Shown: positions 1 through 64,000 of the stretch, one piece after another
How positions within the stretch are numbered: position 1 is the stretch's first letter
Layout: every line of letters starts with the position of its first letter
Source: Serpentinicella alkaliphila
GTDB lineage: Bacteria; Bacillota; Clostridia; Peptostreptococcales; Natronincolaceae
Direction: 5' to 3'
Assembly (NCBI RefSeq): GCF_018141405.1
Contig: NZ_CP058648.1
Location: 1,441,001-1,505,000, forward strand
DNA length: 64,000 bases
Made by a program: the position numbers and the translations under genes
Notes under the pieces: generated by a model
Databases searched by the model: none
The model's input: the letters and a program-made list of their open reading frames with translations, nothing else
Told to the model about the DNA's origin: nothing

Positions 1-99
1 ATTTCAAGACATATAAAACAAAAATATTTTTTAGTATATTATAATATACGATACATCAGTCTTATTTACATTTATTTACACGAACTGCATAACTCATGT
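1..99 (-). mobile_element. Terminal 99 bp of an IS4-family insertion sequence
   Basis: This stretch is the exact reverse complement of 49814-49912, the left end of the complete IS copy further along the window. The IS terminus (ACATGAGTTATGCAGTT read on the minus strand) ends at 98 or 99. The element therefore lies to the left of the window with its transposase on the minus strand. Coding sequence for CheA begins directly after the junction, so the element sits inside cheA. A match over 99 of 99 bases points to a recent copy. The window may begin here because repeats often end contigs, but that is inference. Confidence 0.93.
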
Positions 100-151
100 T
101 ATTCATAGTCTAAAAGAAATTGTACAGGATTCATTTCATTTTCCAAATGAT

Positions 152-1576
152 TTGTTTGATAATGAACAGAGCTTACAAGAAATAAGGGAAAGGGGTTTTA
201 CACTTTTTATAAAAGCGGACAAGTCCTATGAGGAAATAAATGAAATACTTTTACAATGTCTATTTTTAAAAAGTTTGGAACTTACTAGTCTAGAGGGTCA
301 TAGGGAATTCGAAGGGGAGAGACACTCTACGGCTATTGTAGAAAAAGTATCAGAAAAATTAAAAGAAGATATAGAGGTAATTGATAAGGAAAGTGTAAGC
401 TCATCACAGAGCATTATAAGTGTAAATGTAATGAAACTTGATAAACTAATGGATTTAGTAGGCGAAATGGTTATTGCCGAGGCAATGGTTACTCAAAACC
501 CTGACTTAAAAGGATTAGAATTAGAAAATTTTCAAAAAGCAGCAAGACAGCTTAGAAAAATAACTAGTGAACTTCAGGATACAGTAATGTCTATTAGAAT
601 GGTTCCAATGACAAATACTTTTCAAAAAATGCATAGGATTGTACGGGATATGAGCAAGAAGCTAGGTAAGGAAGTTAAGTTAGAAATAATCGGAGAAGAG
701 ACGGAAGTGGATAAGAATATTATTGACAATATATCGGACCCTATTATGCACTTAGTAAGAAATGCAATAGATCACGGCATTGAATTAGCTGAAGAAAGAG
801 AATCATTAGGAAAACTTAAAAAAGGAACTGTAACTTTAGAGGCTAAAAACGTTGGAAGTGATGTGTTAATCATCATTAAAGATGATGGCCGAGGATTAGA
901 TAAAGCTAGGATTCTTAAAAAGGCAAAAGATAACGGGATACTAACTAAGCCAGAAGCTGAAATGACTGATAAAGAAATATATAACCTTATATTCATTCCA
1001 GGATTTTCTACAAAGGAGGATGTAACTGAATTTTCTGGCAGAGGTGTGGGAATGGATGTAGTTATAAAGAATATAGAGGCAATAGGTGGATCCGCTTCAA
1101 TTGAAAGTTTCGTAGGATCGGGATCGGTAATAACACTTAAAATTCCTTTAACTCTAGCCATTATAGAAGGAATGAACATACAAGTAGGGGCTTCTAGATA
1201 TACTCTTCCAACAACTGTTATAAAGCAATCCTTTAGGCCTTTAGAAAAAGAGATTATAAAGGATCCACATGGGAATGAAATGATTATGGTAAGGGGCCAT
1301 TGCTATCCGATTTTAAGACTTCATAAACATTTTAGAATAAAGTCAAAATATGCTCATTTATCCGAAGGTATTTTAATTATGATTGAACAAGAGGACCAAA
1401 ACATGTGTATTTTTGCTGATGAATTAATTGGTCATCAACAAGTTGTTGTTAAATCACTCCCTAATTATATAAAGAATACAAATAACGTAGCAGCTCTAAC
1501 AGGATGTACCTTACTAGGGGATGGGAGTATAAGTTTAATTTTAGATATTGGAGAGTTGTTCCAACTAGCTAGATAG
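152..1576 (+). CDS. cheA: Chemotaxis histidine kinase CheA, 5' end cut off by IS insertion
   Basis: CheA autophosphorylates from ATP in receptor-CheW complexes and passes the phosphate to CheB and CheY-type regulators. The remaining 474 codons hold the tail of the P2 regulator-binding domain (about 1-45), the P3 dimerisation helices (about 85-150), the P4 ATPase (about 150-335; N box HLVRNAIDHG, G1 DDGRGLD, G2 GRGVGMD) and the CheW-like P5 domain (335-474). The same frame stays open upstream with P2-like sequence to the IS junction at about 99, so TTG at 152 is only the first possible start and is not the native one; no good ribosome site precedes it. The P1 domain with the phosphorylated histidine is missing, so this fragment alone cannot work as a normal kinase. 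cheW follows after 35 bp. Confidence 0.9.
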   Translation: MFDNEQSLQEIRERGFTLFIKADKSYEEINEILLQCLFLKSLELTSLEGHREFEGERHSTAIVEKVSEKLKEDIEVIDKESVSSSQSIISVNVMKLDKLMDLVGEMVIAEAMVTQNPDLKGLELENFQKAARQLRKITSELQDTVMSIRMVPMTNTFQKMHRIVRDMSKKLGKEVKLEIIGEETEVDKNIIDNISDPIMHLVRNAIDHGIELAEERESLGKLKKGTVTLEAKNVGSDVLIIIKDDGRGLDKARILKKAKDNGILTKPEAEMTDKEIYNLIFIPGFSTKEDVTEFSGRGVGMDVVIKNIEAIGGSASIESFVGSGSVITLKIPLTLAIIEGMNIQVGASRYTLPTTVIKQSFRPLEKEIIKDPHGNEMIMVRGHCYPILRLHKHFRIKSKYAHLSEGILIMIEQEDQNMCIFADELIGHQQVVVKSLPNYIKNTNNVAALTGCTLLGDGSISLILDIGELFQLAR

Positions 1577-1611
1577 TTATTAATCATACTACTGAAAGGA
1601 GAGGCGTAATT

Positions 1612-2112
1612 ATGGCTACATATTCAGTCCAGAATATTATGGTCGAAGAAGAGGAAGATACACAGAAAAATAAGTTTCTGACTTTCTCATTAGGTGAAGA
1701 ACTTTACGGTATTGAAATTAAGTATGTGACAGAGATTATTGGGATTCATGTTATTACACAGATTCCTGAGATGCCAGAATACATAAGAGGCATTATAAAT
1801 CTGAGGGGTAAAATAATTCCAGTCATGGATGTGAGACTTAGGTTTAATAAGGAGTTCAGAGAATATAACGATAGAACCTGTGTAATTGTGATAGATATAA
1901 AAGAAGTGTCCATTGGACTTATAGTTGATAGCGTATGTGAGGTGTTGACTATACAAGAGACTGATATAGTTCCCCCCCCAGATATAAAAAAAGGAAGTAA
2001 TAGATATATAAAAGGTATAGGCAAAACAGGAAGTGATGTTAAATTAATATTAGACTGTGAGAGATTACTTAACGACCATGAGACTGAAAGTATTGTAAAT
2101 ATACAATCATAA
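1612..2112 (+). CDS. cheW: Chemotaxis coupling protein CheW
   Basis: CheW bridges chemoreceptor tips to the P5 domain of CheA. The 166-residue protein has a short acidic N-terminal tail (about 1-22) and then one CheW fold (about 23-160) with the characteristic IRGIINLRGKIIPVMD stretch near residue 60. A GAAAGGAGAGG ribosome site precedes the ATG. It lies between cheA and a chemoreceptor gene, 13 bp before the latter, in one operon. Because the cheA upstream is broken, its transcription may now depend on sequences within or after the IS. Length and motifs are normal. Confidence 0.95.
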   Translation: MATYSVQNIMVEEEEDTQKNKFLTFSLGEELYGIEIKYVTEIIGIHVITQIPEMPEYIRGIINLRGKIIPVMDVRLRFNKEFREYNDRTCVIVIDIKEVSIGLIVDSVCEVLTIQETDIVPPPDIKKGSNRYIKGIGKTGSDVKLILDCERLLNDHETESIVNIQS

Positions 2113-2125
2113 GGGGGAGAACTAA

Positions 2126-3841
2126 ATGAAATGGTTTAAAAATGCTGAAATTAAAAAGAAATTAATAATAAGCTTCGTGTTAATAGCTCTATTAGCCGGA
2201 GTTATTGGAACTATGGGTATATATAATATGAATAAACTAAATGGTAGAACAAAAGAATTGTACTATGACAGGTTAATTCCTGTTGTAGATTTATCACAAG
2301 TACAAAAAAACCTATATATAATGCGTTCAAACTTTTTATTGTTAATACACGAAAGAAATGAGTCTCAAAACCCGCAATTAATCTCAGAAATAAATAAACT
2401 ACACAATGAAAATACGGAATTACTCATGAAATATGGACAGACTAAATTAAATGAAAATGAAGAGAACTATTTACAACATGTAAATGATGAGATTACAGTT
2501 TATGCAAGACATAAGGATGACATTATTGGGTTAATACAGACAGGAAACTATAATGATGCTCTTAAGCTATACACAGAGTTTGTAAGGATAAGGATTCAGT
2601 TAGATGGGGATTTATCAAATTTAGTAAATGAAAATATAGAAGAGGCTAGAATAATATATAATAGAAATATATCTGATTTTAAGACTCAGCTTACTATAAT
2701 GATTGTAATTGTTATTATAGGAATGTCACTTGCTGTAGGTCTAGGCCTACTTATTTCAAGCTTAATTAGTAAGCCAATAGGAGAACTAGTACAAGTTTCA
2801 AATAAAATTGCCGACGGGGATCTAGATGTGAATATTGATATCGAGACAAAGGATGAAATAGGAGTTTTAGCACAAGCCTTTAGAAGGATGACAGAAAAAA
2901 TTAATGATGTTATGTCTAACATAAACTCAGCTGCTGAGCAGGTGGCTGCTGGTTCTAAACAAGTATCTGATTCGAGTATGGGCTTATCCCAAGGGGCAAC
3001 GGAGCAAGCTAGCTCCATAGAAGAATTGACAGCATCCTTAGAAGAAATCTCTGCCCAAACTAGACTTAATGCTGAAAGTGCTACTGAAGCTAATAATTTA
3101 GCGGAATTGGCTAAATCCAATGCAGTTTTAGGTAACAGTCAAATGAAAGAAATGCTTGGTGCTATGGAAGGAATAAATGATTCTTCTAGCAGTATATCAA
3201 AAATTATTAAAGTTATTGATGAGATTGCGTTCCAAACTAATATATTAGCCTTAAATGCTGCTGTTGAGGCTGCCAGAGCCGGCCAACATGGCAAAGGCTT
3301 TGCAGTCGTTGCAGAGGAAGTTCGTAATTTAGCCGCAAGGTCTGCTAATGCTGCTAAAGAAACTACAACTATGATAGAGGGATCCATAAAAAAAGTTGAA
3401 GAGGGAACAAGGATTGCAAATGATACAGCAATTGCATTAAATACAATTGTAGATGGAGTTGCAAAAGTTGCAAATTTAGTTAGTGATATTGCAATAGCAT
3501 CAAATGAACAGGCTGCTGCAATTACACAAATAAATCAAGGTATTATGCAAGTATCAGAGGTTGTCCAAACAAACTCTGCAACATCAGAGGAAAGTGCAGC
3601 AGCTAGTGAAGAATTAGCAAGTCAGGCAGAATTGTTAAATAATCAAGTTGCAAGATTTAAACTAAAGAGAAGTTATCAAACTGGAAATTACAAAGGATTA
3701 GAGGAACTAAATCCAGAGGTATTAAGAGTACTTGAGAATATGAATAATAAAAATAAGTATAGTAGTGAATTATTAAATCAAAGTGTTAATAAAAAAACTA
3801 AAAATATTGTATTAAGTGATAAAGAATTTGGAAAATATTAG
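2126..3841 (+). CDS. Methyl-accepting chemotaxis protein with 4HB-type sensor domain
   Basis: Membrane chemoreceptor of 571 residues. It has an N-terminal membrane helix (about 12-32), an extracytoplasmic mostly helical region of the four-helix-bundle type (about 35-185), a second membrane helix (about 190-212), a HAMP linker (about 213-265) and a long cytoplasmic coiled-coil signalling domain. The CheA/CheW-binding hairpin tip ([20 protein letters not shown]) lies near residues 370-390. Ribosome site AAGGGGGAG precedes ATG. It sits inside the che operon and is probably the cognate receptor of this array. The ligand cannot be told from sequence. The C-terminus after about 520 is low-complexity Asn/Lys-rich and has no clear CheR-docking pentapeptide. 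Confidence 0.95.
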
Positions 3842-3849
3842 TATGAATT

Positions 3850-3875
3850 GGGAGGGGGTTTGGCTCCCTCCTTTT
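3850..3875 (+). terminator. Intra-operon hairpin between the MCP gene and cheR
   Basis: GGAGGG (3851-3856) pairs with CCCTCC (3866-3871), followed by four T. The short T-run and the operon position suggest a partial terminator or processing site that tunes receptor versus cheR levels. Confidence 0.5.
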
Positions 3876-3889
3876 AAAGGTGGATTATT

Positions 3890-4705
3890 ATGCTAGGGAT
3901 TACGGACAAAGAATTTATGCAGTTATCTGATTACATAAAGATGAATTTCGGCATTCATTTAAAAAAAGAAAAGCAGACTTTAGTAACTGGTAGATTATAT
4001 AATGTTCTTCAACAACAAGGATTTAATAGTTTTACAGATTATTACAAATATGTTATAGCTGATAAAAGTGGTGAGGCGGTGGTTACTCTTATTGATAAAA
4101 TTACTACAAATCATACGTTTTTCATGAGGGAAGTTGACCATTTCTATTATTTCCGGGATACGGTGCTACTTTATTTAGCGAATAGCGTTAAAGAAAAGGA
4201 TTTAAGAATATGGAGTGCAGCCTGCAGTTCCGGGGAAGAAGCATATACTCTAGCAATGATAATAGATGAGTTTTTTGGAGTAGAGAAACATATGTGGGAT
4301 ACTAAAGTACTAGCTACTGATATATCAAATAATATTTTAAATACTGCAAAAAAAGGTGTATATAGTAGAGAGAGGATTTCACCTTTGCCCTCTAGTTGGA
4401 AAAAAAAGTATTTAAAAGAATATGAAAACGATAATTATGTTTTTATAGATAAAATAAAAAATGAAGTTTTATTTAGAAAACTTAATCTAATGGATAGAAG
4501 TTTTCCATTTAAAAAGAAATTTCACGTAATTTTCTGTAGAAATGTTATGATATACTTTGATAATGAAACTAAGAATGAATTGATTAATAAATTCTATAAC
4601 TTATTGGAACCGGGAGGCTTTTTATTTATAGGACACTCGGAATCGATTAATAGGGATAGTCCAAAATTTACATACGTAAGACCTTCTATATACAGGAAAT
4701 TATAA
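3890..4705 (+). CDS. cheR: Chemoreceptor methyltransferase CheR
   Basis: CheR methylates glutamates on the receptor signalling domain using S-adenosylmethionine, giving adaptation together with CheB. The 271-residue protein has the helical N-terminal CheR domain (about 1-75) and a Rossmann methyltransferase domain (about 85-271). The SAM-binding acidic motif WSAACSSGEEAYTLAM lies near 107-122, and FCRNVMIYF near 218 is the conserved catalytic-domain motif. Ribosome site AAAGGTGG precedes ATG. It follows the MCP by 48 bp and precedes cheB by 27 bp, so both adaptation enzymes are co-encoded. Confidence 0.95.
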   Translation: MLGITDKEFMQLSDYIKMNFGIHLKKEKQTLVTGRLYNVLQQQGFNSFTDYYKYVIADKSGEAVVTLIDKITTNHTFFMREVDHFYYFRDTVLLYLANSVKEKDLRIWSAACSSGEEAYTLAMIIDEFFGVEKHMWDTKVLATDISNNILNTAKKGVYSRERISPLPSSWKKKYLKEYENDNYVFIDKIKNEVLFRKLNLMDRSFPFKKKFHVIFCRNVMIYFDNETKNELINKFYNLLEPGGFLFIGHSESINRDSPKFTYVRPSIYRKL

Positions 4706-4732
4706 GTTCGTAGAAGAGGTGGTAGCAATGGG

Positions 4733-5755
4733 GTGAATAGTAAGATTAAAGTTTTAGTTGTAGACGACTCCTTAGTTTTTAGGGAAGTGCTGGCAAGGGG
4801 TATTTCTTCAGACCCGAATATAGTGGTAGTTGCTAAGGCAGAAGATGCCTTCGATGCTAGGGATAAAATATTAAAATATGAACCAGATGTTATGACTTGT
4901 GATGTTGAAATGCCAAAACTAAACGGAATTGAATTTATACGTAGATTGTTACCACAATATCCATTGCCTGTTATAGTTGTAAGTAGTGTAAGCTATGCAG
5001 TTTTTGATGCTATGAATGTAGGGGCAGTAGATTTTGTAACTAAGCCAAATATTAATTGTTCTAGAGGAATTGAAGAGTTTATTTATGAGTTGATTCAAAA
5101 GGTAAAAATCGTATCTAGAGCTAATATAAATCCAAATGCAGAAGTGAATAAATTTAACTTCATCAGTGGAGATAGTGTGGATACAACAAAAATTATAGCT
5201 ATAGGGGCATCAACTGGGGGGACAGATGCAATCTACAATATACTAAAGTCCATGCCTCCTACTACTCCGGGTATTGTAGTAGTACAGCATATACCTCCAA
5301 TATTTTCAAAGATGTTTGCTGAGAGGCTTAAAAATAAGACTAAATTAATGGTCAAAGAGGCTGAGAATGGAGACTATATTGAACCTGGAAAAGTGTTAAT
5401 TGCCCCAGGTGATAGACATATGAAAGTAAAAAAACAAGGTGATAGGTATAAAGTAGAGGTATTTAGTGGAGAAAAGATAAATGGACATTGTCCTGCAGTT
5501 GATGTTTTATTCGAATCAGTTGGAAAAGAGGTCGGAAGTAATGCTATTGGAATTATATTAACAGGTATGGGTTATGATGGAGCTAGAGGACTACTATCTA
5601 TGAGAAGAAAAGGGGCTAGAACTATTGGTCAAGATCAACAGTCTTCTGTAGTCTATGGTATGCCAAAAGTAGCTAATGATATCGGAGCAGTTGAGAAGCA
5701 AGTCTCTCTTCATGATATTCCTAAGATACTTTATTCAATGATAAATAAAATATAG
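4733..5755 (+). CDS. cheB: Chemoreceptor methylesterase/deamidase CheB
   Basis: CheB removes receptor methyl groups when phosphorylated by CheA. The 340-residue protein has an N-terminal receiver domain (about 4-120; phosphoacceptor Asp in TCDVEMPKLNG; KP at the end of the fold) and a C-terminal methylesterase domain (about 150-338). The catalytic Ser is in AIGASTGGTDA, the His in VVQHIPP and the Asp in TGMGYDGARG. The start is GTG at 4733, about ten bases after AGAGGTGG; the nearby ATG at 4727 runs into a stop at once. With the P1 domain of CheA lost upstream, its phosphate source is uncertain unless another CheA exists. Confidence 0.94.
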   Translation: MNSKIKVLVVDDSLVFREVLARGISSDPNIVVVAKAEDAFDARDKILKYEPDVMTCDVEMPKLNGIEFIRRLLPQYPLPVIVVSSVSYAVFDAMNVGAVDFVTKPNINCSRGIEEFIYELIQKVKIVSRANINPNAEVNKFNFISGDSVDTTKIIAIGASTGGTDAIYNILKSMPPTTPGIVVVQHIPPIFSKMFAERLKNKTKLMVKEAENGDYIEPGKVLIAPGDRHMKVKKQGDRYKVEVFSGEKINGHCPAVDVLFESVGKEVGSNAIGIILTGMGYDGARGLLSMRRKGARTIGQDQQSSVVYGMPKVANDIGAVEKQVSLHDIPKILYSMINKI

Positions 5756-5795
5756 CTTAGTTAAAATCCTTTAATATAAGTTGAGGTGAATTAGC

Positions 5796-8700
5796 ATGAT
5801 GGATATAAATCGTGTAGTATTAGATTCCATAGGCGATGGTGTAATAACAACAGATATAAGTGGTAAAATCGAATATATGAATAAAGCAGCTGAAGATATA
5901 ACTGGATGGACTCAACTAGAAGCTCTAGATAAACATTTTGAGCATGTTTTTAATTTAATTAATATGATTTCCAATGAATATATTGAAGGACCTATAAATG
6001 TGGTACTTCAAAGTGGAAAATCTACTGGACTTCGAAACAACACTGGAATAATATCAAAATATGGTAGTAAAAAATATGTATCCGCTAATTGTACCCCAAT
6101 TAATCAGGACGGAATAATTAAAGGTGTTGTAGTAATTTTTAGGGATATAACAAAATTAAAAAATATTGAAGAGAATTTGCTAGTGGAGAGAAATAATCTA
6201 AAAGCAGCATTTGAATATTCACCTATAGGAATGCTAATTATAGATGAAGATTTAATAATTAAGCAAGTAAATACTGCATTTTTAAATTTCTTGAAAGAAA
6301 ATAAATCAGAGATAGTTGGTAGAAGGCTTGGTGAAGGTATAAGATGCCATAGAACATTTTCTACTCCATGTGGAGAAGGCGAAAAATGCAAACTTTGCGA
6401 TATACGGAATGCAATAAATGATGTTATTAGTACTTCTATCCCTAAAAATAGTTTAATAATTAACCACAATATATGTATAGATGGAAGACGGGTAAGCCCA
6501 TGGCTAGAAATTAGCTTTATACCGATAACAATATCTGGTGAGAATCACTTCATGGTATCGATGAATGATATTACGGAACAAAGAAACTATGAAGAAAGCC
6601 TTATAAGGGCACAAAAATCCTGGATAAAAATGATGGATGATTTTCCAATACCAATCTGGCGTTCAGATAAAAGTATGAAGGGTGATTATTATAATAAACT
6701 ATACTCAGAGTATTTCTGTAAAAATATAGAAGATATTAGAGACTATGGTTGGCTAAATCAAATTCATCCTTTAGATAGGCATAGATGTGAGCAGACGTTT
6801 AAAGAAAGCTTTGATAAGCTTAGTGTTTTTCAGCTAGAGCATAAATTCAAGGGATATGATGGTGAATATCGCTGGGGATTAAGTATAGGTGCACCCTACT
6901 ATGATATTGAAGGTAATTTTGCTGGTTATTTAGGAACTGTAATTGATGTAACTGAAAGAAAAAGGACAGAAGAAGAATTAAAAAGATATCATTTGCTCGC
7001 TGAAAAAGCTAGAGATATTATTCTGTTTTTAGATTTTAATGGTAATATAGTGGATGTAAATGATGCAGCGGTAGAGTCCTATGCTTATTCGAAGGAAGAG
7101 TTACTATCAATGAATATATATAATCTTAGAGATACAGATACAGTGTATTCTAAAGAACAATTTAGTGGCGCTATAGATAAGGGAATTAGTTACGAGAACA
7201 TGCATCGAAGGAAGGATGGTAGTAAATTCCCTGTAGAAGTAAGCTCTATAAGTACCTATTTAGACGGGGAACTGATAGTTTTAAGTATAATAAGGGATAT
7301 ATCAGAACGAGTGATTATAAATAGAGCTTTAAAGCAGAGTGAAGAGAAATTTAGAACTTTATTTGATAAAACCTTTGATTCAGTTTATCTATTAGAGGTA
7401 GTTGAAGACGAAGATATATTAGCTAGGGTAATAGAGGCGAATAGTAAAGCTACTCAAAGTTTGGGGTATAGTCGAGAGGAATTCATTGGAACATCTATAT
7501 TTAAAATTAATAGTTTAAAAAGTAACACAAATAAAGACTCCATTCTAAAAGAACTCATTGAAAAAAAGACATTGTTATATGAAGCCACCCATATTTCAAA
7601 ATACGGTAAAGAGATTCCTGTTGAAATAAACTCCCACTATTTTGAAAATAACAACAAGAAATATATTTTATCTGTTGCAAGAGATATATCTGAACGCAAA
7701 AAATCCGAAGAAAATCTGAAGAAAGCAAAGGAAGAAGCTGAAGCAGCGAACCAAGCTAAAGGTCAGTTTTTAGCAAATATGAGTCATGAAATTAGGACTC
7801 CTATTAATGGTATGGTAGGCATGATTGATTTAACTCTGCTTACGGACTTAAATATTGAGCAGAGAGAAAATCTAACAATAGCTAAAAGTTGTGCTGCATC
7901 ACTACTTAACGTAATAAATGATGTATTAGATTTTTCTAAAATTGAAGCGGGCAAATTAAATATTGTAAATTTGGATTTTAATTTGAAAAATCTTATTAAT
8001 GATATTATAAAGGCACATTCTGTTCATGTTGAACAAAAAGGATTAACCTTAAATTATACACTATCAAGTGATGTTCCAACCTATATAGTAGGAGATAAAA
8101 ATAGGCTTCAGCAAATATTAAATAACCTATTGAGTAATAGTATTAAATTTACCAATAGGGGAGAAGTTAATCTATCTATAAAAAAAGCTAAATCGAACGT
8201 TGACCAACTAGAACTATTATTTGAAGTGTCGGATAGTGGGATTGGAATTAAAAAGGAAACCAGGGATAAGCTTTTTAAAAGTTTCAGTCAAGTGGATAGT
8301 TCTTTTACTAGAAAATATGCAGGTGCAGGCTTAGGGTTAGTAATAACAAAACAACTGATAGAGATGATGGGAGGAAGTATCTGGGTAGAAAGTGAACCCG
8401 GAGTAGGTAGTTCATTTTACTTTACAATAAAATATGAAATTGCTAGCAGATCACAGCTAACATCAATTAATACCCCTTCTGAAATTAACAAATTATCAGA
8501 GAAGAAGTCCATTCTACTAGTTGAAGATGATAATGTTAATCAAATAGTTCTAAATAGAATGCTAAAAGAAAAAGGACATAGTGTGCATTTAGCAAATAAT
8601 GGTTTGGAAGCAATAGAGCTGTACAAACAAAAAGAATTTGATGGTATACTTATGGATATACAGATGCCTGAAATGGATGGTATAGAAGCAACAAGACGAA

Positions 8701-9212
8701 TAAGAAAAATAGAGAGTATTTTGGGTAGATCCACTCCGATAATTGCATTGACTGCTTTTGCACTACGTGGGGATAAAGAACAATTTTTATCAATGGGAAT
8801 GGACGGATATATTTCAAAACCTGTACAAATGGATGAGCTTTTCAGAACTATTGAGAAGGTATTTGATAAAGGAAATAATAAATTACCTAAAGGTATAAGA
8901 ATTAGTGAAGATGGTGAGATTGAATTTATTAAATCATATGAAATTAAGCCAATGGAATCAAAAGTTATTGCTAAAATTGAGGAGTATATTTCTAAACTTT
9001 CTGATGAGACAGTTCATAATGATTTTCCTCAAATCGAGGGCATAGCCCATGAAATTAAAAATATGGCTAATGAAATTGATGCAGACAATATAAAAACCTT
9101 AGCGTTTAAATTAGAGCTTGCGATAAGAAGGGATAATTTAACTGATGCACTTGTCTTTATAGAAAAAATACAAACGGAATTTAAAACTTACAAAAATGCT
9201 TTGATCATTTAA
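5796..9212 (+). CDS. Multi-PAS hybrid sensor histidine kinase with receiver and degenerate HPt region
   Basis: Soluble kinase of 1138 residues with no membrane segment. In order it has about five PAS domains (about 5-120, 125-265, 275-395, 400-515, 520-640), a HisKA dimerisation domain with phospho-His in NMSHEIRTP (about 668), a HATPase domain (about 770-890; G boxes DSGIGI and GAGLGL) and a receiver (about 905-1025; Asp in LMDIQMPEMDG). The C-terminal 100 residues contain AHEIKNMANEI, which resembles the phosphotransfer HxLKGxA signature but lacks the usual glycine. It follows cheB by 40 bp and precedes a single-domain regulator by 18 bp. The context suggests an output branch or partner of the chemosensory array. 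The signals sensed by the PAS domains are unknown. Confidence 0.92.
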   Translation: MMDINRVVLDSIGDGVITTDISGKIEYMNKAAEDITGWTQLEALDKHFEHVFNLINMISNEYIEGPINVVLQSGKSTGLRNNTGIISKYGSKKYVSANCTPINQDGIIKGVVVIFRDITKLKNIEENLLVERNNLKAAFEYSPIGMLIIDEDLIIKQVNTAFLNFLKENKSEIVGRRLGEGIRCHRTFSTPCGEGEKCKLCDIRNAINDVISTSIPKNSLIINHNICIDGRRVSPWLEISFIPITISGENHFMVSMNDITEQRNYEESLIRAQKSWIKMMDDFPIPIWRSDKSMKGDYYNKLYSEYFCKNIEDIRDYGWLNQIHPLDRHRCEQTFKESFDKLSVFQLEHKFKGYDGEYRWGLSIGAPYYDIEGNFAGYLGTVIDVTERKRTEEELKRYHLLAEKARDIILFLDFNGNIVDVNDAAVESYAYSKEELLSMNIYNLRDTDTVYSKEQFSGAIDKGISYENMHRRKDGSKFPVEVSSISTYLDGELIVLSIIRDISERVIINRALKQSEEKFRTLFDKTFDSVYLLEVVEDEDILARVIEANSKATQSLGYSREEFIGTSIFKINSLKSNTNKDSILKELIEKKTLLYEATHISKYGKEIPVEINSHYFENNNKKYILSVARDISERKKSEENLKKAKEEAEAANQAKGQFLANMSHEIRTPINGMVGMIDLTLLTDLNIEQRENLTIAKSCAASLLNVINDVLDFSKIEAGKLNIVNLDFNLKNLINDIIKAHSVHVEQKGLTLNYTLSSDVPTYIVGDKNRLQQILNNLLSNSIKFTNRGEVNLSIKKAKSNVDQLELLFEVSDSGIGIKKETRDKLFKSFSQVDSSFTRKYAGAGLGLVITKQLIEMMGGSIWVESEPGVGSSFYFTIKYEIASRSQLTSINTPSEINKLSEKKSILLVEDDNVNQIVLNRMLKEKGHSVHLANNGLEAIELYKQKEFDGILMDIQMPEMDGIEATRRIRKIESILGRSTPIIALTAFALRGDKEQFLSMGMDGYISKPVQMDELFRTIEKVFDKGNNKLPKGIRISEDGEIEFIKSYEIKPMESKVIAKIEEYISKLSDETVHNDFPQIEGIAHEIKNMANEIDADNIKTLAFKLELAIRRDNLTDALVFIEKIQTEFKTYKNALII

Positions 9213-9230
9213 ATGAAGGAGTGATAACTT

Positions 9231-9632
9231 ATGAGGATTTTAATTGCGGAAGACGACATGGTTAGCAGGAAGTTTTTAAATAAATTTCTTTCTCAATATG
9301 GGGAATGTGATTTAGTAGTAGATGGATTAGAAGCCATAGATGCATATATGATGTCCTTAAAGGACGATGAGCCATATGAGTTAGTTTGTTTAGATATTAT
9401 GATGCCAAAAGTTGATGGAGTAAAGGTTTTAAAGGCCATTAAGGATTTAGAAAACCAGAAGGGCGTATCAGTCAATGGAGGGGCGAAAATAATAATGACA
9501 ACTGCATTATCGGAGGCTCAGTTCGTACAAAAGGCCTTTCAATATGGATGTGATGCATACGCTTCAAAACCAATAGATATTGAGAAACTAGAACAAGTGT
9601 TAGATAAGCTAGGTTTTAAGAAAATAAAATAA
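9231..9632 (+). CDS. Single-domain (CheY-like) response regulator
   Basis: A lone receiver domain of 133 residues. The acidic pocket is EDD near 7-9, the phosphoacceptor Asp lies in LDIMMPKVDG near 56, the conserved Thr is in IMTTAL near 93 and Lys is in SKPID near 115. There is no output domain, so it acts by protein contact, as CheY or a phosphorelay intermediate would. It starts 18 bp after the hybrid kinase and ends the operon before a terminator. It may take phosphate from the hybrid kinase or from CheA. It is not clearly a flagellar CheY, and no flagellar genes are near. Confidence 0.9.
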   Translation: MRILIAEDDMVSRKFLNKFLSQYGECDLVVDGLEAIDAYMMSLKDDEPYELVCLDIMMPKVDGVKVLKAIKDLENQKGVSVNGGAKIIMTTALSEAQFVQKAFQYGCDAYASKPIDIEKLEQVLDKLGFKKIK

Positions 9633-9641
9633 CGGTAAAAT

Positions 9642-9672
9642 GGGTATTGATTTTTTTCAATATCCTTTTTTT
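9642..9672 (+). terminator. Terminator of the chemosensory operon
   Basis: Nine-base stem (GGGTATTGA with TCAATATCC, one G-T pair) followed by seven T, right after the response regulator gene. Confidence 0.85.
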
Positions 9673-9764
9673 ATCTAGAATATATTTTTCAAAATCTAAT
9701 GTCCTTTTCAATGTAAGGTGCTAAAATATATATATCAAAGTTAAATCAAGAAAGAGGGATAGGG

Positions 9765-11561
9765 ATGAAAAATAGAGACGTTTATTTGAATAGACGACTG
9801 TTTCTTGTACTAGGTACATTTATTATAGGCTCAATAGCATGGGTAATATTTATGTATAATGGTATTTATGGAGAACGTGGTATGTCACAGGTCTCTGTAG
9901 TCGGAATATCCTATGATAGTATAGAATCTCTATCATTACTTGATCAAATTGAGTTATTAGAGGAAATAGAAGAATATAATGAAAAAACTGAATATATTTT
10001 GTCAGAGTATGCAAAACGAAGAGATGCCCTAGGATATTTTGCAAATATAAAGTTAGCTAGATTTTATGCCTTAAATAATAAGGTTGAAGGGAGTACATAT
10101 TATAATCAAGCCATAGGTCTATATGAAACTAAGGAACTAAAATACGAATATGCAGAATTTTTAAAGTTTAATGATATTGAAAAAGCAGCTAAAGTCCTTG
10201 TGGAACTACTACCAGATATGGCAGCAATAGAAGGTTTAGAGTCTTTAGGGATTAGTCATGAGGATATACTGGATATTCTATTTACAAAAAAACAGTGGCA
10301 AACTTATATCAATTACTATAGACAAAATTACGGTAGTGAGTTTGAAGAAATAGAGCTAGACAAAAAATTAAAATTTGGTATTGCCTTAGGTAATTTAGGC
10401 CGTTATACTGAAGCATTATCAATTCTAGAAGAGTTAAATAATAAAATAGTAGACAATGTGGACTTTAAATGGTGGTATGCTCGTTCCTTAGAGGAATTAG
10501 GACAAGTTAGGGAAGCAAAAGAGCTCTACAAAGGCATAGGTTAATTAGGTGCATACCGTCTTGGTATTATTTTAGAGAAGGAAGGTAAACTTAAGGAGGC
10601 TGCAGAGTCTTATATAAAGAGTAATTTAAACATATCTAGATGGCGTGGTGCACAAATATTAGATGAGATGGGTGATTCTAATAGAGCTATAGATGCATAT
10701 TTACAGATTGCAAAGGAAGAGGGAGTTTATGAGGATGATGCAGCATACAGGGCTTTTGTTTTATTAAATAAGAGTTCTAGGGCTGAAGCAGAGGACATGA
10801 TTAGAATTTTAGAGCAATCCCCCGTATGGATGAAAAGGATTGGTAAGGAGCCTAAATGGACTCCTAGAAATAATGTAGATGTAAAAATACCTGAGTTTCT
10901 AAAAAGAATAGAAGACTATAAATATATGGACAGAGAAGATCTGGCAAAAATTGAATTAGCTATAGTTGAAAAGAATGGAAATAGAATTGAAAAACTAGCC
11001 CTAGGTGAGTGGTATCGTAGTCAAGGGAACTATCCAATGGCTGTAAATTGGGGAATAAGAGCACTTAGGGAAGAACCATGTATGTTTGCCTATGAGTTAG
11101 CCTATCCCAGACCATTTGAAGATTTAGTAAAAAGATGGGCAAAAGAATATAATGTGGATCCATATTTAATTTGGGCAGTAATGAGGGAAGAAAGTCATTT
11201 TAGGGACAGTGTACATTCAAGAGTAGGAGCTATAGGATTAATGCAAATTATGCCAGCCACTGGGAAAGATATTGCAGGTAGGCTCAAAATAACAGTTACA
11301 AATGAGGATATACTACAACCAGATATAAATATTAGATTTGGCACTTTTTATATTCGTTCAATGCTAAATATGTTTTCAGATGATTTAGATAAGGCTCTGG
11401 CTGCCTACAATGGTGGTGGGGGTAATGTAAGACGTTGGAGTAATAGTAATTTAGGCAGTACTGCCATGGGATTTCCAACCTCCATTACTTTTTTAGAAAC
11501 TAGAGAATATATTACAAAAGTTAGTGATTCATATTATATCTATAAATGGTTATATGAATGA
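9765..11561 (+). pseudogene. Slt-type lytic transglycosylase with TPR repeats, interrupted by an in-frame TAA
   Basis: The reading frame encodes one protein: a membrane anchor (about 8-30), a helical TPR-like region, and a C-terminal lytic transglycosylase domain. The catalytic Glu is in MREESHFRD, followed by GAIGLMQIMPATG and AYNGGGGNV. Such enzymes cleave murein between MurNAc and GlcNAc. A TAA at 10542-10544 stops translation in the TPR region, yet the same frame continues directly with typical TPR sequence (LGAYRLGIILEKEGKLKEA) to the true end at 11561. An ATG at 10668 could restart a 297-residue piece that keeps the catalytic domain but not the membrane anchor. This is a single nonsense change, with no other damage seen. 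An AraC gene follows 33 bp later. Confidence 0.9.
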
Positions 11562-11594
11562 TAGGAACTAACGTAGCTCAGAGGGGGAATGGGG

Positions 11595-12311
11595 ATGAAT
11601 TTCTTAAAAAAAATAGAGTGTCAGCGACGGGTATATACTAGTAAATATCAAACCCATTCCCATGCTTATGGACAACTTATATTACCATTACAGGGTAGTA
11701 TGAATATTAAAACAAGCTCATTTGATTATGAAGTGGATGATAGACATTTATTTTATATACCACCGGACTGTGTACATACTTTCTATTCTAATAATATAAA
11801 CGAGTTTCTAGTGATTGACATACCCTTAGAAGTTTTTAATGGCTTAGGAATTAATAAATATGGAAAAGAGCTGTACCAAATATTAGATGATAGGTGGAAG
11901 GCCATAAGATATTTAATATTAGAAGAAATAAATTATAAGGCATATGGCGGATCTCTAGTAAATTTAATTAAATATATGACTAGTGTTTTATTTCAAAATA
12001 ATATTCCAACATCTATACAATATATAAATGATAATTACAGTCAACAACTCACAGTTGAAAACTTAGCGGCTATGGAACATTTTAATGTGTCCTATTACTG
12101 TCAATGGTTTTTTAATCAAACTGGAATGACACCTAATGAATATATTCAAAACCTGAGATTGGAGAAGGCAAAGATATTATTACAGGAAACAGAACTTTCT
12201 TTGTTAGAGATATCGCAAATTGTTGGTTATTCTCATCAATCCTCACTAAGTAGGCTATTTCAAAAGAAAGAGGCACTAAGCCCAGGTTATTTTCGCAAAA
12301 TGCGAAGGTAG
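11595..12311 (+). CDS. AraC-family transcriptional regulator
   Basis: A 238-residue regulator with an N-terminal cupin-like ligand domain (about 8-85; HSHAYGQLILPLQG) and a C-terminal pair of AraC helix-turn-helix units (about 140-238). The second unit is marked by SLLEISQIVGYSHQSSLSRL. ATG at 11595 is preferred over 11589 because the GAGGGGG ribosome site lies seven bases before it. The gene for an EamA transporter follows 86 bp downstream in the same direction and is the obvious candidate target, by position only. Confidence 0.9.
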   Translation: MNFLKKIECQRRVYTSKYQTHSHAYGQLILPLQGSMNIKTSSFDYEVDDRHLFYIPPDCVHTFYSNNINEFLVIDIPLEVFNGLGINKYGKELYQILDDRWKAIRYLILEEINYKAYGGSLVNLIKYMTSVLFQNNIPTSIQYINDNYSQQLTVENLAAMEHFNVSYYCQWFFNQTGMTPNEYIQNLRLEKAKILLQETELSLLEISQIVGYSHQSSLSRLFQKKEALSPGYFRKMRR

Positions 12312-12397
12312 GATAAATTTATCTATAATACGGTAAAGAATATTAACTTCATTTTTATTACAATAAAAGTAAGACATAAATGAAATGAGTGATAAAA

Positions 12398-13345
12398 ATG
12401 GATGTTAGTAGTAATATTAAAGAAAGTATAGATTCAAATATAAAGTTAAATATACAAGTTAATATGAGCCTATTGTTAATTGTAGTAGCTTCTATTTTTT
12501 GGGGCACTTCAGGCATTGCAGCTAAACATTTAATAACTACATATGATATCCCCCCCTTAACTATAGGAGCTATGAGGCTTTTAATTGCAACTCCAATTCT
12601 TATGTTTACATCAAGAGTACAGATGCAGGAAAAGATAAGCTTTGGAAAGAAGCATTTAATATTCTTTGTTATTTATGGTGTAAGTATTGCAATGTTTCAA
12701 ATTACCTTTTTTAATGCTTTGAGAATTTCTATGGTTTCAATAGCGACACTAATTGCACTATGTACGTCTCCGGTTTTTGTTGCAATCTTATCAAAGTTTT
12801 TTCTAGCAGAGGATATAACGCGAAGAGTAGCTATATCATTAAGCTTTAGTACGATAGGAACAATATTAATAATGGGTACAAGTAGTTATAATGGAGGAGC
12901 TGGAGAATCACAAATGTTTGGTTATATGCTTGCTCTTGGAGCAGGATTTTCCTACGCTTTGATTACCATTTGTGGTAAAAAGCTAGTCCAGTTTTATACT
13001 CCTGTTTCTGTTGTTGCTACTGCTTTTAGTCTAGCTTCGATAGTCATGATCCCATTTATTAGAATCCCAAATAATCTATCAGTTTCCGGGTGGTTAATCC
13101 TACTGTATTTAGGTCTGGGACCTACAGCATTAGCATACATTTTATTTAATACGGGACTTAAAAAGGCCTCCGCAACAAAGGCATCTATTGCATCATTATG
13201 TGAGCCATTAACAGCAACTACTTTGTCATTAGCTGTTATCGGAGAGCGTTTTACTACATTACAAGGAACTGGGGCATCTTTGCTAGTAATGGCACTATTA
13301 TTAATTGTAATTAAGAAGGAACAAGGGAATCCAGAAGTTAGCTAA
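12398..13345 (+). CDS. EamA/DMT-superfamily membrane transporter
   Basis: Integral membrane protein of about 315 residues with ten predicted helices in two EamA repeats (about 20-150 and 165-310), the RhaT/YdcZ type that usually exports amino acids or other metabolites. The opening SIFWGTSGIAAKHLI and the repeat-ending motif (LCEPLTATTLSLAVIGE) are typical. The ribosome site is weak, and GTG at 12389 is an alternative start. It follows an AraC regulator, a common pairing for efflux genes. Its 3' end overlaps the convergent zinc ribbon gene by four bases. Confidence 0.88.
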   Translation: MDVSSNIKESIDSNIKLNIQVNMSLLLIVVASIFWGTSGIAAKHLITTYDIPPLTIGAMRLLIATPILMFTSRVQMQEKISFGKKHLIFFVIYGVSIAMFQITFFNALRISMVSIATLIALCTSPVFVAILSKFFLAEDITRRVAISLSFSTIGTILIMGTSSYNGGAGESQMFGYMLALGAGFSYALITICGKKLVQFYTPVSVVATAFSLASIVMIPFIRIPNNLSVSGWLILLYLGLGPTALAYILFNTGLKKASATKASIASLCEPLTATTLSLAVIGERFTTLQGTGASLLVMALLLIVIKKEQGNPEVS

Positions 13346-13569
13346 ATTCTATTTACTTTCTTTACCCAAAAATCACGTTCTGTAATACTACAGCTAGGAC
13401 ATTTTTTTACTCCTAGCTTTTTATCTTTTTGAAAAATAACAGGCATAGAACAATATGGACACCATAAATATTTTGACTTAAGAACTATACCTTCTGGGAG
13501 TTTTTTATCTTTAACATTTTTAGGTTTTGGTATAAGGTCAAATAAATTCTGTTCATTTTCATTTTTCAT
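13342..13569 (-). CDS. Small zinc ribbon protein
   Basis: A 75-residue protein with two cysteine pairs, CPYC (about 37-40) and CPSC (about 58-61), spaced as in a zinc ribbon; the rest is charged. Ribosome site AAGAGGT stands seven bases before ATG. Its function is unknown; such proteins often bind nucleic acid or act as small structural partners. It converges on the EamA gene and overlaps its stop codon. Confidence 0.75.
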   Translation of the reverse strand: MKNENEQNLFDLIPKPKNVKDKKLPEGIVLKSKYLWCPYCSMPVIFQKDKKLGVKKCPSCSITERDFWVKKVNRI

Positions 13570-13704
13570 AGAGTACCTCTTTCGAAAGGAGTAATTAAAT
13601 TAACATATTTATTATAATACTTAGTTTGTATAATGCCAATAGGAAGAGTAGTGGCCTAATATTTGGGAAATACTAATATGACTTCATAGAAAGGAGTTAT
13701 GTTT

Positions 13705-15012
13705 ATGAGAAAATGGGCTGTACTATTTTTAATCCTTTTAGTATTACTTATACAAATGGGCTGTAGACCCATGGAAAGAATTAATAGAGAAAATAACAAA
13801 TTGGTTGAAGTAGAGGAAGTTAATAATATTGAAAGAATTACAGGCTTCAAAGCAGAAAATAATAGATTTTATTTTACAGGAATTCATGATAAATCCTTTA
13901 ATTTCTATTACGTGGACTTAAAAACAAAGGAGTTAGTAAAGGAGCATGCTTCTATTGAAGAATTCGATTCCTTTATTCCCCTGGGAGAAGGGCAGGCTTT
14001 ATTAGTAGATGGTCAAGGGCAATTATTTTTTAGGAAAAACGGAAATGACCAAAAAATAGATGATAATATTTCTACGGAGTATGGACCTAATTTACTAGTT
14101 TCCCCAACATTAAATAAAGCAATTTATACAAAGGGGACAGAAGGAAATGCTACTATGTATTTGTATACAGTAGGTGAAAAAAGTCCAATGTTAATAAAAG
14201 AAAATATTTCAACGGAAGCATACATTACTTTTGGATATACTTCAGTATGGAGTAATCTAGGGGATTATTTTATTTTCAATAATAATGAGATATATAATGC
14301 CGATGGTAAATTATTTGGATCTATTAATGCAGCAAGTATTAAATGGGCTCCTAACGACGAAAATATTGCATTTGTTAAAATGCCTAGTGATCCAAGTAGA
14401 GCAAAGATTTATTCTAGTCACTGGCAGTCTTATATTGGTAATGAATTTGCTATTTATAACATGAAAGAGAGAAGAGAAGAATCTGTGTTTACGCATGAAT
14501 CTGGTTTAGTAAACGTTTTCGAGGATATTAGTTTTAGTGAGGATAGTTTGAAAGCGGGAATAGCTCTCGGCGATATAAATAGGGCACCGGATGGAGCATT
14601 AAATGCCATGACCTATCATAGTATTCTTGTCTATAAATTATCAAATGGTGAGAAGCAAGTAATTGATAATATGCCCTATAATTATAAGGACTTTTTATTT
14701 AATGAGTTTATTTATGGAAGTACATTAGGTAGACGTGATGTCGTTGAAATAGTTTCCCTAGAAGACGACTATAGAGTAGAATATAGTAACCCAAAGATTT
14801 TAAATAGTAAAGACATGTTCATAGCTTACTATAATGATAGAGGCTATTTATTGAGTAATAGAGACCTAATTATGTTTGAATCTGATAATATAAAGAATAC
14901 TTCAATAGTAATAACATTTCCTTGGGATGTAACATCAATTCATTTAGATACTAAAAGTAAGCACTTTGCAGTATTAAATAAAGACAATCAGTTGTTTATT
15001 TTAAAGATATAA
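13705..15012 (+). CDS. Lipoprotein with beta-propeller-like (TolB/WD-like) body
   Basis: A 435-residue exported protein. The signal peptide ends in a lipobox with the lipid-modified Cys in LIQMGCRP (about residue 20). The rest has recurring beta-rich segments of the type 'W/F-S-x-L/D' (SVWSNLGDYFIF, IKWAPNDENIAFVK, DISFSEDSLKAGIAL), as in propeller proteins. No catalytic motif is visible. ATG at 13705 is preferred to 13699 because the AAGGAG site ends only two bases before the latter. Its role is unknown; another lipoprotein gene follows. Confidence 0.8.
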   Translation: MRKWAVLFLILLVLLIQMGCRPMERINRENNKLVEVEEVNNIERITGFKAENNRFYFTGIHDKSFNFYYVDLKTKELVKEHASIEEFDSFIPLGEGQALLVDGQGQLFFRKNGNDQKIDDNISTEYGPNLLVSPTLNKAIYTKGTEGNATMYLYTVGEKSPMLIKENISTEAYITFGYTSVWSNLGDYFIFNNNEIYNADGKLFGSINAASIKWAPNDENIAFVKMPSDPSRAKIYSSHWQSYIGNEFAIYNMKERREESVFTHESGLVNVFEDISFSEDSLKAGIALGDINRAPDGALNAMTYHSILVYKLSNGEKQVIDNMPYNYKDFLFNEFIYGSTLGRRDVVEIVSLEDDYRVEYSNPKILNSKDMFIAYYNDRGYLLSNRDLIMFESDNIKNTSIVITFPWDVTSIHLDTKSKHFAVLNKDNQLFILKI

Positions 15013-15047
15013 AATGTATAAAATGTATAAAATGTATAAAATGTATA
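15009..15047 (+). repeat. 9-bp tandem repeat, four copies
   Basis: ATAAAATGT is repeated four times head to tail (15009-15044) with a partial fifth unit. The first unit contains the stop codon of the preceding lipoprotein gene. It looks like slippage-prone DNA between the gene and its terminator. Confidence 0.9.
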
Positions 15048-15050
15048 AGG

Positions 15051-15073
15051 GAAGGGCAAATGCTCTTCTTTTT
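15051..15073 (+). terminator. Terminator after the 13.7-15.0 kb lipoprotein gene
   Basis: GAAGGGCA pairs with TGCTCTTC around a two-base loop (one G-T pair) and is followed by T-rich sequence. Confidence 0.75.
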
Positions 15074-15202
15074 CGCTGAGTAGCTATAAATTTACCCCAT
15101 AATCAATATGTTAAAAACTAATAAAAGTGTATGATAAGGGAATAAATACAAATAATAATACCATTAAAACAACTAGTGTTAAACCTTAAGGAGGGTATTT
15201 TT

Positions 15203-15949
15203 TTGAAAAAGATTAGTATTCTGATAATTTTAAGCTTGGTCATATGTTTTGGTTGTAGCCCAAAAGCACAGGTTTTTGAAGACTTTAGTAAAGTTAATAT
15301 AGTTTGGGATGATTACGAAAAGGCTACATACGATTTATTTGTTGATGGAGTAAAGACAGCTGGATACGAAGTGTTGATTGAACAAAACATAGATGATGAT
15401 ACATTAGTTTACAAAGTTGAATCAACTATTACTTCAAAAGATGGGGTGGGAATTCAAGGTGCAGTAGTAAATAGATTTATGGAACCCAAAAACTCCTATT
15501 ACAAGCAGACAATTAGAGGTGGTAATATAACTAGAAGTGCAGAAATATACGGAGTTTATGAACATGGAAATTTATCAGTAGATAGAATTATTGGAGAAAA
15601 ATATGAATCTCAATCTGTCGAGCTACCAGAAAACTCTATCGATAATGAATATAGTCTTATGCTTGCGCGGAATCTACCTTTAACAAAAGGATATAGTACG
15701 AGTTTAAACATTGCTGTTATTGCTACAGCTCAGGTTTCCCCTTATAAAATAAGTGTTGAAGGTATTGAAAAAATTAAAGTTCCTTATGGAGAAGTAGAAT
15801 GCTATAAAGTAGTATGGAAATACAGGGGAATAGGAAGAGTGCCAAATATATATTCTTGGTATAGTACTGGTAGTGATAAAAAAATGATCAAATATGTCAA
15901 TCAAAACCTAGAGTTAACATTAACTGAGTTTAGTACAAGTAAAAATTAA
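15203..15949 (+). CDS. Predicted lipoprotein of unknown function
   Basis: A 248-residue exported protein starting at TTG, chosen because AAGGAGGG ends seven bases upstream. The signal peptide has a lipobox (VICFGCSP; Cys about 18). The mature part is rich in beta-strand-like sequence and resembles DUF3108-type beta-barrel lipoproteins in general layout, but I cannot assign a family. It ends before a strong terminator. It is transcribed in the same direction as the preceding lipoprotein but has its own upstream gap of 190 bp. Confidence 0.78.
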   Translation: MKKISILIILSLVICFGCSPKAQVFEDFSKVNIVWDDYEKATYDLFVDGVKTAGYEVLIEQNIDDDTLVYKVESTITSKDGVGIQGAVVNRFMEPKNSYYKQTIRGGNITRSAEIYGVYEHGNLSVDRIIGEKYESQSVELPENSIDNEYSLMLARNLPLTKGYSTSLNIAVIATAQVSPYKISVEGIEKIKVPYGEVECYKVVWKYRGIGRVPNIYSWYSTGSDKKMIKYVNQNLELTLTEFSTSKN

Positions 15950-15956
15950 TTATGAG

Positions 15957-15997
15957 AAAAAGCATAGAAAATGGTAATATTTTGTCTATGCTTTTTT
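15957..15997 (+). terminator. Strong terminator after the 15.2-15.9 kb lipoprotein gene
   Basis: AAAAGCATAGA pairs perfectly with TCTATGCTTTT (11 bp) and ends in six T. Confidence 0.9.
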
Positions 15998-16006
15998 ATT
16001 CAGTGC

Positions 16007-16062
16007 GTCCAGCAAAGCTGGACCATGCTAACTGGTGAACATATAACCTGAGTTTATAGGTT
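16007..16062. other. Two adjacent short hairpins of unknown role
   Basis: GTCCAGC-AAA-GCTGGAC (16007-16023) is a perfect 7-bp stem with a 3-base loop, GC-rich against its surroundings. A second inverted repeat, AACCT/AGGTT, lies at 16045-16062. They sit between a gene terminator and the tail of a decayed transposase, so they may be the remains of an IS end. Confidence 0.5.
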
Positions 16063-16072
16063 GCAAAATAAA

Positions 16073-16120
16073 AAATCAGCTATATACCTTTAAATTGAAC
16101 GGTTGTAGCTGATTTGTTTT
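16073..16120. terminator. Inverted-repeat terminator at the transposase 3' end
   Basis: AAATCAGCTA (16073-16082) pairs with TAGCTGATTT (16106-16115). There are T-rich flanks on both strands, so it can work in either direction; on the minus strand it directly follows the transposase remnant. Confidence 0.7.
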
Positions 16121-17340
16121 TATTTTTTTATGTTGTGAACTATCTCTTTTTTGTAGGAGCGCATTTGCTCGACTCTTATATTTTTAAAATTAAGTGAAAC
16201 CCCAAATGTTTTTTCAATCTCCTTGTAAACTTCATTTTGCTTATTAAGTGAGTATATTACATTAGTGATAATTCTACAGATTGCATTTCTAAGGGATTCT
16301 TGTATTCTTTTAATAGAATACTGATTTTTAAGTTTCTTTTCTAGAATTCTAGCGAGTAATAATGCAACAAAACAAATAAGAAAATGTCCTTCTATCCTAT
16401 ACTCACATAGACAGGACGACCTTCTAGATCTGACTTTAAAACTTTAAAGGATTCTTCTATTTTCCAAAGACCTCTATACCGTTGAATTATTTCCCCATCA
16501 GACATCTCAATTTCGCTGGTAACAAGAGCATAATACCCATCTAAAGCTACATCTCTTTCATATTTATGGGCTTCAAACTCTAATAGTATTTTTTTATCTT
16601 CTACCTCACCTGTTACGGTATCTACTTCTATCTCTTTTAAATACTTCTTTACATCATAGCGATTGGAAGTTTTGTATTTTGAAGGATTTTCAAGATACTC
16701 TTTAAATTTTTCTTATAGTTTTTCTCTCTTGTGTTTTTCTCTAGCCTCATAATCAGCAGACCAGCAAGATACAATTTTTTCTTTGAGTATAATTTCTTCA
16801 CCTTTTTCGTTTTTAGTTTTTCTTTCTCTAAAGAAAGATTTAATTTTGAAGGTTTTAGTAGAGTTATAAACATAGCCTTCCTCTTTAAGAATTTCTTTTA
16901 TAAAGGTCTTAGATGCACCTCTTACCTTTTGTGAAACTATATAACCATCATTATTTTCAACAAGAAAGGCTAGGTTTTTACCACTATTGAGAGCTTTATC
17001 TGCTGTTAGAATTATTCTACCCAGATTATATCTATTTTTCATATTTTCTAAGGCGGGGATTAGCATAGTACTATCATGATTATTACCAGAAAAAAGGTCA
17101 TAGCCAACAGGAAGGCCTGCCCTGTCAATTGCAAGGCTCATTTGTACAATTGGAGTTGTTCTTTTTTCTTTAGAAACACCAACTTGTTTAAGATCATTTT
17201 CTAAGTCTGATTCAAAGTAATAATTAGTCACATCAAAGAAAACAAGTGAAGTATCTCTGCCATGTATCTGAGAAACCTGTTCATGAAGATGTAGTTGTAG
17301 GTCTTCTTTAATATCCTTTATTAGAGATAAAGAGCATTTT
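16120..17340 (-). pseudogene. Decayed IS1634-like (IS4 superfamily) transposase
   Basis: Read on the minus strand, the DDE domain begins abruptly near 17340 (QIHGRDTSLVFFDVTNYYF, with the first catalytic Asp) and continues through DLGRIILTADKALNSG (second Asp) to the Y-R-E-K-like segment QRYRGLWKIEESFKVLK. It carries an in-frame TAA at about 16711-16713 and a frameshift near 16410, after which the last 95 or so codons (IEGHFLICFVALLLARILE onward) lie in another frame. The N-terminal part is absent. It cannot make an active enzyme. The RelA/SpoT gene starts 90 bp beyond the truncated end, so this junction may mark an insertion or rearrangement border. Confidence 0.88.
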
Positions 17341-17431
17341 CAGATTATGTATTAAATAAACAAGCCATTTTATGATATACTTTCCTTGTAAGGTTAATTA
17401 TTTTAATTAATTACAAAGGGGCGCTTTGATC

Positions 17432-18715
17432 ATGGATATAACAACATTTATGAATACATATGTAGAAAATTACATTAGGAGAATTGATTATTATAAAAAA
17501 TTAGAAGGCTATGTCTACCAACTATGTCAAAGACAGATGGATGAAAACGGTATTCGTTGTATTGTTAGTAGTCGTGTAAAGCCCGTTAGTAGTTTGAGAG
17601 ATAAAATTCTTTATAGAAACAAGATAGTAGGTTTTAAAAATATTGATGATATTCACAATGATATAAGAGATAAAGTAGGAATAAGGATTGCATTATATTT
17701 CCCGCCTGATAGTGTTGAAGTAGAGAAGATAATGTATTCATTATTTGAAATCGTAGAGGAACCTGCACGATTTGAAAATAATACATTACAATATGATTCA
17801 AGATTTTCTGGGTATAGGGCCTGGCACTATAAAGTTAGATTGAAATCAAAAAAATTTTCAGATGTTGATTATGATGGCGAAGTAATCGAAATTCAAGTAG
17901 CCTCAATGTTAATGCATGCTTGGGCAGAAGTAGAGCATGATCTTGCATATAAAGAACCTGACGGTGGTATATCAGATTTAGAATATGCACTTTTATCTCA
18001 ATTAAATGGTCTAGTACATACAGGAGAGGTTATTCTAGAACAACTTAAAATAGCAATGGAAAAAAGAATTGAAGATAATAATAGAGAATTTTTAAATCAT
18101 TATGAATTGGCTTCCTTTATTTATAAAAATATACCACATGAAACTAAAGTAAATATTAGTCAACCTACATTAGGTAGAGTAGATATTTTATTTAGTTTAC
18201 TAAAAAGCATAAACAAACATCACCCTAAGGCTGTACTAAATTATTTGACTTCTATAGAAAATGATACTAGTTGTCATGCCATTAGCTATAGAATTATTGA
18301 AAAGATTCTTGCTGAAAACGAAAAAGCTTATTGTATATATTTTGATATAATATCACCTATAAGAGAGCCGTTAATTGGTTCATATAGTATAGATTTTGAG
18401 AAGAAATATAGAGATAATGAAAACCAAATTAATATTTTTCTATTAAAGTGGGTTGCATTAGAGGGATATATAAGAAATAATACAAAAGAAGAAAGTTTTG
18501 ATATTAGGAAAGTATCGAGTAAGCTACAGGATTTATTAGGTGAAGGTATAGGTCAACAAGTGCTTGAAGCATATAAAATGAGAAATAGAATTGTTCATGG
18601 AATTCAGGTTCCAGATAAACAGAAATTAAGAGAAGCAATAAATGGCATAGATAAAGTACTACAGGCAATAGATAATTTAGAGAAAAGTAATGATTATGAT
18701 AAAAAAATAGTTTAA
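17432..18715 (+). CDS. RelA/SpoT-type nucleotide synthetase fused to a HEPN-like C-terminal domain
   Basis: 427 residues. Residues about 40-185 form a RelA/SpoT synthetase domain: RDKVGIRI (Asp 80), SGYRAWHYK (Tyr 128) and EIQVASMLMHAWAEVEHDL (Glu 153, Gln 155, His 169) match conserved positions of enzymes that move pyrophosphate from ATP to GDP/GTP. There is no HD hydrolase domain, TGS or ACT. The C-terminal 90 residues are helical and end with RNRIVHG (Arg 384, His 389), the Rx4H signature of HEPN RNases and nucleotide-binding domains. The region between (about 200-340) is helical and unassigned. ATG at 17432 has AAGGGG nine bases upstream. It borders IS debris. It could be a stress alarmone enzyme, a toxic small alarmone synthetase or a phage-defence effector; the choice is inference. 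Confidence 0.82.
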   Translation: MDITTFMNTYVENYIRRIDYYKKLEGYVYQLCQRQMDENGIRCIVSSRVKPVSSLRDKILYRNKIVGFKNIDDIHNDIRDKVGIRIALYFPPDSVEVEKIMYSLFEIVEEPARFENNTLQYDSRFSGYRAWHYKVRLKSKKFSDVDYDGEVIEIQVASMLMHAWAEVEHDLAYKEPDGGISDLEYALLSQLNGLVHTGEVILEQLKIAMEKRIEDNNREFLNHYELASFIYKNIPHETKVNISQPTLGRVDILFSLLKSINKHHPKAVLNYLTSIENDTSCHAISYRIIEKILAENEKAYCIYFDIISPIREPLIGSYSIDFEKKYRDNENQINIFLLKWVALEGYIRNNTKEESFDIRKVSSKLQDLLGEGIGQQVLEAYKMRNRIVHGIQVPDKQKLREAINGIDKVLQAIDNLEKSNDYDKKIV

Positions 18716-18834
18716 GTATAATGAAATTTACTCATTAAGTATAGCAGAAAATTATTAAAACGTGATATAAATCACCGCCTCCAGGTAAAACTAATTTTAT
18801 AATTATAAAAAAGGTTTTTCTAGGAGGGTGAAAT

Positions 18835-19467
18835 ATGAGTTTATTTTTAGGCAAAATACATTATTGGTTATATAATAAAATAGTAAGTTATGAGCTAATT
18901 GAAAAAGAGATTATAAAATGGGCAAGTGAAAAAGGACTTAATTTAGAAGATTTAATAAGAAGTACTTATGCGGAATTTGGTGCACCACTTGATAATCGTC
19001 CCTTAGAGGATATAATTGATACTTCTAATATTCATGGCTGGCTACAAAATAAAATCAATAATGCAGAATTGAGACAGGCGGCATTAATTACGAATATTTT
19101 AAATAGGGATAAAAGTTTTAAAGAAGAACTGATGGAAGTTTTTAAAGAGCAGGGAATAGTAGCAGCAAAAAAATATAATGGACATTCACCAGATACACCT
19201 GAAACTATGTATAATTTTTTAAGTGATGTATTATTAGAAGGAATGCCATGTGACAGAGTATCTGATATTCTTGACAATAATGACCATGAATTTATATGGG
19301 TTACAACAATGTGTCTGCATAAACCCTACTGGGAAAAAGTGGGTGGAGATGTGAAAAACTTTTATGATTTAAGGGATGTATGGATTAAATATTTTGTTCA
19401 ATCTCTTAATCCTAAGTTTAATTATGAAAGAGCTGCAGATGGAGTGCAAAAAATTAAAAGAGTATAA
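18835..19467 (+). CDS. Protein of unknown function beside the RelA/SpoT-HEPN gene
   Basis: A 210-residue, mainly helical, soluble protein with a good ribosome site (AGGAGGGTGAAAT before ATG) and a terminator after it. I do not recognise the family. It has no signal peptide or membrane segment. The C-terminal half holds WVTTMCLHKPYWEKVGGDV and aromatic/charged residues that look conserved rather than random. It lies 119 bp after the synthetase in the same direction; a shared transcript or functional link is possible but not shown. Confidence 0.75.
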   Translation: MSLFLGKIHYWLYNKIVSYELIEKEIIKWASEKGLNLEDLIRSTYAEFGAPLDNRPLEDIIDTSNIHGWLQNKINNAELRQAALITNILNRDKSFKEELMEVFKEQGIVAAKKYNGHSPDTPETMYNFLSDVLLEGMPCDRVSDILDNNDHEFIWVTTMCLHKPYWEKVGGDVKNFYDLRDVWIKYFVQSLNPKFNYERAADGVQKIKRV

Positions 19468-19475
19468 CTAGTTTT

Positions 19476-19516
19476 AAGAAATCTATGACATAATATCGTA
19501 GATTTCTTTCTTTTTT
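19476..19516 (+). terminator. Terminator after the 18.8-19.5 kb gene
   Basis: AAGAAATCTA pairs with TAGATTTCTT (10 bp), followed by a run rich in T. Confidence 0.85.
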
Positions 19517-19624
19517 GATTTATATACAATATAATGATGGTGACGATTAGTACAATTTGATTATATAATAATAGTACAAGTTACATCATACTTTATTTTT
19601 ATACCAAATAGGGATGGCGATTAG

Positions 19625-22168
19625 ATGAACTTATTAAATCAAATAATTGGGATATTTAAACAGAATAGTAATGAAAGGCTTAATGACAGAGTAATTAACC
19701 CAACTAAGGAAGCCTTAAAAATTACACTTGTATATGGTTTTTTAGGTTTTTTATGGATACTACTTTCGGACAGGATATTATACAATTTTGTTCAGGATCC
19801 GATTATGTTTATGAATATACAAACATATAAGGGTTGGTTATTTGTAATTTTGACGATGACAATGGTGTATCTATTAATCCATAATCGTATGAGATTACTT
19901 AAAAATGCTATGAATAGCATTAACTACTCCTATAGTGAATTAAGTACTACATATGAAAAACTAATTTCTACAGAAGAAGAATTAAGAAAAAATTTCGATG
20001 AAGTAGAAAAGAGCAGAAATGAATTGATAGAAAGTAATCTTAGGTATAAATTAGTAGTGGAAGGTTCAAAGGAAGGAATTTGGGAGTGGGAAAGCGATAG
20101 TGAGAAATACTATTTTTCTATAAAAACAAAGGACATTTTAGGCTATAACGACGGAGAGATAGATGATAGTTTTGAGGCTTGGGTGAATTTAATTCATCCG
20201 GATGATAAGAATTTAGCTATGAGTAAGCTTAAGGATTATTTTGAGTCAAAAGATGGAATATATGAAAGTACCTATAGGCTACGTGCAAAATGTGGGGAAT
20301 ATAGATGGATACTTAGCAGAGGAAAGGCACTAAGAGACGAGTATGGAAATATTAAAAGAATGGGTGGGTCTCATACTGATATTACGAAGCAATTAAAATT
20401 AAGAGATAATCTTAAAAGAGAAGTAATTCTTTCTGAAAGTGTTATAGGGAGTGTTTCAGTACTTATTGCTATATGGGATAGAGATGGCAGAATATTAAGA
20501 TTTAATTCTTTCGCTGAAAAAGTATTAGGTTATATGGAGGCCGAGGTTTTAGGTAAAAATATTTTAGACCTTGATCTGTTCACAGTTAATCTACAGAAAG
20601 AGGATTTAGAGGAGTTGTATCAAAAAATAAAAACTGGAGAATCTACAAGAAACTTAGAAACTAAATTATTAAGTAAAGATGGTAAATTTGTAGATATCCT
20701 TTGGAATAGTAGTATTCTATATGAAGATAATAACGAAAAAATAGAGATGATTTCGGTGGGGACAGATATAACAGAAAGAAAAGAAATGGAAAAAAGTCTT
20801 CAGTATTTGGCATATATAGATAGTTTAACAGGTATTCCAAATAGAGTTAGTTTTGAAGAGAAAGTAGTGAAGCTAACTACCTGCAAAGAAAAAAATGAGA
20901 ACTTCGCTATAATTTATATGGATATAGATAATTTCAAACATATAAATGACACATTGGGACATGCTTACGGGGATAAGTTACTCAAACATGTATGTGAGGT
21001 ATTAAAATTAAATGTTCATGAAAATGATTCAATATTTAGACTTGGTGGAGATGAATTTGCAATAATTTTTAATAATTTTGAAACAAAGGAAATATTAGCT
21101 GACAAATTAGAAGAATTACTTGTGAAATTAAGAAAACCATGGGTTAACAAAAACCAAGAATTTTTTATTTCTTTTAGCATAGGTATTGTTATATATCCGG
21201 AACATGGTTCGGACTTTATGACACTGCTGAAAAATGCAGATACAGCAATGTACTGTGCAAAAGACATGGGTAAGGATAAATACTGTTTCTATAGTACAGA
21301 GTTACAAAATAAGATAATTGCTTATATTCAAATGGTAAATCAAATACGACATGGGATCGATAAAGAGGAGTTTCAGTTATATTATCAGCCACAAATAGAG
21401 TTAAGGACTGGTAAAATAACAGCGGTAGAAGCCCTTATTAGGTGGAATCATCCGGAGAAGGGATTTGTTTCTCCAATGGAGTTTATACCTATAGCAGAAA
21501 ACAGCGGACAAATCCAGCAAATTACAGAATGGGTAGTGAAGACAGCCCTTACACAAAAAAAGGAGTGGGATAAAAAAGGGTATTTTCCAATTAAGATGTC
21601 CGTAAATTTTTCAGGAAAATGTTTTGCTGCAGTAAATTTAGTAGATAAACTTAGATTTTTAATAAGTTCCATGGATATAAAATATAATGAAATACAAATA
21701 GAGATAACCGAGACTGCTTTTATGTCAGATTTAAACTTTGTAATAGAAATAGTTAATCAGCTAAGGGACCTGGGTATAAAAATAGCATTAGATGACTTTG
21801 GGACTGGATATTCCTCCTTAACGTACTTAAAGAGGCTACCTATTGATATTTTAAAAATGGATAGGGGCTTTATAAAAAACATAAAAAATGATTTGAAAAA
21901 TCATGATGAAATTATAGCTAAGACTGTGATACAGCTAGCAAAAGAGCTTAATATTAATGTAGTGGCTGAGGGCATTGAAACTAGTGAACAACTAATATTC
22001 TTAAACGAACATGGCTGCAATGAGGGTCAAGGGTACTACTTTAGTAGGCCTATTCCAGCAGAGGAAATCGAAAGCCTTTTAGAAAATCATCATAAATATT
22101 TAACGAATAATTATAAATATGATGATGCTATTGAGGAGATATTACTAACCTATGATAAGGAGGCTTAG
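19625..22168 (+). CDS. Membrane-bound PAS-GGDEF-EAL cyclic-di-GMP enzyme
   Basis: 847 residues. Two N-terminal membrane helices (about 32-52 and 69-87) are followed by a coiled coil (about 95-140), two PAS domains (about 150-260, 265-385), GGDEF (about 390-555) and EAL (about 570-830). The diguanylate cyclase signature is intact (RLGGDEFAIIF), but the inhibitory RxxD site five residues before it reads HEND, so product inhibition at that site is probably lost. The phosphodiesterase side keeps EALIRW, DDFGTGYSS and VAEGIET, so it looks active. Both activities are therefore possible, with the PAS domains choosing between them. The YdbC gene begins three bases after its stop, so the two are co-transcribed. 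Confidence 0.93.
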   Translation: MNLLNQIIGIFKQNSNERLNDRVINPTKEALKITLVYGFLGFLWILLSDRILYNFVQDPIMFMNIQTYKGWLFVILTMTMVYLLIHNRMRLLKNAMNSINYSYSELSTTYEKLISTEEELRKNFDEVEKSRNELIESNLRYKLVVEGSKEGIWEWESDSEKYYFSIKTKDILGYNDGEIDDSFEAWVNLIHPDDKNLAMSKLKDYFESKDGIYESTYRLRAKCGEYRWILSRGKALRDEYGNIKRMGGSHTDITKQLKLRDNLKREVILSESVIGSVSVLIAIWDRDGRILRFNSFAEKVLGYMEAEVLGKNILDLDLFTVNLQKEDLEELYQKIKTGESTRNLETKLLSKDGKFVDILWNSSILYEDNNEKIEMISVGTDITERKEMEKSLQYLAYIDSLTGIPNRVSFEEKVVKLTTCKEKNENFAIIYMDIDNFKHINDTLGHAYGDKLLKHVCEVLKLNVHENDSIFRLGGDEFAIIFNNFETKEILADKLEELLVKLRKPWVNKNQEFFISFSIGIVIYPEHGSDFMTLLKNADTAMYCAKDMGKDKYCFYSTELQNKIIAYIQMVNQIRHGIDKEEFQLYYQPQIELRTGKITAVEALIRWNHPEKGFVSPMEFIPIAENSGQIQQITEWVVKTALTQKKEWDKKGYFPIKMSVNFSGKCFAAVNLVDKLRFLISSMDIKYNEIQIEITETAFMSDLNFVIEIVNQLRDLGIKIALDDFGTGYSSLTYLKRLPIDILKMDRGFIKNIKNDLKNHDEIIAKTVIQLAKELNINVVAEGIETSEQLIFLNEHGCNEGQGYYFSRPIPAEEIESLLENHHKYLTNNYKYDDAIEEILLTYDKEA

Positions 22169-22171
22169 CTT

Positions 22172-22393
22172 ATGGCTGAAATAAAATATGATATTATAAA
22201 AAACTTTGGTTTTCTTTCGGAATCTTCAAAGCAATGGACAAAAGAAGTAAATCTTATAAGTTGGAATGGAAGAGAGCCCAAGTATGATATTAGGGATTGG
22301 GCACCTGACCACGAAAAAATGGGTAAGGGTGTTACTTTAAGCAAGGATGAATTAAGAATATTAAGAGACATCTTAAATCAAATGGAAATATAA
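22172..22393 (+). CDS. YdbC-family (PC4-like) nucleic-acid-binding protein
   Basis: A 73-residue protein of the YdbC family, a bacterial relative of the PC4 single-strand-binding fold. NLISWNGREPKYDIRDWAPD and HEKMGKGVTLS are the family hallmarks. AAGGAGG stands just before the stop of the upstream GGDEF-EAL gene, and ATG follows three bases after that stop, so the pair is translationally adjacent. The family is thought to bind single-stranded DNA or RNA, and its precise role is unsettled. Full length. Confidence 0.88.
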   Translation: MAEIKYDIIKNFGFLSESSKQWTKEVNLISWNGREPKYDIRDWAPDHEKMGKGVTLSKDELRILRDILNQMEI

Positions 22394-22603
22394 TAATTAT
22401 AGGACTTAATGTCAATAGGGAGGGTAGACGCAGTTTTTAAATACCTACCAAAACATACAAAAATATATTTAAACATTAATAGTTATATGTTATCATAATA
22501 CGTGTAAAGAGACTAACTATATGAAGTCAAGAAAAATTTCGTATTTAAAGAAGTCATGAAGAAAATAATTTTAAAGACATCTATTACAAAAAAATGCATG
22601 ACA

Positions 22604-22633
22604 AACAGAGCAACTCAGTTGCTCTGAAAAAAA
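22604..22633. terminator. Palindromic hairpin downstream of the IS110 transposase
   Basis: CAGAGCAACT and AGTTGCTCTG form a perfect 10-bp inverted repeat (22606-22626). It lies just beyond the stop of the minus-strand transposase and may stop transcription into the element or form its 3' end. The 22394-22603 stretch before it shows no gene. Confidence 0.6.
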
Positions 22634-22642
22634 TAGATTAAA

Positions 22643-23817
22643 TTAGACTTGTGGAACAAATGCAGTATTGTTTTTTAGGAGGTAGTAAATTACCCTAATT
22701 AACTTTTTACCGACATGGCATCTGGCAACATTGAAGTGTTTGCCTTCAGAACGCTTTTTGACCATATAATCACTAAAGACTTTATCGCGCATAGCAACAA
22801 GTCTAGATGCTTGCATAATAGCCCACCTAAGGTATGTAGAGCCTCTCTTAACCATTGGAGTTTTAGATGCATTGTAAGTCCCAGATTGGTAAGTAGAAGG
22901 ATCCATACCTGCAAATGCAAGAAGTTTAGCTGGGTTGGAGAAACGATCAATATGACCAATTTCAGCTAATATAATGGCAGCTAGAGTATATCCAATGCCA
23001 GGAATAGTAATGAGTGGGGTATTGAGTTCTTGTACGACTAATTTAATTTGATTATCTAATGCATCTATTTCTGTTTGTACAGATTGTATGAGGCGAATAG
23101 TTTGTTGTAATTCGAAGGCTGTAGAGCGATTGCTTGACCCAATAGATTTGATAGCAAGCTCTTTTAAAGCAATTGCTTTCTCTTTGCTATATTTACCTTT
23201 AGAGGCTGTTCTTATTAGGTTTGTCAACTTTGTCAGATTGCAGTTGTAAATACTATCGGGGTTGGTAATTCAATTAATAATGCATAGGAACTTTGGTGTA
23301 TAGACCAAAATAAGCTTGGCAATTCAGGAAAAATGATATCTATTAAGCGACTAACTGAAAGTTTAAGTCTAGAACGGTAACTAACCATTCTATGACGGTG
23401 TCTTGTTAGTGACTTTAGCTCCTGAATCTGATATGATACTGGTGAATAGGATTTAGATTCATCAGTAAAGAGCATAGTTGCAATGACCTTAGCGTCGGTC
23501 TTATCTGTTTTAGTTTTCCTAAGGGTTTGAGCCTTACGGAAAAGATTAGTAGCCAATGGATTTAGGATGGTGACCTGAAAGCCTTTGGAATACAGATAAT
23601 TTGTGATATTTGTGCTGTAATGACCTGTTGATTCAAGTCCTATTTTTACGTTGTTAATACTCTTGGAGCCAAGAGCAGAAAGGATAGAAGAATATAGGGT
23701 ATCAAAACCTTCCTTAGAATTAGAAATACGTAAAGAATTAGTATGAATAACACCATCAGAGTCTAAGATACAGCAATCGTGTTTAGCTTTGGCAACATCA
23801 ATGCCCACAAATAACAT
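22643..23817 (-). pseudogene. IS110-family transposase (DEDD recombinase) with one frameshift
   Basis: Read on the minus strand from ATG at 23817 (AAGGAG nine bases before it). The N-terminal RuvC-like DEDD domain shows FVGIDVAKAKHD, GLESTGHYS and KTDKTDAKVIA. The C-terminal domain shows PGIGYTLAAIILAEIG and KLLAFAGMDPSTYQSG with its conserved Ser region. The two halves are in different frames, switching near 23230-23260, so the protein is broken once while the rest is well kept. IS110 enzymes are guided by an element-encoded bridge RNA and leave no inverted repeats. A second frameshift was not seen. Confidence 0.92.
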
Positions 23818-23829
23818 AGTAATCAACTC

Positions 23830-24012
23830 CTTAAATATAGTACGCTATGTTTCCACAAACCCTATGTTAAATGTATCCTTGCTATATATAAAACGTCAAA
23901 GCGTTATCTAACTAATTAACAAATGAACATAGAGCTGTGGTTATAGCCTCAAAAGAAACAGTCGGCTGTATAGGGACAGCTGCCGTAGGTGAACAAACTA
24001 ATCCACAGCGCC
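23830..24012 (-). ncRNA. Candidate bridge RNA in the IS110 left non-coding end
   Basis: The approximately 180 non-coding bases before the minus-strand IS110 transposase can fold. GCTGTGG (complement of 24003-24009) pairs with CCACAGC (complement of 23934-23940). It encloses an inner hairpin around GCTGT/ACAGC (complement of 23965-23980) with unpaired loops. In the IS110 group a bridge RNA with target- and donor-binding loops is made from exactly this place. Loop-to-target pairing was not verified, and the borders are approximate. Confidence 0.45.
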
Positions 24013-24093
24013 TATAAAGATTATATAGAAAATAATCTAGAAAGGAAAATGTATAATGACTTCCCCTATGTTTTCATTATACAAGGTGATAAC

Positions 24094-24717
24094 ATGAAGT
24101 ATTATACAATTGGTCAATTCTCAAAATTGGTAGGGAAAAGTATCCAAACTTTAAGATTGTGGGATAAAGAAGGGAAATTAAAACCACATCATATAACAGA
24201 AGGTGGACACCGTTATTATTCTGAACAACAAATTAATCAAGTTTTACAAGTGCCATTTTTTAAGAAAACTAAAAAAATAATAGGTTATTGTAGAGTATCA
24301 AGTAATAAAGAAAAAGATGGCCTTGAGCGTCAAGTGGAGAATGTCAAAACTTATATGATTGCAAAAGGTTACTCTTTTGACATTATTACAGATATTGGAA
24401 GTGGGATAAACTACAATAAAAAAGGATTAAATCAGTTAATTGATATGATAACTAATTCAGAAGTTGAAAAGGTAGTAATTCTATACAAAGATAGATTGTT
24501 AAGATTTGGTTTTGAAATCATAGAAAATCTATGTAATAAGTATGGTACTACTATTGAAATTATAGACAATACAGAAAAAATAGAAGAACAGGAATTGGTT
24601 GAGGATTTAATTCAAATTGTTACGGTTTTTAGTTGTAGATTGCAAGGGAAAAGAGCAAATAAGGCAAAGAAAATGATTAAGGAGTTGCTCCAGAATGATA
24701 CTAGCGAAGAAAGTTAG
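24094..24717 (+). CDS. tnpA: IS607-family serine recombinase TnpA
   Basis: 207 residues. An N-terminal MerR-type helix-turn-helix (about 1-60; YYTIGQFSKLVGKSIQTLR) is followed by a resolvase catalytic domain (about 64-195). The nucleophilic Ser lies in GYCRVSSNKEKDGLERQ, with YKDRLLRFG containing conserved Arg residues. The start at 24094 matches the family N-terminus and has AAGGTGA nearby; the open frame extends further upstream without family similarity. It appears intact, so it could still move the element. Its last 23 bases overlap the tnpB start. Confidence 0.92.
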   Translation: MKYYTIGQFSKLVGKSIQTLRLWDKEGKLKPHHITEGGHRYYSEQQINQVLQVPFFKKTKKIIGYCRVSSNKEKDGLERQVENVKTYMIAKGYSFDIITDIGSGINYNKKGLNQLIDMITNSEVEKVVILYKDRLLRFGFEIIENLCNKYGTTIEIIDNTEKIEEQELVEDLIQIVTVFSCRLQGKRANKAKKMIKELLQNDTSEES

Positions 24718-25837
24718 AATTATTCCAAATGAAAAGCAGGAACAATTTATGGCAATCTGTTGGAACTGCAAGATTTATCTATAATTGGACACTTGCAAGA
24801 CAAGAAGAAAATTATAAAAATGGTGGTAAGTTTATAAAAGATGGATATTTGAGAAAAGAATTAACTATATTAAAGAAATCAGAACTTATTTGGCTGAGTG
24901 GATTATCTAATAATGTAGCAAACAGGCTGTAAAAGATGGTTGTAACGCTTATGAAAATTTCTTTAAAGGATTAGCTGATAAACCCAAATTTAAGAGTAGA
25001 AGAAAAAGAAAGCCTTCATTCTATAACGATACAGATAAACTAAAAGTTAAAGAAAATTTAGTACTAATTGAAAAAGTAGGTTGGATTAAAACAATAGAGC
25101 AAATACCTATGGAAATTAAATATACTAACCCAAGAATAAGTTTTGACGGGAAGTTTTGGTATATATCTGTAAGCATGGAAAAAGAAGAACCTATATCAGA
25201 AAATACAAATATATCAATAGGTGTAGATTTAGGTTTGAAAGATTTAGGGGTAGTTTCAAATATAGATAAGCCATTTAAAAACATTAATAAAACTAAAGAA
25301 GTCAAAAGACTAAAAAAGAAGTTAAAAAGAAAGCAGAAACAAGTTTCAAGAAAATATGAAGATGGAAAAATTCAAATAGGAAGGGAAGGTGAAAACCGTT
25401 ATAAATTTACTAAAACTAATAATATTAAAAAAGTAGAAAGAGAATTAAAACTTATTCAAAGAAGACTTTCAAATATACGTTTAAATCATATACATCAAAC
25501 AACTAATGCTATAGTGAAAACCAAGCCAAGCTGAATAGTTGTCGAGGATTTGAATGTAAAAGGCATGATGAAAAATAAACACTTATCAAAGGCTATTGGG
25601 GAACAATGTTTCCATAAATTTATTAGTTTTTAGAATATAAAAGTAAATTTAATGGTATTGAATTTGTAAAAGCAGATAGGTTTTATCCATCAAGCAGAAC
25701 TTGCTCATGTTGTGGCGAAATCAAGAAAGATTTAAAACTTAAAGATAGAGTTTTTATCTGATCATCATGTAACTATAAAATTGATTAGAGATAAAAATGC
25801 TTCAATAAATCTTTCAAGATACGAGAAATCAGCATAA
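24695..25837 (+). pseudogene. tnpB: TnpB RNA-guided nuclease, heavily degraded
   Basis: Coding similarity runs through all the family's parts but in changing frames. The start ILAKKVRIIPNEKQEQF (frame of 24695) shifts near 24750 to LWQSVGTARFIYNWTLARQ and shifts again after 24930. The RuvC-I motif is SIGVDLGLKDLGV (about 25220). A TGA at 25532-25534 precedes RuvC-II IVVEDLNVKGMMK. There is a further stop near 25632, then the zinc finger RTCSCCGEI and a RuvC-III-like RDKNASINL with more stops. The catalytic Asp and Glu codons survive, but the protein cannot be made. The TnpA upstream is intact, so the accessory nuclease decayed first. Confidence 0.92.
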
Positions 25838-25915
25838 TATCACTAACAAGATAATGCTGATATGTACTGTTCGTTACGCAGGAATTTAAGCCTTTGGACA
25901 ACATATCAAACTGGA
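25820..25915 (+). ncRNA. Possible right-end guide (omega) RNA of the IS607 element
   Basis: TCAGCAT and ATGCTGA form a stem around 25829-25862, just overlapping the tnpB stop, followed by a structured-looking tail. Omega RNAs of TnpB elements are made from this location. With tnpB broken it would be a relic. No alignment was possible. Confidence 0.3.
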
Positions 25916-26000
25916 GTAGTCTTATGACAAAACAGGTGCGTTGAATAAGGAATAAATCTCTAATGTTAGATTTTGGTAGATTTTATGTAACGGGTGTTTG

Positions 26001-26294
26001 ATGAGTACAGTTATTGTTATGTCTAGAACAATAAAAAAATACATTAACAGATTTTTAGAAGCTAATATCACTACCCCAGAAAATGCCATAAACCCACTGG
26101 AGCTTGGTTGCAAAAAGACAGTAATTATTAGTCAATTAGTATCCAACGGCATATTAATACAAGTAGGAGAAGGCAAATACTATTTAAATGAAGATGGATT
26201 GGAAGGGTTGGTAAGTCCTAAAAGGAAAGTCAGTTTTGTTATATTAAGTGTAATGCTAGTATTGGCTCTCGTTGTATTAGCGTATTACTATTAA
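26001..26294 (+). CDS. Small membrane-anchored protein with winged-helix-like N-terminus
   Basis: A 97-residue protein. The N-terminal 70 residues look like a winged helix (RTIKKYINRFLEANI, then a helix and a beta pair NGILIQVGEGKYYLNED), and one membrane helix closes the C-terminus (about 75-95). I do not recognise the family. There is no strong ribosome site; ATG at 26019 is an alternative start. The upstream IS607 element ends within 100 bp and may have displaced the native promoter. Nothing was seen in the 179 bp before the next gene. Confidence 0.6.
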   Translation: MSTVIVMSRTIKKYINRFLEANITTPENAINPLELGCKKTVIISQLVSNGILIQVGEGKYYLNEDGLEGLVSPKRKVSFVILSVMLVLALVVLAYYY

Positions 26295-26473
26295 TGTAGG
26301 ATTTCAGGATACTGAAGTCCTTTTTTAGTAGATTAAGGTACTTAATTATACATAATTTATTATGGATATGTGCGAGTATCAAAGTTTATTAGTTAGGTTA
26401 ATAATAATGCTTTTAAACTATTGGATTTTAGGATATAGTAGAAAATATAGGAATACAAGAATGGAGGGATTTC

Positions 26474-27135
26474 ATGACCACAAATAATGTAAAACGGTAT
26501 TCAATTAAAGAAGAGATAGCTAATAGTATTACTCATGGTCTAGGTATTGTATTTAGCATTGTAGCTCTAACTATTTTACTTGTATATTCAATTCTTAATA
26601 AGAGTACTATTTCTATTGTAGGTTTTAGCATTTATGGGGTTTGTTCCATTTTGCTTTACGTTTCTTCGACTCTATATCATAGTTTTCAGCAGGAAAAAGT
26701 TAAAAGTATATTCAGAGTATTTGACCACTCATCAATATTTCTTTTTATTGCTGGTACTTATACCCCTGTAACTTTAATTGCTATGAGAGGGTATTGGAGA
26801 GTGGGAATTCTTGTTGCCATATGGTGTATAGCTATCATTGGAATACTCTTTAAAGTTTTTACATACAACAAATTTGAGAAATATAAATTCGTATCCCTAT
26901 CACTTTATATTCTTATGGGATGGTTAGTGGTAATTGCTATTAAGCCAATGGCTCAAATGGTGCCCATGGGATTTCTGTTATGGCTTCTAGCAGGTGGGGT
27001 TGCATATACAATAGGCACTATTTTTTACGCAATTAAAAAATACCCTATAACCATGCTATTTGGCATATATTCGTATTAACTGGAAGTGTATTACACTTTT
27101 TAGGTATATTTAGATATTTGGTTGCAAGAGTATAA
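26474..27135 (+). pseudogene. Hemolysin III / TrhA-family membrane protein, frameshifted near its 3' end
   Basis: A seven-helix membrane protein of the hemolysin III (YqfA, PAQR-related) family. It begins with IKEEIANSITHGLGIVFS and has the conserved YHSFQ, FDHSSIFLFIAGTYTPV and GMLF/WLLAGGVAYTIG regions. The frame ends early at 27079, but the missing last helix is present in the next frame: [20 protein letters not shown] runs to TAA at 27133-27135. One base was therefore lost or gained near 27045-27053. The metal-site histidines of the last helix fall in the shifted part, so the protein is probably not functional as encoded. The ribosome site GGAGGG is good. Confidence 0.9.
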
Positions 27136-27157
27136 AGATAAATGAGAGGTGTAAAAT

Positions 27158-27994
27158 ATGAGTTTTAAAATAGTAGCTGATAGTAGTTGTGATTTGACGA
27201 AAGAACTTAAAGAAAAAATGGATGTTGGTTTAGTACCTTTAACAATTGAAGTTGATAACAAAACATTTGTTGATAACCAGGATATTAATGTAAAGACACT
27301 CATTCAGGCAATGAAAGATAGTAAGTTAGGTTTTAAGACAGCATGTCCATCCCCTGCAGATTTTATGAATGAGTACGAAAAAGCAGATAATGTTTTCGTA
27401 GTTACATTATCCTCGGCTTTAAGCGGAACTTATAATAGTGCTATGATGGCAAAGGAAATGATGCTTGAAAATGTAAGTGATAAGTTCATTCATGTATTTG
27501 ATTCTCTAAGTGCTTCTGTTGCTGAAACATTAGTAAGTATAAAGATTCATGAGTTAATTGAGGCAAATCATGATAAATTCGAAATTGTTAACAAAGTTGA
27601 AAATTATATAAAAGAGATGAAGACATTTTTCATTCTAGACTCTTTAGATAATCTTATTAAAACTGGAAGAATAAATAAAATCGTTGGACAGGTTGCAACG
27701 GCTTTAAATATTAAGCCTATTATGGGTGCAGATGACGACGGTAGTATTAAGTTAGTTGAAAAAATCCGTGGGAGTAAAAAGGCATTTAAAAGACTTGCTG
27801 AGATTATTGGAGAGCAAGGATCTAAGTTAGAAGATAAAATAATAGCAATCTCTCATTGTAATGCTTTAGAGAAAGCGGAAGCATTAAAATTAGATATACA
27901 GCAAAGATATAACTTTAAGAAGATAATTATTGTAGAAATGGCAGGATTAAGTACGGCTTATGCTAATGATGGTGGTATAATCGTAGCTTTTTAA
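27158..27994 (+). CDS. DegV-family fatty-acid-binding protein
   Basis: A 278-residue cytoplasmic protein of the DegV (FakB) family, which holds a fatty acid for phosphorylation by FakA. The N-terminus KIVADSSCDLT and the lipid-site regions (KTACPSPADF near 65, TLSSALSGTYNSA near 88) are typical, as is RINKIVGQVATALNIKPIM near 170. There is a complete frame with GAGAGGTG before ATG and a terminator after it. No fakA is nearby, which is common because these genes are scattered. Confidence 0.93.
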   Translation: MSFKIVADSSCDLTKELKEKMDVGLVPLTIEVDNKTFVDNQDINVKTLIQAMKDSKLGFKTACPSPADFMNEYEKADNVFVVTLSSALSGTYNSAMMAKEMMLENVSDKFIHVFDSLSASVAETLVSIKIHELIEANHDKFEIVNKVENYIKEMKTFFILDSLDNLIKTGRINKIVGQVATALNIKPIMGADDDGSIKLVEKIRGSKKAFKRLAEIIGEQGSKLEDKIIAISHCNALEKAEALKLDIQQRYNFKKIIIVEMAGLSTAYANDGGIIVAF

Positions 27995-28015
27995 TATGTT
28001 TAATAAATGTTAACT

Positions 28016-28052
28016 CATGACTATATTAACTTTATGTAGTCATGTTTTTTTT
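28016..28052 (+). terminator. Terminator of the degV-family gene
   Basis: CATGACTA pairs with TAGTCATG (8 bp) and is followed by eight T. Confidence 0.9.
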
Positions 28053-28107
28053 ATATACCAGAATAGTTTTGAATAATATGGGTATATATGTTATGGGGGT
28101 GGTTCGA

Positions 28108-28740
28108 ATGTCAAGAACCTCGAAAATTTCTTCAGTTACAAGTAGTCGTATTCACAGTAGCTATGTCCATAGAAGTAAAACTGTTAATAAGCCTAGTATG
28201 GTTGAAGGGGTTGGACAAGTATCTAATACAAGTAATCAAACAGCCTATTCCTCTGGAAACTACCTTTTCTATTCAGATGCTTTTTATGAAAGTTTAAAAA
28301 ACTTTAAAGAAGAATACAAGAAGTTTTATTATAACCAAAGAGAGTTAGAAAGAAAAATTATAAATTTTGATTATGGTGATAATCTTTTAAATAATTTAAT
28401 AGAATTAGTTAAGTCATATAATTTAGCTATTAACTCCTTGAAGTCATTTGATAGATTTGTCGGAACCAAGCACTTAAATAGAATTGGGAATACTTTAGAA
28501 ACACAAGCTGAAATAATTAAGTCTATTGGAATAGTTAATTTAGAAGGATACGAACTCAAGTTCGATGAAAGTAAACTAGTAAGAGCTATTGAACAGGACG
28601 AATTAGAAGTAGTAAAGATAGTAAAAAACCTAATTGAAACGCTTAATAAAGATTTTAAAACTATCAAAGTAAATGACCCCCTAAATTATGATTTGGTTTT
28701 TAGTTATATTATTGGTTTATCAGTTGATGATAAATCATAA
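28108..28740 (+). CDS. Small protein resembling the C-terminal part of FliD
   Basis: A 210-residue soluble protein. ATG at 28108 is chosen because GGGGGTGG lies five bases before it. The first 50 residues are Ser/Thr-rich and look disordered. The rest is helical, and NNLIELVKSYNLAINSL, followed by LEGYELKFDESKLVRAIEQD, recalls the end of flagellar cap proteins (helix, then 'dGtL.iDe.kL..Al..d'). No FliD head domains and no flagellar genes are present. The family assignment is tentative; it could be a conserved clostridial protein of unrelated function. Confidence 0.6.
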   Translation: MSRTSKISSVTSSRIHSSYVHRSKTVNKPSMVEGVGQVSNTSNQTAYSSGNYLFYSDAFYESLKNFKEEYKKFYYNQRELERKIINFDYGDNLLNNLIELVKSYNLAINSLKSFDRFVGTKHLNRIGNTLETQAEIIKSIGIVNLEGYELKFDESKLVRAIEQDELEVVKIVKNLIETLNKDFKTIKVNDPLNYDLVFSYIIGLSVDDKS

Positions 28741-28781
28741 TTATATATAATTTCATATCAGTGAAATATCTCTCTTTTTAC

Positions 28782-28806
28782 GACCCAATATTGGGTCTTT
28801 TTTTTT
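28782..28806 (+). terminator. Terminator after the FliD-like gene
   Basis: GACCCAATATTGGGTC is a perfect palindrome followed by nine T. Confidence 0.93.
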
Positions 28807-28851
28807 ACTATGCTATAATCTTATTAAAGTTAAATTCAAGGAGTGTTTATT

Positions 28852-29316
28852 ATGTTTAGAGAAATGAGAAGACAAGATAGAAAGATGACTGATTCAGAGG
28901 CAATGGAGTTATTAATTAAAGGGGAATATGGAGTACTTTCAATTATAGGACAAGATCAATATGCTTATGGAGTGCCACTAAGCTATGCATATGTAGATGG
29001 GGCCATATATTTTCACTGTGCCAATGAGGGGCAAAAACTAGACAATATTAAAGGCAACAATAAAGTCTCTTTCTGTGTAGTTGGTGACACGAGAGTTATT
29101 CCAGAAAAATTTACTACAAACTTTGAAAGCGTTATTGTTTTTGGTAAAGCACAAATTTCCTTAGATGATGAAAAGCGTAAGGGGTTATTAGCTTTAGTAG
29201 AGAAGTACTCTCCAGATTTTATTGAAAAAGGAACAGCGTATATGAATAGCGATATCAATAAAACAACAGTTTTTAAGATAGATATTGATCATATATCTGG
29301 GAAAACTAGAAAGTAG
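28852..29316 (+). CDS. Pyridoxamine 5'-phosphate oxidase-like flavin-binding protein (NimA type)
   Basis: A 154-residue split-barrel protein of the group annotated as PNPOx-like or 5-nitroimidazole reductase. REMRRQDRKMT at the start, GVPLSYAYVDGAIYFHCANEGQKLDNI and VSFCVVGDTRV are group hallmarks. It probably binds FMN or a related cofactor; the substrate is unknown. ATG at 28852 has AAGGAG eight bases before it. A Cys-rich miniprotein gene begins 21 bp downstream and may be co-transcribed. Confidence 0.88.
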   Translation: MFREMRRQDRKMTDSEAMELLIKGEYGVLSIIGQDQYAYGVPLSYAYVDGAIYFHCANEGQKLDNIKGNNKVSFCVVGDTRVIPEKFTTNFESVIVFGKAQISLDDEKRKGLLALVEKYSPDFIEKGTAYMNSDINKTTVFKIDIDHISGKTRK

Positions 29317-29337
29317 TAATCAGTTTAGGAGGATTCA

Positions 29338-29487
29338 TTGTTACAAAACGGACAAGAAAAGTGCAACTGTTTTAAAACTGAGTGTGAAAGGCATGGCCAA
29401 TGTGTATTATGTCTCGAGCATCATAGGAAATTCATGAAACACCCACCTTATTGTCAAAGAAAAAGTAGAAATAAACAAAAAAAGTAG
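29338..29487 (+). CDS. Cysteine-rich miniprotein (49 residues)
   Basis: TTG start with a perfect AGGAGG five bases upstream. The protein KCNCFKTECERHGQCVLCLE then HH holds six Cys and several His, arranged C-x-C, C-x5-C-x2-C and a late Cys (PPYCQRK), with a very basic C-terminus. The pattern looks like a small metal-binding domain of the DUF6485-like type found as mini-genes in clostridia. The strong ribosome site and compact cysteine spacing argue that it is real. It is encoded right after the flavin-protein gene. Confidence 0.72.
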   Translation: MLQNGQEKCNCFKTECERHGQCVLCLEHHRKFMKHPPYCQRKSRNKQKK

Positions 29488-29539
29488 CTACCGAGATTTT
29501 AAAAAAGTAGACACTTTAAGAAAGAATGGAGTGAGTATT

Positions 29540-29842
29540 TTGTTAAAACATATTATTATGTGGAGAATAAAAGATAATGTACATGGGCTTTCGAAATTTG
29601 AGAGTGCGATAAAAATGAAAGATGCATTAGAAGGCCTAGTTGGTATTATTACGGAGATAAAAACCTTAGAAGTGGGAATAAATATAAATGATTCTGATTC
29701 AGCCTATGATATTGTGTTGTTTTCGGAATTTGAGGACAAATCAGGTTTAGAGGCATATAAAATTCACCCTCAACATATGAAGGTTGTGGAGTTAGCTAAG
29801 ACAATTGTCTCAGAGAGAGCGGTAGTAGATTATATAGTTTAA
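29540..29842 (+). CDS. Dabb-family stress-responsive alpha/beta barrel protein
   Basis: A 100-residue ferredoxin-like dimeric barrel protein. LKHIIMWRIKD at the start and KIHPQHMKVV near the end are family marks; the second supplies the conserved His pair. TTG at 29540 is chosen because it matches the family start and lies eight bases after GGAG. The reaction is unknown; relatives include plant stress proteins and polyketide cyclases. Small genes surround it in the same direction. Confidence 0.87.
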   Translation: MLKHIIMWRIKDNVHGLSKFESAIKMKDALEGLVGIITEIKTLEVGININDSDSAYDIVLFSEFEDKSGLEAYKIHPQHMKVVELAKTIVSERAVVDYIV

Positions 29843-29886
29843 CTTACTGAATATAAATAAATTAATAATATTATTGGAGAAAAAAT

Positions 29887-30315
29887 ATGTTTGAACAAGA
29901 GTTGCAAATATATGGAATACTAAAAAAGTTATCAATTGACTATGAACGGTATAGTCATCCTCCTGTTTCAACAATGAAGGAATTAGATTCAATTATTGAG
30001 AGTTTCGAAGAAATACATTGTAAAAATATATTTTTGAGAAATTCAAAAGGAGATAAACACTATCTAATTTTGGTTAAGGGTCATAAAATTATTAATTTAA
30101 AAGAAATTGCAAAAACAATAGGTAGTACAAGGTTAAGTTTTGCATCAGAAGAAAGGCTAAAGCAGTATTTAGTACAGCCTGGAGCCGTTTCGCCACTAGG
30201 ATTAGTAAATGATAAATTAAAAGAGGTTATAGTATTGGTTGATAAAGACTTAACTACATCGCCCAAAATGACTTTTCATCCAAATGTAAATACTGTTAGT
30301 ATAACTATGAAATAG
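29887..30315 (+). CDS. ProX/YbaK-type aminoacyl-tRNA deacylase, C-terminus removed by an in-frame TAG
   Basis: A 142-residue YbaK fold protein of the prolyl-tRNA-editing group, which hydrolyses Ala-tRNA(Pro)-type mistakes in trans. The N-terminus LKKLSIDYERYSHPPVSTM, NIFLRNSKGDKHYLILV and PGAVSPLGLVND are the active-site regions and are intact. After TAG (30313-30315) the same frame goes on with NDFIKFIDWCGNSVDFIDIS to TGA at 30376-30378, which is the normal family ending. The stop therefore removes about 21 terminal residues. Since the catalytic core is complete, activity may survive. Confidence 0.88.
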   Translation: MFEQELQIYGILKKLSIDYERYSHPPVSTMKELDSIIESFEEIHCKNIFLRNSKGDKHYLILVKGHKIINLKEIAKTIGSTRLSFASEERLKQYLVQPGAVSPLGLVNDKLKEVIVLVDKDLTTSPKMTFHPNVNTVSITMK

Positions 30316-30401
30316 AATGATTTTATTAAGTTTATAGATTGGTGTGGCAACTCAGTTGATTTTATAGACATTAGTTGATTAAAACGAGTTTAAATAAGTC
30401 T

Positions 30402-31184
30402 TTACTTTATAATAAGTTGTTGGTCATCATTGAAGAAAGTTCTATAACCTAATTGAACGAATAAAATAACTGACAGGGCAACACTACCTAGAATACCTAG
30501 CATAATTGCTATTTGGTACTCTATAGCAGTTAATGGAGATACACCAGATAAAATTTGACCTGTCATCATACCTGGTAGAAATACTATTCCCATACCTACC
30601 ATTGAATTTATAGTTGGTAAAATGGCTGCATCGAAGGCTGAATTTACAATTTGTTTTGTTGCAGCCTTTGGCGTTGCTCCAAGCATTAGTGCATTTTCAA
30701 CAATATTTTTTTGACTAATAATATTGTCTATAAGAGTATTTGTCCCTAAGGCAATACCTGTCATAGAGTTACCAATTATCATACCTGCTATAGGAATAAA
30801 ATATCTTGGCTCGTACCATGGGGTTACTCGTATTACAACTAGAATGAAATAAAATAAACTGCTTAAGGTACCTATTATCATAGAAAGGGCAATAACCTTT
30901 TTTATTTCTATTGATAAAGGTGCTTTAACTCGTTTGAAAATATTTATAATTGAAAAAATCTCCATTAATAGTATTACGAATAAAGTGAATAAAAAATGGG
31001 GGTTTTCAAATAAATAGACTAAAATGTATCCTGTTAGAATTAGTTGAAGGGTCATTCTAACTGTAGATATTACAATTTCATTTTCTCTTTTAATTCCTCG
31101 AACCCGTACTATTGCTAAAAGTAGTGCTATAAATATGTAAGCAGATAAAACCTGAAACATTTGTAATTCAATAACATTATCCAT
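30402..31184 (-). CDS. fetB: FetB/UPF0014-family ABC transporter permease
   Basis: A 260-residue membrane protein with about seven helices of the YbbM/FetB family, linked in E. coli to iron export and oxidative stress resistance. Hallmarks are RVRGIKRENEIVISTVRMTLQL, AGMIIGNSMTGIALG and GMVFLPGMMTGQILSG-like sequence. ATG at 31184 is chosen because GGAGGG lies ten bases upstream; the TTG at 31202 precedes that site. The ATPase gene fetA ends two bases before it, so the two form one operon. Substrate assignment follows the family and is not shown here. Confidence 0.88.
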   Translation of the reverse strand: MDNVIELQMFQVLSAYIFIALLLAIVRVRGIKRENEIVISTVRMTLQLILTGYILVYLFENPHFLFTLFVILLMEIFSIINIFKRVKAPLSIEIKKVIALSMIIGTLSSLFYFILVVIRVTPWYEPRYFIPIAGMIIGNSMTGIALGTNTLIDNIISQKNIVENALMLGATPKAATKQIVNSAFDAAILPTINSMVGMGIVFLPGMMTGQILSGVSPLTAIEYQIAIMLGILGSVALSVILFVQLGYRTFFNDDQQLIIK

Positions 31185-31186
31185 AC

Positions 31187-31825
31187 TTACAATTCCCTCC
31201 AACTTAAAATTTTTCCATCTTTTATTTCAATAATAATATCTGAGAATAACTCAGCAACCCTTTTTGAGTGGGTAACCATTATTAATGTTTTGTTATTGTT
31301 TCTTGTATGTTCAACAAGTCTTTTTATAATTATTTCTTCAGTTTCTTCGTCTAAAGCTGAGGATGGTTCATCTAATAAATATACCTCAGGATCCATTATT
31401 AGAACTCGCCCCAGAGCTAATCTTTGCTTTTCTCCACCAGATAAGTTTTGTGCGTTATCAATAAGTGATTTATTTAATTTTATAATTCCTAGCAAATCCA
31501 CTAATTTTGAATCATCAACTATTTTTTTTTCGGATAAAATTAATCCTGACAAGAGATTATCCTTAATTGTACCTGGAAATATAGCAGGGGATTGGGACAA
31601 CATTACAACTTCCCTACGTAAATGAATAGAGTTAATATCCCTTAAGGATGTACTGTTATATAGAATTTCCCCCTCATCAGGGCTAAGCATTTTATTTAAA
31701 AGTTTTATAAGCGTAGACTTACCACTACCGCTTTCACCAACAATGCATGTTATTTTGCCCTTAGGGATATGTAATTCAGCAATTGAAAGAATTGTACTTA
31801 ATTTTACATTATATAAATTGAACAT
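31187..31825 (-). CDS. fetA: FetA-type ABC transporter ATP-binding protein
   Basis: A 212-residue ABC ATPase. Walker A is GESGSGKSTL, the signature is NLSGGEKQRLALGR, and Walker B is VYLLDEPSSALDEET with the catalytic Glu; the switch His is in MVTHSKR. It is encoded directly before its membrane partner FetB, giving a two-gene exporter. It is short because the family lacks extra C-terminal domains. No metal-regulator site could be recognised upstream. Confidence 0.9.
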   Translation of the reverse strand: MFNLYNVKLSTILSIAELHIPKGKITCIVGESGSGKSTLIKLLNKMLSPDEGEILYNSTSLRDINSIHLRREVVMLSQSPAIFPGTIKDNLLSGLILSEKKIVDDSKLVDLLGIIKLNKSLIDNAQNLSGGEKQRLALGRVLIMDPEVYLLDEPSSALDEETEEIIIKRLVEHTRNNNKTLIMVTHSKRVAELFSDIIIEIKDGKILSWREL

Positions 31826-31884
31826 AATTATAACCCCTTTATATTTATAGATACATTTATAAGTAGTATATGTTACTAAATAAA

Positions 31885-31920
31885 AAAAATCAATGTAAAA
31901 GCCCTACTAGGGGCTTTCAC
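31885..31920 (-). terminator. Terminator of the FMN-binding lipoprotein gene
   Basis: AAAGCCC pairs with GGGCTTT around TACTAG. On the minus strand it is followed by T-rich sequence shortly after the gene. Confidence 0.75.
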
Positions 31921-31946
31921 ATTGTATTTCTACTTAAGTCTTATTT

Positions 31947-32474
31947 TTAGTTTGTACCAGCTTCTCCAGGACCTCTTTCAAAGGCATCTTCAACTGCTTT
32001 AACAAATTTTCCAAATGTTGAAGTTGCACCAGTTATAACATCAACCTCATCGATGTCTTGTGTTTCAATAAGTGCATCTTGATAGCCAGGGAATGCTTCT
32101 TCAGAATTTATTCCAGCTTGAGCTTTCCAATTTTGATTGTATTCTTCTTGTTCAGATTTTCTATTACCTTCTTCATTTAATTCATCATAAGTAACTTCTG
32201 TAATACGGCCATCTGCAACTGTAATTTCAACTACAGCTTTCCAACCCCTTTGGTCAGGTTCACTTTCACCTGTATAAGTACCGTCTTCAAAAGCTGCTCC
32301 TTCATCTGGTGTTTCCCCTTCATCTGGTGTTTCCCCTTCATCTGGTGTTTCCTCTTCATCTGGAGTAGGGGTTTCTACTGCTGGTGGAGGAGTTTCTTGT
32401 GGTCTACACCCTATTCCAGCGAAAGTAACTAAAAATGCGATAAGTAATAGAACCAATAGTTTACTTTTTCTCAA
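31947..32474 (-). CDS. FMN-binding domain lipoprotein with TPDEGE repeats
   Basis: A 175-residue exported lipoprotein. The start TTG at 32474 lies six bases after AGAGGTG (GTG at 32483 is an alternative). The signal peptide ends in the lipobox AGIGC. A proline/acid-rich linker carries three TPDEGE repeats, encoded by 18-bp DNA repeats at about 32312-32360. The C-terminal FMN-binding domain ends with VDVITGATSTFGK, whose Thr in the D-x-x-T-G-A-T pattern is the covalent flavin site used by ApbE. It is likely an extracellular electron-transfer protein. No ApbE gene lies in the window. Confidence 0.9.
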   Translation of the reverse strand: MRKSKLLVLLLIAFLVTFAGIGCRPQETPPPAVETPTPDEEETPDEGETPDEGETPDEGAAFEDGTYTGESEPDQRGWKAVVEITVADGRITEVTYDELNEEGNRKSEQEEYNQNWKAQAGINSEEAFPGYQDALIETQDIDEVDVITGATSTFGKFVKAVEDAFERGPGEAGTN

Positions 32475-32668
32475 TTGAATCACCTCTTGATATATTTTTT
32501 TATTATGCTTATTAAATTTAATAATAGTTTGATAAAAAATGCTATGTTATATACGTTTAATCGTCCATGTCTATTTTGTAAATTTAAGGAAACAATATAT
32601 ATATTTACAAATAATCACTACATAAATATTATTTTCATCATAAAATAGTATTAAAAGGGGGAATTCAT

Positions 32669-32922
32669 ATGTGCAAAACACCTAGTAGTCGAGAAATAGC
32701 CTTTTTTGTTTTTTTAATAGGGGTTTTATTTCTAAAACTGCCAGTCCAGAAAAAGTTGGCCTACTTGGAAGTTGGATAGCCGTATTAGAAGACCTACTTG
32801 CTGCTATTAGCGACACTGATATTTATATAAAAGAGGTAAAGGAAGAAAAAATGAAAGAAATTAACTCTATAAACAAACAAATAAATGAATTACAAAAAAG
32901 ACTTGAAGAACTTAAATGTTAA
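32669..32922 (+). pseudogene. Small coiled-coil protein gene with a frameshift
   Basis: ATG at 32669 follows AAAAGGGGGAATTCAT and starts MCKTPSSREIAFFVFLIG, but that frame stops after about 36 codons. The +2 frame continues past T-rich runs with SKTASPEKVGLLGSWIAVL and a coiled-coil tail (about 32830-32919, NKQINELQKRLEELKC) to TAA at 32920-32922. A strong ribosome site on one frame and a protein-like C-terminus in the other, joined across TTTTTT runs near 32700-32715, point to a single-base length change. The family is unknown; similar small proteins occur in spore formers. The 199 bp after it hold no gene I can see. Confidence 0.65.
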
Positions 32923-33121
32923 ATAAAAAAGAAAACTTTAAAAAACAGTTTCTTTTTTCACTTATTATATTTAAATATGTAAAATTAATAATTAACTTTT
33001 ATAAACATAAATTCAAATAGTTAAGTGATATTATATTATTTTTGGTACTCTACAAAGAAATTTAATTACAAATTAAAGGAGATATGAAATATAAATAGTC
33101 CCTGTTCAAAATAAAAATGTG

Positions 33122-34021
33122 TTAATGTAAATTTATTAGACCAACTTCCTTAGCTGATTCCTTTGCAAGTCTAAACTGACTCTGAGTAAGTCGTTCGTCA
33201 ATCATAGGATAATCCTTTGCTCTATATACTGGGTAATATTGAGACATAAGATTAACATAAACATCTGGTGATAATTCTTGAGCTACAAACTGCATAATTT
33301 CTTTAGTATTATCTATATGGTTAGGCATAACTAAATGCCTAATGATTAGCCCTCTGTAGGCTATATTGTTATAAGTTTTTAGATTTCCTACTTGTCTATA
33401 CATTTCTTTAATCGCTTCTTTAGTAATAGTATAGTACTCCTTTACTTTCAAATATTTTTCACCTAATTTATTATTTGAAAATTTTATATCGGGCATATAG
33501 ATATCAATAATATTGCTTAGAAGCTTAATTGAGTCTACTGAGTCATACCCATTTGTGTTGTATATAATTGGAATACATAAGCCATTTTGAGCAGCAATAA
33601 AAATTGCTTCAACAATTTGTGGAATTATATGATTAGGGGATACTAGGTTTATATTATGACAACCCTGTTTTTGTAGTTGGAGCATACTAAGTGCCAGTTC
33701 ATATGGAGTGGCTTCTTGACCTATGCCGCAATGACTAATTTCATAGTTTTGGCAAAAGACACATCTTAAATTACAGTATGAAAAAAATATAGTCCCAGAT
33801 CCATTTTTTCCAACCAACTCTGGTTCCTCTCCAAAATGCCTTTCGGCACCTGAAGTATAGGCGTTTTTTAAAGCTCTACAATAACCTTTTTCATCTTTTA
33901 GACGGTTTACGTGACAGTTGTGAGGGCACAATATACAGTCTTTAAGCATATTGTTTAAAATCTTAACTCTCCTTTCAAGTTCTCCGGTTTTAAGTAAATT
34001 TATATATGATGGTATATGCAT
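33122..34021 (-). CDS. Radical SAM protein of the PflX type (putative PFL-activating-enzyme-like)
   Basis: 299 residues. The N-terminal motif CILCPHNCHVNR plus a later Cys resembles a second metal site. The radical SAM cluster motif is CNLRCVFC (C-x3-C-x2-C) in FFSYCNLRCVFCQNYEIS, within a partial TIM barrel. The GSGTIFFS and NINLVSPNH stretches are typical for PflX/YqiF-like proteins. The reaction is unknown in general; the annotation as pyruvate formate-lyase activase rests on similarity only. It is a stand-alone gene. Nothing suggests a glycyl radical enzyme partner nearby. Confidence 0.87.
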   Translation of the reverse strand: MHIPSYINLLKTGELERRVKILNNMLKDCILCPHNCHVNRLKDEKGYCRALKNAYTSGAERHFGEEPELVGKNGSGTIFFSYCNLRCVFCQNYEISHCGIGQEATPYELALSMLQLQKQGCHNINLVSPNHIIPQIVEAIFIAAQNGLCIPIIYNTNGYDSVDSIKLLSNIIDIYMPDIKFSNNKLGEKYLKVKEYYTITKEAIKEMYRQVGNLKTYNNIAYRGLIIRHLVMPNHIDNTKEIMQFVAQELSPDVYVNLMSQYYPVYRAKDYPMIDERLTQSQFRLAKESAKEVGLINLH

Positions 34022-34145
34022 AACACTAATCCTTTCAAATAAAATTTTTTATGTATTTAGTTTCTTCAGAAAATTTATTTGTAGTATGTTATTTAACAGT
34101 ATAAAATAAATTTCCATAGCAAAAATATTCTTAGGTGGTGTACAT

Positions 34146-34677
34146 ATGGCAAATATTAGTTTATCCAAAAAAGAAACATTATTATTAAAGGATCAAAAAA
34201 AGCACGAGGAGATGTGTATTATTAAATATAATAATTATGCAAATCAAGCGCAAGATCCTCAGCTTAAGCAAATCTTTTTAAGTCATGCACAACAAGAGCA
34301 AGAGCACTTAGACACAATAAATCAAATTTTAAATGGTCAAATACCTAGTATGCAAAATTTAACAACAAAATCAACAGAATAGTCAGAATCAAAATAATCA
34401 ACAGGGTATGCAAAGTCAAAATCAACAACAGAATATGCAATCTAACACAAATCAAAATAATTTATCAAGTAACTTAAGAAATGTTAGTGATGAAATATTA
34501 TGTAATGATTTACTTATGACTGAAAAATATGTTTCTGGTGCATATGATACAGCATTATTTGAATTTGCAAATACAAATATAAGACAAGTTCTTAACCATA
34601 TACAAAAAGAAGAACAGAAGCATGGTGAGGATATCTTTAATTACATAAGCAGTCATGGGATGTATATGCCAGAATAA
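34146..34677 (+). pseudogene. CotF-like spore coat protein split by a frameshift
   Basis: Two frames together give one ferritin-like coat protein. The first part (34146-34382) begins ANISLSKKETLLLKDQKKHE, ends near TTKSTE and covers helices one and two. The second (34408-34677, open from about 34363) has a Gln/Asn-rich linker and then NVSDEILCNDLLMTEKYVSG and HIQKEEQKHGEDI, the CotF domain end. The Q/N-rich linker (repeated CAA and AAT codons) reads across the break in the second frame, so the shift lies near 34359-34365. It could still yield two small proteins; a single disrupted gene is simpler. It marks the organism as a spore former. Confidence 0.82.
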
Positions 34678-34716
34678 CTAATAAAACAGTCAAAAATTTG
34701 ACTCTTTTATTAGTTA
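34675..34716 (+). terminator. Long hairpin after the coat protein gene
   Basis: TAACTAATAAAA pairs with TTTTATTAGTTA and continues inward as AGTCAAA/TTTGACT, giving about 18 paired bases with one mismatch. It starts at the stop codon. There is little T-run after it. Confidence 0.75.
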
Positions 34717-34760
34717 TAATATAATTAAGTTATATAAAATTGTAAAAGGAGGTATTTGTA

Positions 34761-35261
34761 ATGAGCATTTTATTCAAAAGAAGGAGTATTAGGAAGTTTA
34801 AAAATAAACCTATTGATGAAGAAACTGTAAAGCTATTGCTTAAGGGGGCAATGAGCGCACCTTCCGCTGGAAATCAAAAACCATGGCATTTTGTAGTAAT
34901 AAATGATAGGAATATATTAAATGAGATACCAAAGTTTCATCAATACTCACAAATGTTAAAAGAAGCACCTCTAGCTATAGCTATTTGTGGAATCACCGAG
35001 AATATAAAATACCCAGAGTATTGCGTGCAGGACTGTTCCGCTGCAACAGAAAATCTTTTAATTGCAATTACTGAGCTAGGTTTAGGTGGGGTTTGGTTAG
35101 GTATATACCCTAGAGAGGATAGAATCATTGGTTTATCGCGTTTATTAAACTTACCTGAAGGGGTTTTACCTCTATCGGTTGTTTCCATTGGGTATGCAGA
35201 TGAAGAAAAGGAACCAATAGATAGATACATGGAAGATAGAGTACATTATAATAAATGGTAG
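34761..35261 (+). CDS. Nitroreductase-family flavoprotein
   Basis: A 166-residue FMN-dependent nitroreductase fold protein. The FMN-phosphate-binding start RRSIRKFKNKPI, the dimer/flavin motif APSAGNQKPWHFVVI and GLGGVWLGIYP are family marks. It is shorter than the classical 200-220 residue enzymes, as usual for clostridial single-domain members. AAAGGAGG precedes ATG. It reduces nitro or quinone-like compounds with NAD(P)H by family; the true substrate is unknown. The GIY-YIG gene follows 16 bp later. Confidence 0.92.
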   Translation: MSILFKRRSIRKFKNKPIDEETVKLLLKGAMSAPSAGNQKPWHFVVINDRNILNEIPKFHQYSQMLKEAPLAIAICGITENIKYPEYCVQDCSAATENLLIAITELGLGGVWLGIYPREDRIIGLSRLLNLPEGVLPLSVVSIGYADEEKEPIDRYMEDRVHYNKW

Positions 35262-35277
35262 ACATTGAATTAATATT

Positions 35278-35529
35278 ATGAACTATACATATATTTTAAA
35301 ATGTAGAGATAATACTTATTATACTGGATGGACTAATGACTTAGATAAAAGGGTAGTTATGCATAACAATGGTGTTGCATCTAAATATACTAGGGCCCGA
35401 TTGCCTGTAGAATTAGTATATTATGAGGTATTTAATGAAAAAAAACATGCAATGAAAAGAGAATATGAAATTAAGCAGATGAACAGAAAAGAAAAAAATA
35501 AATTGATTGAAGAAAGCCTTATAAAATAG
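35278..35529 (+). CDS. GIY-YIG nuclease domain protein (UPF0213/YhbQ-like)
   Basis: An 83-residue single-domain protein. YTYILKCRDNTYYTGWTND carries the GIY-YIG-equivalent Tyr residues, RVVMHNNGVASKYTRAR supplies the conserved Arg region, and AMKREYEIKQM the Glu. Members act on DNA in repair-like roles. There is a weak ribosome site but a short gap to the nitroreductase gene, so translation may be coupled. The gene ends inside its own terminator stem. Confidence 0.9.
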   Translation: MNYTYILKCRDNTYYTGWTNDLDKRVVMHNNGVASKYTRARLPVELVYYEVFNEKKHAMKREYEIKQMNRKEKNKLIEESLIK

Positions 35530-35539
35530 GGCTTTTTTT
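35513..35539 (+). terminator. Terminator overlapping the 3' end of the GIY-YIG gene
   Basis: AAAGCC pairs with GGCTTT across the stop codon, followed by seven T. Confidence 0.8.
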
Positions 35540-35653
35540 ACTTAGTTTTGGAAATAAAATTAATTTGTTTGAGTATAATTTTTCACGGGTATATTTCTAT
35601 TGTGACTTTAGTCCTACACAGAACTAATAGTGACAAATAGAGGAGGGCATGTT

Positions 35654-37642
35654 ATGACAAGTATTAAAACAAAAATCATTATTTATTTTTCTATCATTCT
35701 TTTAGCAGTCTCTAGTACTTTTGGATACATATCGTTTGATACTGCCAAAGACGCTGTTACGGAGGAGTTAGAAAACACGCTACAATTATTGGCAAATGAT
35801 AGGGCGAAAATAGTCGAGAGTAGGTTGAGTCAACAGAAATCAATATTGGAGGTCGTTTCCAAGCTAGATGTGATTAGAAGTATGGATTGGGATACACAGA
35901 GAGAGTTTTTACAAAACGGTAGCTTAAGACATGACTTTCAATCACTTGCAATAGTCTCTCCCGATGGGACTGCTAGATATTATGATGGGACAATTACTAA
36001 TTTAGGTGATAGAGGTTATATACAAAGAGCATTTAATGGAGAATCAAACATTTCTGATGTAATTATTAGTAGAGTAACAAATTCACCTGTTATGATGACA
36101 GCTGTTCCAATTTTTTCAGAAAATGAAGTAGCAGGTGTATTAATAGGTAGATCTGATGCTAGTGTATTAAGCGACATGGTATCAGATTTAACATATGGAG
36201 TTAATGGATATTCGTATATCTTTAATAATCAAGGTATTTTTATGGCACATCCAAATAAGGACTTAGTGATGAATGAATTTAACCCAATTGAGTTGTCGCA
36301 GGATGACAAAAGTTTAACTGCTTTAGCAGCCTCATTATTAAGAGTTTTTGATGAAAATGAAGGGGTACATATTTATGAGTTTAATGGAGAAACCATTTAC
36401 TCCGGATTTAGTAAAATTGATGGTACAAATTGGTATATAGCCGTAAGAGCTACTGTAAATGAAGTTATGGGTTTTGCCTCAAAAGTAAGAAATAACATTT
36501 TAACTACTACTGCTGTAATTATATTTTTAAGTATAATAATTGCATTTTTTATAGGTCACTCCATCGCTGTGCCCTTAACTAAGTTAACAAATCACGCCGA
36601 GATCTTAGGAAGCCTAGATTTTACAGGTGAAATACCAGTCGAATTAAGGGAAAGAAAAGATGAGACAGGTAAATTATCAAATGCGTTTCAATCATTAATT
36701 GCCAACTTAAGAAATTTTGTTGAGGACATGGCTAATACATCTCAAATGGTAGCAGCTTCTTCTCAACAGTTAACTGCTACTAGTCAACAAACAGCAGTTG
36801 CATCCAATGAAATAGCTAAAACGATAGAGGAGATAGCTGGTGGAGCAATGGGACAAGCTAGAGATACAGAAGAGGGTGTTATTAAAACCGTAAGCTTAAG
36901 TAAAATTATTGAGGAAGATTTAAAGGATATGGAGTATATAAATAATGCTTTAACTAAGTTGACTAAGCTTAAAGAGGATGGTTTATATGTTATAAAGAAT
37001 TTAACTAATAAAACAAATAATAGTAATAGTGCAATTGAGTCTATTTATGAAAGTACTAAAGATACTAATCAAAGTGCAGAGAAAATCGGTGAGGCAAGTA
37101 AAATAATTGAAAATATAGCTGGACAGACAAACTTGTTAGCTCTAAATGCAGCTATTGAGGCCGCTAGAGCTGGGGAAGCAGGTAGAGGCTTTGCAGTAGT
37201 AGCAGATGAGATTCGTAAACTTGCAGAACAATCAACTAAATCCGTAAAAGATATTGACCAAATGCTTATTAAGCTACAGGATAATTCTAAAAAATCAGTT
37301 ACGGTTATGGAAAATGTACTTAGTATTATTAGTGAACAGGTTAATAGTGTTGAGATTACGAGTCAGAAATTTGATGGAATATCTGAACAAATTGAAATAG
37401 TTGGTGGGATAGTAAATAAATCCGTCGGATCTGTAGAAACTATGAATAAAACAAAAAATGAGCTTTCTGCAATTATTGAAAGTTTAGTAGCTGTCGCTCA
37501 AGAAAACGCTGCATCAACAGAAGAGGCCTCGGCAGCTGTAGAAGAACAGACTGCATCCATTGATGAAATATCAAATGCAAGTGAAGCATTAGCGACTCTT
37601 GCTGAAGAAATGCAAATTAAAATACAAAAGTTCAAAATTTAG
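35654..37642 (+). CDS. Methyl-accepting chemotaxis protein with double-Cache sensor domain
   Basis: 662 residues. ATG at 35654 follows GAGGAGGG by eight bases. A membrane helix (about 7-27) is followed by an extracytoplasmic dCache_1 domain (about 35-275; DYDG-like strands, [19 protein letters not shown] and [15 protein letters not shown] are typical), a second helix (about 280-302), HAMP (about 303-358) and the signalling coiled coil. The coil has the conserved hairpin tip [20 protein letters not shown] near 497-516. dCache domains commonly bind amino acids or other small organics. It has its own terminator and no linked che genes. Confidence 0.94.
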
Positions 37643-37646
37643 AAAT

Positions 37647-37673
37647 AAGGGGCACTAAAATATGCCCTTTTTT
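37647..37673. terminator. Terminator between the convergent MCP and polymerase genes
   Basis: AAGGGGCA pairs with TGCCCTTT (one G-T pair), followed by T-rich sequence on the plus strand. Confidence 0.8.
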
Positions 37674-37684
37674 AATTTCAATTG

Positions 37685-38929
37685 TTATAGGAGACTTGAC
37701 ATCATAGGATAATCCTCTTCATCTAAAACCCCTCCCATTAATGGATTTAGACCAGATTCTAAAAAACATGATCTGATTATTGACTTATTACCATATTTAA
37801 TACGAAGATTATCAATAGTTTTATCGAGCATTCTTTGGTTTTCAGCTTGCTTTTGAAACATGGAAAGTTGAAAAAAATCATTAGAGCAAAGATGAGAATA
37901 ATGTACACCTAAATGGCGTAGAGGTTCACCCTTCCAACATTCATTAAAAAGGGTCTTTGCTTGTTCATAAAATATATTAGTAGAGTCCGTAGGAGTGTGT
38001 AGTTTTCTTTGATGAGAATAACTAATAAACTCATTATTTTTTAATGAGATAGAAATAACCTGGGCACATTTATTAGCAACTCTCAACCTAATGGATACAG
38101 TTTCAATTAAAGAAAGTAGAACTATATGGGCTGTTCGGGCATCTGTTATATCAAAGGGTAATGTAGTGGAATTACCTAAACCTTTCATAGGTAGTTGTTC
38201 ATTTCTAACCGGTGAATTTTCTATACCATTAGCATAATTCCAAATAAGTGTCCCGTGACTTTTGAGCCAACTATAAACATAACTAGAATCACATCTTGCT
38301 AATTCACCGATAGTCATAATACCCTTTGATTGAAGTTTACGCTTCGTTGAAGAGCCTACCATAAATAGATCTTTAATAGGCAATGGCCACATTTTAGTTG
38401 GAATTTCATCTGGAAATAAAGTGTGTACTTTATCTGGTTTTTCAAACTCTGATGCCATTTTTGCTAATAATTTATTCGTACTTATACCAATATTAACTGT
38501 AAAACCTAGCTCTTCTTTTATTCTATCCTTTATTTCGAGGGCAAGATTTATAGGAGTATTATTGATCAATGCACCAGAGCAATCTATAAAAACCTCATCG
38601 ATTGAATATCTTTGAATGGTAGGGGAATAGGCTGTTAATAGATCCACCATAGCTTTACTGCACTTCATATATAAGTTATACCTAGGGGGTATTACTACTA
38701 AATTAGGACATTTACTTCTAGCAGAAAATAGAGTTTCTCCAGTTTGAATATTATATTTTTTTGCTGGAATAGATTTAGCTAAAACAATACCATGGCGGCT
38801 TTTTTCATTTCCACCTATTACTGAAGGAATGGTTCTTAAATCTATTGAACTACCGTTTTCAAGTTGGTAGGCAGCCTCCCAGGAAAGGTACGCTGAATTT
38901 ACATCAATATGAAATATAGGTTTATACAT
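37685..38929 (-). CDS. Y-family DNA polymerase (DinB/UvrX-like)
   Basis: A 414-residue translesion polymerase. The palm begins FHIDVNSAYLSWEAAYQL (first catalytic Asp, steric-gate region), and QRYSIDEVFIDCSG holds the other catalytic acidic pair near residue 105. It continues with NIGISTNKLLAKMASEFEKPD (fingers/palm), MVGSSTKRKLQSKGI (thumb HhH) and a little-finger domain (about 240-350). There is no clear clamp-binding peptide except perhaps FFQLSMFQ near 372. No LexA-type box was recognised upstream. It is closer to the Pol IV/YqjW group than to UmuC with UmuD. Confidence 0.92.
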   Translation of the reverse strand: MYKPIFHIDVNSAYLSWEAAYQLENGSSIDLRTIPSVIGGNEKSRHGIVLAKSIPAKKYNIQTGETLFSARSKCPNLVVIPPRYNLYMKCSKAMVDLLTAYSPTIQRYSIDEVFIDCSGALINNTPINLALEIKDRIKEELGFTVNIGISTNKLLAKMASEFEKPDKVHTLFPDEIPTKMWPLPIKDLFMVGSSTKRKLQSKGIMTIGELARCDSSYVYSWLKSHGTLIWNYANGIENSPVRNEQLPMKGLGNSTTLPFDITDARTAHIVLLSLIETVSIRLRVANKCAQVISISLKNNEFISYSHQRKLHTPTDSTNIFYEQAKTLFNECWKGEPLRHLGVHYSHLCSNDFFQLSMFQKQAENQRMLDKTIDNLRIKYGNKSIIRSCFLESGLNPLMGGVLDEEDYPMMSSLL

Positions 38930-39094
38930 AAAAATATCACCTCGAATATCAGAATAACAGAACAGATGTTCTAAGTAAATAGTAGTATATGTAAATAAAA
39001 ATTTTCTATAATGAAAACAACTTCATATTCTCTTCATATTTTATATTTATAATTAAACCAAGCTAATAAGTAAAAGAAATGAGGATGATTATAG

Positions 39095-39325
39095 GTGCAT
39101 AAAAAACATGGTTTATTAATGTTAGCGTGTTGTTTAATTCCTTTAGGAATTGTGTTTGTACTTCCATTTTTAGGTTTTCAAGTAGGCGGGGTGGGTAGAT
39201 TTGCCTCTATTGGAATAGCACTTATTTGTCCATTGATGCATTTAGGTCTGCTAGCATATTTATTTAAAGGAAATAGAAATGGTAGTTGTTGTTCAAAAGA
39301 GGATGCCAATAGTCAAACATTGTAG
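39095..39325 (+). CDS. Small DUF2933-like membrane protein
   Basis: A 76-residue protein with two membrane helices (about 7-28 and 35-58) and a Cys pair near the C-terminus (GSCCSKE). LMLACCLIPLG and HLGLLAYLF match the DUF2933 group of short membrane proteins often near metal-resistance genes. It starts at GTG with GAGG about ten bases upstream. Function unknown. The 165 bp before it hold only AT-rich promoter-like DNA. Confidence 0.72.
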   Translation: MHKKHGLLMLACCLIPLGIVFVLPFLGFQVGGVGRFASIGIALICPLMHLGLLAYLFKGNRNGSCCSKEDANSQTL

Positions 39326-39370
39326 ACATAAAACAAAAATATATATTTTCTCCCCTGATTATATATATTA

Positions 39371-39406
39371 AAAGTAGAGGATTAATTCTAGGTTCTCTAC
39401 TTTTTT
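39371..39406 (+). terminator. Terminator after the DUF2933-like gene
   Basis: AAAGTAGAG pairs with CTCTACTTT (9 bp), followed by T. Confidence 0.87.
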
Positions 39407-39468
39407 ATGTATAAAAAGAATATAATCGTTAAGACTTTTCAATATGAAATAATATTGGGGGAATAAAT

Positions 39469-40038
39469 ATGAATAAGGAATATAAATTATTTATTAAAAA
39501 TTTTATAAATCAGCCAAATATAATAGGATCTATAGCTCCTAGTTCAAGGTTTTTATGTTCGAGTATGCTTAAAGGTATTGATTTTAATAAGGCTAAGTGC
39601 ATAGTTGAATATGGTGCTGGAACAGGTAGATTTACCAAAGAAATAATTAAGAGAAAAAAGAAAGAGACACTATTCCTAAGTTTTGAATTGAATAAATCTC
39701 TTTATGAAAATTTGAAAGCATATGAAGATAAAGAAAATAATGTTTGGATCATAAATGATAGTGCAGAATTTGTTAAAGGGTATTTAAAAAGACTTGGCGG
39801 AGAGAGAATAGATTATGTAGTTTCAGGACTTCCGTTTACAGTGCTTCCTAAGGATATGGCATATAGAATAATGCATCATACTTTTGATATATTGGAAAAT
39901 AATGGGGAGTTTAGAACCTTTCAATATTCTACATATTATTTGAAATCATTTAAAGACTTATTTCCATATGTAAATTTAAGATTTCAAATGATAAACATTC
40001 CACCTGCATTCATATATTATTGTAAAAAAACTATATGA
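39469..40038 (+). CDS. Class I SAM-dependent methyltransferase (phospholipid N-methyltransferase/KsgA-like)
   Basis: 189 residues. FINQPNIIGSIAPSSRFLC at the start resembles PmtA-type phospholipid methyltransferases. The SAM site is VEYGAGTGRFTKEI, and the acidic residue in FELNKSL binds the ribose. DYVVSGLPFTVLP takes the place of the usual N/D-P-P-Y/F motif. The substrate is unclear: either phosphatidylethanolamine-like lipid or RNA. ATG follows GGGGGAATAAAT. It lies upstream of a secreted Met-rich protein and a two-component pair, all in one direction. Confidence 0.82.
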   Translation: MNKEYKLFIKNFINQPNIIGSIAPSSRFLCSSMLKGIDFNKAKCIVEYGAGTGRFTKEIIKRKKKETLFLSFELNKSLYENLKAYEDKENNVWIINDSAEFVKGYLKRLGGERIDYVVSGLPFTVLPKDMAYRIMHHTFDILENNGEFRTFQYSTYYLKSFKDLFPYVNLRFQMINIPPAFIYYCKKTI

Positions 40039-40110
40039 ACTTCATAATTCCTTCAAAATTAAACTTTATAATTAAGATATAATATTAAAAGTTTAAAGGA
40101 GGAGATATTA

Positions 40111-40458
40111 ATGAAGAAAAAGTATATATTTATAATACTTTCTATTGTGTTAACCTTAGGATTAGTAACTGTTGTTCAAGGACAGGAAAATGTGGAGTAC
40201 AGGAATAGATATGGACAATACTGTTATGAAAATGAAAATATGATTAGTACAATGAGAGATAATGGATTTGAGGAAATGGCCGTTCTTATGGAAAATAAAG
40301 ATAGGGATGGTATGAGAGAGTTGATGAAAAATATGACTTGGGAAGACTATACCAACATGCAAAAAATTATGAATGAAAATGGCTATTCATCAGGAAATAT
40401 GAAAAGAATGAGTAATAGAATGTTTTCAGGATTTAAGATTGGAAATAGATGTAGATAA
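40111..40458 (+). CDS. Small secreted Met-rich protein
   Basis: 115 residues with a signal peptide (about 1-24, cleavage after QG or VQG). The mature part has many Met (NMISTMRDNGFEEMAVLME, RDGMRELMKNM) and resembles an extracytoplasmic helical protein. It has AAAGGAGGAG before ATG. It is encoded just before a two-component system whose sensor domain is also rich in Met and His, so it may be a ligand-binding partner or target. No family was recognised; a metal role is inference. Confidence 0.72.
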   Translation: MKKKYIFIILSIVLTLGLVTVVQGQENVEYRNRYGQYCYENENMISTMRDNGFEEMAVLMENKDRDGMRELMKNMTWEDYTNMQKIMNENGYSSGNMKRMSNRMFSGFKIGNRCR

Positions 40459-40478
40459 AATATAATATTTAGTATAAA

Positions 40479-40505
40479 ATGTCCAGTATAAAGTATGCTG
40501 GACAT
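40479..40505 (+). terminator. Hairpin between the Met-rich protein gene and the regulator gene
   Basis: ATGTCCAG pairs perfectly with CTGGACAT. There is no T-run, so it may be a weak terminator or an operator-like palindrome. Confidence 0.5.
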
Positions 40506-40541
40506 TGTTGTATTGAATAATGAATGAAATGGGGTGGATCT

Positions 40542-41231
40542 ATGCAAGAAAATAAATTGAATATTTTAGTTGTAGAAGATGAGGATAGTATTGTTGAAGT
40601 AATAAAGGCTTATTTGATAAAAGAAGGATATGGAGTAATTGAAACAAAAAGCGGTAAGGAAGCAATAAAAATATTAGATGAACTCACTATAAGCTGCGTT
40701 ATATTGGATTTAATGTTGCCTGACTTATCCGGTGAGGAAGTTTGTAAAAGTATTAGAAAGAAATCCCAAGTACCAATACTAATGTTAACTGCAAAGGTAG
40801 AGGAAGAGGATAAAATATATGGACTAAACATAGGTGCTGATGATTATATAACAAAACCATTTAGTCCAAAGGAATTAGTAGCTAGAATAAAGGCTGTACT
40901 AAGAAGAAATGATGATAGAACAATAAAATCAAGCATATTGGAATTTAATGATACAGATTTAAAAATTTACTTAGATAATATGGAAGTGTTAGTAAATCAA
41001 AAATTAGTAGAATTAACAATGACAGAATTTAAACTATTAAATCTCTTGGCTAGTAATGCAGGCAAAGTATTTTCTCGTGAGGAATTAGTTATAAAAATAC
41101 TAGGATATGATTATGAAGGCTATGACAGAACTATAGATACCCATATAAAAAACTTACGACAGAAGATAGAAAAAAATAATAAATATATTATTACTGTTTA
41201 TGGCGCTGGATACAAATTTATGGGGGATTAG
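40542..41231 (+). CDS. OmpR/PhoB-family response regulator
   Basis: 229 residues. The receiver (about 4-118) has acidic residues VEDED, phosphoacceptor Asp in VILDLMLPDLSGEE and Lys in TKPFSPKE. The C-terminal winged helix (about 130-228) shows TMTEFKLLNLLASNAGKVFS and RTIDTHIKNLRQKIE. ATG at 40542 is chosen as GGGGTGG lies before it. The kinase gene starts two bases after its stop, so the pair is co-translated. Targets are unknown; the genes just upstream are candidates. Confidence 0.94.
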   Translation: MQENKLNILVVEDEDSIVEVIKAYLIKEGYGVIETKSGKEAIKILDELTISCVILDLMLPDLSGEEVCKSIRKKSQVPILMLTAKVEEEDKIYGLNIGADDYITKPFSPKELVARIKAVLRRNDDRTIKSSILEFNDTDLKIYLDNMEVLVNQKLVELTMTEFKLLNLLASNAGKVFSREELVIKILGYDYEGYDRTIDTHIKNLRQKIEKNNKYIITVYGAGYKFMGD

Positions 41232-41232
41232 T

Positions 41233-42687
41233 ATGCTATTAAAATTAAGAACTAAGCTAATTTTATTTATTATAGGTGGTGCTCTAATCAATATATTTTT
41301 AGTGAGTACACTCACTAACATGTCTGTTTTTAAAGAATATGACGAATACATGGCTAATGAGCAAGGACATAGGGTACAACATTTAATTATTATGATTGAA
41401 CAATCATATCGATCAAATAATGGTTGGACAAAAAATACAATTGAAAACATTGATTTTTCTCCATATATAGGAGATTTTGATATGACTATTCTAGACACCG
41501 AGAGGAATGTTATTTTCATAGAAGAAATGAGTAGTCATATGCTTAGAAATCAACACGAGAGAATGCATAGAATAGGTAGAAATAGATGGATAAATATATG
41601 GAATGACATGTGGAATAAACATGATCATATGACTGATGAGAGTTTAAGAGGGGAAGAATATATGGTACACGAATATAGCTTATATGTATATGGAGAGAAA
41701 ATTGGTACTCTTAAGCTAGGGCATATAGGTGCATTTACAGTTTATGAACGGGATATAACATTCACAAGAGGAATTATAAAATCAATTATCTATTCAGCGC
41801 TACTATCCATACTAGTAGCATTTGCTATAGGCATATATATATCAAAAAAGTTTACTAGACCTATAGTGGAAATGACAGAAGCAGCGAATAATATTAGATT
41901 AGGTAAATTAGATACTCGAGTTAATGATGTGGGGGATACATTAGAGCTACAACAATTGTCCTACTCAATTAATCATTTATCTGAGTCATTAAATGATCAA
42001 AACAAGTTAAGAAAAAGATTAACTTCGGATATTTCTCATGAGCTAAGAACTCCACTTACTATATTACAAAGTCATATAGAGGCTATAATAGATGGTATTT
42101 GGGAACCTACTGAAGAAAAATTAAATATTTGTAAAAATGAAGTAGGTAGGTTAATAAAATTAGTTGAGGAACTAAAACATTTAAATCATATTGATAGTCA
42201 TGAGTTAAAACTAGATATTCAAAAATACAATCTATCAACTGATATTAAGGAAATACTTGAGGGAATAGAACTTCAATTTGATGAAAAAAAAGTACAACTA
42301 AATAAAAAAATAGAAGAAGAAATATATATAGAGGCAGATAAAGATAAGGTAAAACAAATATTAATAAATGTACTAACCAATGCTTTAAAGTATACTCCCG
42401 CCCTAGGACGAGTTAATGTAAGTTTAACAGAACAAAAGGATTATGCAGTTATAGAAATTAAGGATACGGGTATAGGCATTGATTCTGAAGATTTACCTTA
42501 TGTATTTGAGCGACTATATAGAAGTGATGTATCTAGAAATAGAAAAACAGGAGGATCCGGGATTGGTCTTTCTATAGTTAAGACCTTAGTCGAAGCCCAT
42601 GGTGGAGATGTATCAATTATAAGCGAGAAAGAAAAGGGCACATTAGTAAAAATATTAATACCTAGAAAAAGAACCATCAGCGGTTAA
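41233..42687 (+). CDS. Two-component sensor histidine kinase with Met/His-rich extracytoplasmic domain
   Basis: 484 residues. Two membrane helices (about 10-30 and 175-197) frame an outside domain of about 140 residues that is rich in His, Met, Arg and Trp (MLRNQHERMHRIGRNRW, NDMWNKHDHM). HAMP follows (about 198-250), then HisKA with phospho-His in SDISHELRTPLT, and HATPase (N box NVLTNALKYTP, G1 DTGIGI, G2 GGSGIGLSIV). ATG at 41233 has TGGGGGA upstream. It is paired with the OmpR-type regulator. The Met/His content suggests a soft metal such as copper or silver, which is inference. Confidence 0.92.
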   Translation: MLLKLRTKLILFIIGGALINIFLVSTLTNMSVFKEYDEYMANEQGHRVQHLIIMIEQSYRSNNGWTKNTIENIDFSPYIGDFDMTILDTERNVIFIEEMSSHMLRNQHERMHRIGRNRWINIWNDMWNKHDHMTDESLRGEEYMVHEYSLYVYGEKIGTLKLGHIGAFTVYERDITFTRGIIKSIIYSALLSILVAFAIGIYISKKFTRPIVEMTEAANNIRLGKLDTRVNDVGDTLELQQLSYSINHLSESLNDQNKLRKRLTSDISHELRTPLTILQSHIEAIIDGIWEPTEEKLNICKNEVGRLIKLVEELKHLNHIDSHELKLDIQKYNLSTDIKEILEGIELQFDEKKVQLNKKIEEEIYIEADKDKVKQILINVLTNALKYTPALGRVNVSLTEQKDYAVIEIKDTGIGIDSEDLPYVFERLYRSDVSRNRKTGGSGIGLSIVKTLVEAHGGDVSIISEKEKGTLVKILIPRKRTISG

Positions 42688-42708
42688 ACTGATAGTTCTT
42701 TTATTTTT
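42670..42708. terminator. Terminator between the convergent kinase and repeat-protein genes
   Basis: AGAAC-ATCAG pairs with CTGAT-GTTCT with one mismatch, followed by a T-rich run; the kinase stop codon lies inside the loop. Confidence 0.75.
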
Positions 42709-43138
42709 AATTAAGTTGTTTTTTTCTAAATACTAATGTAAACAAAGACGCTGATAACAAAAGACCGCCAATGAAAATATATTTAGTATAGGATTTACTA
42801 GTACTAGTATTTTCTAGGGGCATTGATACGATTTTTAAATCCCCTTCTTCCAACTCTATATCTTCACCTACAACCGCTTCCTCAGAGTCTAGAGTAATTG
42901 AAACGATTTTTACTTGATCCTCACCTATTTCGATGTCATTTCCTACGGCTACTTCCTCTTCATTCCCATCGAAAGAAACTATTTTCATTTCATCATCATT
43001 AATTGAAATATCATGTCCAATTGGTTCGTTTTTTAATTCTACTAATTGACTTTCTCCAGCGAAGGCAAAGCTTTGTAAAGAAATAACTGTTAATATAGCA
43101 ATAATTGCTACTAAATACGATTTTGATTTTTTAAACAT
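42707..43138 (-). CDS. Surface protein with three acidic internal repeats
   Basis: 143 residues. A signal peptide (about 1-26) is followed by three tandem repeats of about 27 residues, each ending in a D-x-K/M-K-I-V-S pattern (DEMKIVSFDGNEEEVAVG, DQVKIVSITLDSEEAVVG, DLKIVS). A Ser/Thr linker, a membrane helix (about 117-136) and a basic tail (RKKQLN) close the protein, giving an anchored surface protein without an LPxTG motif. ATG at 43138 has AAAGGG nine bases upstream. Function unknown; it converges on the two-component genes. The 280 bp upstream to livJ hold its promoter region and the liv promoter. Confidence 0.78.
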   Translation of the reverse strand: MFKKSKSYLVAIIAILTVISLQSFAFAGESQLVELKNEPIGHDISINDDEMKIVSFDGNEEEVAVGNDIEIGEDQVKIVSITLDSEEAVVGEDIELEEGDLKIVSMPLENTSTSKSYTKYIFIGGLLLSASLFTLVFRKKQLN

Positions 43139-43318
43139 TATAATCAACCCTTTCTTTTTCCATAGTTATAATTAAAGTTTTCTGTTCAAAATTTATAAGT
43201 TGTTTTTTAGAATTCCCCCTTCATAATGTTTTCCGATCATTATTTATGACGACTAACTTAATATATAGTTCCATATAAATTTATGTAAATTAATTTCAGA
43301 AAAAAATTATAAAAATAA

Positions 43319-43348
43319 TTGACTTATTATTGAGAGAAGTGTTAATAT
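43319..43348 (+). promoter_or_regulatory. Sigma-A-type promoter of the liv operon
   Basis: TTGACT (43319-43324) and TAATAT (43343-43348) are 18 bp apart, and the -10 box is preceded by TG one base away. The leader to livJ is about 65 bases. Confidence 0.6.
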
Positions 43349-43419
43349 AATTAAAAATAATAAATAGTTAACTTATAAGTTTACTAGGAATTAAACTATA
43401 TCAAATGGGGGAATTTAAA

Positions 43420-44556
43420 ATGAACAAAAAAATAACTATATTATTGTCTCTACTATTGGCACTAGGGTTGTTTGTTACAGGATGCGGAAATACAAATACG
43501 TCTGTTCAAAGTAGTAGTGAAGTTGTAGTAGCTGTTGCAGCACCTTTAACTGGTGATTATGCACAATATGGAAATGCTTTCAAAATGGCAACTGAATTAA
43601 AGGCTAGAGAAATTAACGAAGCTGGCGGAATTAATGGAAAAACTTTAAAATTAGCATTTTATGATGATAAAAACGATGCAAAAGAAGCTGCAAATATTGC
43701 ACAAAGACTTGTTGATGATAAAAATATACTAGGTGTAATTGGAAACTTTTCAAGCTCTGCTTCATTAGCTGCAGCTTCAGTATATGAGGCTGGTGGTTTA
43801 GTTCAGTTTTCACCAACATCTTCCCATAGCGATTTCACAAAACAAGGAAATTATATGTTTAGAAACATAAATACTCAAGCAATTGAAGCGCCGATGGCGG
43901 CTAATATGGTTGTAAATGAAATGGGTAAAGAAAAAATTGCTGTTATATATATAAATAATGACTGGGGAATAACAGCTAAAGATAACTTTATTAATGCAGT
44001 TAATGATATAGGCGGAACAATCATAGCAGAAGAGTCATTTATTGGTGGTCAAACGCAAGATTTTACTTCAATTTTAACTAAAATAAATGGGGTAAAACCA
44101 GATGTAATCTTTGTAGCAGCATTCTACTCTGAAACTGGAATGATTGCCCAACAGCTTCAACAATTAGGTTATGACTATCCATTAGCGGGATTAAGTGCAT
44201 TATACAATGAGGAGTTAATTAAACTAGCTGGTGATACAGTTGAAGGCTTATTTTTAACAACAAACTTCTTCCCATCAGATAGTGATGAGCTTGTAAATAA
44301 TTTCTTAAATAACTTTAAAGAGGCATATGGTCAAGACCCTGATCAATTCGCAGCAGTTGCTTATGATACATTAGGAATGTTGGCAAAGGCTATTGAAATT
44401 GCTGGAGAAGATAGAGCAGCAATAAGAGATGAGTTAGCTAAAATTGCAAATTATGAAGGTGTTACTGGAAATACAACATTTAATGAAAATAGAGATGTTA
44501 TTAAAACAATGAGAATTTTACAAATTCAAGACGGTAAATTTAAATTATTTAAATAG
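43420..44556 (+). CDS. livJ: Branched-chain amino-acid ABC transporter, substrate-binding lipoprotein
   Basis: 378 residues. ATG at 43420 has GGGGGA before it. The lipoprotein signal peptide ends at FVTGCGN. The mature part is a type I periplasmic-binding fold of the Leu/Ile/Val family: VAVAAPLTGDYAQYGNAF, INEAGGINGKTLKL and GVIGNFSSSASLAAA are typical, and the serine pair in the last of these binds the ligand amino and carboxyl groups. Four more transporter genes follow in order, so the system is complete. The ligand could be Leu, Ile, Val or another amino acid. Confidence 0.95.
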   Translation: MNKKITILLSLLLALGLFVTGCGNTNTSVQSSSEVVVAVAAPLTGDYAQYGNAFKMATELKAREINEAGGINGKTLKLAFYDDKNDAKEAANIAQRLVDDKNILGVIGNFSSSASLAAASVYEAGGLVQFSPTSSHSDFTKQGNYMFRNINTQAIEAPMAANMVVNEMGKEKIAVIYINNDWGITAKDNFINAVNDIGGTIIAEESFIGGQTQDFTSILTKINGVKPDVIFVAAFYSETGMIAQQLQQLGYDYPLAGLSALYNEELIKLAGDTVEGLFLTTNFFPSDSDELVNNFLNNFKEAYGQDPDQFAAVAYDTLGMLAKAIEIAGEDRAAIRDELAKIANYEGVTGNTTFNENRDVIKTMRILQIQDGKFKLFK

Positions 44557-44569
44557 AAGGTGAGAAACA

Positions 44570-45448
44570 ATGTTTATTCAGCAAATGATTAATGGCATTA
44601 CTTTAGGAAGCACCTATGCATTAACAGCAATAGGATACACAATGGTATTTGGAATTTTAGAGCTGGTAAACTTTTCACATGGAACAGTATATATGTTTGG
44701 TGCGTTTATATGTCTAATGTTAATGACAGTACTTGGTCTTAATTTCTTCTTAGCCTTTGGAATAAGTATTGTGTTAACAGGCATACTGGGTATCGCTATT
44801 GATCGTATTGCATTGCTACCTTTAAGGAAGCGAAATGCTCCTAAAGTAACAGCCCTTATAAGTACAATTGGAGTATCAATATTTATCCAAAACTTAGTTA
44901 TGGTACTTTGGGGTTCCGAGACCAAAAACTTTCCTAGGGTTATTGCTACAAAGCATATTCAGTTTGAGAGCTTTAGAATCTCTCATCTTCAAGTAATAAT
45001 TCTAGCTACATCTTTAATTTTAATGATAGGATTGACTTTCTTAATAAAGAAAACAAAAATAGGTAAAGCCATGAGAGCTACAGCTCAAAATATTCATGTG
45101 GCTAAATTAATGGGAATAAACGTAGATTTTGTTATTTCGTTTACATTCTTCTTAGGTGCAACTCTGGCAACGGTTGCTGGGGTAATGGTAGGAATGTACT
45201 ATCAGTCTGTAGACCCAATGATGGGATTTATGGCTGGACTAAAGGCTTTCTCTGCTGCAGTTCTTGGAGGTATTGGTATACTTCCAGGAGCTGTTCTAGG
45301 GGGACTGTTGATTGGAGTATCTGAAACCATAGCTGCAGGTTATATTCACTCAGGTTATAGAGATGCAATCGCATTTGGAATATTAATTGCAGTGCTACTA
45401 ATAAAACCGACAGGGTTATTAGGTAAGGAAGTTCAAAAGAAGGTATAG
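44570..45448 (+). CDS. livH: Branched-chain amino-acid ABC transporter permease LivH
   Basis: A 292-residue membrane protein with about eight helices. INGITLGSTYALTAIGYTMV and FGILELVNFSHG open the family. The EAA-like coupling loop is GKAMRATAQNIHVAKLMGIN, and AAVLGGIGILPGAVLGGLLIG lies near the end. It follows livJ by 13 bp, and livM begins nine bases after its stop. It forms the membrane pore with LivM. Confidence 0.95.
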   Translation: MFIQQMINGITLGSTYALTAIGYTMVFGILELVNFSHGTVYMFGAFICLMLMTVLGLNFFLAFGISIVLTGILGIAIDRIALLPLRKRNAPKVTALISTIGVSIFIQNLVMVLWGSETKNFPRVIATKHIQFESFRISHLQVIILATSLILMIGLTFLIKKTKIGKAMRATAQNIHVAKLMGINVDFVISFTFFLGATLATVAGVMVGMYYQSVDPMMGFMAGLKAFSAAVLGGIGILPGAVLGGLLIGVSETIAAGYIHSGYRDAIAFGILIAVLLIKPTGLLGKEVQKKV

Positions 45449-45457
45449 GTGATAAAA

Positions 45458-46447
45458 ATGATAAAAACCATAAACGGAACTATAAAAAACAAAATATCAA
45501 AAAAATATATAGTAATTTATAGCCTGATTATCTCTGGTTTATTGTTATTACCTTTATTTTTGACTCCCTTCACTATACGGATGTTAATTATGGCAGGTAT
45601 TTATATGGTTTTAGCTATGAGTCTAAACCTTATTACTGGAATCACAGGACAGCTTTCTTTAGGTCATGCAGCATTTTATGGTATAGGAGCATATACATCC
45701 GCACTTTTAAGTATAAGATTAGGTTTTGGGTTTTTAATAACTGCTTTATTAGGAGGTATATTTACTGCAATTATAGCAAGTATACTTGGGGCTGCTACCC
45801 TAAAACTTCAGGGAGCATACCTTGCTATAGTTACTTTAGGATTTTCAGAAATAGTAAGAATAATACTACTTAACTGGATGAGTTTAACTAGAGGGCCTAT
45901 GGGTATAACCGGAATCCCTAGACCGAAAATTTTAAACTACCAGATAAATAGTAGTTCAGATTATTACTATTTAATACTAATAATAGTGGTTGTGACTTAT
46001 ATAAGCATGAACCGAATTATTGACTCAAGATTAGGTCGTGCATTTAGGGCTATTAAAGAGGATGATTTAGCAGCTCAGTCTATGGGAATAAACGTTTTAA
46101 GATATAAAATTATGGCATTTACTATTTCAGCTTTCTACGCTGGAATAGCTGGGAGTTTCTATGCCCACTACGTAACATATATTGACCCTCAGAGCTTTAC
46201 TTTTGGTGAGTCAATTCAAATACTAAGCATGGTTGTGTTAGGGGGCTTAGGTAGTATGCAAGGAGTTATGCTAGGAGCAAGTATATTAGTATTTGCCCCA
46301 GAATTAATGAGATCCCTAGCCCAATATAGGATGATAATCTATGGGGGTATACTATCGATTATGATGATTGTTAGACCCGAAGGTATTTTAGGTAGTCGAA
46401 AGGGTAAAAAGAGGGAGGTTGATACTGTTGTTACTGAAGGTGCATAA
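45458..46447 (+). CDS. livM: Branched-chain amino-acid ABC transporter permease LivM
   Basis: 329 residues, about nine helices. LNLITGITGQLSLGHAAFYG, LGRAFRAIKEDDLAAQSMGI (coupling loop) and VVLGGLGSMQGVMLGA are the family marks. ATG at 45458 is placed with AGGTGA from the end of livH as ribosome site. The 3' end overlaps the livG start by about 20 bases, so translation of the two is coupled. Confidence 0.94.
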   Translation: MIKTINGTIKNKISKKYIVIYSLIISGLLLLPLFLTPFTIRMLIMAGIYMVLAMSLNLITGITGQLSLGHAAFYGIGAYTSALLSIRLGFGFLITALLGGIFTAIIASILGAATLKLQGAYLAIVTLGFSEIVRIILLNWMSLTRGPMGITGIPRPKILNYQINSSSDYYYLILIIVVVTYISMNRIIDSRLGRAFRAIKEDDLAAQSMGINVLRYKIMAFTISAFYAGIAGSFYAHYVTYIDPQSFTFGESIQILSMVVLGGLGSMQGVMLGASILVFAPELMRSLAQYRMIIYGGILSIMMIVRPEGILGSRKGKKREVDTVVTEGA

Positions 46448-47189
46448 TTTGCAGATGACTTTTGGAGGACTTAGAGCAATAAAAGATTTAAATATATCGA
46501 TTAACTCTGGGGAAATACACAGTATAATTGGCCCAAATGGAGCAGGAAAAACTACACTATTTAATATACTAACGGGAATATATAAACCTACATCGGGATC
46601 AGTTATATTTGAAGAAAAATCCTTAGTAGGGGTATCTCCTAATGACATAATTAAATTGGGAATAGCTAGAACCTTTCAAAATATTAGACTGTTTGAAAAT
46701 ATGACTGTAATTGAGAATGTTATGGTTGGAATGCATAGCCATAATAGAAACGGATTACTAAATTCTTTGCTAAGAACGAAAAAGTTTTATACTGAAGAAA
46801 ATAATAACCTAAATGAGGCTATGAAACTTTTAAAATCTATAAATATAGAGAGTAAATATGATGAATTGGCTAAAAACCTATCCTATGGGGAACAGAGAAA
46901 GCTAGAAATAGTTAGGGCTCTAGCAGCTAAGCCTAAAATACTAATGTTAGATGAACCTGCAGCCGGGATGAATCCAAATGAAACTGTGGATTTAATGCAT
47001 TATATTAAAGGCTTAACAAAGGATGGTTTAACAATAATTCTAATAGAGCATGATATGGGGTTAGTAATGAAAATCTCAGACAAAATTACTGTTATAGACC
47101 ATGGAGTAAAAATTTCAGAAGGATTACCTTCCGAAGTGCGCCAAGATAAATCTGTTATTGAGGCGTATTTGGGAAAGGAGGCCTCCTAG
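46428..47189 (+). CDS. livG: Branched-chain amino-acid ABC transporter ATPase LivG
   Basis: 253 residues. It likely starts at TTG 46428, nine bases after GAGGGAGG within livM. Walker A is GPNGAGKTTLFN, the signature is LSYGEQRKLEIVRAL, and Walker B is ILMLDEPAAGMNP with the family's AAGMN. The ending KSVIEAYLGKEA is typical. It works with LivF as the ATPase pair. The overlap with livM fits a compact operon. Confidence 0.95.
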   Translation: MLLKVHNLQMTFGGLRAIKDLNISINSGEIHSIIGPNGAGKTTLFNILTGIYKPTSGSVIFEEKSLVGVSPNDIIKLGIARTFQNIRLFENMTVIENVMVGMHSHNRNGLLNSLLRTKKFYTEENNNLNEAMKLLKSINIESKYDELAKNLSYGEQRKLEIVRALAAKPKILMLDEPAAGMNPNETVDLMHYIKGLTKDGLTIILIEHDMGLVMKISDKITVIDHGVKISEGLPSEVRQDKSVIEAYLGKEAS

Positions 47190-47190
47190 T

Positions 47191-47898
47191 ATGCTAAAGG
47201 TTTCTAATGTTGAAGCGTTTTACGGAAGAATTCAAGCCCTAAAAGGGATAAATTTACAAATAAAAGAAAAGGAAATAGTGACACTTGTTGGAAGTAATGG
47301 GGCTGGTAAAACAACCTTACTTAAAACAATATGTGGTCTAATAAAGCCCAAATCAGGCTCGATTATATTTGACAATAAGGAAATAACTAATATGAATCCC
47401 CACGAGATTGTAAAATTAGGGCTTAGCATGTCACCGGAAGGAAGACAGATTTTTCCTAAAATGACTGTTGAGGAAAATTTAGAACTTGGAGCCTATACAA
47501 GAAAAGAAAAAAATGAAATTAAAGAATCCTATGAGAAAATGTACTCACTTTTTCCAAGACTATATGAAAGAAGGACTCAAGCTGCAGGAACCATGAGTGG
47601 AGGAGAACAACAAATGTTAGCCATAGGTAGGGCACTAATGAGTAAGCCAAAGCTACTGTTATTGGATGAGCCGTCATTAGGGTTAGCGCCACTACTTGTA
47701 GAGGTAATATTTGAATTGATTAAAGAAATAAATAATCAAGGAACAACTATACTTTTAATCGAGCAAAATGCTAGAATGGCCCTAAATATTGCTCATCGAG
47801 GATATGTAATAGAAACTGGGAAAATTGTATTAGAAGATGAGGCTTATGCTTTATTACAGAGCGAAGCTATAAAAAACGCATACTTGGGAGCAGAATAA
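47191..47898 (+). CDS. livF: Branched-chain amino-acid ABC transporter ATPase LivF
   Basis: 235 residues. ATG at 47191 follows AAGGAGG, which lies inside the end of livG, two bases past its stop. Walker A is GSNGAGKTTLLK, the signature is MSGGEQQMLAIGRAL and Walker B is LLLLDEPSLGLAP. LSMSPEGRQIFPKMTVEENL is the LivF-specific stretch. It completes the LivJHMGF set. Confidence 0.96.
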   Translation: MLKVSNVEAFYGRIQALKGINLQIKEKEIVTLVGSNGAGKTTLLKTICGLIKPKSGSIIFDNKEITNMNPHEIVKLGLSMSPEGRQIFPKMTVEENLELGAYTRKEKNEIKESYEKMYSLFPRLYERRTQAAGTMSGGEQQMLAIGRALMSKPKLLLLDEPSLGLAPLLVEVIFELIKEINNQGTTILLIEQNARMALNIAHRGYVIETGKIVLEDEAYALLQSEAIKNAYLGAE

Positions 47899-47915
47899 AG
47901 GAGGATAAATAAATT

Positions 47916-48398
47916 ATGAGCGAAAAAGTATATACACAACAGGAACTAACGGATGCATTTAGAGCGGCTATTGAGGATAGAGCAAAATGGTTTTATCTAT
48001 TACTAAAATATGCAAAATTAGAAAATGCTGATTCTGATAAAATTGCTGAGCAAGCTATAACTGAGTTCGGTGAAATGAAAGGGAAAGCTATTGGTAAAGC
48101 AGATACTGCAAAAGATTTTGCAAATGCTCTTTTAACTGGCCACGCAAGACAGGCCTTTGAGATGGATCCAGTAAAATTAGAGGAAAATGAAAGTGTAATT
48201 AAATTTAGATATTGTGCATTAGTTGAATGTTGGAAAAAACTTGGGGCATCACCTGAGGAAGTAGCACACTTATGTAAATTAGCCCGCTGTGGAGATTATG
48301 GTATGATAAAACCTTTTGAGCATCTAGGCTTAGAATTTAAACAACTATTAAGTGAAGGCGACTCATGTTGTGAACTAATTATTAAAAAAAATAGTTAA
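47916..48398 (+). CDS. L-2-amino-thiazoline-4-carboxylic acid hydrolase-like protein
   Basis: A 160-residue soluble helical protein, placed 17 bp after livF with AAAGGAGG. FRYCALVECWKKLGASPEEV and the following CKLARCGDYGM segment, plus GDSCCELII near the end, match the ATC-hydrolase-like family, several of whose members have no proven substrate. The Cys residues (at least five) could be catalytic or bind metal. Operon position suggests a link to the transported compound, perhaps a sulfur-containing or cyclic amino acid derivative; this is inference. Confidence 0.75.
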   Translation: MSEKVYTQQELTDAFRAAIEDRAKWFYLLLKYAKLENADSDKIAEQAITEFGEMKGKAIGKADTAKDFANALLTGHARQAFEMDPVKLEENESVIKFRYCALVECWKKLGASPEEVAHLCKLARCGDYGMIKPFEHLGLEFKQLLSEGDSCCELIIKKNS

Positions 48399-48403
48399 GT
48401 AAT

Positions 48404-48431
48404 ATAGCTGTTGGCAAATGTCAACAGCTAT
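48404..48431 (+). terminator. Hairpin at the end of the liv operon
   Basis: ATAGCTGTTG pairs perfectly with CAACAGCTAT (10 bp). There is only a weak T-run, but it is positioned as the operon terminator. Confidence 0.75.
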
Positions 48432-48530
48432 AAATATATGTAAAACACTGTATTCACTAATACTTATAGTGTATAATAGAGTATAAATGCTAATACTAGT
48501 TGTTGTATTAACGAAAGGAAGAAATATACT

Positions 48531-49673
48531 ATGTTAAAAAAGATTGTATTGGTTGTACTTGCTATATTATTATGCAGTCCATTTGGTTTAAGTGTTTTTG
48601 CTGAAACTGAATCATTACATGGTGACCCAATAATAGAAAGAGCTAAAATATTAGAGGTTAATCAGCTTGAAGAGGAATCAGGTCTTGAATTTTTTGAACA
48701 ACGTTTAATTGTTAAGCTTGAAATTCTATCTGGTGATTATAAAGGTATGCAAATAGAAACAATTCATGGTATTACAGGAAATGTAGGTTATGACATAATG
48801 GTTGAGCCAGGAAATAAGGTTTTAGTTACTTTAGAGAATAATGATGGACAACTTGAGGTGCATATTTCTGAGTATTTAAGAGATAGTTATATAAAACTAG
48901 TATTCGGATTATTTGTTGCATTACTGGTTATAGTTGGTGGATTTAAAGGTTTAAAAACTGTATTGACTTTACTGCTTACTGTGTTTTTAATATTGAAAGT
49001 ATTACTACCTGGTATCCTAGCAGGATATAGTCCAATATTATTAGCTATTTTAGTCTCTATAGTTATTACTGTCGTTACGATTTTAATTGTTGGTGGAATA
49101 AATAGGAAAAGTTACGGAGCAATAATTGGAGTTCTTGGAAGTGTAATTGTTGCAGGACTAATTGCTTATGTTGTTGGAACAAAAGCTAGGCTGACTGGAC
49201 TGTCATCTGAGGAATCCATGATGCTAATGTATATACCCCAAGCTGTTAAGTTTAACTACAGTGGATTATTATTTGCTGGGATAATTATGGGTGCATTAGG
49301 TGCAGTTATGGACGTAGGAATGTCCATTTCATCAGCAATAGATGAAGTTAGGAAAGTTAATCAATTTCTAACTACAAAAGAACTAATAATTTCAGGAATG
49401 AACGTAGGTAGGGATATAATGGGCACTATGGCAAATACATTGATACTAGCATATACGGGTAGTGCAATACCTCTACTTCTATTATTTACAGCATATAATG
49501 AGCCTTATAGTAGAATTGTTAATTTAGATATTATTGCAACTGAGCTGATTAGAACGTTTGCTGGTAGTATCGGATTAGTTTTATGTGTTCCTTTAACGGC
49601 AATTATATCTGGAATATTTATTGGTAAAAGTAAAGTTAAAGAAATGAATACAAATAGTGAAGAAATAGTATAG
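48531..49673 (+). CDS. YibE/F-family membrane protein
   Basis: 380 residues. A signal peptide (about 1-25) precedes an extracytoplasmic beta domain (about 28-120). About seven membrane helices (about 125-365) follow, with the family marks FGLFVALLVIVGGFKGLKT, GALGAVMDVGMSISSAIDEV and MGTMANTLILAYTGSAIPLL. The function of the family is unknown; it occurs widely in Firmicutes. AAAGGAAG precedes ATG. The gene ends within a 12-bp terminator stem, and an IS is inserted about 140 bp downstream. Confidence 0.92.
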   Translation: MLKKIVLVVLAILLCSPFGLSVFAETESLHGDPIIERAKILEVNQLEEESGLEFFEQRLIVKLEILSGDYKGMQIETIHGITGNVGYDIMVEPGNKVLVTLENNDGQLEVHISEYLRDSYIKLVFGLFVALLVIVGGFKGLKTVLTLLLTVFLILKVLLPGILAGYSPILLAILVSIVITVVTILIVGGINRKSYGAIIGVLGSVIVAGLIAYVVGTKARLTGLSSEESMMLMYIPQAVKFNYSGLLFAGIIMGALGAVMDVGMSISSAIDEVRKVNQFLTTKELIISGMNVGRDIMGTMANTLILAYTGSAIPLLLLFTAYNEPYSRIVNLDIIATELIRTFAGSIGLVLCVPLTAIISGIFIGKSKVKEMNTNSEEIV

Positions 49674-49695
49674 GTGGATCCTATACTATTTTCTT
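49663..49695 (+). terminator. Terminator overlapping the yibE/F stop codon
   Basis: AAATAGTATAGG pairs with CCTATACTATTT (12 bp), followed by T-rich sequence. Confidence 0.88.
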
Positions 49696-49813
49696 TATAA
49701 GATTTACACCTAAATGAACCAAATTACCTTTATATAGTCTTTAGTAAAAATAATTATATTTTTCTCTAGTAAATCTATTGTATTTAGCAACTTTTTCTAT
49801 TAATATTTATATT

Positions 49814-51500
49814 ACATGAGTTATGCAGTTCGTGTAAATAAATGTAAATAAGACTGATGTATCGTATATTATAATATACTAAAAAATATTTTTGTTTTAT
49901 ATGTCTTGAAATAGCAAAAAAGACTTGACTTTTTAAACCCGCCCCAATAATCAAAGTGAATGGTATTAATAGCCATTACTCTTGATGAATGGGTGATAAA
50001 TATGACTCTTGGGAAACCGAAATATAGAAATTTACAACAAGGAAATGGGGGCGGAACGCCAGTTTTAAAAGCAATTTGGGATAAATTTGATTTTTCACTT
50101 CTGCTTACGCAATCGGGTATTGTAAAACGTAATGGTGTACCCACTTGGCTTATTGCTTTTGCTTATGTGGTAGGACTTATTGCTAATAAAAATTCTGTCT
50201 CACGTATTTCTGATTATGCTACTAAGGATAGCTTATTACAACCGATGTTTCGGAATCTTAAAATGGCTCAATATACCTTTAGCCGCTTTTTTACAACTGA
50301 TTATAATTGGGGTTTATTTAGTTTTAAAAGAGTACAAAGACTACAACAAGAAGAAGAAACTGCATTTACTGAAGGAGATGTTATTGTACTTGATGATACA
50401 AAGGTGGCTCATGCCCATGGAAAGAAAATCCCTTTCCTTTGTTGGTTATATGATAGCTCCATTAAAATAAATATCTGGTGTATGAATATAGTTGCTACAA
50501 CTGTTGTATTAAAGAACGGACTTAAATATCCATTGTTTTGGCGTATTTGGCGTAAGGTAGAAAATAGCGATGAAAAACAGACAAAAATAGATCTTTCAAA
50601 AGAAATGCTAATGGATATTCGCCGGATTTACACAGGGGTACTATGGGTTGCCATGGACCGCCGGTTTTTATGCAAAGACTTTTTAATTGGCTCACAGATC
50701 ATCAATATGATTGGGTTACTAAGGCAAAACGTAATACAGCACTTTATCGAAAAGAAATTGAGAATATTACAGGCCGAGAACGCTTTATCCCTGTAAAGCC
50801 TTCAATGCTTATTAAAGAAGTTTTTTTCAAACTTCTTATTAGTGGTCTTAAAGATAAAGTAAGTGCTATATCCATACCTAATATTTATATCAAGTTACCC
50901 TACCGTTTAGTTGGAAAGCAGGGTAAAGTAGTAACTAAGTATCGTTATACGCCTATTGCAAAGCAGTTGTAGCTACAAGACTCAAAGAAGATACTGAAAT
51001 GATGAAGGATGAATTTGAGAAAAACAAAGAGGTTGCGGCTACATATCGTGGGGCTTACCTTTTGATTAGTAATAGGGTCGATAATCCTGAAGAAGCTTTA
51101 GATGCATATATTAAGCGTTGGAGCATTGAGGTTTTTTTTAGAACTGCAAAACAAGAACTGGGGTTGAATTCTTGCCACTCAACGTCGGAAAGTCATCATT
51201 ACGCCCATATTGAGCTCATTTTTACAGCAGAAACTTTACTTGTCTATGCAAGATGGGAACTCAATAATAAAGGCGCTGAAGAAGGCTTCACCCACGGCGA
51301 AATGGTCCGAAACTTTTTCAACGCCACATACCGTATCGTTATAAAAGCACAGCAATGCTTTCAAACTATACAAGTACATTTTGACACAGAAGTTAGGCAA
51401 TTTGCAAGACTTATTGATAAATTTTGGCCGAAGAATTTATTGTTAGGTTGGTTTACTGTGCAAAATTCCCAGTATATGGAGTCAACTGCATAACTCATGT
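49814..51500 (+). mobile_element. Complete IS4-family insertion sequence with target duplication
   Basis: Perfect 17-bp terminal inverted repeats (ACATGAGTTATGCAGTT at 49814-49830 and its complement at 51484-51500) enclose one transposase gene. The flanks carry a direct repeat: ATATT if the ends are as given (49809-49813, 51501-51505), or TATATTA if each end is one base shorter. Both ends and the duplication are intact, so the insertion is recent. A second copy's terminal 99 bp start the window. The transposase has the Y-R-E-K pattern of the IS4 group. Confidence 0.95.
50002..51493 (+). pseudogene. IS4-family transposase with two frameshifts
   Basis: The protein begins TLGKPKYRNLQQGNGGG at ATG 50002 (GGGTGA before it). 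The first catalytic Asp is in GDVIVLDDTKVAHAHGKK and the second in LWVAMDRRFLCKDF. Here five T (50680-50684) replace six; one more T restores DFFNWLTDHQYDWVTKAKR in frame. A second shift near 50960-50970 leads into VATRLKEDTEMMKDEFEKN and then YIKRWSIEVFFRTAK, which is Y-x2-R-x3-E-x6-K with the catalytic Glu. Otherwise it is well preserved, so the breaks are recent or are sequencing errors. IS4 elements are not known to use programmed frameshifting. Confidence 0.93.
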
Positions 51501-51588
51501 ATATTAAAAAACACTATTATGTAGCAATCAGTGTTTAAAAAAGATATATAGGGGAATAAACTAATAACAATATAGTATTGGAGGTTGG

Positions 51589-51771
51589 ATGAAATTGAAC
51601 AATGAAGAATTAGTATTAAGAGCCTTAAATGAATCTGGAGAACCACTAAGACCAGGTGAAATAGCAGAGAAAGCAGGTTTAGATAAGACCGAAGTTGATA
51701 AAGCAATTAAAACATTAAAAAAGGAAGAAAAAATATTTTCACCTAAAAGATGTTTTTATCAGGCAAAATAG
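51589..51771 (+). CDS. Small winged-helix DNA-binding protein
   Basis: A 60-residue protein that is almost only a winged helix-turn-helix: VLRALNESGEPLRPGEIAEK, then AGLDKTEVDKAIKTLKKEEK and a short wing. TTGGAGGTTGG precedes ATG. Single-domain members of this type are common in clostridia and have no assigned targets. The IS inserted about 90 bp upstream probably separates it from older upstream sequence. A terminator follows. Confidence 0.8.
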   Translation: MKLNNEELVLRALNESGEPLRPGEIAEKAGLDKTEVDKAIKTLKKEEKIFSPKRCFYQAK

Positions 51772-51779
51772 TTTAAAGT

Positions 51780-51808
51780 AATACCTTTCTTCATAGAGAG
51801 GTATTTTC
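51780..51808 (+). terminator. Terminator after the winged-helix gene
   Basis: AATACCT pairs with AGGTATT, with further weak pairing inside, followed by T-rich sequence. Confidence 0.7.
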
Positions 51809-51849
51809 TGTGTAAGTAAAGATATTACTCTAGGTAGAGGGAGAAAAAT

Positions 51850-52413
51850 ATGAATAGAGAAAAGGCCTTACAAATATTACATAAGAACTTAAAAAGTGAT
51901 CATTTAATAAAACATTCCTATGCTGTTGAATCGGTAATGAGAGAATTGGCAAAAAGGTTACAACCAGATAAAGAAGACTTATGGGCTATGACGGGACTAT
52001 TACATGATTTAGATGCGGATATTGTAGACTATACGACTGCACCTCAATTACATGGGCTAAAAACAGTAGAAATTTTAAAAAGTGAGAATCTTGGAAATGA
52101 TCAGATGTACAGTGCAATCTGTGCACATAATAAGGAGTCGGGGGTTGAAATTAGTTCAGTAATTGATCAGGCTATTTTTGCAGCGGACCCAATTACAGGT
52201 TTTATAACAGCAATAGCGTTGGTTTATCCTGATAAGAAAGTTAGCAGTGTAAAAGTGAAATCGGTGACAAAGAGAATGAAGGAATTAAGATTCGCTGCAG
52301 GTGCAGATAGAGATGCTATGAGATCTATAGAAAAATTAGGGATGGATTTTAATGCTTTTGTAGAAATTGCATTAAAGGCAATGGAAAGTATTGCGAGTGA
52401 TTTGGGCTTATAG
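51850..52413 (+). CDS. HD-domain (HDIG-type) metal-dependent phosphohydrolase
   Basis: A 187-residue single HD-domain protein. His in LIKHSYAVESVM, the HD pair in GLLHDLDADIVDY, His in ALCAHNKES-like sequence and Asp in AIFAADPITGF give the metal ligands. HDIG members hydrolyse nucleotides or related phosphates; the substrate here is unknown. GTAGAGGGAG precedes ATG. It converges on a GGDEF regulator gene with a shared terminator. It is not an HD-GYP c-di-GMP enzyme, as the GYP motif is absent. Confidence 0.85.
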   Translation: MNREKALQILHKNLKSDHLIKHSYAVESVMRELAKRLQPDKEDLWAMTGLLHDLDADIVDYTTAPQLHGLKTVEILKSENLGNDQMYSAICAHNKESGVEISSVIDQAIFAADPITGFITAIALVYPDKKVSSVKVKSVTKRMKELRFAAGADRDAMRSIEKLGMDFNAFVEIALKAMESIASDLGL

Positions 52414-52417
52414 TAGA

Positions 52418-52449
52418 AGAAGGCTAAGGGGGAACCCATTAGCCTTTTA
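52418..52449. terminator. Terminator between the convergent HD-domain and REC-GGDEF genes
   Basis: AAGGCTAA pairs with TTAGCCTT (8 bp), followed by T; it overlaps the 3' end of the minus-strand gene. Confidence 0.82.
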
Positions 52450-54120
52450 TTGTAATTGTCTTCTAATTCTTTGCTCAATCTCTTGTAGTGAGAATGGTTT
52501 TTGAATATAGTCATGGACACCTAATTTAAAGTACTTTGATAATTGAGCATCTTTTTGCTTTGACGATACTAATATAACTTTTGAATTAACGTTATTATCT
52601 TTGTTTAGAATCTTTTTTAATGTGTCTGCAACATTGAACTGTGGCAATAATATATCTAGTAAGACTAAATCAGGGGATAGTTCATCTAATTTTTCCATTA
52701 ACTCATTTTGATTTTTTGCAAAGGTTACACTATATCCTAAAGCTATGAGACGTGATTTAATTAAATTTCCTATGATATTTATTTCATCAGCAATTAATAT
52801 CTTCTTTTTAGCTGTAATAGTCTCATTAATTTTCTCTCTAATTGTGGTTTTTCCTCTACCAGTCTCTTTAGATAAATAAAGGGCCTTGTCTGCTTTATCC
52901 AATAACTTTTCCATATCTTCATTAGGATTATCAAGCATACTTATACCAGCACTAAAGGATATTGATACTTTCTCATTTATTTCGTCTAAAGAAAATACAT
53001 GCCCTTCTATATGGGTTCGAATTCTTTCTAATACTGAGTAAGAATCCTGCTGTGTAGTATTCGTGAATAAAATTAAAAACTCATCTCCACCAAATCTATA
53101 TAGCTCATCGCTATCTCTAATATACTTTCTAAGTTTTTGAGCGAAGGCCTGTAAAATATAATCTCCAAATACGTGTCCGTAAGTATCATTAATTTTTTTA
53201 AAGTAATCTATATCTAAAAATGCCACAGACAATGGAGTATTGTCCTTCATATTTTTTAATCTTTCTTCATTGAATCGTTGCTTAAAATACTTTCTTGTGA
53301 AAGCCCCAGTTAAGGAGTCATGAAAAATGCTAGTTCTTTGTATATTAGCTTTTTTGAGTAGACTTTCAACATTTGCAATTACTTCTTCCTCTTGAAAAGG
53401 CTTTGTGATGTAGCCGTCTACCCCCGCTTTTATTGCTTTTACCTTATCTTCAAATTTTGTATTAGCTGTCAGAAATATAACACAAATTTCAGGCTTAATA
53501 CTTTTAATTTCACTAAATACTTCAAAACCATTTTTTTCAGGCATAATCAAATCTAGAAGAACAACATCAATTTTTTGTTCTTCAATAATTTCGATAACTT
53601 CCGCAGGCTTAGAAGAAACAAAAACCCTATATCCTTCTTTACGGAATATACTTTCTAATATGGCTAGAAGTAGTAGATCATCATCAACAATAAGAATATT
53701 ACCGGTGTACGTCATATTTGTATACTCCTGTACCCAGGTTGATTGCTCCCAATCGTTGTTATTTAATGGTTCAATCTCATTTGAATTAATCTTAGGTTGT
53801 ATTAGCTCATTGAATGTGTTTTTTAGTTTAGAAAGGCATAGCAAAGCATCATAAATCAAAGACTTATTCTCATCTTTAGCATGCTTTAGATTGAGAATAA
53901 TGTCATTACATTCACGACATAAATACGAAATTCCATCCATGTTGTTTTCAGAAAAAACCTTATTTAAAATATTAAGATTATTTTCAATGTCCTCTATGTA
54001 ATTATCTGTTTTAAACAAGGTGTAGTCTAAAAGAGAGTCTAGGACTTTGGTGAAAACCTTATATTGAGTTTTTATGTAGTTATCCTTATGCACAATTAAT
54101 TCCTCAGAGGTTATAGTCAT
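52447..54120 (-). CDS. REC-GGDEF-REC diguanylate cyclase response regulator
   Basis: 557 residues, cytoplasmic. A helical N-terminus (about 1-125) that could be an HPt-like bundle is followed by a receiver (about 138-255; Asp in VVLLDLIMPEKNG), GGDEF (about 265-430; YRFGGDEFLILF) and a second receiver (about 438-557; Asp in LVLLDILLPQFN). The inhibitory site RDSD sits five residues before GGDEF, so product inhibition is likely, unlike the GGDEF-EAL protein at 19.6 kb. Two receivers around a cyclase suggest input from two phosphorelay sources. No cognate kinase is adjacent. Confidence 0.93.
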   Translation of the reverse strand: MTITSEELIVHKDNYIKTQYKVFTKVLDSLLDYTLFKTDNYIEDIENNLNILNKVFSENNMDGISYLCRECNDIILNLKHAKDENKSLIYDALLCLSKLKNTFNELIQPKINSNEIEPLNNNDWEQSTWVQEYTNMTYTGNILIVDDDLLLLAILESIFRKEGYRVFVSSKPAEVIEIIEEQKIDVVLLDLIMPEKNGFEVFSEIKSIKPEICVIFLTANTKFEDKVKAIKAGVDGYITKPFQEEEVIANVESLLKKANIQRTSIFHDSLTGAFTRKYFKQRFNEERLKNMKDNTPLSVAFLDIDYFKKINDTYGHVFGDYILQAFAQKLRKYIRDSDELYRFGGDEFLILFTNTTQQDSYSVLERIRTHIEGHVFSLDEINEKVSISFSAGISMLDNPNEDMEKLLDKADKALYLSKETGRGKTTIREKINETITAKKKILIADEINIIGNLIKSRLIALGYSVTFAKNQNELMEKLDELSPDLVLLDILLPQFNVADTLKKILNKDNNVNSKVILVSSKQKDAQLSKYFKLGVHDYIQKPFSLQEIEQRIRRQLQ

Positions 54121-54354
54121 TTTCTAAACCCACCATTTTTGCAAAATTTGTAATAATCAATATAATAATAATACTATATGTTGAATTAAATTTCACTAAA
54201 TAAATGTTAATAATTAAAAAACTTTAGATGAAACTATAGAGAATTTAAGCTAATAAGTTTAAAATTAATTTTAGCAATAGTAGAAATTCTTCATAATTTC
54301 TTCAATATTTAAACTTATACTATAATTACAGAAAAGGATAGGGAGGATTTAATA

Positions 54355-54936
54355 ATGTCTAAACAATATCAAAGTAAAAAGGAACAATTTACCACCCAAG
54401 AGAAGAGGAAGTTACCAATTATCTTAACCGCCGTTGGTTTGGTTTTGATAACTTTAATATTCTTTGTAATGAGGGGCACGAATGAGCAAGAGAAAGTAGA
54501 GTATTTTGGTAATGTAGTAGCTGCAGAACGTTCATATATTGGAGAATTTATTTCTATGACGGTAGTTGAGCCTGTAGTTGCTGATGGTAAGATTGAAATA
54601 GATTTTGAAGAAGTAAATACAAACAATATAGTTTACTTTGAAGTAGAAAACAATGAAAATCAATTAGTTCCATTAATGGCGTATATTACGCCATCTGGTC
54701 GTCTTTTTACGGGTAGTAGTATGTGTGAACCATGCCGAGGACGTACTTTTTCTTTAGCTGGTGAGACTCTAGTTTGTGACGCTTGTCGTACTACGTACAC
54801 TATAGAAGAACATAAATTTATTTCAGGATCTAAAACTTGCGGTCAATATCCACCGGTTCAGATGAACAATAGAATTGAAGATGGTAAAATTGTAATTGAT
54901 TTAGATGAAGTACTACAATGGCGAATTCGTTCTTAA
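54355..54936 (+). CDS. DUF2318 membrane-anchored Cys-rich protein
   Basis: 193 residues. One N-terminal membrane helix (about 20-40) is followed by an outside domain with CEPCRGRTF, CDAC and a later lone Cys (SKTCGQYPP), the metal- or Fe-S-binding Cys set of DUF2318. In Campylobacter-type P19 iron systems the equivalent protein (Cj1660) lies before ABC permeases and an ATPase of the kind found here. GGGAGG precedes ATG. It is the first gene of a five-gene run that reads through to 58493. Confidence 0.88.
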   Translation: MSKQYQSKKEQFTTQEKRKLPIILTAVGLVLITLIFFVMRGTNEQEKVEYFGNVVAAERSYIGEFISMTVVEPVVADGKIEIDFEEVNTNNIVYFEVENNENQLVPLMAYITPSGRLFTGSSMCEPCRGRTFSLAGETLVCDACRTTYTIEEHKFISGSKTCGQYPPVQMNNRIEDGKIVIDLDEVLQWRIRS

Positions 54937-54961
54937 TTGGAAATTAAAGGAGGATTTATTT

Positions 54962-55267
54962 ATGGGTAATGAACAATCAAATAAGAATAAGATTTACAAA
55001 TATATAAACATAGGTCTAATTGTTGTAATTCTTCTAATGTGGGGGAACAAAATATATACAGGTGGACGGTCAAAGGCCTCTGGTAATGATGGTCTAAGTA
55101 AGTTAGCCATAGAGTACTATATTGAACAAACTGGTGGGGCTAGCGAAAAGGGTCTCGAAGCAAGTGTTAAAAATTTTGGTTGTCATAAGGAAATTCATGT
55201 TTTCAAAGATGGGGAATTGGTAATGAGAACCAGTTTTTCAGGAGGTCAAATATACCAAATAGATTAA
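54962..55267 (+). CDS. Small membrane-anchored protein of the DUF2318-ABC operon
   Basis: A 101-residue protein with one membrane helix (about 15-33) and a short outside domain with one Cys (VKNFGCHKEIHVFKDGEL). ATG at 54962 follows AAAGGAGG. It lies 25 bp after the DUF2318 gene and 12 bp before the first permease, so it is part of the operon. No family was recognised. Position suggests a helper of the transporter. Confidence 0.78.
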   Translation: MGNEQSNKNKIYKYINIGLIVVILLMWGNKIYTGGRSKASGNDGLSKLAIEYYIEQTGGASEKGLEASVKNFGCHKEIHVFKDGELVMRTSFSGGQIYQID

Positions 55268-55279
55268 ATGAGGTGACTT

Positions 55280-56479
55280 ATGAATATATTTCAAATTGCG
55301 TTTAGCAACCTTAAAAGAAGAAAGATAAAGATGTTGTTTTTGATGATGGGCTTAGTTGTTGGAGTAGCTACAGTAGTGGCATTTCAAAGTATTATTCTAG
55401 GAATGAATTTAGATTTAGGTAATAGAATAGACGAATTAGGTGCCAATGTCGTAATAATACCACGTTCTGAAGGTTTTGAAGCACACTATGGTGGAACTAT
55501 GGTATCTGATGTAACCTTTGATGCTCAAGAATTAACCTTAGATGACATACCTAATATATATGCTTCTTCTGTTGCAGAGTATATAAATATAGTCTCACCT
55601 AAATTAGTAGGAGCTGTTAAAATTGAAGGGAAAAATACCCTTATAGTTGGTGTTGAAACTAAAAAGGAATTTATGCAGAAGCCTTGGTTTTCACTAAAGG
55701 AGCAAGTAGATTTAAAACCAGGGGAAAGTACTGCAGACTTAGGGTTAATTGAGTTACCAGAAGATAACGTAATAGTTGGAACAACTGCAGCAAAAGCATT
55801 GAACCTAGAAATAGGTGATTTAGTAAAGCTTAATGACCAATCCTTTAGAGTGTTTGGTGTATTAAATGAACTAGGAAGTGAAGAGGACGGTTTAATATAT
55901 GCAAATTTAAGTGTTGTACAAAATTTATTAGATAAACCAAATGAACTCTCAATGATTGAGGTATCAGCATACTGTAACTATTGTCCGATAGAAGAAATAG
56001 CTATGGGATTAGAAGAAGCAATACCTAATGGAAGAGTAATTTCTATGAGGCAAGCAGCTTTGTTTAGGGAAGAAACTATTGAAAAATTCTCTAAATTCGG
56101 TTATGCCCTTTCGGGTATGGTGTTATTAATTGCTGCATTAGTGGTACTAACCACAATGGTATCATCAGTAAATGAAAGAACTCGTGAAATTGGGATATTT
56201 AGAGCCGTAGGATTTAGAAAGATTCATATTATAAAAATATTATTTTTAGAGATAGGAATGATAAGTGCTTTAGGAGGAACTATAGGGTACCTGATAGGAA
56301 TAGTTGTAGCTCGATATGCAGGTCCATATTTAGCGCAGATTTCAGGAGAAATACCGTTTCAATTTGGATGGTTTTTACCAGTTGTATTAACCTCTATAGG
56401 GTTATCAATTTTAATTAGTTTGTATCCAGCATTAAAGGCGGCGCGTTTAGATCCTGCAGAGGCATTAAGATTTATATAG
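55280..56479 (+). CDS. FtsX/MacB-type ABC permease (first copy)
   Basis: 399 residues. One membrane helix near the N-terminus (about 15-38), a large outside domain (about 40-265), and three C-terminal helices (about 270-395). The coupling motif RTREIGIFRAVGFRK and the ending YPALKAARLDPAEALRF mark the family. A CNYC pair sits in the outside domain (about 235), which is unusual for the family and absent from the second permease. Operon partner of the ATPase and the other permease. Confidence 0.92.
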   Translation: MNIFQIAFSNLKRRKIKMLFLMMGLVVGVATVVAFQSIILGMNLDLGNRIDELGANVVIIPRSEGFEAHYGGTMVSDVTFDAQELTLDDIPNIYASSVAEYINIVSPKLVGAVKIEGKNTLIVGVETKKEFMQKPWFSLKEQVDLKPGESTADLGLIELPEDNVIVGTTAAKALNLEIGDLVKLNDQSFRVFGVLNELGSEEDGLIYANLSVVQNLLDKPNELSMIEVSAYCNYCPIEEIAMGLEEAIPNGRVISMRQAALFREETIEKFSKFGYALSGMVLLIAALVVLTTMVSSVNERTREIGIFRAVGFRKIHIIKILFLEIGMISALGGTIGYLIGIVVARYAGPYLAQISGEIPFQFGWFLPVVLTSIGLSILISLYPALKAARLDPAEALRFI

Positions 56480-56492
56480 AGGAGGTTATATT

Positions 56493-57209
56493 ATGTCTGA
56501 AATTATGATTTCATTAAAAAACATATGCAAAACATATACATCAATGGGAGATGAGGTTCAAGCATTGCGTTCTGTTTCCTTTGATATATTTAAAGGTGAA
56601 TCAGTTAGTGTGATGGGGCATTCAGGTTCTGGTAAAAGTACATTACTATCTATAATTGGAGCTTTAAACCCTCCAACATCAGGGATAATTGAAATTGATG
56701 GAATAGATTTATATAAACTATCTGCTGAAAAGAGAGCGGATTTTAGAAGAGAGTATTTAGGGTTTGTTTTTCAACAATTTCAATTAATACCATATTTAAC
56801 GGCTATTGAAAATGTAATGTTGCCACTAACAACTACAAAGCGTTCAAATAAGGAAAAGAGAGAAATGGCTGCTGAAGTATTAAAGAAAGTTGGGCTAGAG
56901 CAGAAGATGAATAGGCTCCCTAATCAGCTTTCAGGCGGTGAGCAGGAGAGAGTTGCGATTGCCAGAGCTATAGTAAATGAACCACCACTTATACTGGCAG
57001 ATGAGCCAACTGGTAGTCTAGATACTAAAACTGGAGATGAAATAATGGAATTATTTCAAAAACTAAATGAAGATGGCTTAACCGTACTAATGGTAACCCA
57101 CAATCCAGAAAATGTTCGTTACTTAAAGCGTACTATAATGATGAAGGACGGTATGCTATTTCAAGACAATGAAGGTTTAGTTACACCTGTAGCAACTAAA
57201 AAAGTGTAA
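56493..57209 (+). CDS. MacB/LolD-type ABC ATP-binding protein
   Basis: 238 residues. Walker A is GHSGSGKSTLLS, the signature is LSGGEQERVAIARA, Walker B is LILADEPTGSLDTKT and the switch His is in MVTHNPE. It lies between two FtsX-like permease genes, 13 bp after the first and 12 bp before the second. This arrangement gives a mechanotransmission-type ABC complex that couples ATP use to work outside the membrane and does not require a channel. A role in iron handling is inferred from the DUF2318 gene. Confidence 0.95.
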   Translation: MSEIMISLKNICKTYTSMGDEVQALRSVSFDIFKGESVSVMGHSGSGKSTLLSIIGALNPPTSGIIEIDGIDLYKLSAEKRADFRREYLGFVFQQFQLIPYLTAIENVMLPLTTTKRSNKEKREMAAEVLKKVGLEQKMNRLPNQLSGGEQERVAIARAIVNEPPLILADEPTGSLDTKTGDEIMELFQKLNEDGLTVLMVTHNPENVRYLKRTIMMKDGMLFQDNEGLVTPVATKKV

Positions 57210-57221
57210 TGGGGTGGCATA

Positions 57222-58493
57222 ATGCAACTATACAATATAACATTAAATAATCTATTGAGACGTAAGGCGAAAATGTTCTTTGTTTTACTTGGTCTAAGTA
57301 TTGGAATAGCAACTATTGTATCTGTGTACAGTATTGTAGAGGCTATGAAAATAGAAATGACTCGTCAAGTATCGGAATTTGGAGTAAATGTAGTTATTAC
57401 TCCGGATTCTGGGGGACTAACTTTTTCATATGGGGGAATAACCCTTCCTGAAATATTATATGATGTTGAAAATCTAACTCTAGAGGACGTAGAGGTAGTT
57501 AGCAATATTCCATCTAAGGAAATGGTTAAAATAATTGCCCCTAAATTTATAGGTACGGGTCACCTAGAGAATCATAAAAAAGTAATCCTTGTTGGAGCAA
57601 ATATTCAAGAGGAGTTTCTAATAAAACCGTGGTTACGTATAAAAGATGAAAGTAACGAGCCAGCTATGGTAAGTGTTGAAAAGGAGCTATCTGAAAATAA
57701 TGCTGATGGCAAAAAAATGGATTACGAGGCTTTAGATTTAGCTAGACAGAATCTAGAAGACCTAAACCTTCAAGACAATCAAGTAATTTTAGGTTACAAT
57801 TTAGCAACTTCTTTAAATCTAGTTGAGGGTGATATTTTAAAGCTATCAGGTAAAGAGTATGAGGTATCAGGAATTTTAGAGGAAAGTGGGTCTTCTGAAG
57901 ATCAGCAGGTTTTAATGAATTTAAACTCAGCTCAAGAATTATTAGAACGAGTAAATGAAATTACAATTATAGAGATGGCAGTAGATTATATAAGTGGTTC
58001 TGAGGAAGCATTAATTTCAGAAATTAATGAATCAATTCCTCATGCAAAGGTAGCCAGTCTTCGTCAGGAAACCTTGAGAAGAGATGAAATGTTAGTTAGA
58101 TTAGTAAGGTTTGGTATTACTTTATCCGCAATTATTCTATTAGTTGGCATGTTAGTTGTAGCTTTAACAATGTCTAACTCTGTAAGAGAGAGGACTAGAG
58201 AGATTGGTATATTTAGAGCTATTGGTTTCCGTAAGTACCATATAGCAAAGATGATAATTATGGAAGGCTTATCAATTAGTATATTAGGGGGATTTACAGG
58301 ATTTATTGCTGGAACCCTAATGGCCCGTTACGCAGGTCCTTTCATATCAGATATGAATATAGTTGTCCCTTGGAGTATGGGTTTACTGGCAATATCAGTT
58401 GGATTAGCCATAGTTATTGGCGTAGTATCAAGTATATATCCAGCTTATAAAGCTTCAAATCAGGACCCGGCGGAATCCTTGAGATTTATATAA
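57222..58493 (+). CDS. FtsX/MacB-type ABC permease (second copy)
   Basis: 423 residues with the same layout as the first permease (one N-terminal helix, outside domain about 40-290, three C-terminal helices) and clear sequence kinship: RTREIGIFRAIGFRK and YPAYKASNQDPAESLRF. The two differ by about 24 residues in the outside domain, and the CNYC pair is missing here. They probably form a heterodimer. It ends before a strong terminator. Confidence 0.92.
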   Translation: MQLYNITLNNLLRRKAKMFFVLLGLSIGIATIVSVYSIVEAMKIEMTRQVSEFGVNVVITPDSGGLTFSYGGITLPEILYDVENLTLEDVEVVSNIPSKEMVKIIAPKFIGTGHLENHKKVILVGANIQEEFLIKPWLRIKDESNEPAMVSVEKELSENNADGKKMDYEALDLARQNLEDLNLQDNQVILGYNLATSLNLVEGDILKLSGKEYEVSGILEESGSSEDQQVLMNLNSAQELLERVNEITIIEMAVDYISGSEEALISEINESIPHAKVASLRQETLRRDEMLVRLVRFGITLSAIILLVGMLVVALTMSNSVRERTREIGIFRAIGFRKYHIAKMIIMEGLSISILGGFTGFIAGTLMARYAGPFISDMNIVVPWSMGLLAISVGLAIVIGVVSSIYPAYKASNQDPAESLRFI

Positions 58494-58514
58494 GTTTACA
58501 ATAATATATAGAAT

Positions 58515-58556
58515 AATAACTCCTTTTGTTACAACCATGCAAAAGGAGTTATTTTA
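58515..58556. terminator. Strong bidirectional terminator
   Basis: AATAACTCCTTTTG pairs with CAAAAGGAGTTATT (14 bp) between the convergent ABC operon and the GH18 gene. Confidence 0.92.
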
Positions 58557-58566
58557 ACTTTTTGAA

Positions 58567-60306
58567 TTAGTATTTAATATGCTCATTAAAAACTAGAAGG
58601 TTATAGCTTTTTCCTTGTTTAACTATACTGTCTAGTGCGAGCCAAACCTCATCTTTTTCAAAATCCTTTCTCCATGCAGCATAGCCAGCCAGATTATGCT
58701 TTTCTATAAGTGAGGCCTTTAAGGCTAAGGATCTATCGCACTCTAGCCATACTCGATAGAGTTTTCCTTCACTTTCATATTGACTATAGTATTGACCAGT
58801 TAGTTCATCCCATTCTATAGATGCGTTATTTTCTTCTAATATTTCCATTACTCGATTCATACCATAAGCCTTTGATGATACTTTCACTCTATTATTTGCT
58901 AATAATTCCTCCTCCCATAGTCTTGTGTAGAATGGTAGGCCTAATAAAACCTTCTCAGGAGGAATTACATCCAATGTTCTTTGTATTCCTCTTTCAACCC
59001 ATCCAATTGATGCAACTGAACCACTTTTAGGACTTGAGGACCAATGCTCATCATATGTCATAATTGCAACATAATCTACAATTTCACCTAGTTTTGCTCT
59101 GTCATAAACCATAGACCAATTCGGGCTACTACTAGGAATTGTAACGTCAATTGATACTACAAGATTTTGTTCATGTAGTTTTTGTGTAAGAAACCTAACG
59201 AAAGAAGTGAAGGCATCCTTATCCCTATAATGAATATTTTCAAAGTCGATATTAATACCGTCCAAATCATAAAATGCGCTATAAACTAGTATTTGTCTAA
59301 TAAAATTATTTTGAGCCTCTTTATTATCTAAAAATTTACTTGTTAAGTCTGGATCAAAGCTATTTGTCACTAGTCCCCATATTTTATAGCCTTTAGATTT
59401 AGCATCCTTAACATAATTTGTGTTTCCACTATTTAATATTGTTCCATCCTCTTGTACCATTCTAAACCAGGTTGGGGAAAGAATATCTACAGCATTAAGT
59501 TTGTCCTGCTCAGTTCTATCGTGATTATTATATTTTATATAATCCCATACTAAACCAATTTGTTTAGGTGGAGACCAATAGGAGTTAGCGTTATTTAATT
59601 CATGTCTTATGGACGTAGTAGAAGTTGTATTAACATCTATATTAGATTTAGATACATATCCCCTATAGCCATCGGGAGTAATAACCTTATACTTATCAAG
59701 ACTTTCATATATTTGTATATATGAGTCCTTTGGAATAGTAGTTATAGATTTAGATATTGTATTATCATTTTCTTTCAAAGAAGTATCACCAATAGCTTTT
59801 CCAATCAAATATTCAGAGTGATTGGAAGTGATTAAAAGTAAATCTCTATCGGAAAAATAGTCGATTTGGGCCCCTAGCAGACTAGCTGTTGATTTTACTG
59901 GAAAAAATATAGTATCATCTATTTTCTTTATTAGAAAGGAAATTGTTACTGGTGATTCTTTAACATATGAGTCTACATCCGCATTACTAAAATAAAAATG
60001 TTCATTTTTTAACTGAACCAGTCCATAGCGTTGTTCTGAATCTAAGATAATATTTTGATAAATATGCTCCTGTACTTTTTCTAATGGAAGGTATATTTCC
60101 TCACCATCTATTATAAGTTCAGATAAAAAGCCTTTATTATCAATAATCAGATTAAACTCATCATTAATTTCAGATGATGAAAAAGTGTTTATTACAGAGT
60201 CTAAGTTAGTATAAAAATAATAGGTTCCTAAGCTCAATATAAATATTAATGCCAAAAGTATTGTTCTAAGCCTATTTCTCTTTTGTGTATTACGTTGAAG
60301 TCTCAA
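58567..60306 (-). CDS. GH18-family cell wall hydrolase with SH3-like domain (SleL/YaaH type)
   Basis: 579 residues. TTG at 60306 follows AGGAAGGATGG by six bases and gives a normal N-terminus: basic residues, then a membrane helix (about 15-35). An N-terminal region with copper amine oxidase N-like and SH3-like parts (about 60-230; DGYRGYVSKSNIDV) is followed by the GH18 barrel (about 250-575). The catalytic motif is LDGINIDFENIH (D-G-x-x-x-D-x-E), and VDYVAIMTYDEHWSS and VLLGLPFYTRLW are conserved. Such proteins act on N-acetylglucosamine bonds in spore cortex or wall. It is membrane-anchored and faces outward. Confidence 0.92.
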   Translation of the reverse strand: MRLQRNTQKRNRLRTILLALIFILSLGTYYFYTNLDSVINTFSSSEINDEFNLIIDNKGFLSELIIDGEEIYLPLEKVQEHIYQNIILDSEQRYGLVQLKNEHFYFSNADVDSYVKESPVTISFLIKKIDDTIFFPVKSTASLLGAQIDYFSDRDLLLITSNHSEYLIGKAIGDTSLKENDNTISKSITTIPKDSYIQIYESLDKYKVITPDGYRGYVSKSNIDVNTTSTTSIRHELNNANSYWSPPKQIGLVWDYIKYNNHDRTEQDKLNAVDILSPTWFRMVQEDGTILNSGNTNYVKDAKSKGYKIWGLVTNSFDPDLTSKFLDNKEAQNNFIRQILVYSAFYDLDGINIDFENIHYRDKDAFTSFVRFLTQKLHEQNLVVSIDVTIPSSSPNWSMVYDRAKLGEIVDYVAIMTYDEHWSSSPKSGSVASIGWVERGIQRTLDVIPPEKVLLGLPFYTRLWEEELLANNRVKVSSKAYGMNRVMEILEENNASIEWDELTGQYYSQYESEGKLYRVWLECDRSLALKASLIEKHNLAGYAAWRKDFEKDEVWLALDSIVKQGKSYNLLVFNEHIKY

Positions 60307-60474
60307 AATAATCCATCCTTCCTCTGAGTTGGTTATTATCTTAAAATAATTATATATAACTATGAAATGCATTGAAAGGATTTTAAAATTAAATAATATA
60401 GAATATATTCCAATAGTGACATATAAGATCAATTGAAGTAAAATTAGGGTATAAGGCAGAAGGGAAAATAAAAT

Positions 60475-61101
60475 ATGAAAAAAAATAAAGAAATTGAGTT
60501 AAAGTTAAGATTACCTAATGCGCAGCTGGGTAAAGATATAATGAATGACGAATTTATACTTAGTTATACCCAATCGAAAATATTAGAAGTGAAATGTTAT
60601 GAAGCTATCTATTTAGATAGTGAGGAAGGCAACTTAAATGAGGCTGGTCTTGCACTTCGGATTCGAAAAGAAGGTGAAAAGTGGGTAGCTACAGTCAAGA
60701 CAAAAGGTTCTTCGGTAGATGGTTTACATAGTAGGGATGAGTGGGATGTAGAAATAGAGAATCCGGTACCAAGCATAGAATACTTTAAAAATACTAGTAT
60801 CTATACAGATTTACAAGCTGCTTTAGGTGGAGAAATTTTAACCAGCCTGTTTACCACTAAATTTGAAAGAAGAATAGTAAATTTGTCTGTAAAAGAAAAG
60901 AGTTTGATTGAATTAGCTATTGATATTGGCGAGATTATTGTGAAAAACAGACGAGAAGAAATCGCAGAGGTAGAATTAGAATTAAAATCTGGAGAAGCTG
61001 AAGATTTAAGTTTTATTGGAGACATATTAATACAAAAATATGGCTTAGTACCAGAAGAACGGAGTAAATTTTATAGGGGATTAATGTTAATGAAAGATTA
61101 A
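60475..61101 (+). CDS. CYTH-domain (triphosphate tunnel metalloenzyme) protein
   Basis: 208 residues. The ExExK signature is in KEIELKLRLP at the start. RIRKEGEKWVATVKTKG near 65 and SLIELAIDIGEI/EIAEVELELKSGE further on supply the other acidic and basic tunnel residues. Members act as inorganic triphosphatases or on organic triphosphates; substrate not known here. It is the YgiF/YjbK-like single-domain type. Stand-alone gene; the glycine riboswitch promoter begins within five bases of its stop. Confidence 0.9.
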   Translation: MKKNKEIELKLRLPNAQLGKDIMNDEFILSYTQSKILEVKCYEAIYLDSEEGNLNEAGLALRIRKEGEKWVATVKTKGSSVDGLHSRDEWDVEIENPVPSIEYFKNTSIYTDLQAALGGEILTSLFTTKFERRIVNLSVKEKSLIELAIDIGEIIVKNRREEIAEVELELKSGEAEDLSFIGDILIQKYGLVPEERSKFYRGLMLMKD

Positions 61102-61105
61102 ATGG

Positions 61106-61135
61106 TTGACAGTATAGATAAAATAGGGTTATAAG
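61106..61135 (+). promoter_or_regulatory. Sigma-A-type promoter for the glycine riboswitch transcript
   Basis: TTGACA (61106-61111) and TATAAG (61130-61135) are 18 bp apart, just after the CYTH stop codon and about 50 bp before the aptamers. Confidence 0.65.
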
Positions 61136-61192
61136 TCATTGGACTAATCATATAATTTATATATATTAAAAACTAAATTATGGTGAATGAAG

Positions 61193-61370
61193 ATTGTTGG
61201 AGAAACCCTAATGGGTTACCGAAGAAGAAAGGAATAGTAGGCTATATGTTATTCCGAAGCTTTCAGGTTCAATACAATAATTGGACACTACCCTGGAGAG
61301 ATCCATTTCCGATGGGCATCGAAGAAGTAACCTTATAAAAAAGGGAAGCTTTCAGATAAAAGGACAGGGA
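61193..61370 (+). promoter_or_regulatory. Tandem glycine riboswitch
   Basis: Two glycine aptamers lie in a row. The first has TTGGAGA, CCGAAGAAG and CCGAAGCTTTCAGGTT (61196-61268). The second has CTGGAGAG, TCGAAGAAG and GAAGCTTTCAGATAAAAGGA with CAGGGAG (61293-61371). These are the glycine-aptamer consensus segments in their right order. A P1 stem for the second, CCCTG/CAGGG, closes at 61291-61369. The 3' strand of that stem borders the terminator's 5' arm, so glycine binding may hinder the terminator and switch the gene on; this logic is inference. It controls the PTS IIC-like gene. Confidence 0.88.
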
Positions 61371-61410
61371 GTAAATAGCATGTATTTACTGTGCCATTTA
61401 CTCTTTTTTA
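61369..61410 (+). terminator. Riboswitch-controlled terminator
   Basis: GAGTAAAT (61369-61376) pairs with ATTTACTC (61396-61403) and ends in seven T. An alternative stem AGTAAATA/TATTTACT lies inside and competes with it. Confidence 0.85.
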
Positions 61411-61458
61411 TTTTGTCTACATAAGGCTTGGAAATAAAAATAAGGGGAGGGATTAAAA

Positions 61459-62460
61459 GTGGAAATTATAAAAGGGATAGGTCTATTAGTTTTAACACTT
61501 ATTATATTTTCTGCATTTAGCTTCAAGGCACCAAAAGGACAAAAGGCTATGTCTGGATTAGCAAACGCTACAGTAGCAACTTTTTTAGTCGAGGCAATAC
61601 ATAAGTATATCAGTGGAGATTTCTTCAATTTAGGATTTTTAGGTGAGGTCGGGACCATTTCAGGTAATATGGGAGGCGTTGCGGCTACTTCCCTAGTTGC
61701 TTTAGCAATGGGGGCGAAACCGGTATTTGCAGTTACTGCTGGAGTTGCTATGGGTGGATATGGTATTTTGCCTGGTTTCATTGCAGGCTATTTAGTTGGT
61801 CTGATTAGTCCATTTTTAGAAAGGAAATTACCAGAGGGTGTAGATATAATTGTAGGTGCATTAATTCTTGCTCCAATAGCTAGATTAACAGGCTATTTAG
61901 TTGCGCCTATAGTAAATGCAACCTTACTTAGTATAGGAAATATGATTACTGTAGCTGCGGAGCAGTCTCCTATTGTGATGGGATTTTTATTAGGTGGAAT
62001 TATTAAAGTAATATGTACATCTCCATTGAGTTCTATGGCACTAACTGCTATGCTTGGTCTTCAAGGCTTAGCCATGGGTATTGCTGCTATTGCCTGTGTA
62101 GGTGGATCATTTACAAATGGTATAGTATTTCATAGATTAAAATTAGGAGATAAGAGCAAAGTTATAGCTGTGATGTTAGAACCATTAACACAGGCAGATA
62201 TTGTAACACAAAATCCAGTACCTATTTACTCATCTAATTTTATTGGTGGTGGATTAGCTGGAATTGGGGCATCGTATTTCGGCATAATAAATAATGCGCC
62301 GGGGACTGCAGCACCAATTCCTGGTTTGCTGGCACCCTTTGGTTTTAACCCTCCAATTAATGTTATAGGGGCTATTATCATAGCTGCCATAGGTGGGACA
62401 GTGGCGGGGTTAATAGGGAGTGTAGTTTTTACAAATTATAGGGCTAGAATTGAAAAATAG
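61459..62460 (+). CDS. PTS IIC type-2-like membrane transporter under glycine riboswitch control
   Basis: 333 residues, about nine hydrophobic helices, of the PTS_EIIC_2 group: FKAPKGQKAMSGLANATVAT at the start and MGGVAATSLVALAMGAKPVF, GGSFTNGIVFHRLKLGDKSK and AAPIPGLLAPFGFNPP further on. No IIA or IIB domain or gene is present, so sugar phosphotransfer is doubtful. It starts at GTG with GGGGAGG eight bases before. The tandem glycine riboswitch upstream and serA downstream suggest a role in glycine or serine movement rather than sugar uptake. That is inference from regulation. Confidence 0.82.
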   Translation: MEIIKGIGLLVLTLIIFSAFSFKAPKGQKAMSGLANATVATFLVEAIHKYISGDFFNLGFLGEVGTISGNMGGVAATSLVALAMGAKPVFAVTAGVAMGGYGILPGFIAGYLVGLISPFLERKLPEGVDIIVGALILAPIARLTGYLVAPIVNATLLSIGNMITVAAEQSPIVMGFLLGGIIKVICTSPLSSMALTAMLGLQGLAMGIAAIACVGGSFTNGIVFHRLKLGDKSKVIAVMLEPLTQADIVTQNPVPIYSSNFIGGGLAGIGASYFGIINNAPGTAAPIPGLLAPFGFNPPINVIGAIIIAAIGGTVAGLIGSVVFTNYRARIEK

Positions 62461-62466
62461 TAATTC

Positions 62467-62491
62467 AAGGGGGATGCTCATGCATCCCTTT
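62467..62491 (+). terminator. Terminator after the PTS IIC-like gene
   Basis: AAGG-GGGATGC pairs with GCATCCC-TT around TCAT, followed by T. Confidence 0.85.
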
Positions 62492-62574
62492 AACTATGAA
62501 TATAAAAAAATTTTCGCGAATAAAATAAGCTAGAATAACTGAATATATTAACATAAAAAACTTTAAAATAATTG

Positions 62575-62603
62575 TTGACTTTAATTAGAAGTCGTAGTAG
62601 GAT
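62575..62603 (+). promoter_or_regulatory. Sigma-A-type promoter of the serA T-box transcript
   Basis: TTGACT (62575-62580) and TAGGAT (62598-62603) are 17 bp apart, about 40 bp before the T-box leader. Confidence 0.55.
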
Positions 62604-62639
62604 ATATATTAATATTTAAAAGATTTCGACAATTTAAAT

Positions 62640-62876
62640 AGCTAATGCTATGAAAGAGACAGTAAACAGTGTATAGTTTGTAGAGAGCCAATGGTAGGTG
62701 GAAATTGGTACTAGAGGCTGTTGAATCCACTCTGAAGCAGGAGAGGGAATTAACTTCTCCCGGTTGAAGCCGTTATATTCAGTAAGGTCATTTAATATTA
62801 ATGACGAATCAGGGTGGCACCGCGTAAGTATAACTTTCGTCCTTGGCTTTTTAGGCTAAGGGTGGGAGTTTTTTTA
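62640..62876 (+). promoter_or_regulatory. Serine-type T-box leader
   Basis: The 14-base T-box AGGGTGGCACCGCG is at 62811-62824. Upstream, stem I shows AGAGAG and GGTGGAAATTGG, and the specifier region GAATCCACTCTG offers UCC (62726-62728), a serine codon. Downstream a terminator stem spans 62832-62875 (AACT, CCTT, GGC paired with GCC-like, AAGG, AGTT) and ends in T. Uncharged tRNA-Ser would therefore favour the antiterminator and turn on serA. The specifier call rests on position by analogy. Confidence 0.92.
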
Positions 62877-62908
62877 TTTATATTGATAAATTAAAGGAGG
62901 TTTTATAA

Positions 62909-64000
62909 ATGAAAATTTTAGTTGCTGAAAAAATTGCTCAAAAAGGCATCGATACATTAATGGAATCAGGCATGGAAGTAGATGTAAAATTAGGAATTAC
63001 AAGAGAGGAATTACTAGCATCAATAAAAAATTATGATGCTATTATTGTAAGAAGTGTTACAAAAATTAATGAAGAATTTTATGAGCATGCTACAAATCTA
63101 AAAGTAGTCGGAAGAGCGGGAAATGGCGTTGATAATATTGAAATGGATGGGGCTACGAAGAGAGGTATTATAGTTGTAAACACTCCAGATGCAAACACTG
63201 TATCTGCTGCAGAACATACAATCGGTTTATTATTATCGTCAGGTAGAAATATACCACAAGCAAATGCACTTATTAAAGATAAAAAGTGGGATAGAAGTAA
63301 GTTTACTGGTGTAGAGTTATTAAATAAAACGGTTGGGATAGTAGGCTTAGGCAGAATAGGTTCATTAGTAGCAACTAGGCTACAATCTTTCGGAATGCAT
63401 GTAATTGCCTATGACCCATATATCACTGATGAGAGATTTAAAAAATTTGGAGCAGAAAAAAAGGAAACACTAGCAGAATTAGTTAAAGAATCAGACTTCA
63501 TAACTGTTCATACACCAAAAACAGATGAAACTTTTGGAATGATAGGTGACGAAGAATTTAAAATTGCTAAAAAAGGTGTAAGAGTTGTGAACTGTGCAAG
63601 AGGTGGTATTATCGATGAGGCTGCATTAGAAAGAGCATTAAAAAATGGTATTGTTGCAAGCGCAGGTATTGACGTGCTTGTTGACGAACCAAATCCTGTA
63701 TCACCTTTAATTGATCTTGATAATGTAGTAATTACCCCACATCTTGGGGCAGATACTTTCGAGGCTCAAGACAATGTTGGATTAACAGTTGCAAAGGAAG
63801 TAATACATGCCCTTAGGGGAGAAATGGTTCCAAATGCAGTTAACCTACCAACTCTTCAACATCAAGAGTTAGAAAGTATAAAGCCATACTTATCACTAGG
63901 AGAAATATTAGGCAAATTCTATCATCAGCTTAGAAAAGATTCTATTAATAAAATAGAAATAATATACAGTGGTGATGTAGCTAAGTATGAAACTTCAGTT
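62909..64000 (+). CDS. serA: D-3-phosphoglycerate dehydrogenase, 3' end beyond the window
   Basis: The first 364 codons of SerA, the first enzyme of serine synthesis, which oxidises 3-phosphoglycerate with NAD. The catalytic and substrate domain is split around the NAD domain (GIVGLGRIGSLVATRLQSFG). The active-site Arg, Glu and His are in NCARGGIIDEAAL, DVLVDEPNP and VVITPHLGADTFEAQ. The window ends in the intervening ASB domain (about 315 onward), so this is the long form, usually near 525 residues with a C-terminal ACT domain. AAAGGAGG precedes ATG. It is regulated by the serine T-box upstream. Confidence 0.96.
   Translation, partial: MKILVAEKIAQKGIDTLMESGMEVDVKLGITREELLASIKNYDAIIVRSVTKINEEFYEHATNLKVVGRAGNGVDNIEMDGATKRGIIVVNTPDANTVSAAEHTIGLLLSSGRNIPQANALIKDKKWDRSKFTGVELLNKTVGIVGLGRIGSLVATRLQSFGMHVIAYDPYITDERFKKFGAEKKETLAELVKESDFITVHTPKTDETFGMIGDEEFKIAKKGVRVVNCARGGIIDEAALERALKNGIVASAGIDVLVDEPNPVSPLIDLDNVVITPHLGADTFEAQDNVGLTVAKEVIHALRGEMVPNAVNLPTLQHQELESIKPYLSLGEILGKFYHQLRKDSINKIEIIYSGDVAKYETSV

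Follow-up and report, generated by a model that had tools for sequence, protein, structure and literature searches.

A RelA/SpoT Synthetase–HEPN Fusion in Serpentinicella alkaliphila: a Probable One-Gene Effector, so far Undescribed, of Stress or Anti-Phage Responses

The Locus in Serpentinicella alkaliphila

The stretch of DNA analysed here (hereafter the window) covers 64,000 nucleotides of Serpentinicella alkaliphila (contig NZ_CP058648.1, positions 1,441,001 to 1,505,000 of the forward strand) and encodes a protein in which a RelA/SpoT synthetase is followed by a long helical C-terminus. The features discussed below are, in window coordinates:

16713..17231, minus strand: transposase fragment (IS remnant; Pfam DDE_Tnp_1, E = 1e-5), upstream neighbour, outside the system
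17432..18715, plus strand: fusion gene, RelA/SpoT synthetase, helical linker and HEPN (427 residues; ORF translation)
17432..17962, plus strand: N-terminal helices and RelA/SpoT synthetase domain, residues 1–177 (Pfam match at residues 47–175)
17975..18385, plus strand: helical linker or middle region, residues 182–318 (helices of the model; conserved in all subtypes up to about residue 250)
18404..18685, plus strand: very probable HEPN domain, residues ~325–418 (helices 330–351, 358–369, 373–388 and 396–418; domain model, VIA, Pfam and PDB profiles)
18581..18598, plus strand: R-N-R-I-V-H motif, R384 to H389 (R-x4-H signature of HEPN domains, closing the third helix; translation)
18835..19467, plus strand: downstream gene (at 18.8 kb), a 210-residue family without Pfam match, rejected as a partner

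The reading frame is free of internal stops, according to both the ORF listing and the translation, and a strong ribosome-binding site (AAAGGGG) lies 5′ of the ATG at 17432; no promoter or terminator above chance was found on the strand of the gene. The AlphaFold model of the whole protein has a mean pLDDT of 87.

An earlier note on this DNA placed the gene beside IS debris, which the DDE_Tnp_1 fragment confirms, and IS remnants flank it on both sides. Further downstream, an IS110-type transposase split into two ORFs (22643–23826) and a MerR/resolvase plus TnpB-like pair of the IS607 type (23989–25534) can be recognised by eye. GC content falls to 26.5% in the 18–19 kb stretch, which contains the 3′ part of the fusion gene. 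Both the IS remnants and this dip would suit a passenger that came with IS elements and is now decaying without present function. Nevertheless, we consider such a history very unlikely for the S. alkaliphila gene, as its frame is intact and its ribosome-binding site good, and as all its catalytic residues and its R-x4-H motif have been retained despite the closest relative found being only 47% identical.

The downstream gene, which the same note had considered as a possible partner, does not qualify as an antitoxin or type II partner: its family occurs in 72 of 148 relatives from the order, against 4 of 148 for the fusion (including one same-genus pair), and the two, which are distributed independently, lie far apart and unlinked in genomes that have both. 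The next gene after it encodes a GGDEF-EAL protein, and a lipoprotein gene and IS genes are also neighbours of the fusion. A defence role for the window copy would be assigned by analogy only, since no prophage or defence island is visible around it and no defence gene was seen adjoining it.

A Catalytically Complete Synthetase

The Pfam profile RelA_SpoT matches residues 47–175 with E = 5e-16 (59.4 bits, for a cut-off of 27), and no HD, TGS or ACT match accompanies it, so that no hydrolase or ribosome-binding part is seen, as first described from the sequence. In Foldseek searches, the top matches of the synthetase domain are SAS1/RelQ, RelP, Rel and CapRel, while matches of the protein in BFVD are confined to this domain. 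The residues for ATP, Mg, acceptor and G-loop have been defined in FaRel2 (R, K, S, K, D, G, R, Y, E, Q; PMC11782079), and a residue comparison recovers all FaRel2-type donor, metal and G-loop residues in the window protein. Among 55 homologs, R48, K50, K58, D80, G83, R85, Y128, E153 and Q155 are invariant, four of which (D80, Y128, E153 and Q155) had already been singled out in the earlier note; S54, present in the window protein, is the sole residue of the FaRel2 set to vary. Judged by residue content, residues 47–175 are thus a catalytically complete RelA/SpoT synthetase.

Evidence for a HEPN Domain

The R384-N-R-I-V-H389 string reads in the translation exactly as reported. By itself, however, a bare Rx4H string is weak evidence, since the same protein holds another one (R218–H223); R[NDH]xxxH arises in 0.8% of cases when the C-terminus is shuffled. 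The assignment therefore draws on the fold, on profiles and on the family, and these together make the C-terminal domain very probably a HEPN.

The AlphaFold model of the domain (pLDDT 84.5) has four helices, with the motif ending the third. VIA alignments are led by the HEPN toxin 7ae8 (Z = 8.3) and the HEPN protein 2hsb (Z = 8.0), with six further HEPN entries among the top eleven; HEPN-MNT structures are the top fold matches, even though scores of this size (Z 7–8 for the HEPN matches) are modest for a helical bundle. Foldseek alone, queried with the C-terminal model, gave no significant HEPN match. At the profile level, a Pfam scan of the full-length protein yields a weak match to HEPN_RiboL-PSP at residues 275–415 (E = 0.074, below cut-off), and the C-terminal domain alone reaches E = 0.0012 (19.2 bits, short of the 28.4 cut-off) for the same family, no curated cut-off of a HEPN Pfam family being reached by the window C-terminus. 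HEPN families recur when 19 homologous C-terminal domains are compared to Pfam: RiboL-PSP (8), DUF4145 (5), HepT-like (4), Cthe_2314 (2) and Csm6 (2). A profile of these 19 domains, which were picked for having R-x4-H and thus conserve the motif by selection, retrieves the anti-phage protein ApeA first from the PDB (E = 9e-4); a HEPN toxin also appears (E = 0.014), with a few unrelated chains scoring similarly. The alignment with ApeA extends over the two halves of the domain in their proper order and sets the ‘RNLIVH’ of ApeA under the ‘RNrlVH’ of the family. Altogether, structure prediction, fold matches and profile links bear out the HEPN fold proposed from the sequence. As for the members devoid of His, their profile found no HEPN in the PDB but aligns to the R-x4-H profile at 99.6%, so that their HEPN identity depends on this link.

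Outside RelA/SpoT proteins, the HEPN profile matches an FRG protein adjoining a SEFIR gene (E = 9.5e-12), as well as a HEPN-TIR protein. The former (L154:1283-3970) carries a HEPN of the fusion type C-terminal to its FRG domain and, together with the adjoining SEFIR/TIR gene, likely forms a two-gene defence locus. The latter (L155:1680-2900) joins in one chain a DUF4145/HEPN-like domain and, after it, a TIR domain of the Thoeris ThsB type.

A Family with a Constant Synthetase and a Changeable C-Terminus

Whereas a single-sequence scan of the genome contigs found no homolog, these contigs yielded 79 loci, and the viral contigs 22, when searched with alignment-based profiles; about 50 of the loci encode full-length homologs that include the HEPN part. 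The fusion is thus conserved. The scattered distribution of its R-x4-H members takes in at least seven groups of phylum rank, with finds in Bacillota, Actinomycetota, Pseudomonadota, a deltaproteobacterium, Latescibacterota, Riflebacteria and Bacteroidota.

At the position of H389, the 55 HEPN-type sequences, a class that required R384, have His (24), Tyr (14), Phe (13) or Asn (2); in a wider alignment R384 is near-invariant, and members without His retain both R384 and N385. Tyr and Phe characterise two chromosomally fixed clades, mainly of Bacillota, whereas Asn is found in the closest relatives of the window protein. The window protein clusters with those of Anaerophilus, in which this residue is Asn; even close relatives thus differ at this position. 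On a tree inferred without the C-terminus, six changes between His and non-His are needed. The earlier expectation that homologs of a genuine HEPN effector would keep RxxxxH is therefore borne out in part only: 24 of 55 do, while two clades and the closest relatives of the window protein do not.

The synthetase core carries yet other C-termini, i.e., TPRs in one clade, nothing in Lutispora and, in phage members, a domain without Pfam match. The TPR array replaces HEPN in ten loci (L056, L062, L063, L065, L071, L078, L086–L088 and L095) that form one clean Clostridia clade. A split HEPN gene was looked for 3′ of the short Lutispora forms and none was found. Short synthetase-core proteins of ~310–380 residues are also encoded on very large phage contigs of 67–463 kb (L127–L135). 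Where HEPN is present, it diverges much faster than the synthetase (mean identity of 24% versus 50%). With synthetase residues that are always kept and a C-terminal module that may be lost or replaced, the family probably has its constant effector in the synthetase and its changeable part in HEPN.

These variations bear on the reverse arrangement, in which HEPN would be the toxin (an RNase) and the synthetase, with its nucleotidyltransferase-like fold, would control it in the manner of HEPN-MNT pairs, whose MNT modifies the HEPN. The retention of R-x4-H over so many phyla, its alignment with the motif of ApeA and the HEPN-MNT fold matches are in its favour. Yet the synthetase stays intact in the two clades and the closest relatives that lost His, and HEPN is absent or replaced in other members. 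Moreover, the Tyr of the HEPN-MNT motif Rx4HxY is missing: the window motif reads RNRIVHGI and no Tyr occupies that position in the family alignment, which led us to reject a Tyr modification of the HEPN-MNT kind. We thus regard a HEPN toxin under synthetase control as improbable.

Prophage Cargo and Chromosomally Fixed Clades

Examination of the neighbourhoods, suggested by the earlier note, did reveal phage-borne relatives, some of them close to defence genes. In one P2-like phage, an R-x4-H member (L120) sits exactly at the position of P2 fun(Z), directly before FI; the phage is 99–100% identical to P2 there, and the adjoining FI 99% identical. According to its database record, fun(Z) of P2 blocks T5 when cloned. 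Other R-x4-H members in P2-like phages lie after ogr (L119), after D (L117) or between tail genes (L116). Since the published defence hotspot of P2 is the one beside cos (PMC9122126), these positions are other cargo sites. Seven phage members with another, unrecognised C-terminal domain (L122–L126, L136 and L167) directly follow a P2-like integrase. All HEPN-type members in viral contigs are of the R-x4-H type (5/22 vs. 0/29, p = 0.011, relatedness not being corrected for). The L120 gene occurs in 3 of 5,426 E. coli genomes, inside a prophage remnant, so that near-identical copies of the fusion are known from three E. coli chromosomes and one P2-like phage. Besides the fusion gene, whose product is WP_052318513 (L148:16001-17275), the prophage remnant of E. 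coli T16R contains a resistance array bounded by IS26 (CTX-M-55, TEM-1, RmtB1 and FosA3; L148:2648-14570).

Defence-type neighbours of R-x4-H members comprise a two-gene PD-Lambda-5 system (A and B; near L038), validated in E. coli (PMC9519451), a GmrSD_N and RiboL-PSP HEPN pair matching NsnA and PD-T4-2_A (near L117) and a RES-toxin gene with a HEPN/RES N-terminal domain (near L077). The mad3/mad8 genes reported by PADLOC near L102 were judged to be generic ATPase matches and rejected as a system. No conserved partner gene or neighbour was found among R-x4-H members.

The two Tyr/Phe clades, in contrast, have fixed chromosomal neighbours, which are genes for a malic enzyme and an aminotransferase on the downstream side, or else a dipicolinate/aspartokinase-type cluster; such synteny is in keeping with domestication. 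This contrast has exceptions: in L040, L041, L044 and L049, a conserved neighbourhood goes together with a retained His. The housekeeping conservation envisaged as an objection to a toxin holds for some clades, whose synteny is stable and housekeeping-like; R-x4-H members are scattered and sometimes carried by prophages.

The protein might accordingly be read as a housekeeping small (p)ppGpp synthetase, of which the HEPN-like C-terminus would be a non-catalytic part, binding a ligand or mediating oligomerisation, that tunes the alarmone level in stress. The best structural matches (SAS1/RelQ and RelP), the fixed neighbours of the His-less clades and the retention of R384 and N385 in the absence of His all agree with this reading, while the patchy occurrence among relatives (4/148), the repeated prophage carriage and the defence-type neighbours of R-x4-H members do not. 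On balance, we hold it to be rather unlikely, though a real contender.

Proposed Mechanism

The scatter of relatives over at least seven phylum-level groups, along with prophage carriage at spots of anti-phage genes, makes it probable that the fusion protein is a so far undescribed effector, encoded by a single gene, of stress or anti-phage responses. More specifically, we tentatively favour, without deeming it established or even probable, a self-contained synthetase effector in which the synthetase is constant and active and HEPN is a changeable sensor or regulator. The swapped C-termini and the faster divergence of HEPN speak for such a variable sensor, as does the precedent of CapRel, the C-terminus of which is both antitoxin and phage sensor (PMC9712102). 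The effector reading also draws on the synthetase residues being kept even where HEPN has no His, the cargo positions in P2-like phages, the joining of this HEPN type to FRG and TIR domains elsewhere, the rarity of the fusion in the order (4/148) and the lack of a conserved partner gene among R-x4-H members. Gating direction, substrate, trigger and defence role are inferred as follows. The N-terminal domain would transfer pyrophosphate from ATP, the acceptor being either a nucleotide or the 3′ end of tRNA; the C-terminal HEPN would bind RNA or another ligand and thereby gate the synthetase; in R-x4-H members, that of the window included, HEPN may additionally cut RNA. Phage infection would serve as the trigger in prophage-borne members, and the activated protein would, like CapRel, bring growth or translation to a halt.

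Several observations sit uneasily with this sensor-gated effector: the window copy lies amid lipoprotein, IS and GGDEF-EAL genes, the stable synteny of two His-less clades fits housekeeping, Asn replaces His in the closest relatives, and a VIA Z of ~8 is modest for a helical bundle. A bolder version, i.e., a dual-action, single-chain anti-phage effector of P2-like prophages that would combine tRNA 3′-end pyrophosphorylation (or alarmone synthesis) with RNA cutting by HEPN, one reaction gating the other, appears unlikely to us.

If the preferred reading of a synthetase gated by a changeable HEPN is true, HEPN would be a second kind of C-terminal sensor for fused RelA/SpoT effectors, and two of the commonest defence folds would be united in one chain. 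Members with and without the catalytic His provide a natural series in which to study how a defence module turns into a housekeeping regulator. Owing to the near-identical copies in E. coli and a P2-like phage, the fusion can be tested at once in laboratory E. coli.

Comparison with Known Systems

The arrangement had been put forward as one not known to be described, and no description of a RelA/SpoT–HEPN fusion was found within the limited set of papers searched, to which belong the 2013 HEPN survey (PMC3710099) and the 2011 RSH survey (PMC3153485), neither of which mentions it.

Growth inhibition via pyrophosphorylation of tRNA-CCA or via (pp)pApp is the hallmark of toxSAS and CapRel. Like the fusion, CapRel is a single chain with an N-terminal RelA/SpoT-type synthetase and a varying C-terminal module, is prophage-borne and is retrieved by Foldseek, but its C-terminus is a pseudo-zinc-finger with a beta fold (PMC9712102), whereas that of the fusion is an all-helical predicted HEPN. 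SAS1/RelQ and RelP are the best sequence and fold matches of the synthetase, which retains their active-site residues; they are, however, proteins of ~200 residues without HEPN, and at the Arg position of the EIQ[VI]R motif the fusion family has Ala or Gly throughout. With the HEPNs of RiboL-PSP, DUF4145, ApeA and the HEPN-MNT toxins, the fusion shares the four-helix fold and the R-N-x3-H motif, but its HEPN falls below every curated Pfam cut-off, is joined to a RelA/SpoT synthetase and has lost His in about half of the members; in comparison with HEPN-MNT, the partner fold is RelA/SpoT instead of MNT. Finally, the PADLOC profile PDC-S33, a phage defence candidate, matches 53 of 53 full-length members over the synthetase, but the match is limited to profile positions 33–175 of 349 and leaves the HEPN part uncovered.

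Follow-up and report, generated by a model that had tools for sequence, protein, structure and literature searches.

A tandem glycine riboswitch precedes a lone EIIC-fold gene in Serpentinicella alkaliphila and suggests a PTS-independent glycine transporter family

A 64,000-nt stretch of the Serpentinicella alkaliphila genome (NZ_CP058648.1), referred to below as the window, carries a tandem glycine riboswitch and a terminator 5' of a lone PF13303 gene. The encoded membrane protein is, on balance, probably a PTS-independent and glycine-induced transporter of glycine or a close relative, which mostly serves Stickland fermentation. The evidence also tips slightly in favor of a whole family of amino-acid (glycine) transporters that derive from or share the PTS IIC fold, have dropped phosphotransfer, accompany glycine reductase in Clostridia and Photobacterium, and are induced by their substrate through RNA or a two-component system. 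The computed support consists of the riboswitch, its conserved ON architecture, its conserved link to the gene, the EIIC fold, the missing Enzyme I, and the co-occurrence with Grd genes. Glycine as the substrate, uptake as the main direction, and the energy coupling are what we infer rather than compute, and the riboswitch reports on the regulation of the gene, not on the cargo of the protein. The transporter proposed in the initial annotation of this DNA is partly supported. No paper linking a glycine riboswitch to PTS IIC or PF13303 was found in the literature.

Organization of the locus

Two glycine aptamers and a terminator before a lone PTS IIC-type gene had been described in the initial annotation, and matches to RF00504 and PF13303 confirmed this layout. 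The features are as follows.

61106..61135, + strand: putative sigma-A promoter, TTGACA-18-TATAAG, read by eye
61187..61287, + strand: glycine riboswitch aptamer 1 (RF00504, 47.1 bits, E 2e-8 in a whole-genome search)
61283..61377, + strand: glycine riboswitch aptamer 2 (RF00504, 61.5 bits, E 2.6e-10; model R1, 91.1 bits)
61366..61412, + strand: intrinsic terminator, hairpin 61368-61405 followed by TTTTTT, dG -12.8, 5' arm AGGGAGTAAAT
61459..62460, + strand: gene of the 333-aa PF13303 EIIC-fold membrane protein, GTG start (Pfam, 219.7 bits)
62466..62495, + strand: likely terminator after the stop codon, a GC-rich hairpin GGGGGATGC-TCAT-GCATCCCTTT with a short T-run, read from the sequence
62641..62847, + strand: T-box leader of serA (RF00230, 119.8 bits), a separate regulatory unit
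62909 onward, + strand: serA (TIGR01327, 506.7 bits), the next gene after the EIIC gene

Both aptamers scored above the RF00504 gathering score of 32. The window is itself among the R1 seed sequences. The tandem model RF03166 (glycine-GGAnGA variant) spanned both aptamers at 61183-61371 with 90.5 bits (E 7.8e-20); its gathering score of 110 was reached neither here nor in the related locus L009 (108.9 bits). The promoter, whose second hexamer lacks the final T, was absent from the list of a simple scan, and the intrinsic terminator was not listed by the simple consensus scan, probably because the pattern does not allow a loop of such length.

The EIIC gene looks monocistronic, because a hairpin follows its stop codon and serA has its own T-box. 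The specifier codon of this T-box, read by eye, is UCC (serine). No IIA or IIB gene was present in the flanking 60.4-64 kb of the window, in agreement with the initial annotation. A search of the whole genome (a single contig of 3,257,581 bases, 99.76% complete) revealed one further glycine riboswitch (L001), which has one aptamer only and precedes the gene of a sodium:alanine symporter (AGCS). Elsewhere in the window, a RAGATH-18 RNA (RF03064, 47.0 bits, just over gathering) was found at 25891-25952 on the + strand, directly 3' of an apparent TnpB-type gene whose zinc-finger end would lie at about 25700-25765.

Predicted response to glycine

The window's terminator hairpin begins within the 3' strand of aptamer-2 P1, its 5' arm pairing with ATTTACTCTTT, and this overlap couples the expression platform to aptamer 2. 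Since the P1 and terminator pairings are mutually exclusive, glycine is predicted to prevent termination, and the sequence thus predicts a transcriptional glycine-ON switch. As glycine rises, aptamer-2 P1 would form, its 3' strand would be withheld from the terminator, and readthrough would follow; the ON-type tandem riboswitch would in this way drive the single EIIC gene by transcription control. The RNAfold MFE structure of the leader was uninformative on the ligand-bound state.

The overlap between P1 and terminator recurs in nearly all riboswitch loci, and the ON architecture, from which an ON response had been suggested at first reading, is conserved to the same extent. In L043, L044, and L051 it takes the form of long, almost perfect hairpins. 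L032 and L024 carry GGAA instead of GGGA in P1, and both the 5' partner and the 3' arm of the terminator change to match. In L028 the overlap is plain by eye, the script having misplaced it. L026 and L047 show the least overlap, and L047 has apparently lost aptamer 1. The platform of the L001 symporter in the window genome lacks the overlap.

Conservation of the riboswitch-gene link

We searched a genome collection with a profile scan and obtained 72 related loci, 57 of them clostridial and 15 from Photobacterium/Aliivibrio; the scan used two peptide patterns, and some relatives will have escaped it. Five local aptamers served to build a covariance model, which placed a riboswitch directly 5' of the EIIC gene in 18 of the 57 clostridial loci, giving 19 distinct cases with the window (L009 and L032 belong to the same genome). 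The proteins linked to a riboswitch were 57-74% identical to the window protein. Within the window's family, the gene was present in 4 of 20 genomes, all four with the riboswitch. By a rough estimate, about 0.01 riboswitch-gene pairs would be expected by chance among 58 loci versus the 19 seen, and chance pairing is excluded. The pair stays together in many unrelated contexts, and the link between riboswitch and gene drawn in the initial annotation is conserved across several lineages. On the protein tree, whose support is modest, the riboswitch label needs several changes, and we therefore conclude that the link was gained or lost more than once.

The Photobacterium loci had no riboswitch near the EIIC gene at Rfam gathering scores. 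In these loci (L057-L081), the EIIC gene is often divergent from a gene that encodes a fused aminotransferase/decarboxylase and has a DABA-DC-AT RNA (RF02951) in its leader; a reading of this 965-aa neighbor as gcvP was rejected. In two Tissierella-like genomes (L036 and L046), a gene of the Asp/Glu racemase family lies 3' of the EIIC gene.

A histidine kinase and/or a YcbB-domain response regulator was found near the gene in 34 of the 57 clostridial loci, usually just upstream. Either the riboswitch or such a GlnK/GlnL-type pair was present in 50 of the 57, and both were directly upstream in only two; of the seven loci with neither, three are truncated at the edge of a contig. The gene order in L026 and L047 is kinase, regulator, AGCS symporter, glycine riboswitch, and EIIC, and in Peptoclostridium litorale (L049) a tandem glycine riboswitch (5197-5291) lies 3' of the EIIC gene and before the kinase/regulator pair. 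In these other lineages the pair, which is of the GlnK-GlnL type known from Bacillus subtilis, takes the place of the riboswitch and presumably does the same job; the signal that it senses near EIIC genes is one we infer.

Co-occurrence with glycine reductase and the transported compound

Of about 71 carrier genomes overall, 63 had PF07355, the GrdB family (selenoprotein B of glycine/sarcosine/betaine reductase): one set contributed 46 of 50 distinct carriers, with G211 and G313 taken as one genome, and a second set 17 of 21. The relatives of the window gene thus go with Stickland genomes. In the class sample alone, PF07355 occurred in 3 of 4 carriers versus 33 of the 287 genomes without the EIIC gene (Fisher p 0.006, which ignores shared ancestry). 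These 33 are among only 36 Grd-positive genomes of that sample, and the gene is therefore not required for Stickland metabolism. In a set of 150 Vibrionaceae genomes, all 19 that had PF07355 also had the EIIC gene, and no other genome of the set did, with the two mostly on different contigs; the carriers there are mostly of one genus, and the co-occurrence p-values ignore shared ancestry. In most carriers, the control described above would mean that the substrate induces a transporter which serves Stickland fermentation by glycine/sarcosine/betaine reductase.

The window genome itself had neither PF07355 (GrdB) nor PF02347 (GcvP). The check for Stickland genes that had been proposed for this organism thus came out negative for GrdB, and the organism lacks both usual routes of glycine catabolism. 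This weighs against a simple role in import for catabolism here and is the point that the proposed function explains least. Glycine could instead be turned into serine via glycine hydroxymethyltransferase, or it could be exported. An exporter would act as a safety valve, with glycine excess turning on an efflux permease and thereby protecting cell-wall synthesis. The ON control would suit such detoxification, as it does for the B. subtilis gcvT operon (PMC5666159), and the window genome keeps the switch without either enzyme to dispose of glycine. However, the co-occurrence with the reductase suits uptake better, and the GlnK/GlnL-type control in relatives resembles substrate-induced uptake, so that we regard export as possible but unlikely.

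The protein might instead carry another compound tied to the fermentation of glycine, be it sarcosine, betaine, serine, alanine, or a product of that fermentation, and glycine would then signal only indirectly. PF07355 covers the reductases for glycine, sarcosine, and betaine without telling them apart, which leaves room for such a cargo. Stickland genes of the Grd kind are known from P. profundum (PMC3505737), and the Photobacterium reductase cluster comprises a thioredoxin system, Grd subunits, and tRNA-Sec; among the genes scanned, which are a part of the cluster, no transporter was recognized. The Photobacterium B subunit scores alike as glycine-type and sarcosine-type and lower as betaine-type, and this reductase may use sarcosine, not glycine. 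In contrast, the riboswitch recognizes glycine, and in Alkaliphilus transvaalensis the betaine reductase cluster carries its own BCCT transporters. The grd operon of the latter species also has a glycine riboswitch. Such another cargo, with glycine as an indirect signal, seems doubtful to us.

A PTS fold without the PTS

The window protein matched PF13303 (PTS_EIIC_2) with 219.7 bits versus a gathering score of 28.9 and had no NCBIfam match. Its AF2 model (pLDDT 90.5) was compared with known structures by VIA-align. The best matches were PtsG, MalT, and ChbC, with Z of 11-15 and about 290 aligned residues; for E. coli PtsG IIC, Z was 14.7 with 292 aligned residues. The model indicates that the protein has a true PTS-glucose-superfamily IIC fold. 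A PDB sequence search with the window protein or a 69-sequence profile returned no relative, and hhalign against E. coli PtsG was not significant (probability of 16%); the conserved IIC glutamate was therefore left unmatched to E241 of the invariant EPLTQ motif in PtsG.

No Enzyme I (TIGR01417) was found in the window genome, where the best score was 106.9 bits against a cut-off of 341.7 and came from a PPDK-like region. Phosphotransfer transport is therefore implausible in this organism, and the view in the initial annotation that the protein does not move sugars holds insofar as it is not a PEP-PTS sugar component there. Enzyme I was also missing in about ten other carriers, some of which are possibly incomplete metagenome assemblies, and looks like a split gene in one further carrier. 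An ordinary PEP-PTS sugar IIC that uses IIA and IIB encoded elsewhere would fit the Pfam name, the clear EIIC fold, and the fact that most carriers do have Enzyme I. However, it is contradicted by the complete window genome, those ten or so carriers also count against it, no recurrent IIA/IIB neighbor was identified among the recurrent clusters of 73 loci, and the regulation is linked to amino acids. A lone EIIC, possibly of another subfamily, has also been reported from Clostridium acidurici, which likewise lacks Enzyme I according to the same study (PMC3519856). We consider a sugar PTS component very improbable. Rather, the EIIC-fold protein would move glycine or a very close relative independently of the PTS, acting as a facilitator or secondary transporter. 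Control of some other gene by the riboswitch is also very improbable: serA does lie downstream, but it has its own T-box and is preceded by the hairpin after the EIIC gene, and riboswitch and EIIC gene are kept together across contexts.

The window genome has a second PF13303 gene (L004 844-2505, about 1202.3-1204.0 kb), which belongs to a different subfamily and lies directly after a 3H/HTH_11 (NiaR-like) regulator. It has no glycine riboswitch, and a statement that glycine riboswitches control PF13303 genes in general would be too broad. This gene is a candidate nicotinate-type carrier, and its position beside the NiaR-like regulator suggests that PF13303 probably holds several non-sugar carriers.

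Implications and comparison with known systems

If the proposed function is true, many anaerobes have amino-acid carriers that are now annotated as sugar PTS components, and metabolic models would be corrected accordingly. Glycine-fermenting (Stickland) bacteria would gain a candidate transporter, a PTS permease fold would be seen to work on an amino acid without phosphorylation, and a single gene would offer a clear case in which an RNA switch and a two-component sensor replace each other.

The B. subtilis gcvT tandem glycine riboswitch (RF00504/RF03166 type) has two aptamers and one transcription terminator and is an ON switch in which glycine prevents termination (PMC5666159). The window switch has the same parts and a predicted ON response; however, it controls a lone EIIC-fold transporter, whereas gcvT concerns glycine cleavage genes. 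In Streptococcus pyogenes, a glycine riboswitch likewise controls a transporter gene, that of a sodium:alanine symporter (AGCS), but this switch is OFF and the transporter belongs to an unrelated family (PMC5829553). In B. subtilis, GlnK-GlnL responds to glutamine by inducing glnT, the gene of a glutamine transporter (PMC2743287). This is an amino-acid transporter induced by its own substrate, and pairs of the GlnK-GlnL type adjoin the relatives of the window gene; unlike glnT (AGCS), the window transporter has the EIIC fold and is under RNA control. PtsG, MalT, and ChbC of the PTS glucose superfamily have their fold in common with the window protein over about 290 residues, but the identity is 10-16%, and the window protein has neither an IIA/IIB neighbor nor Enzyme I in its genome. 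Finally, the L004 paralogue is, like the window gene, a single PF13303 gene, with a small-molecule regulator beside it.
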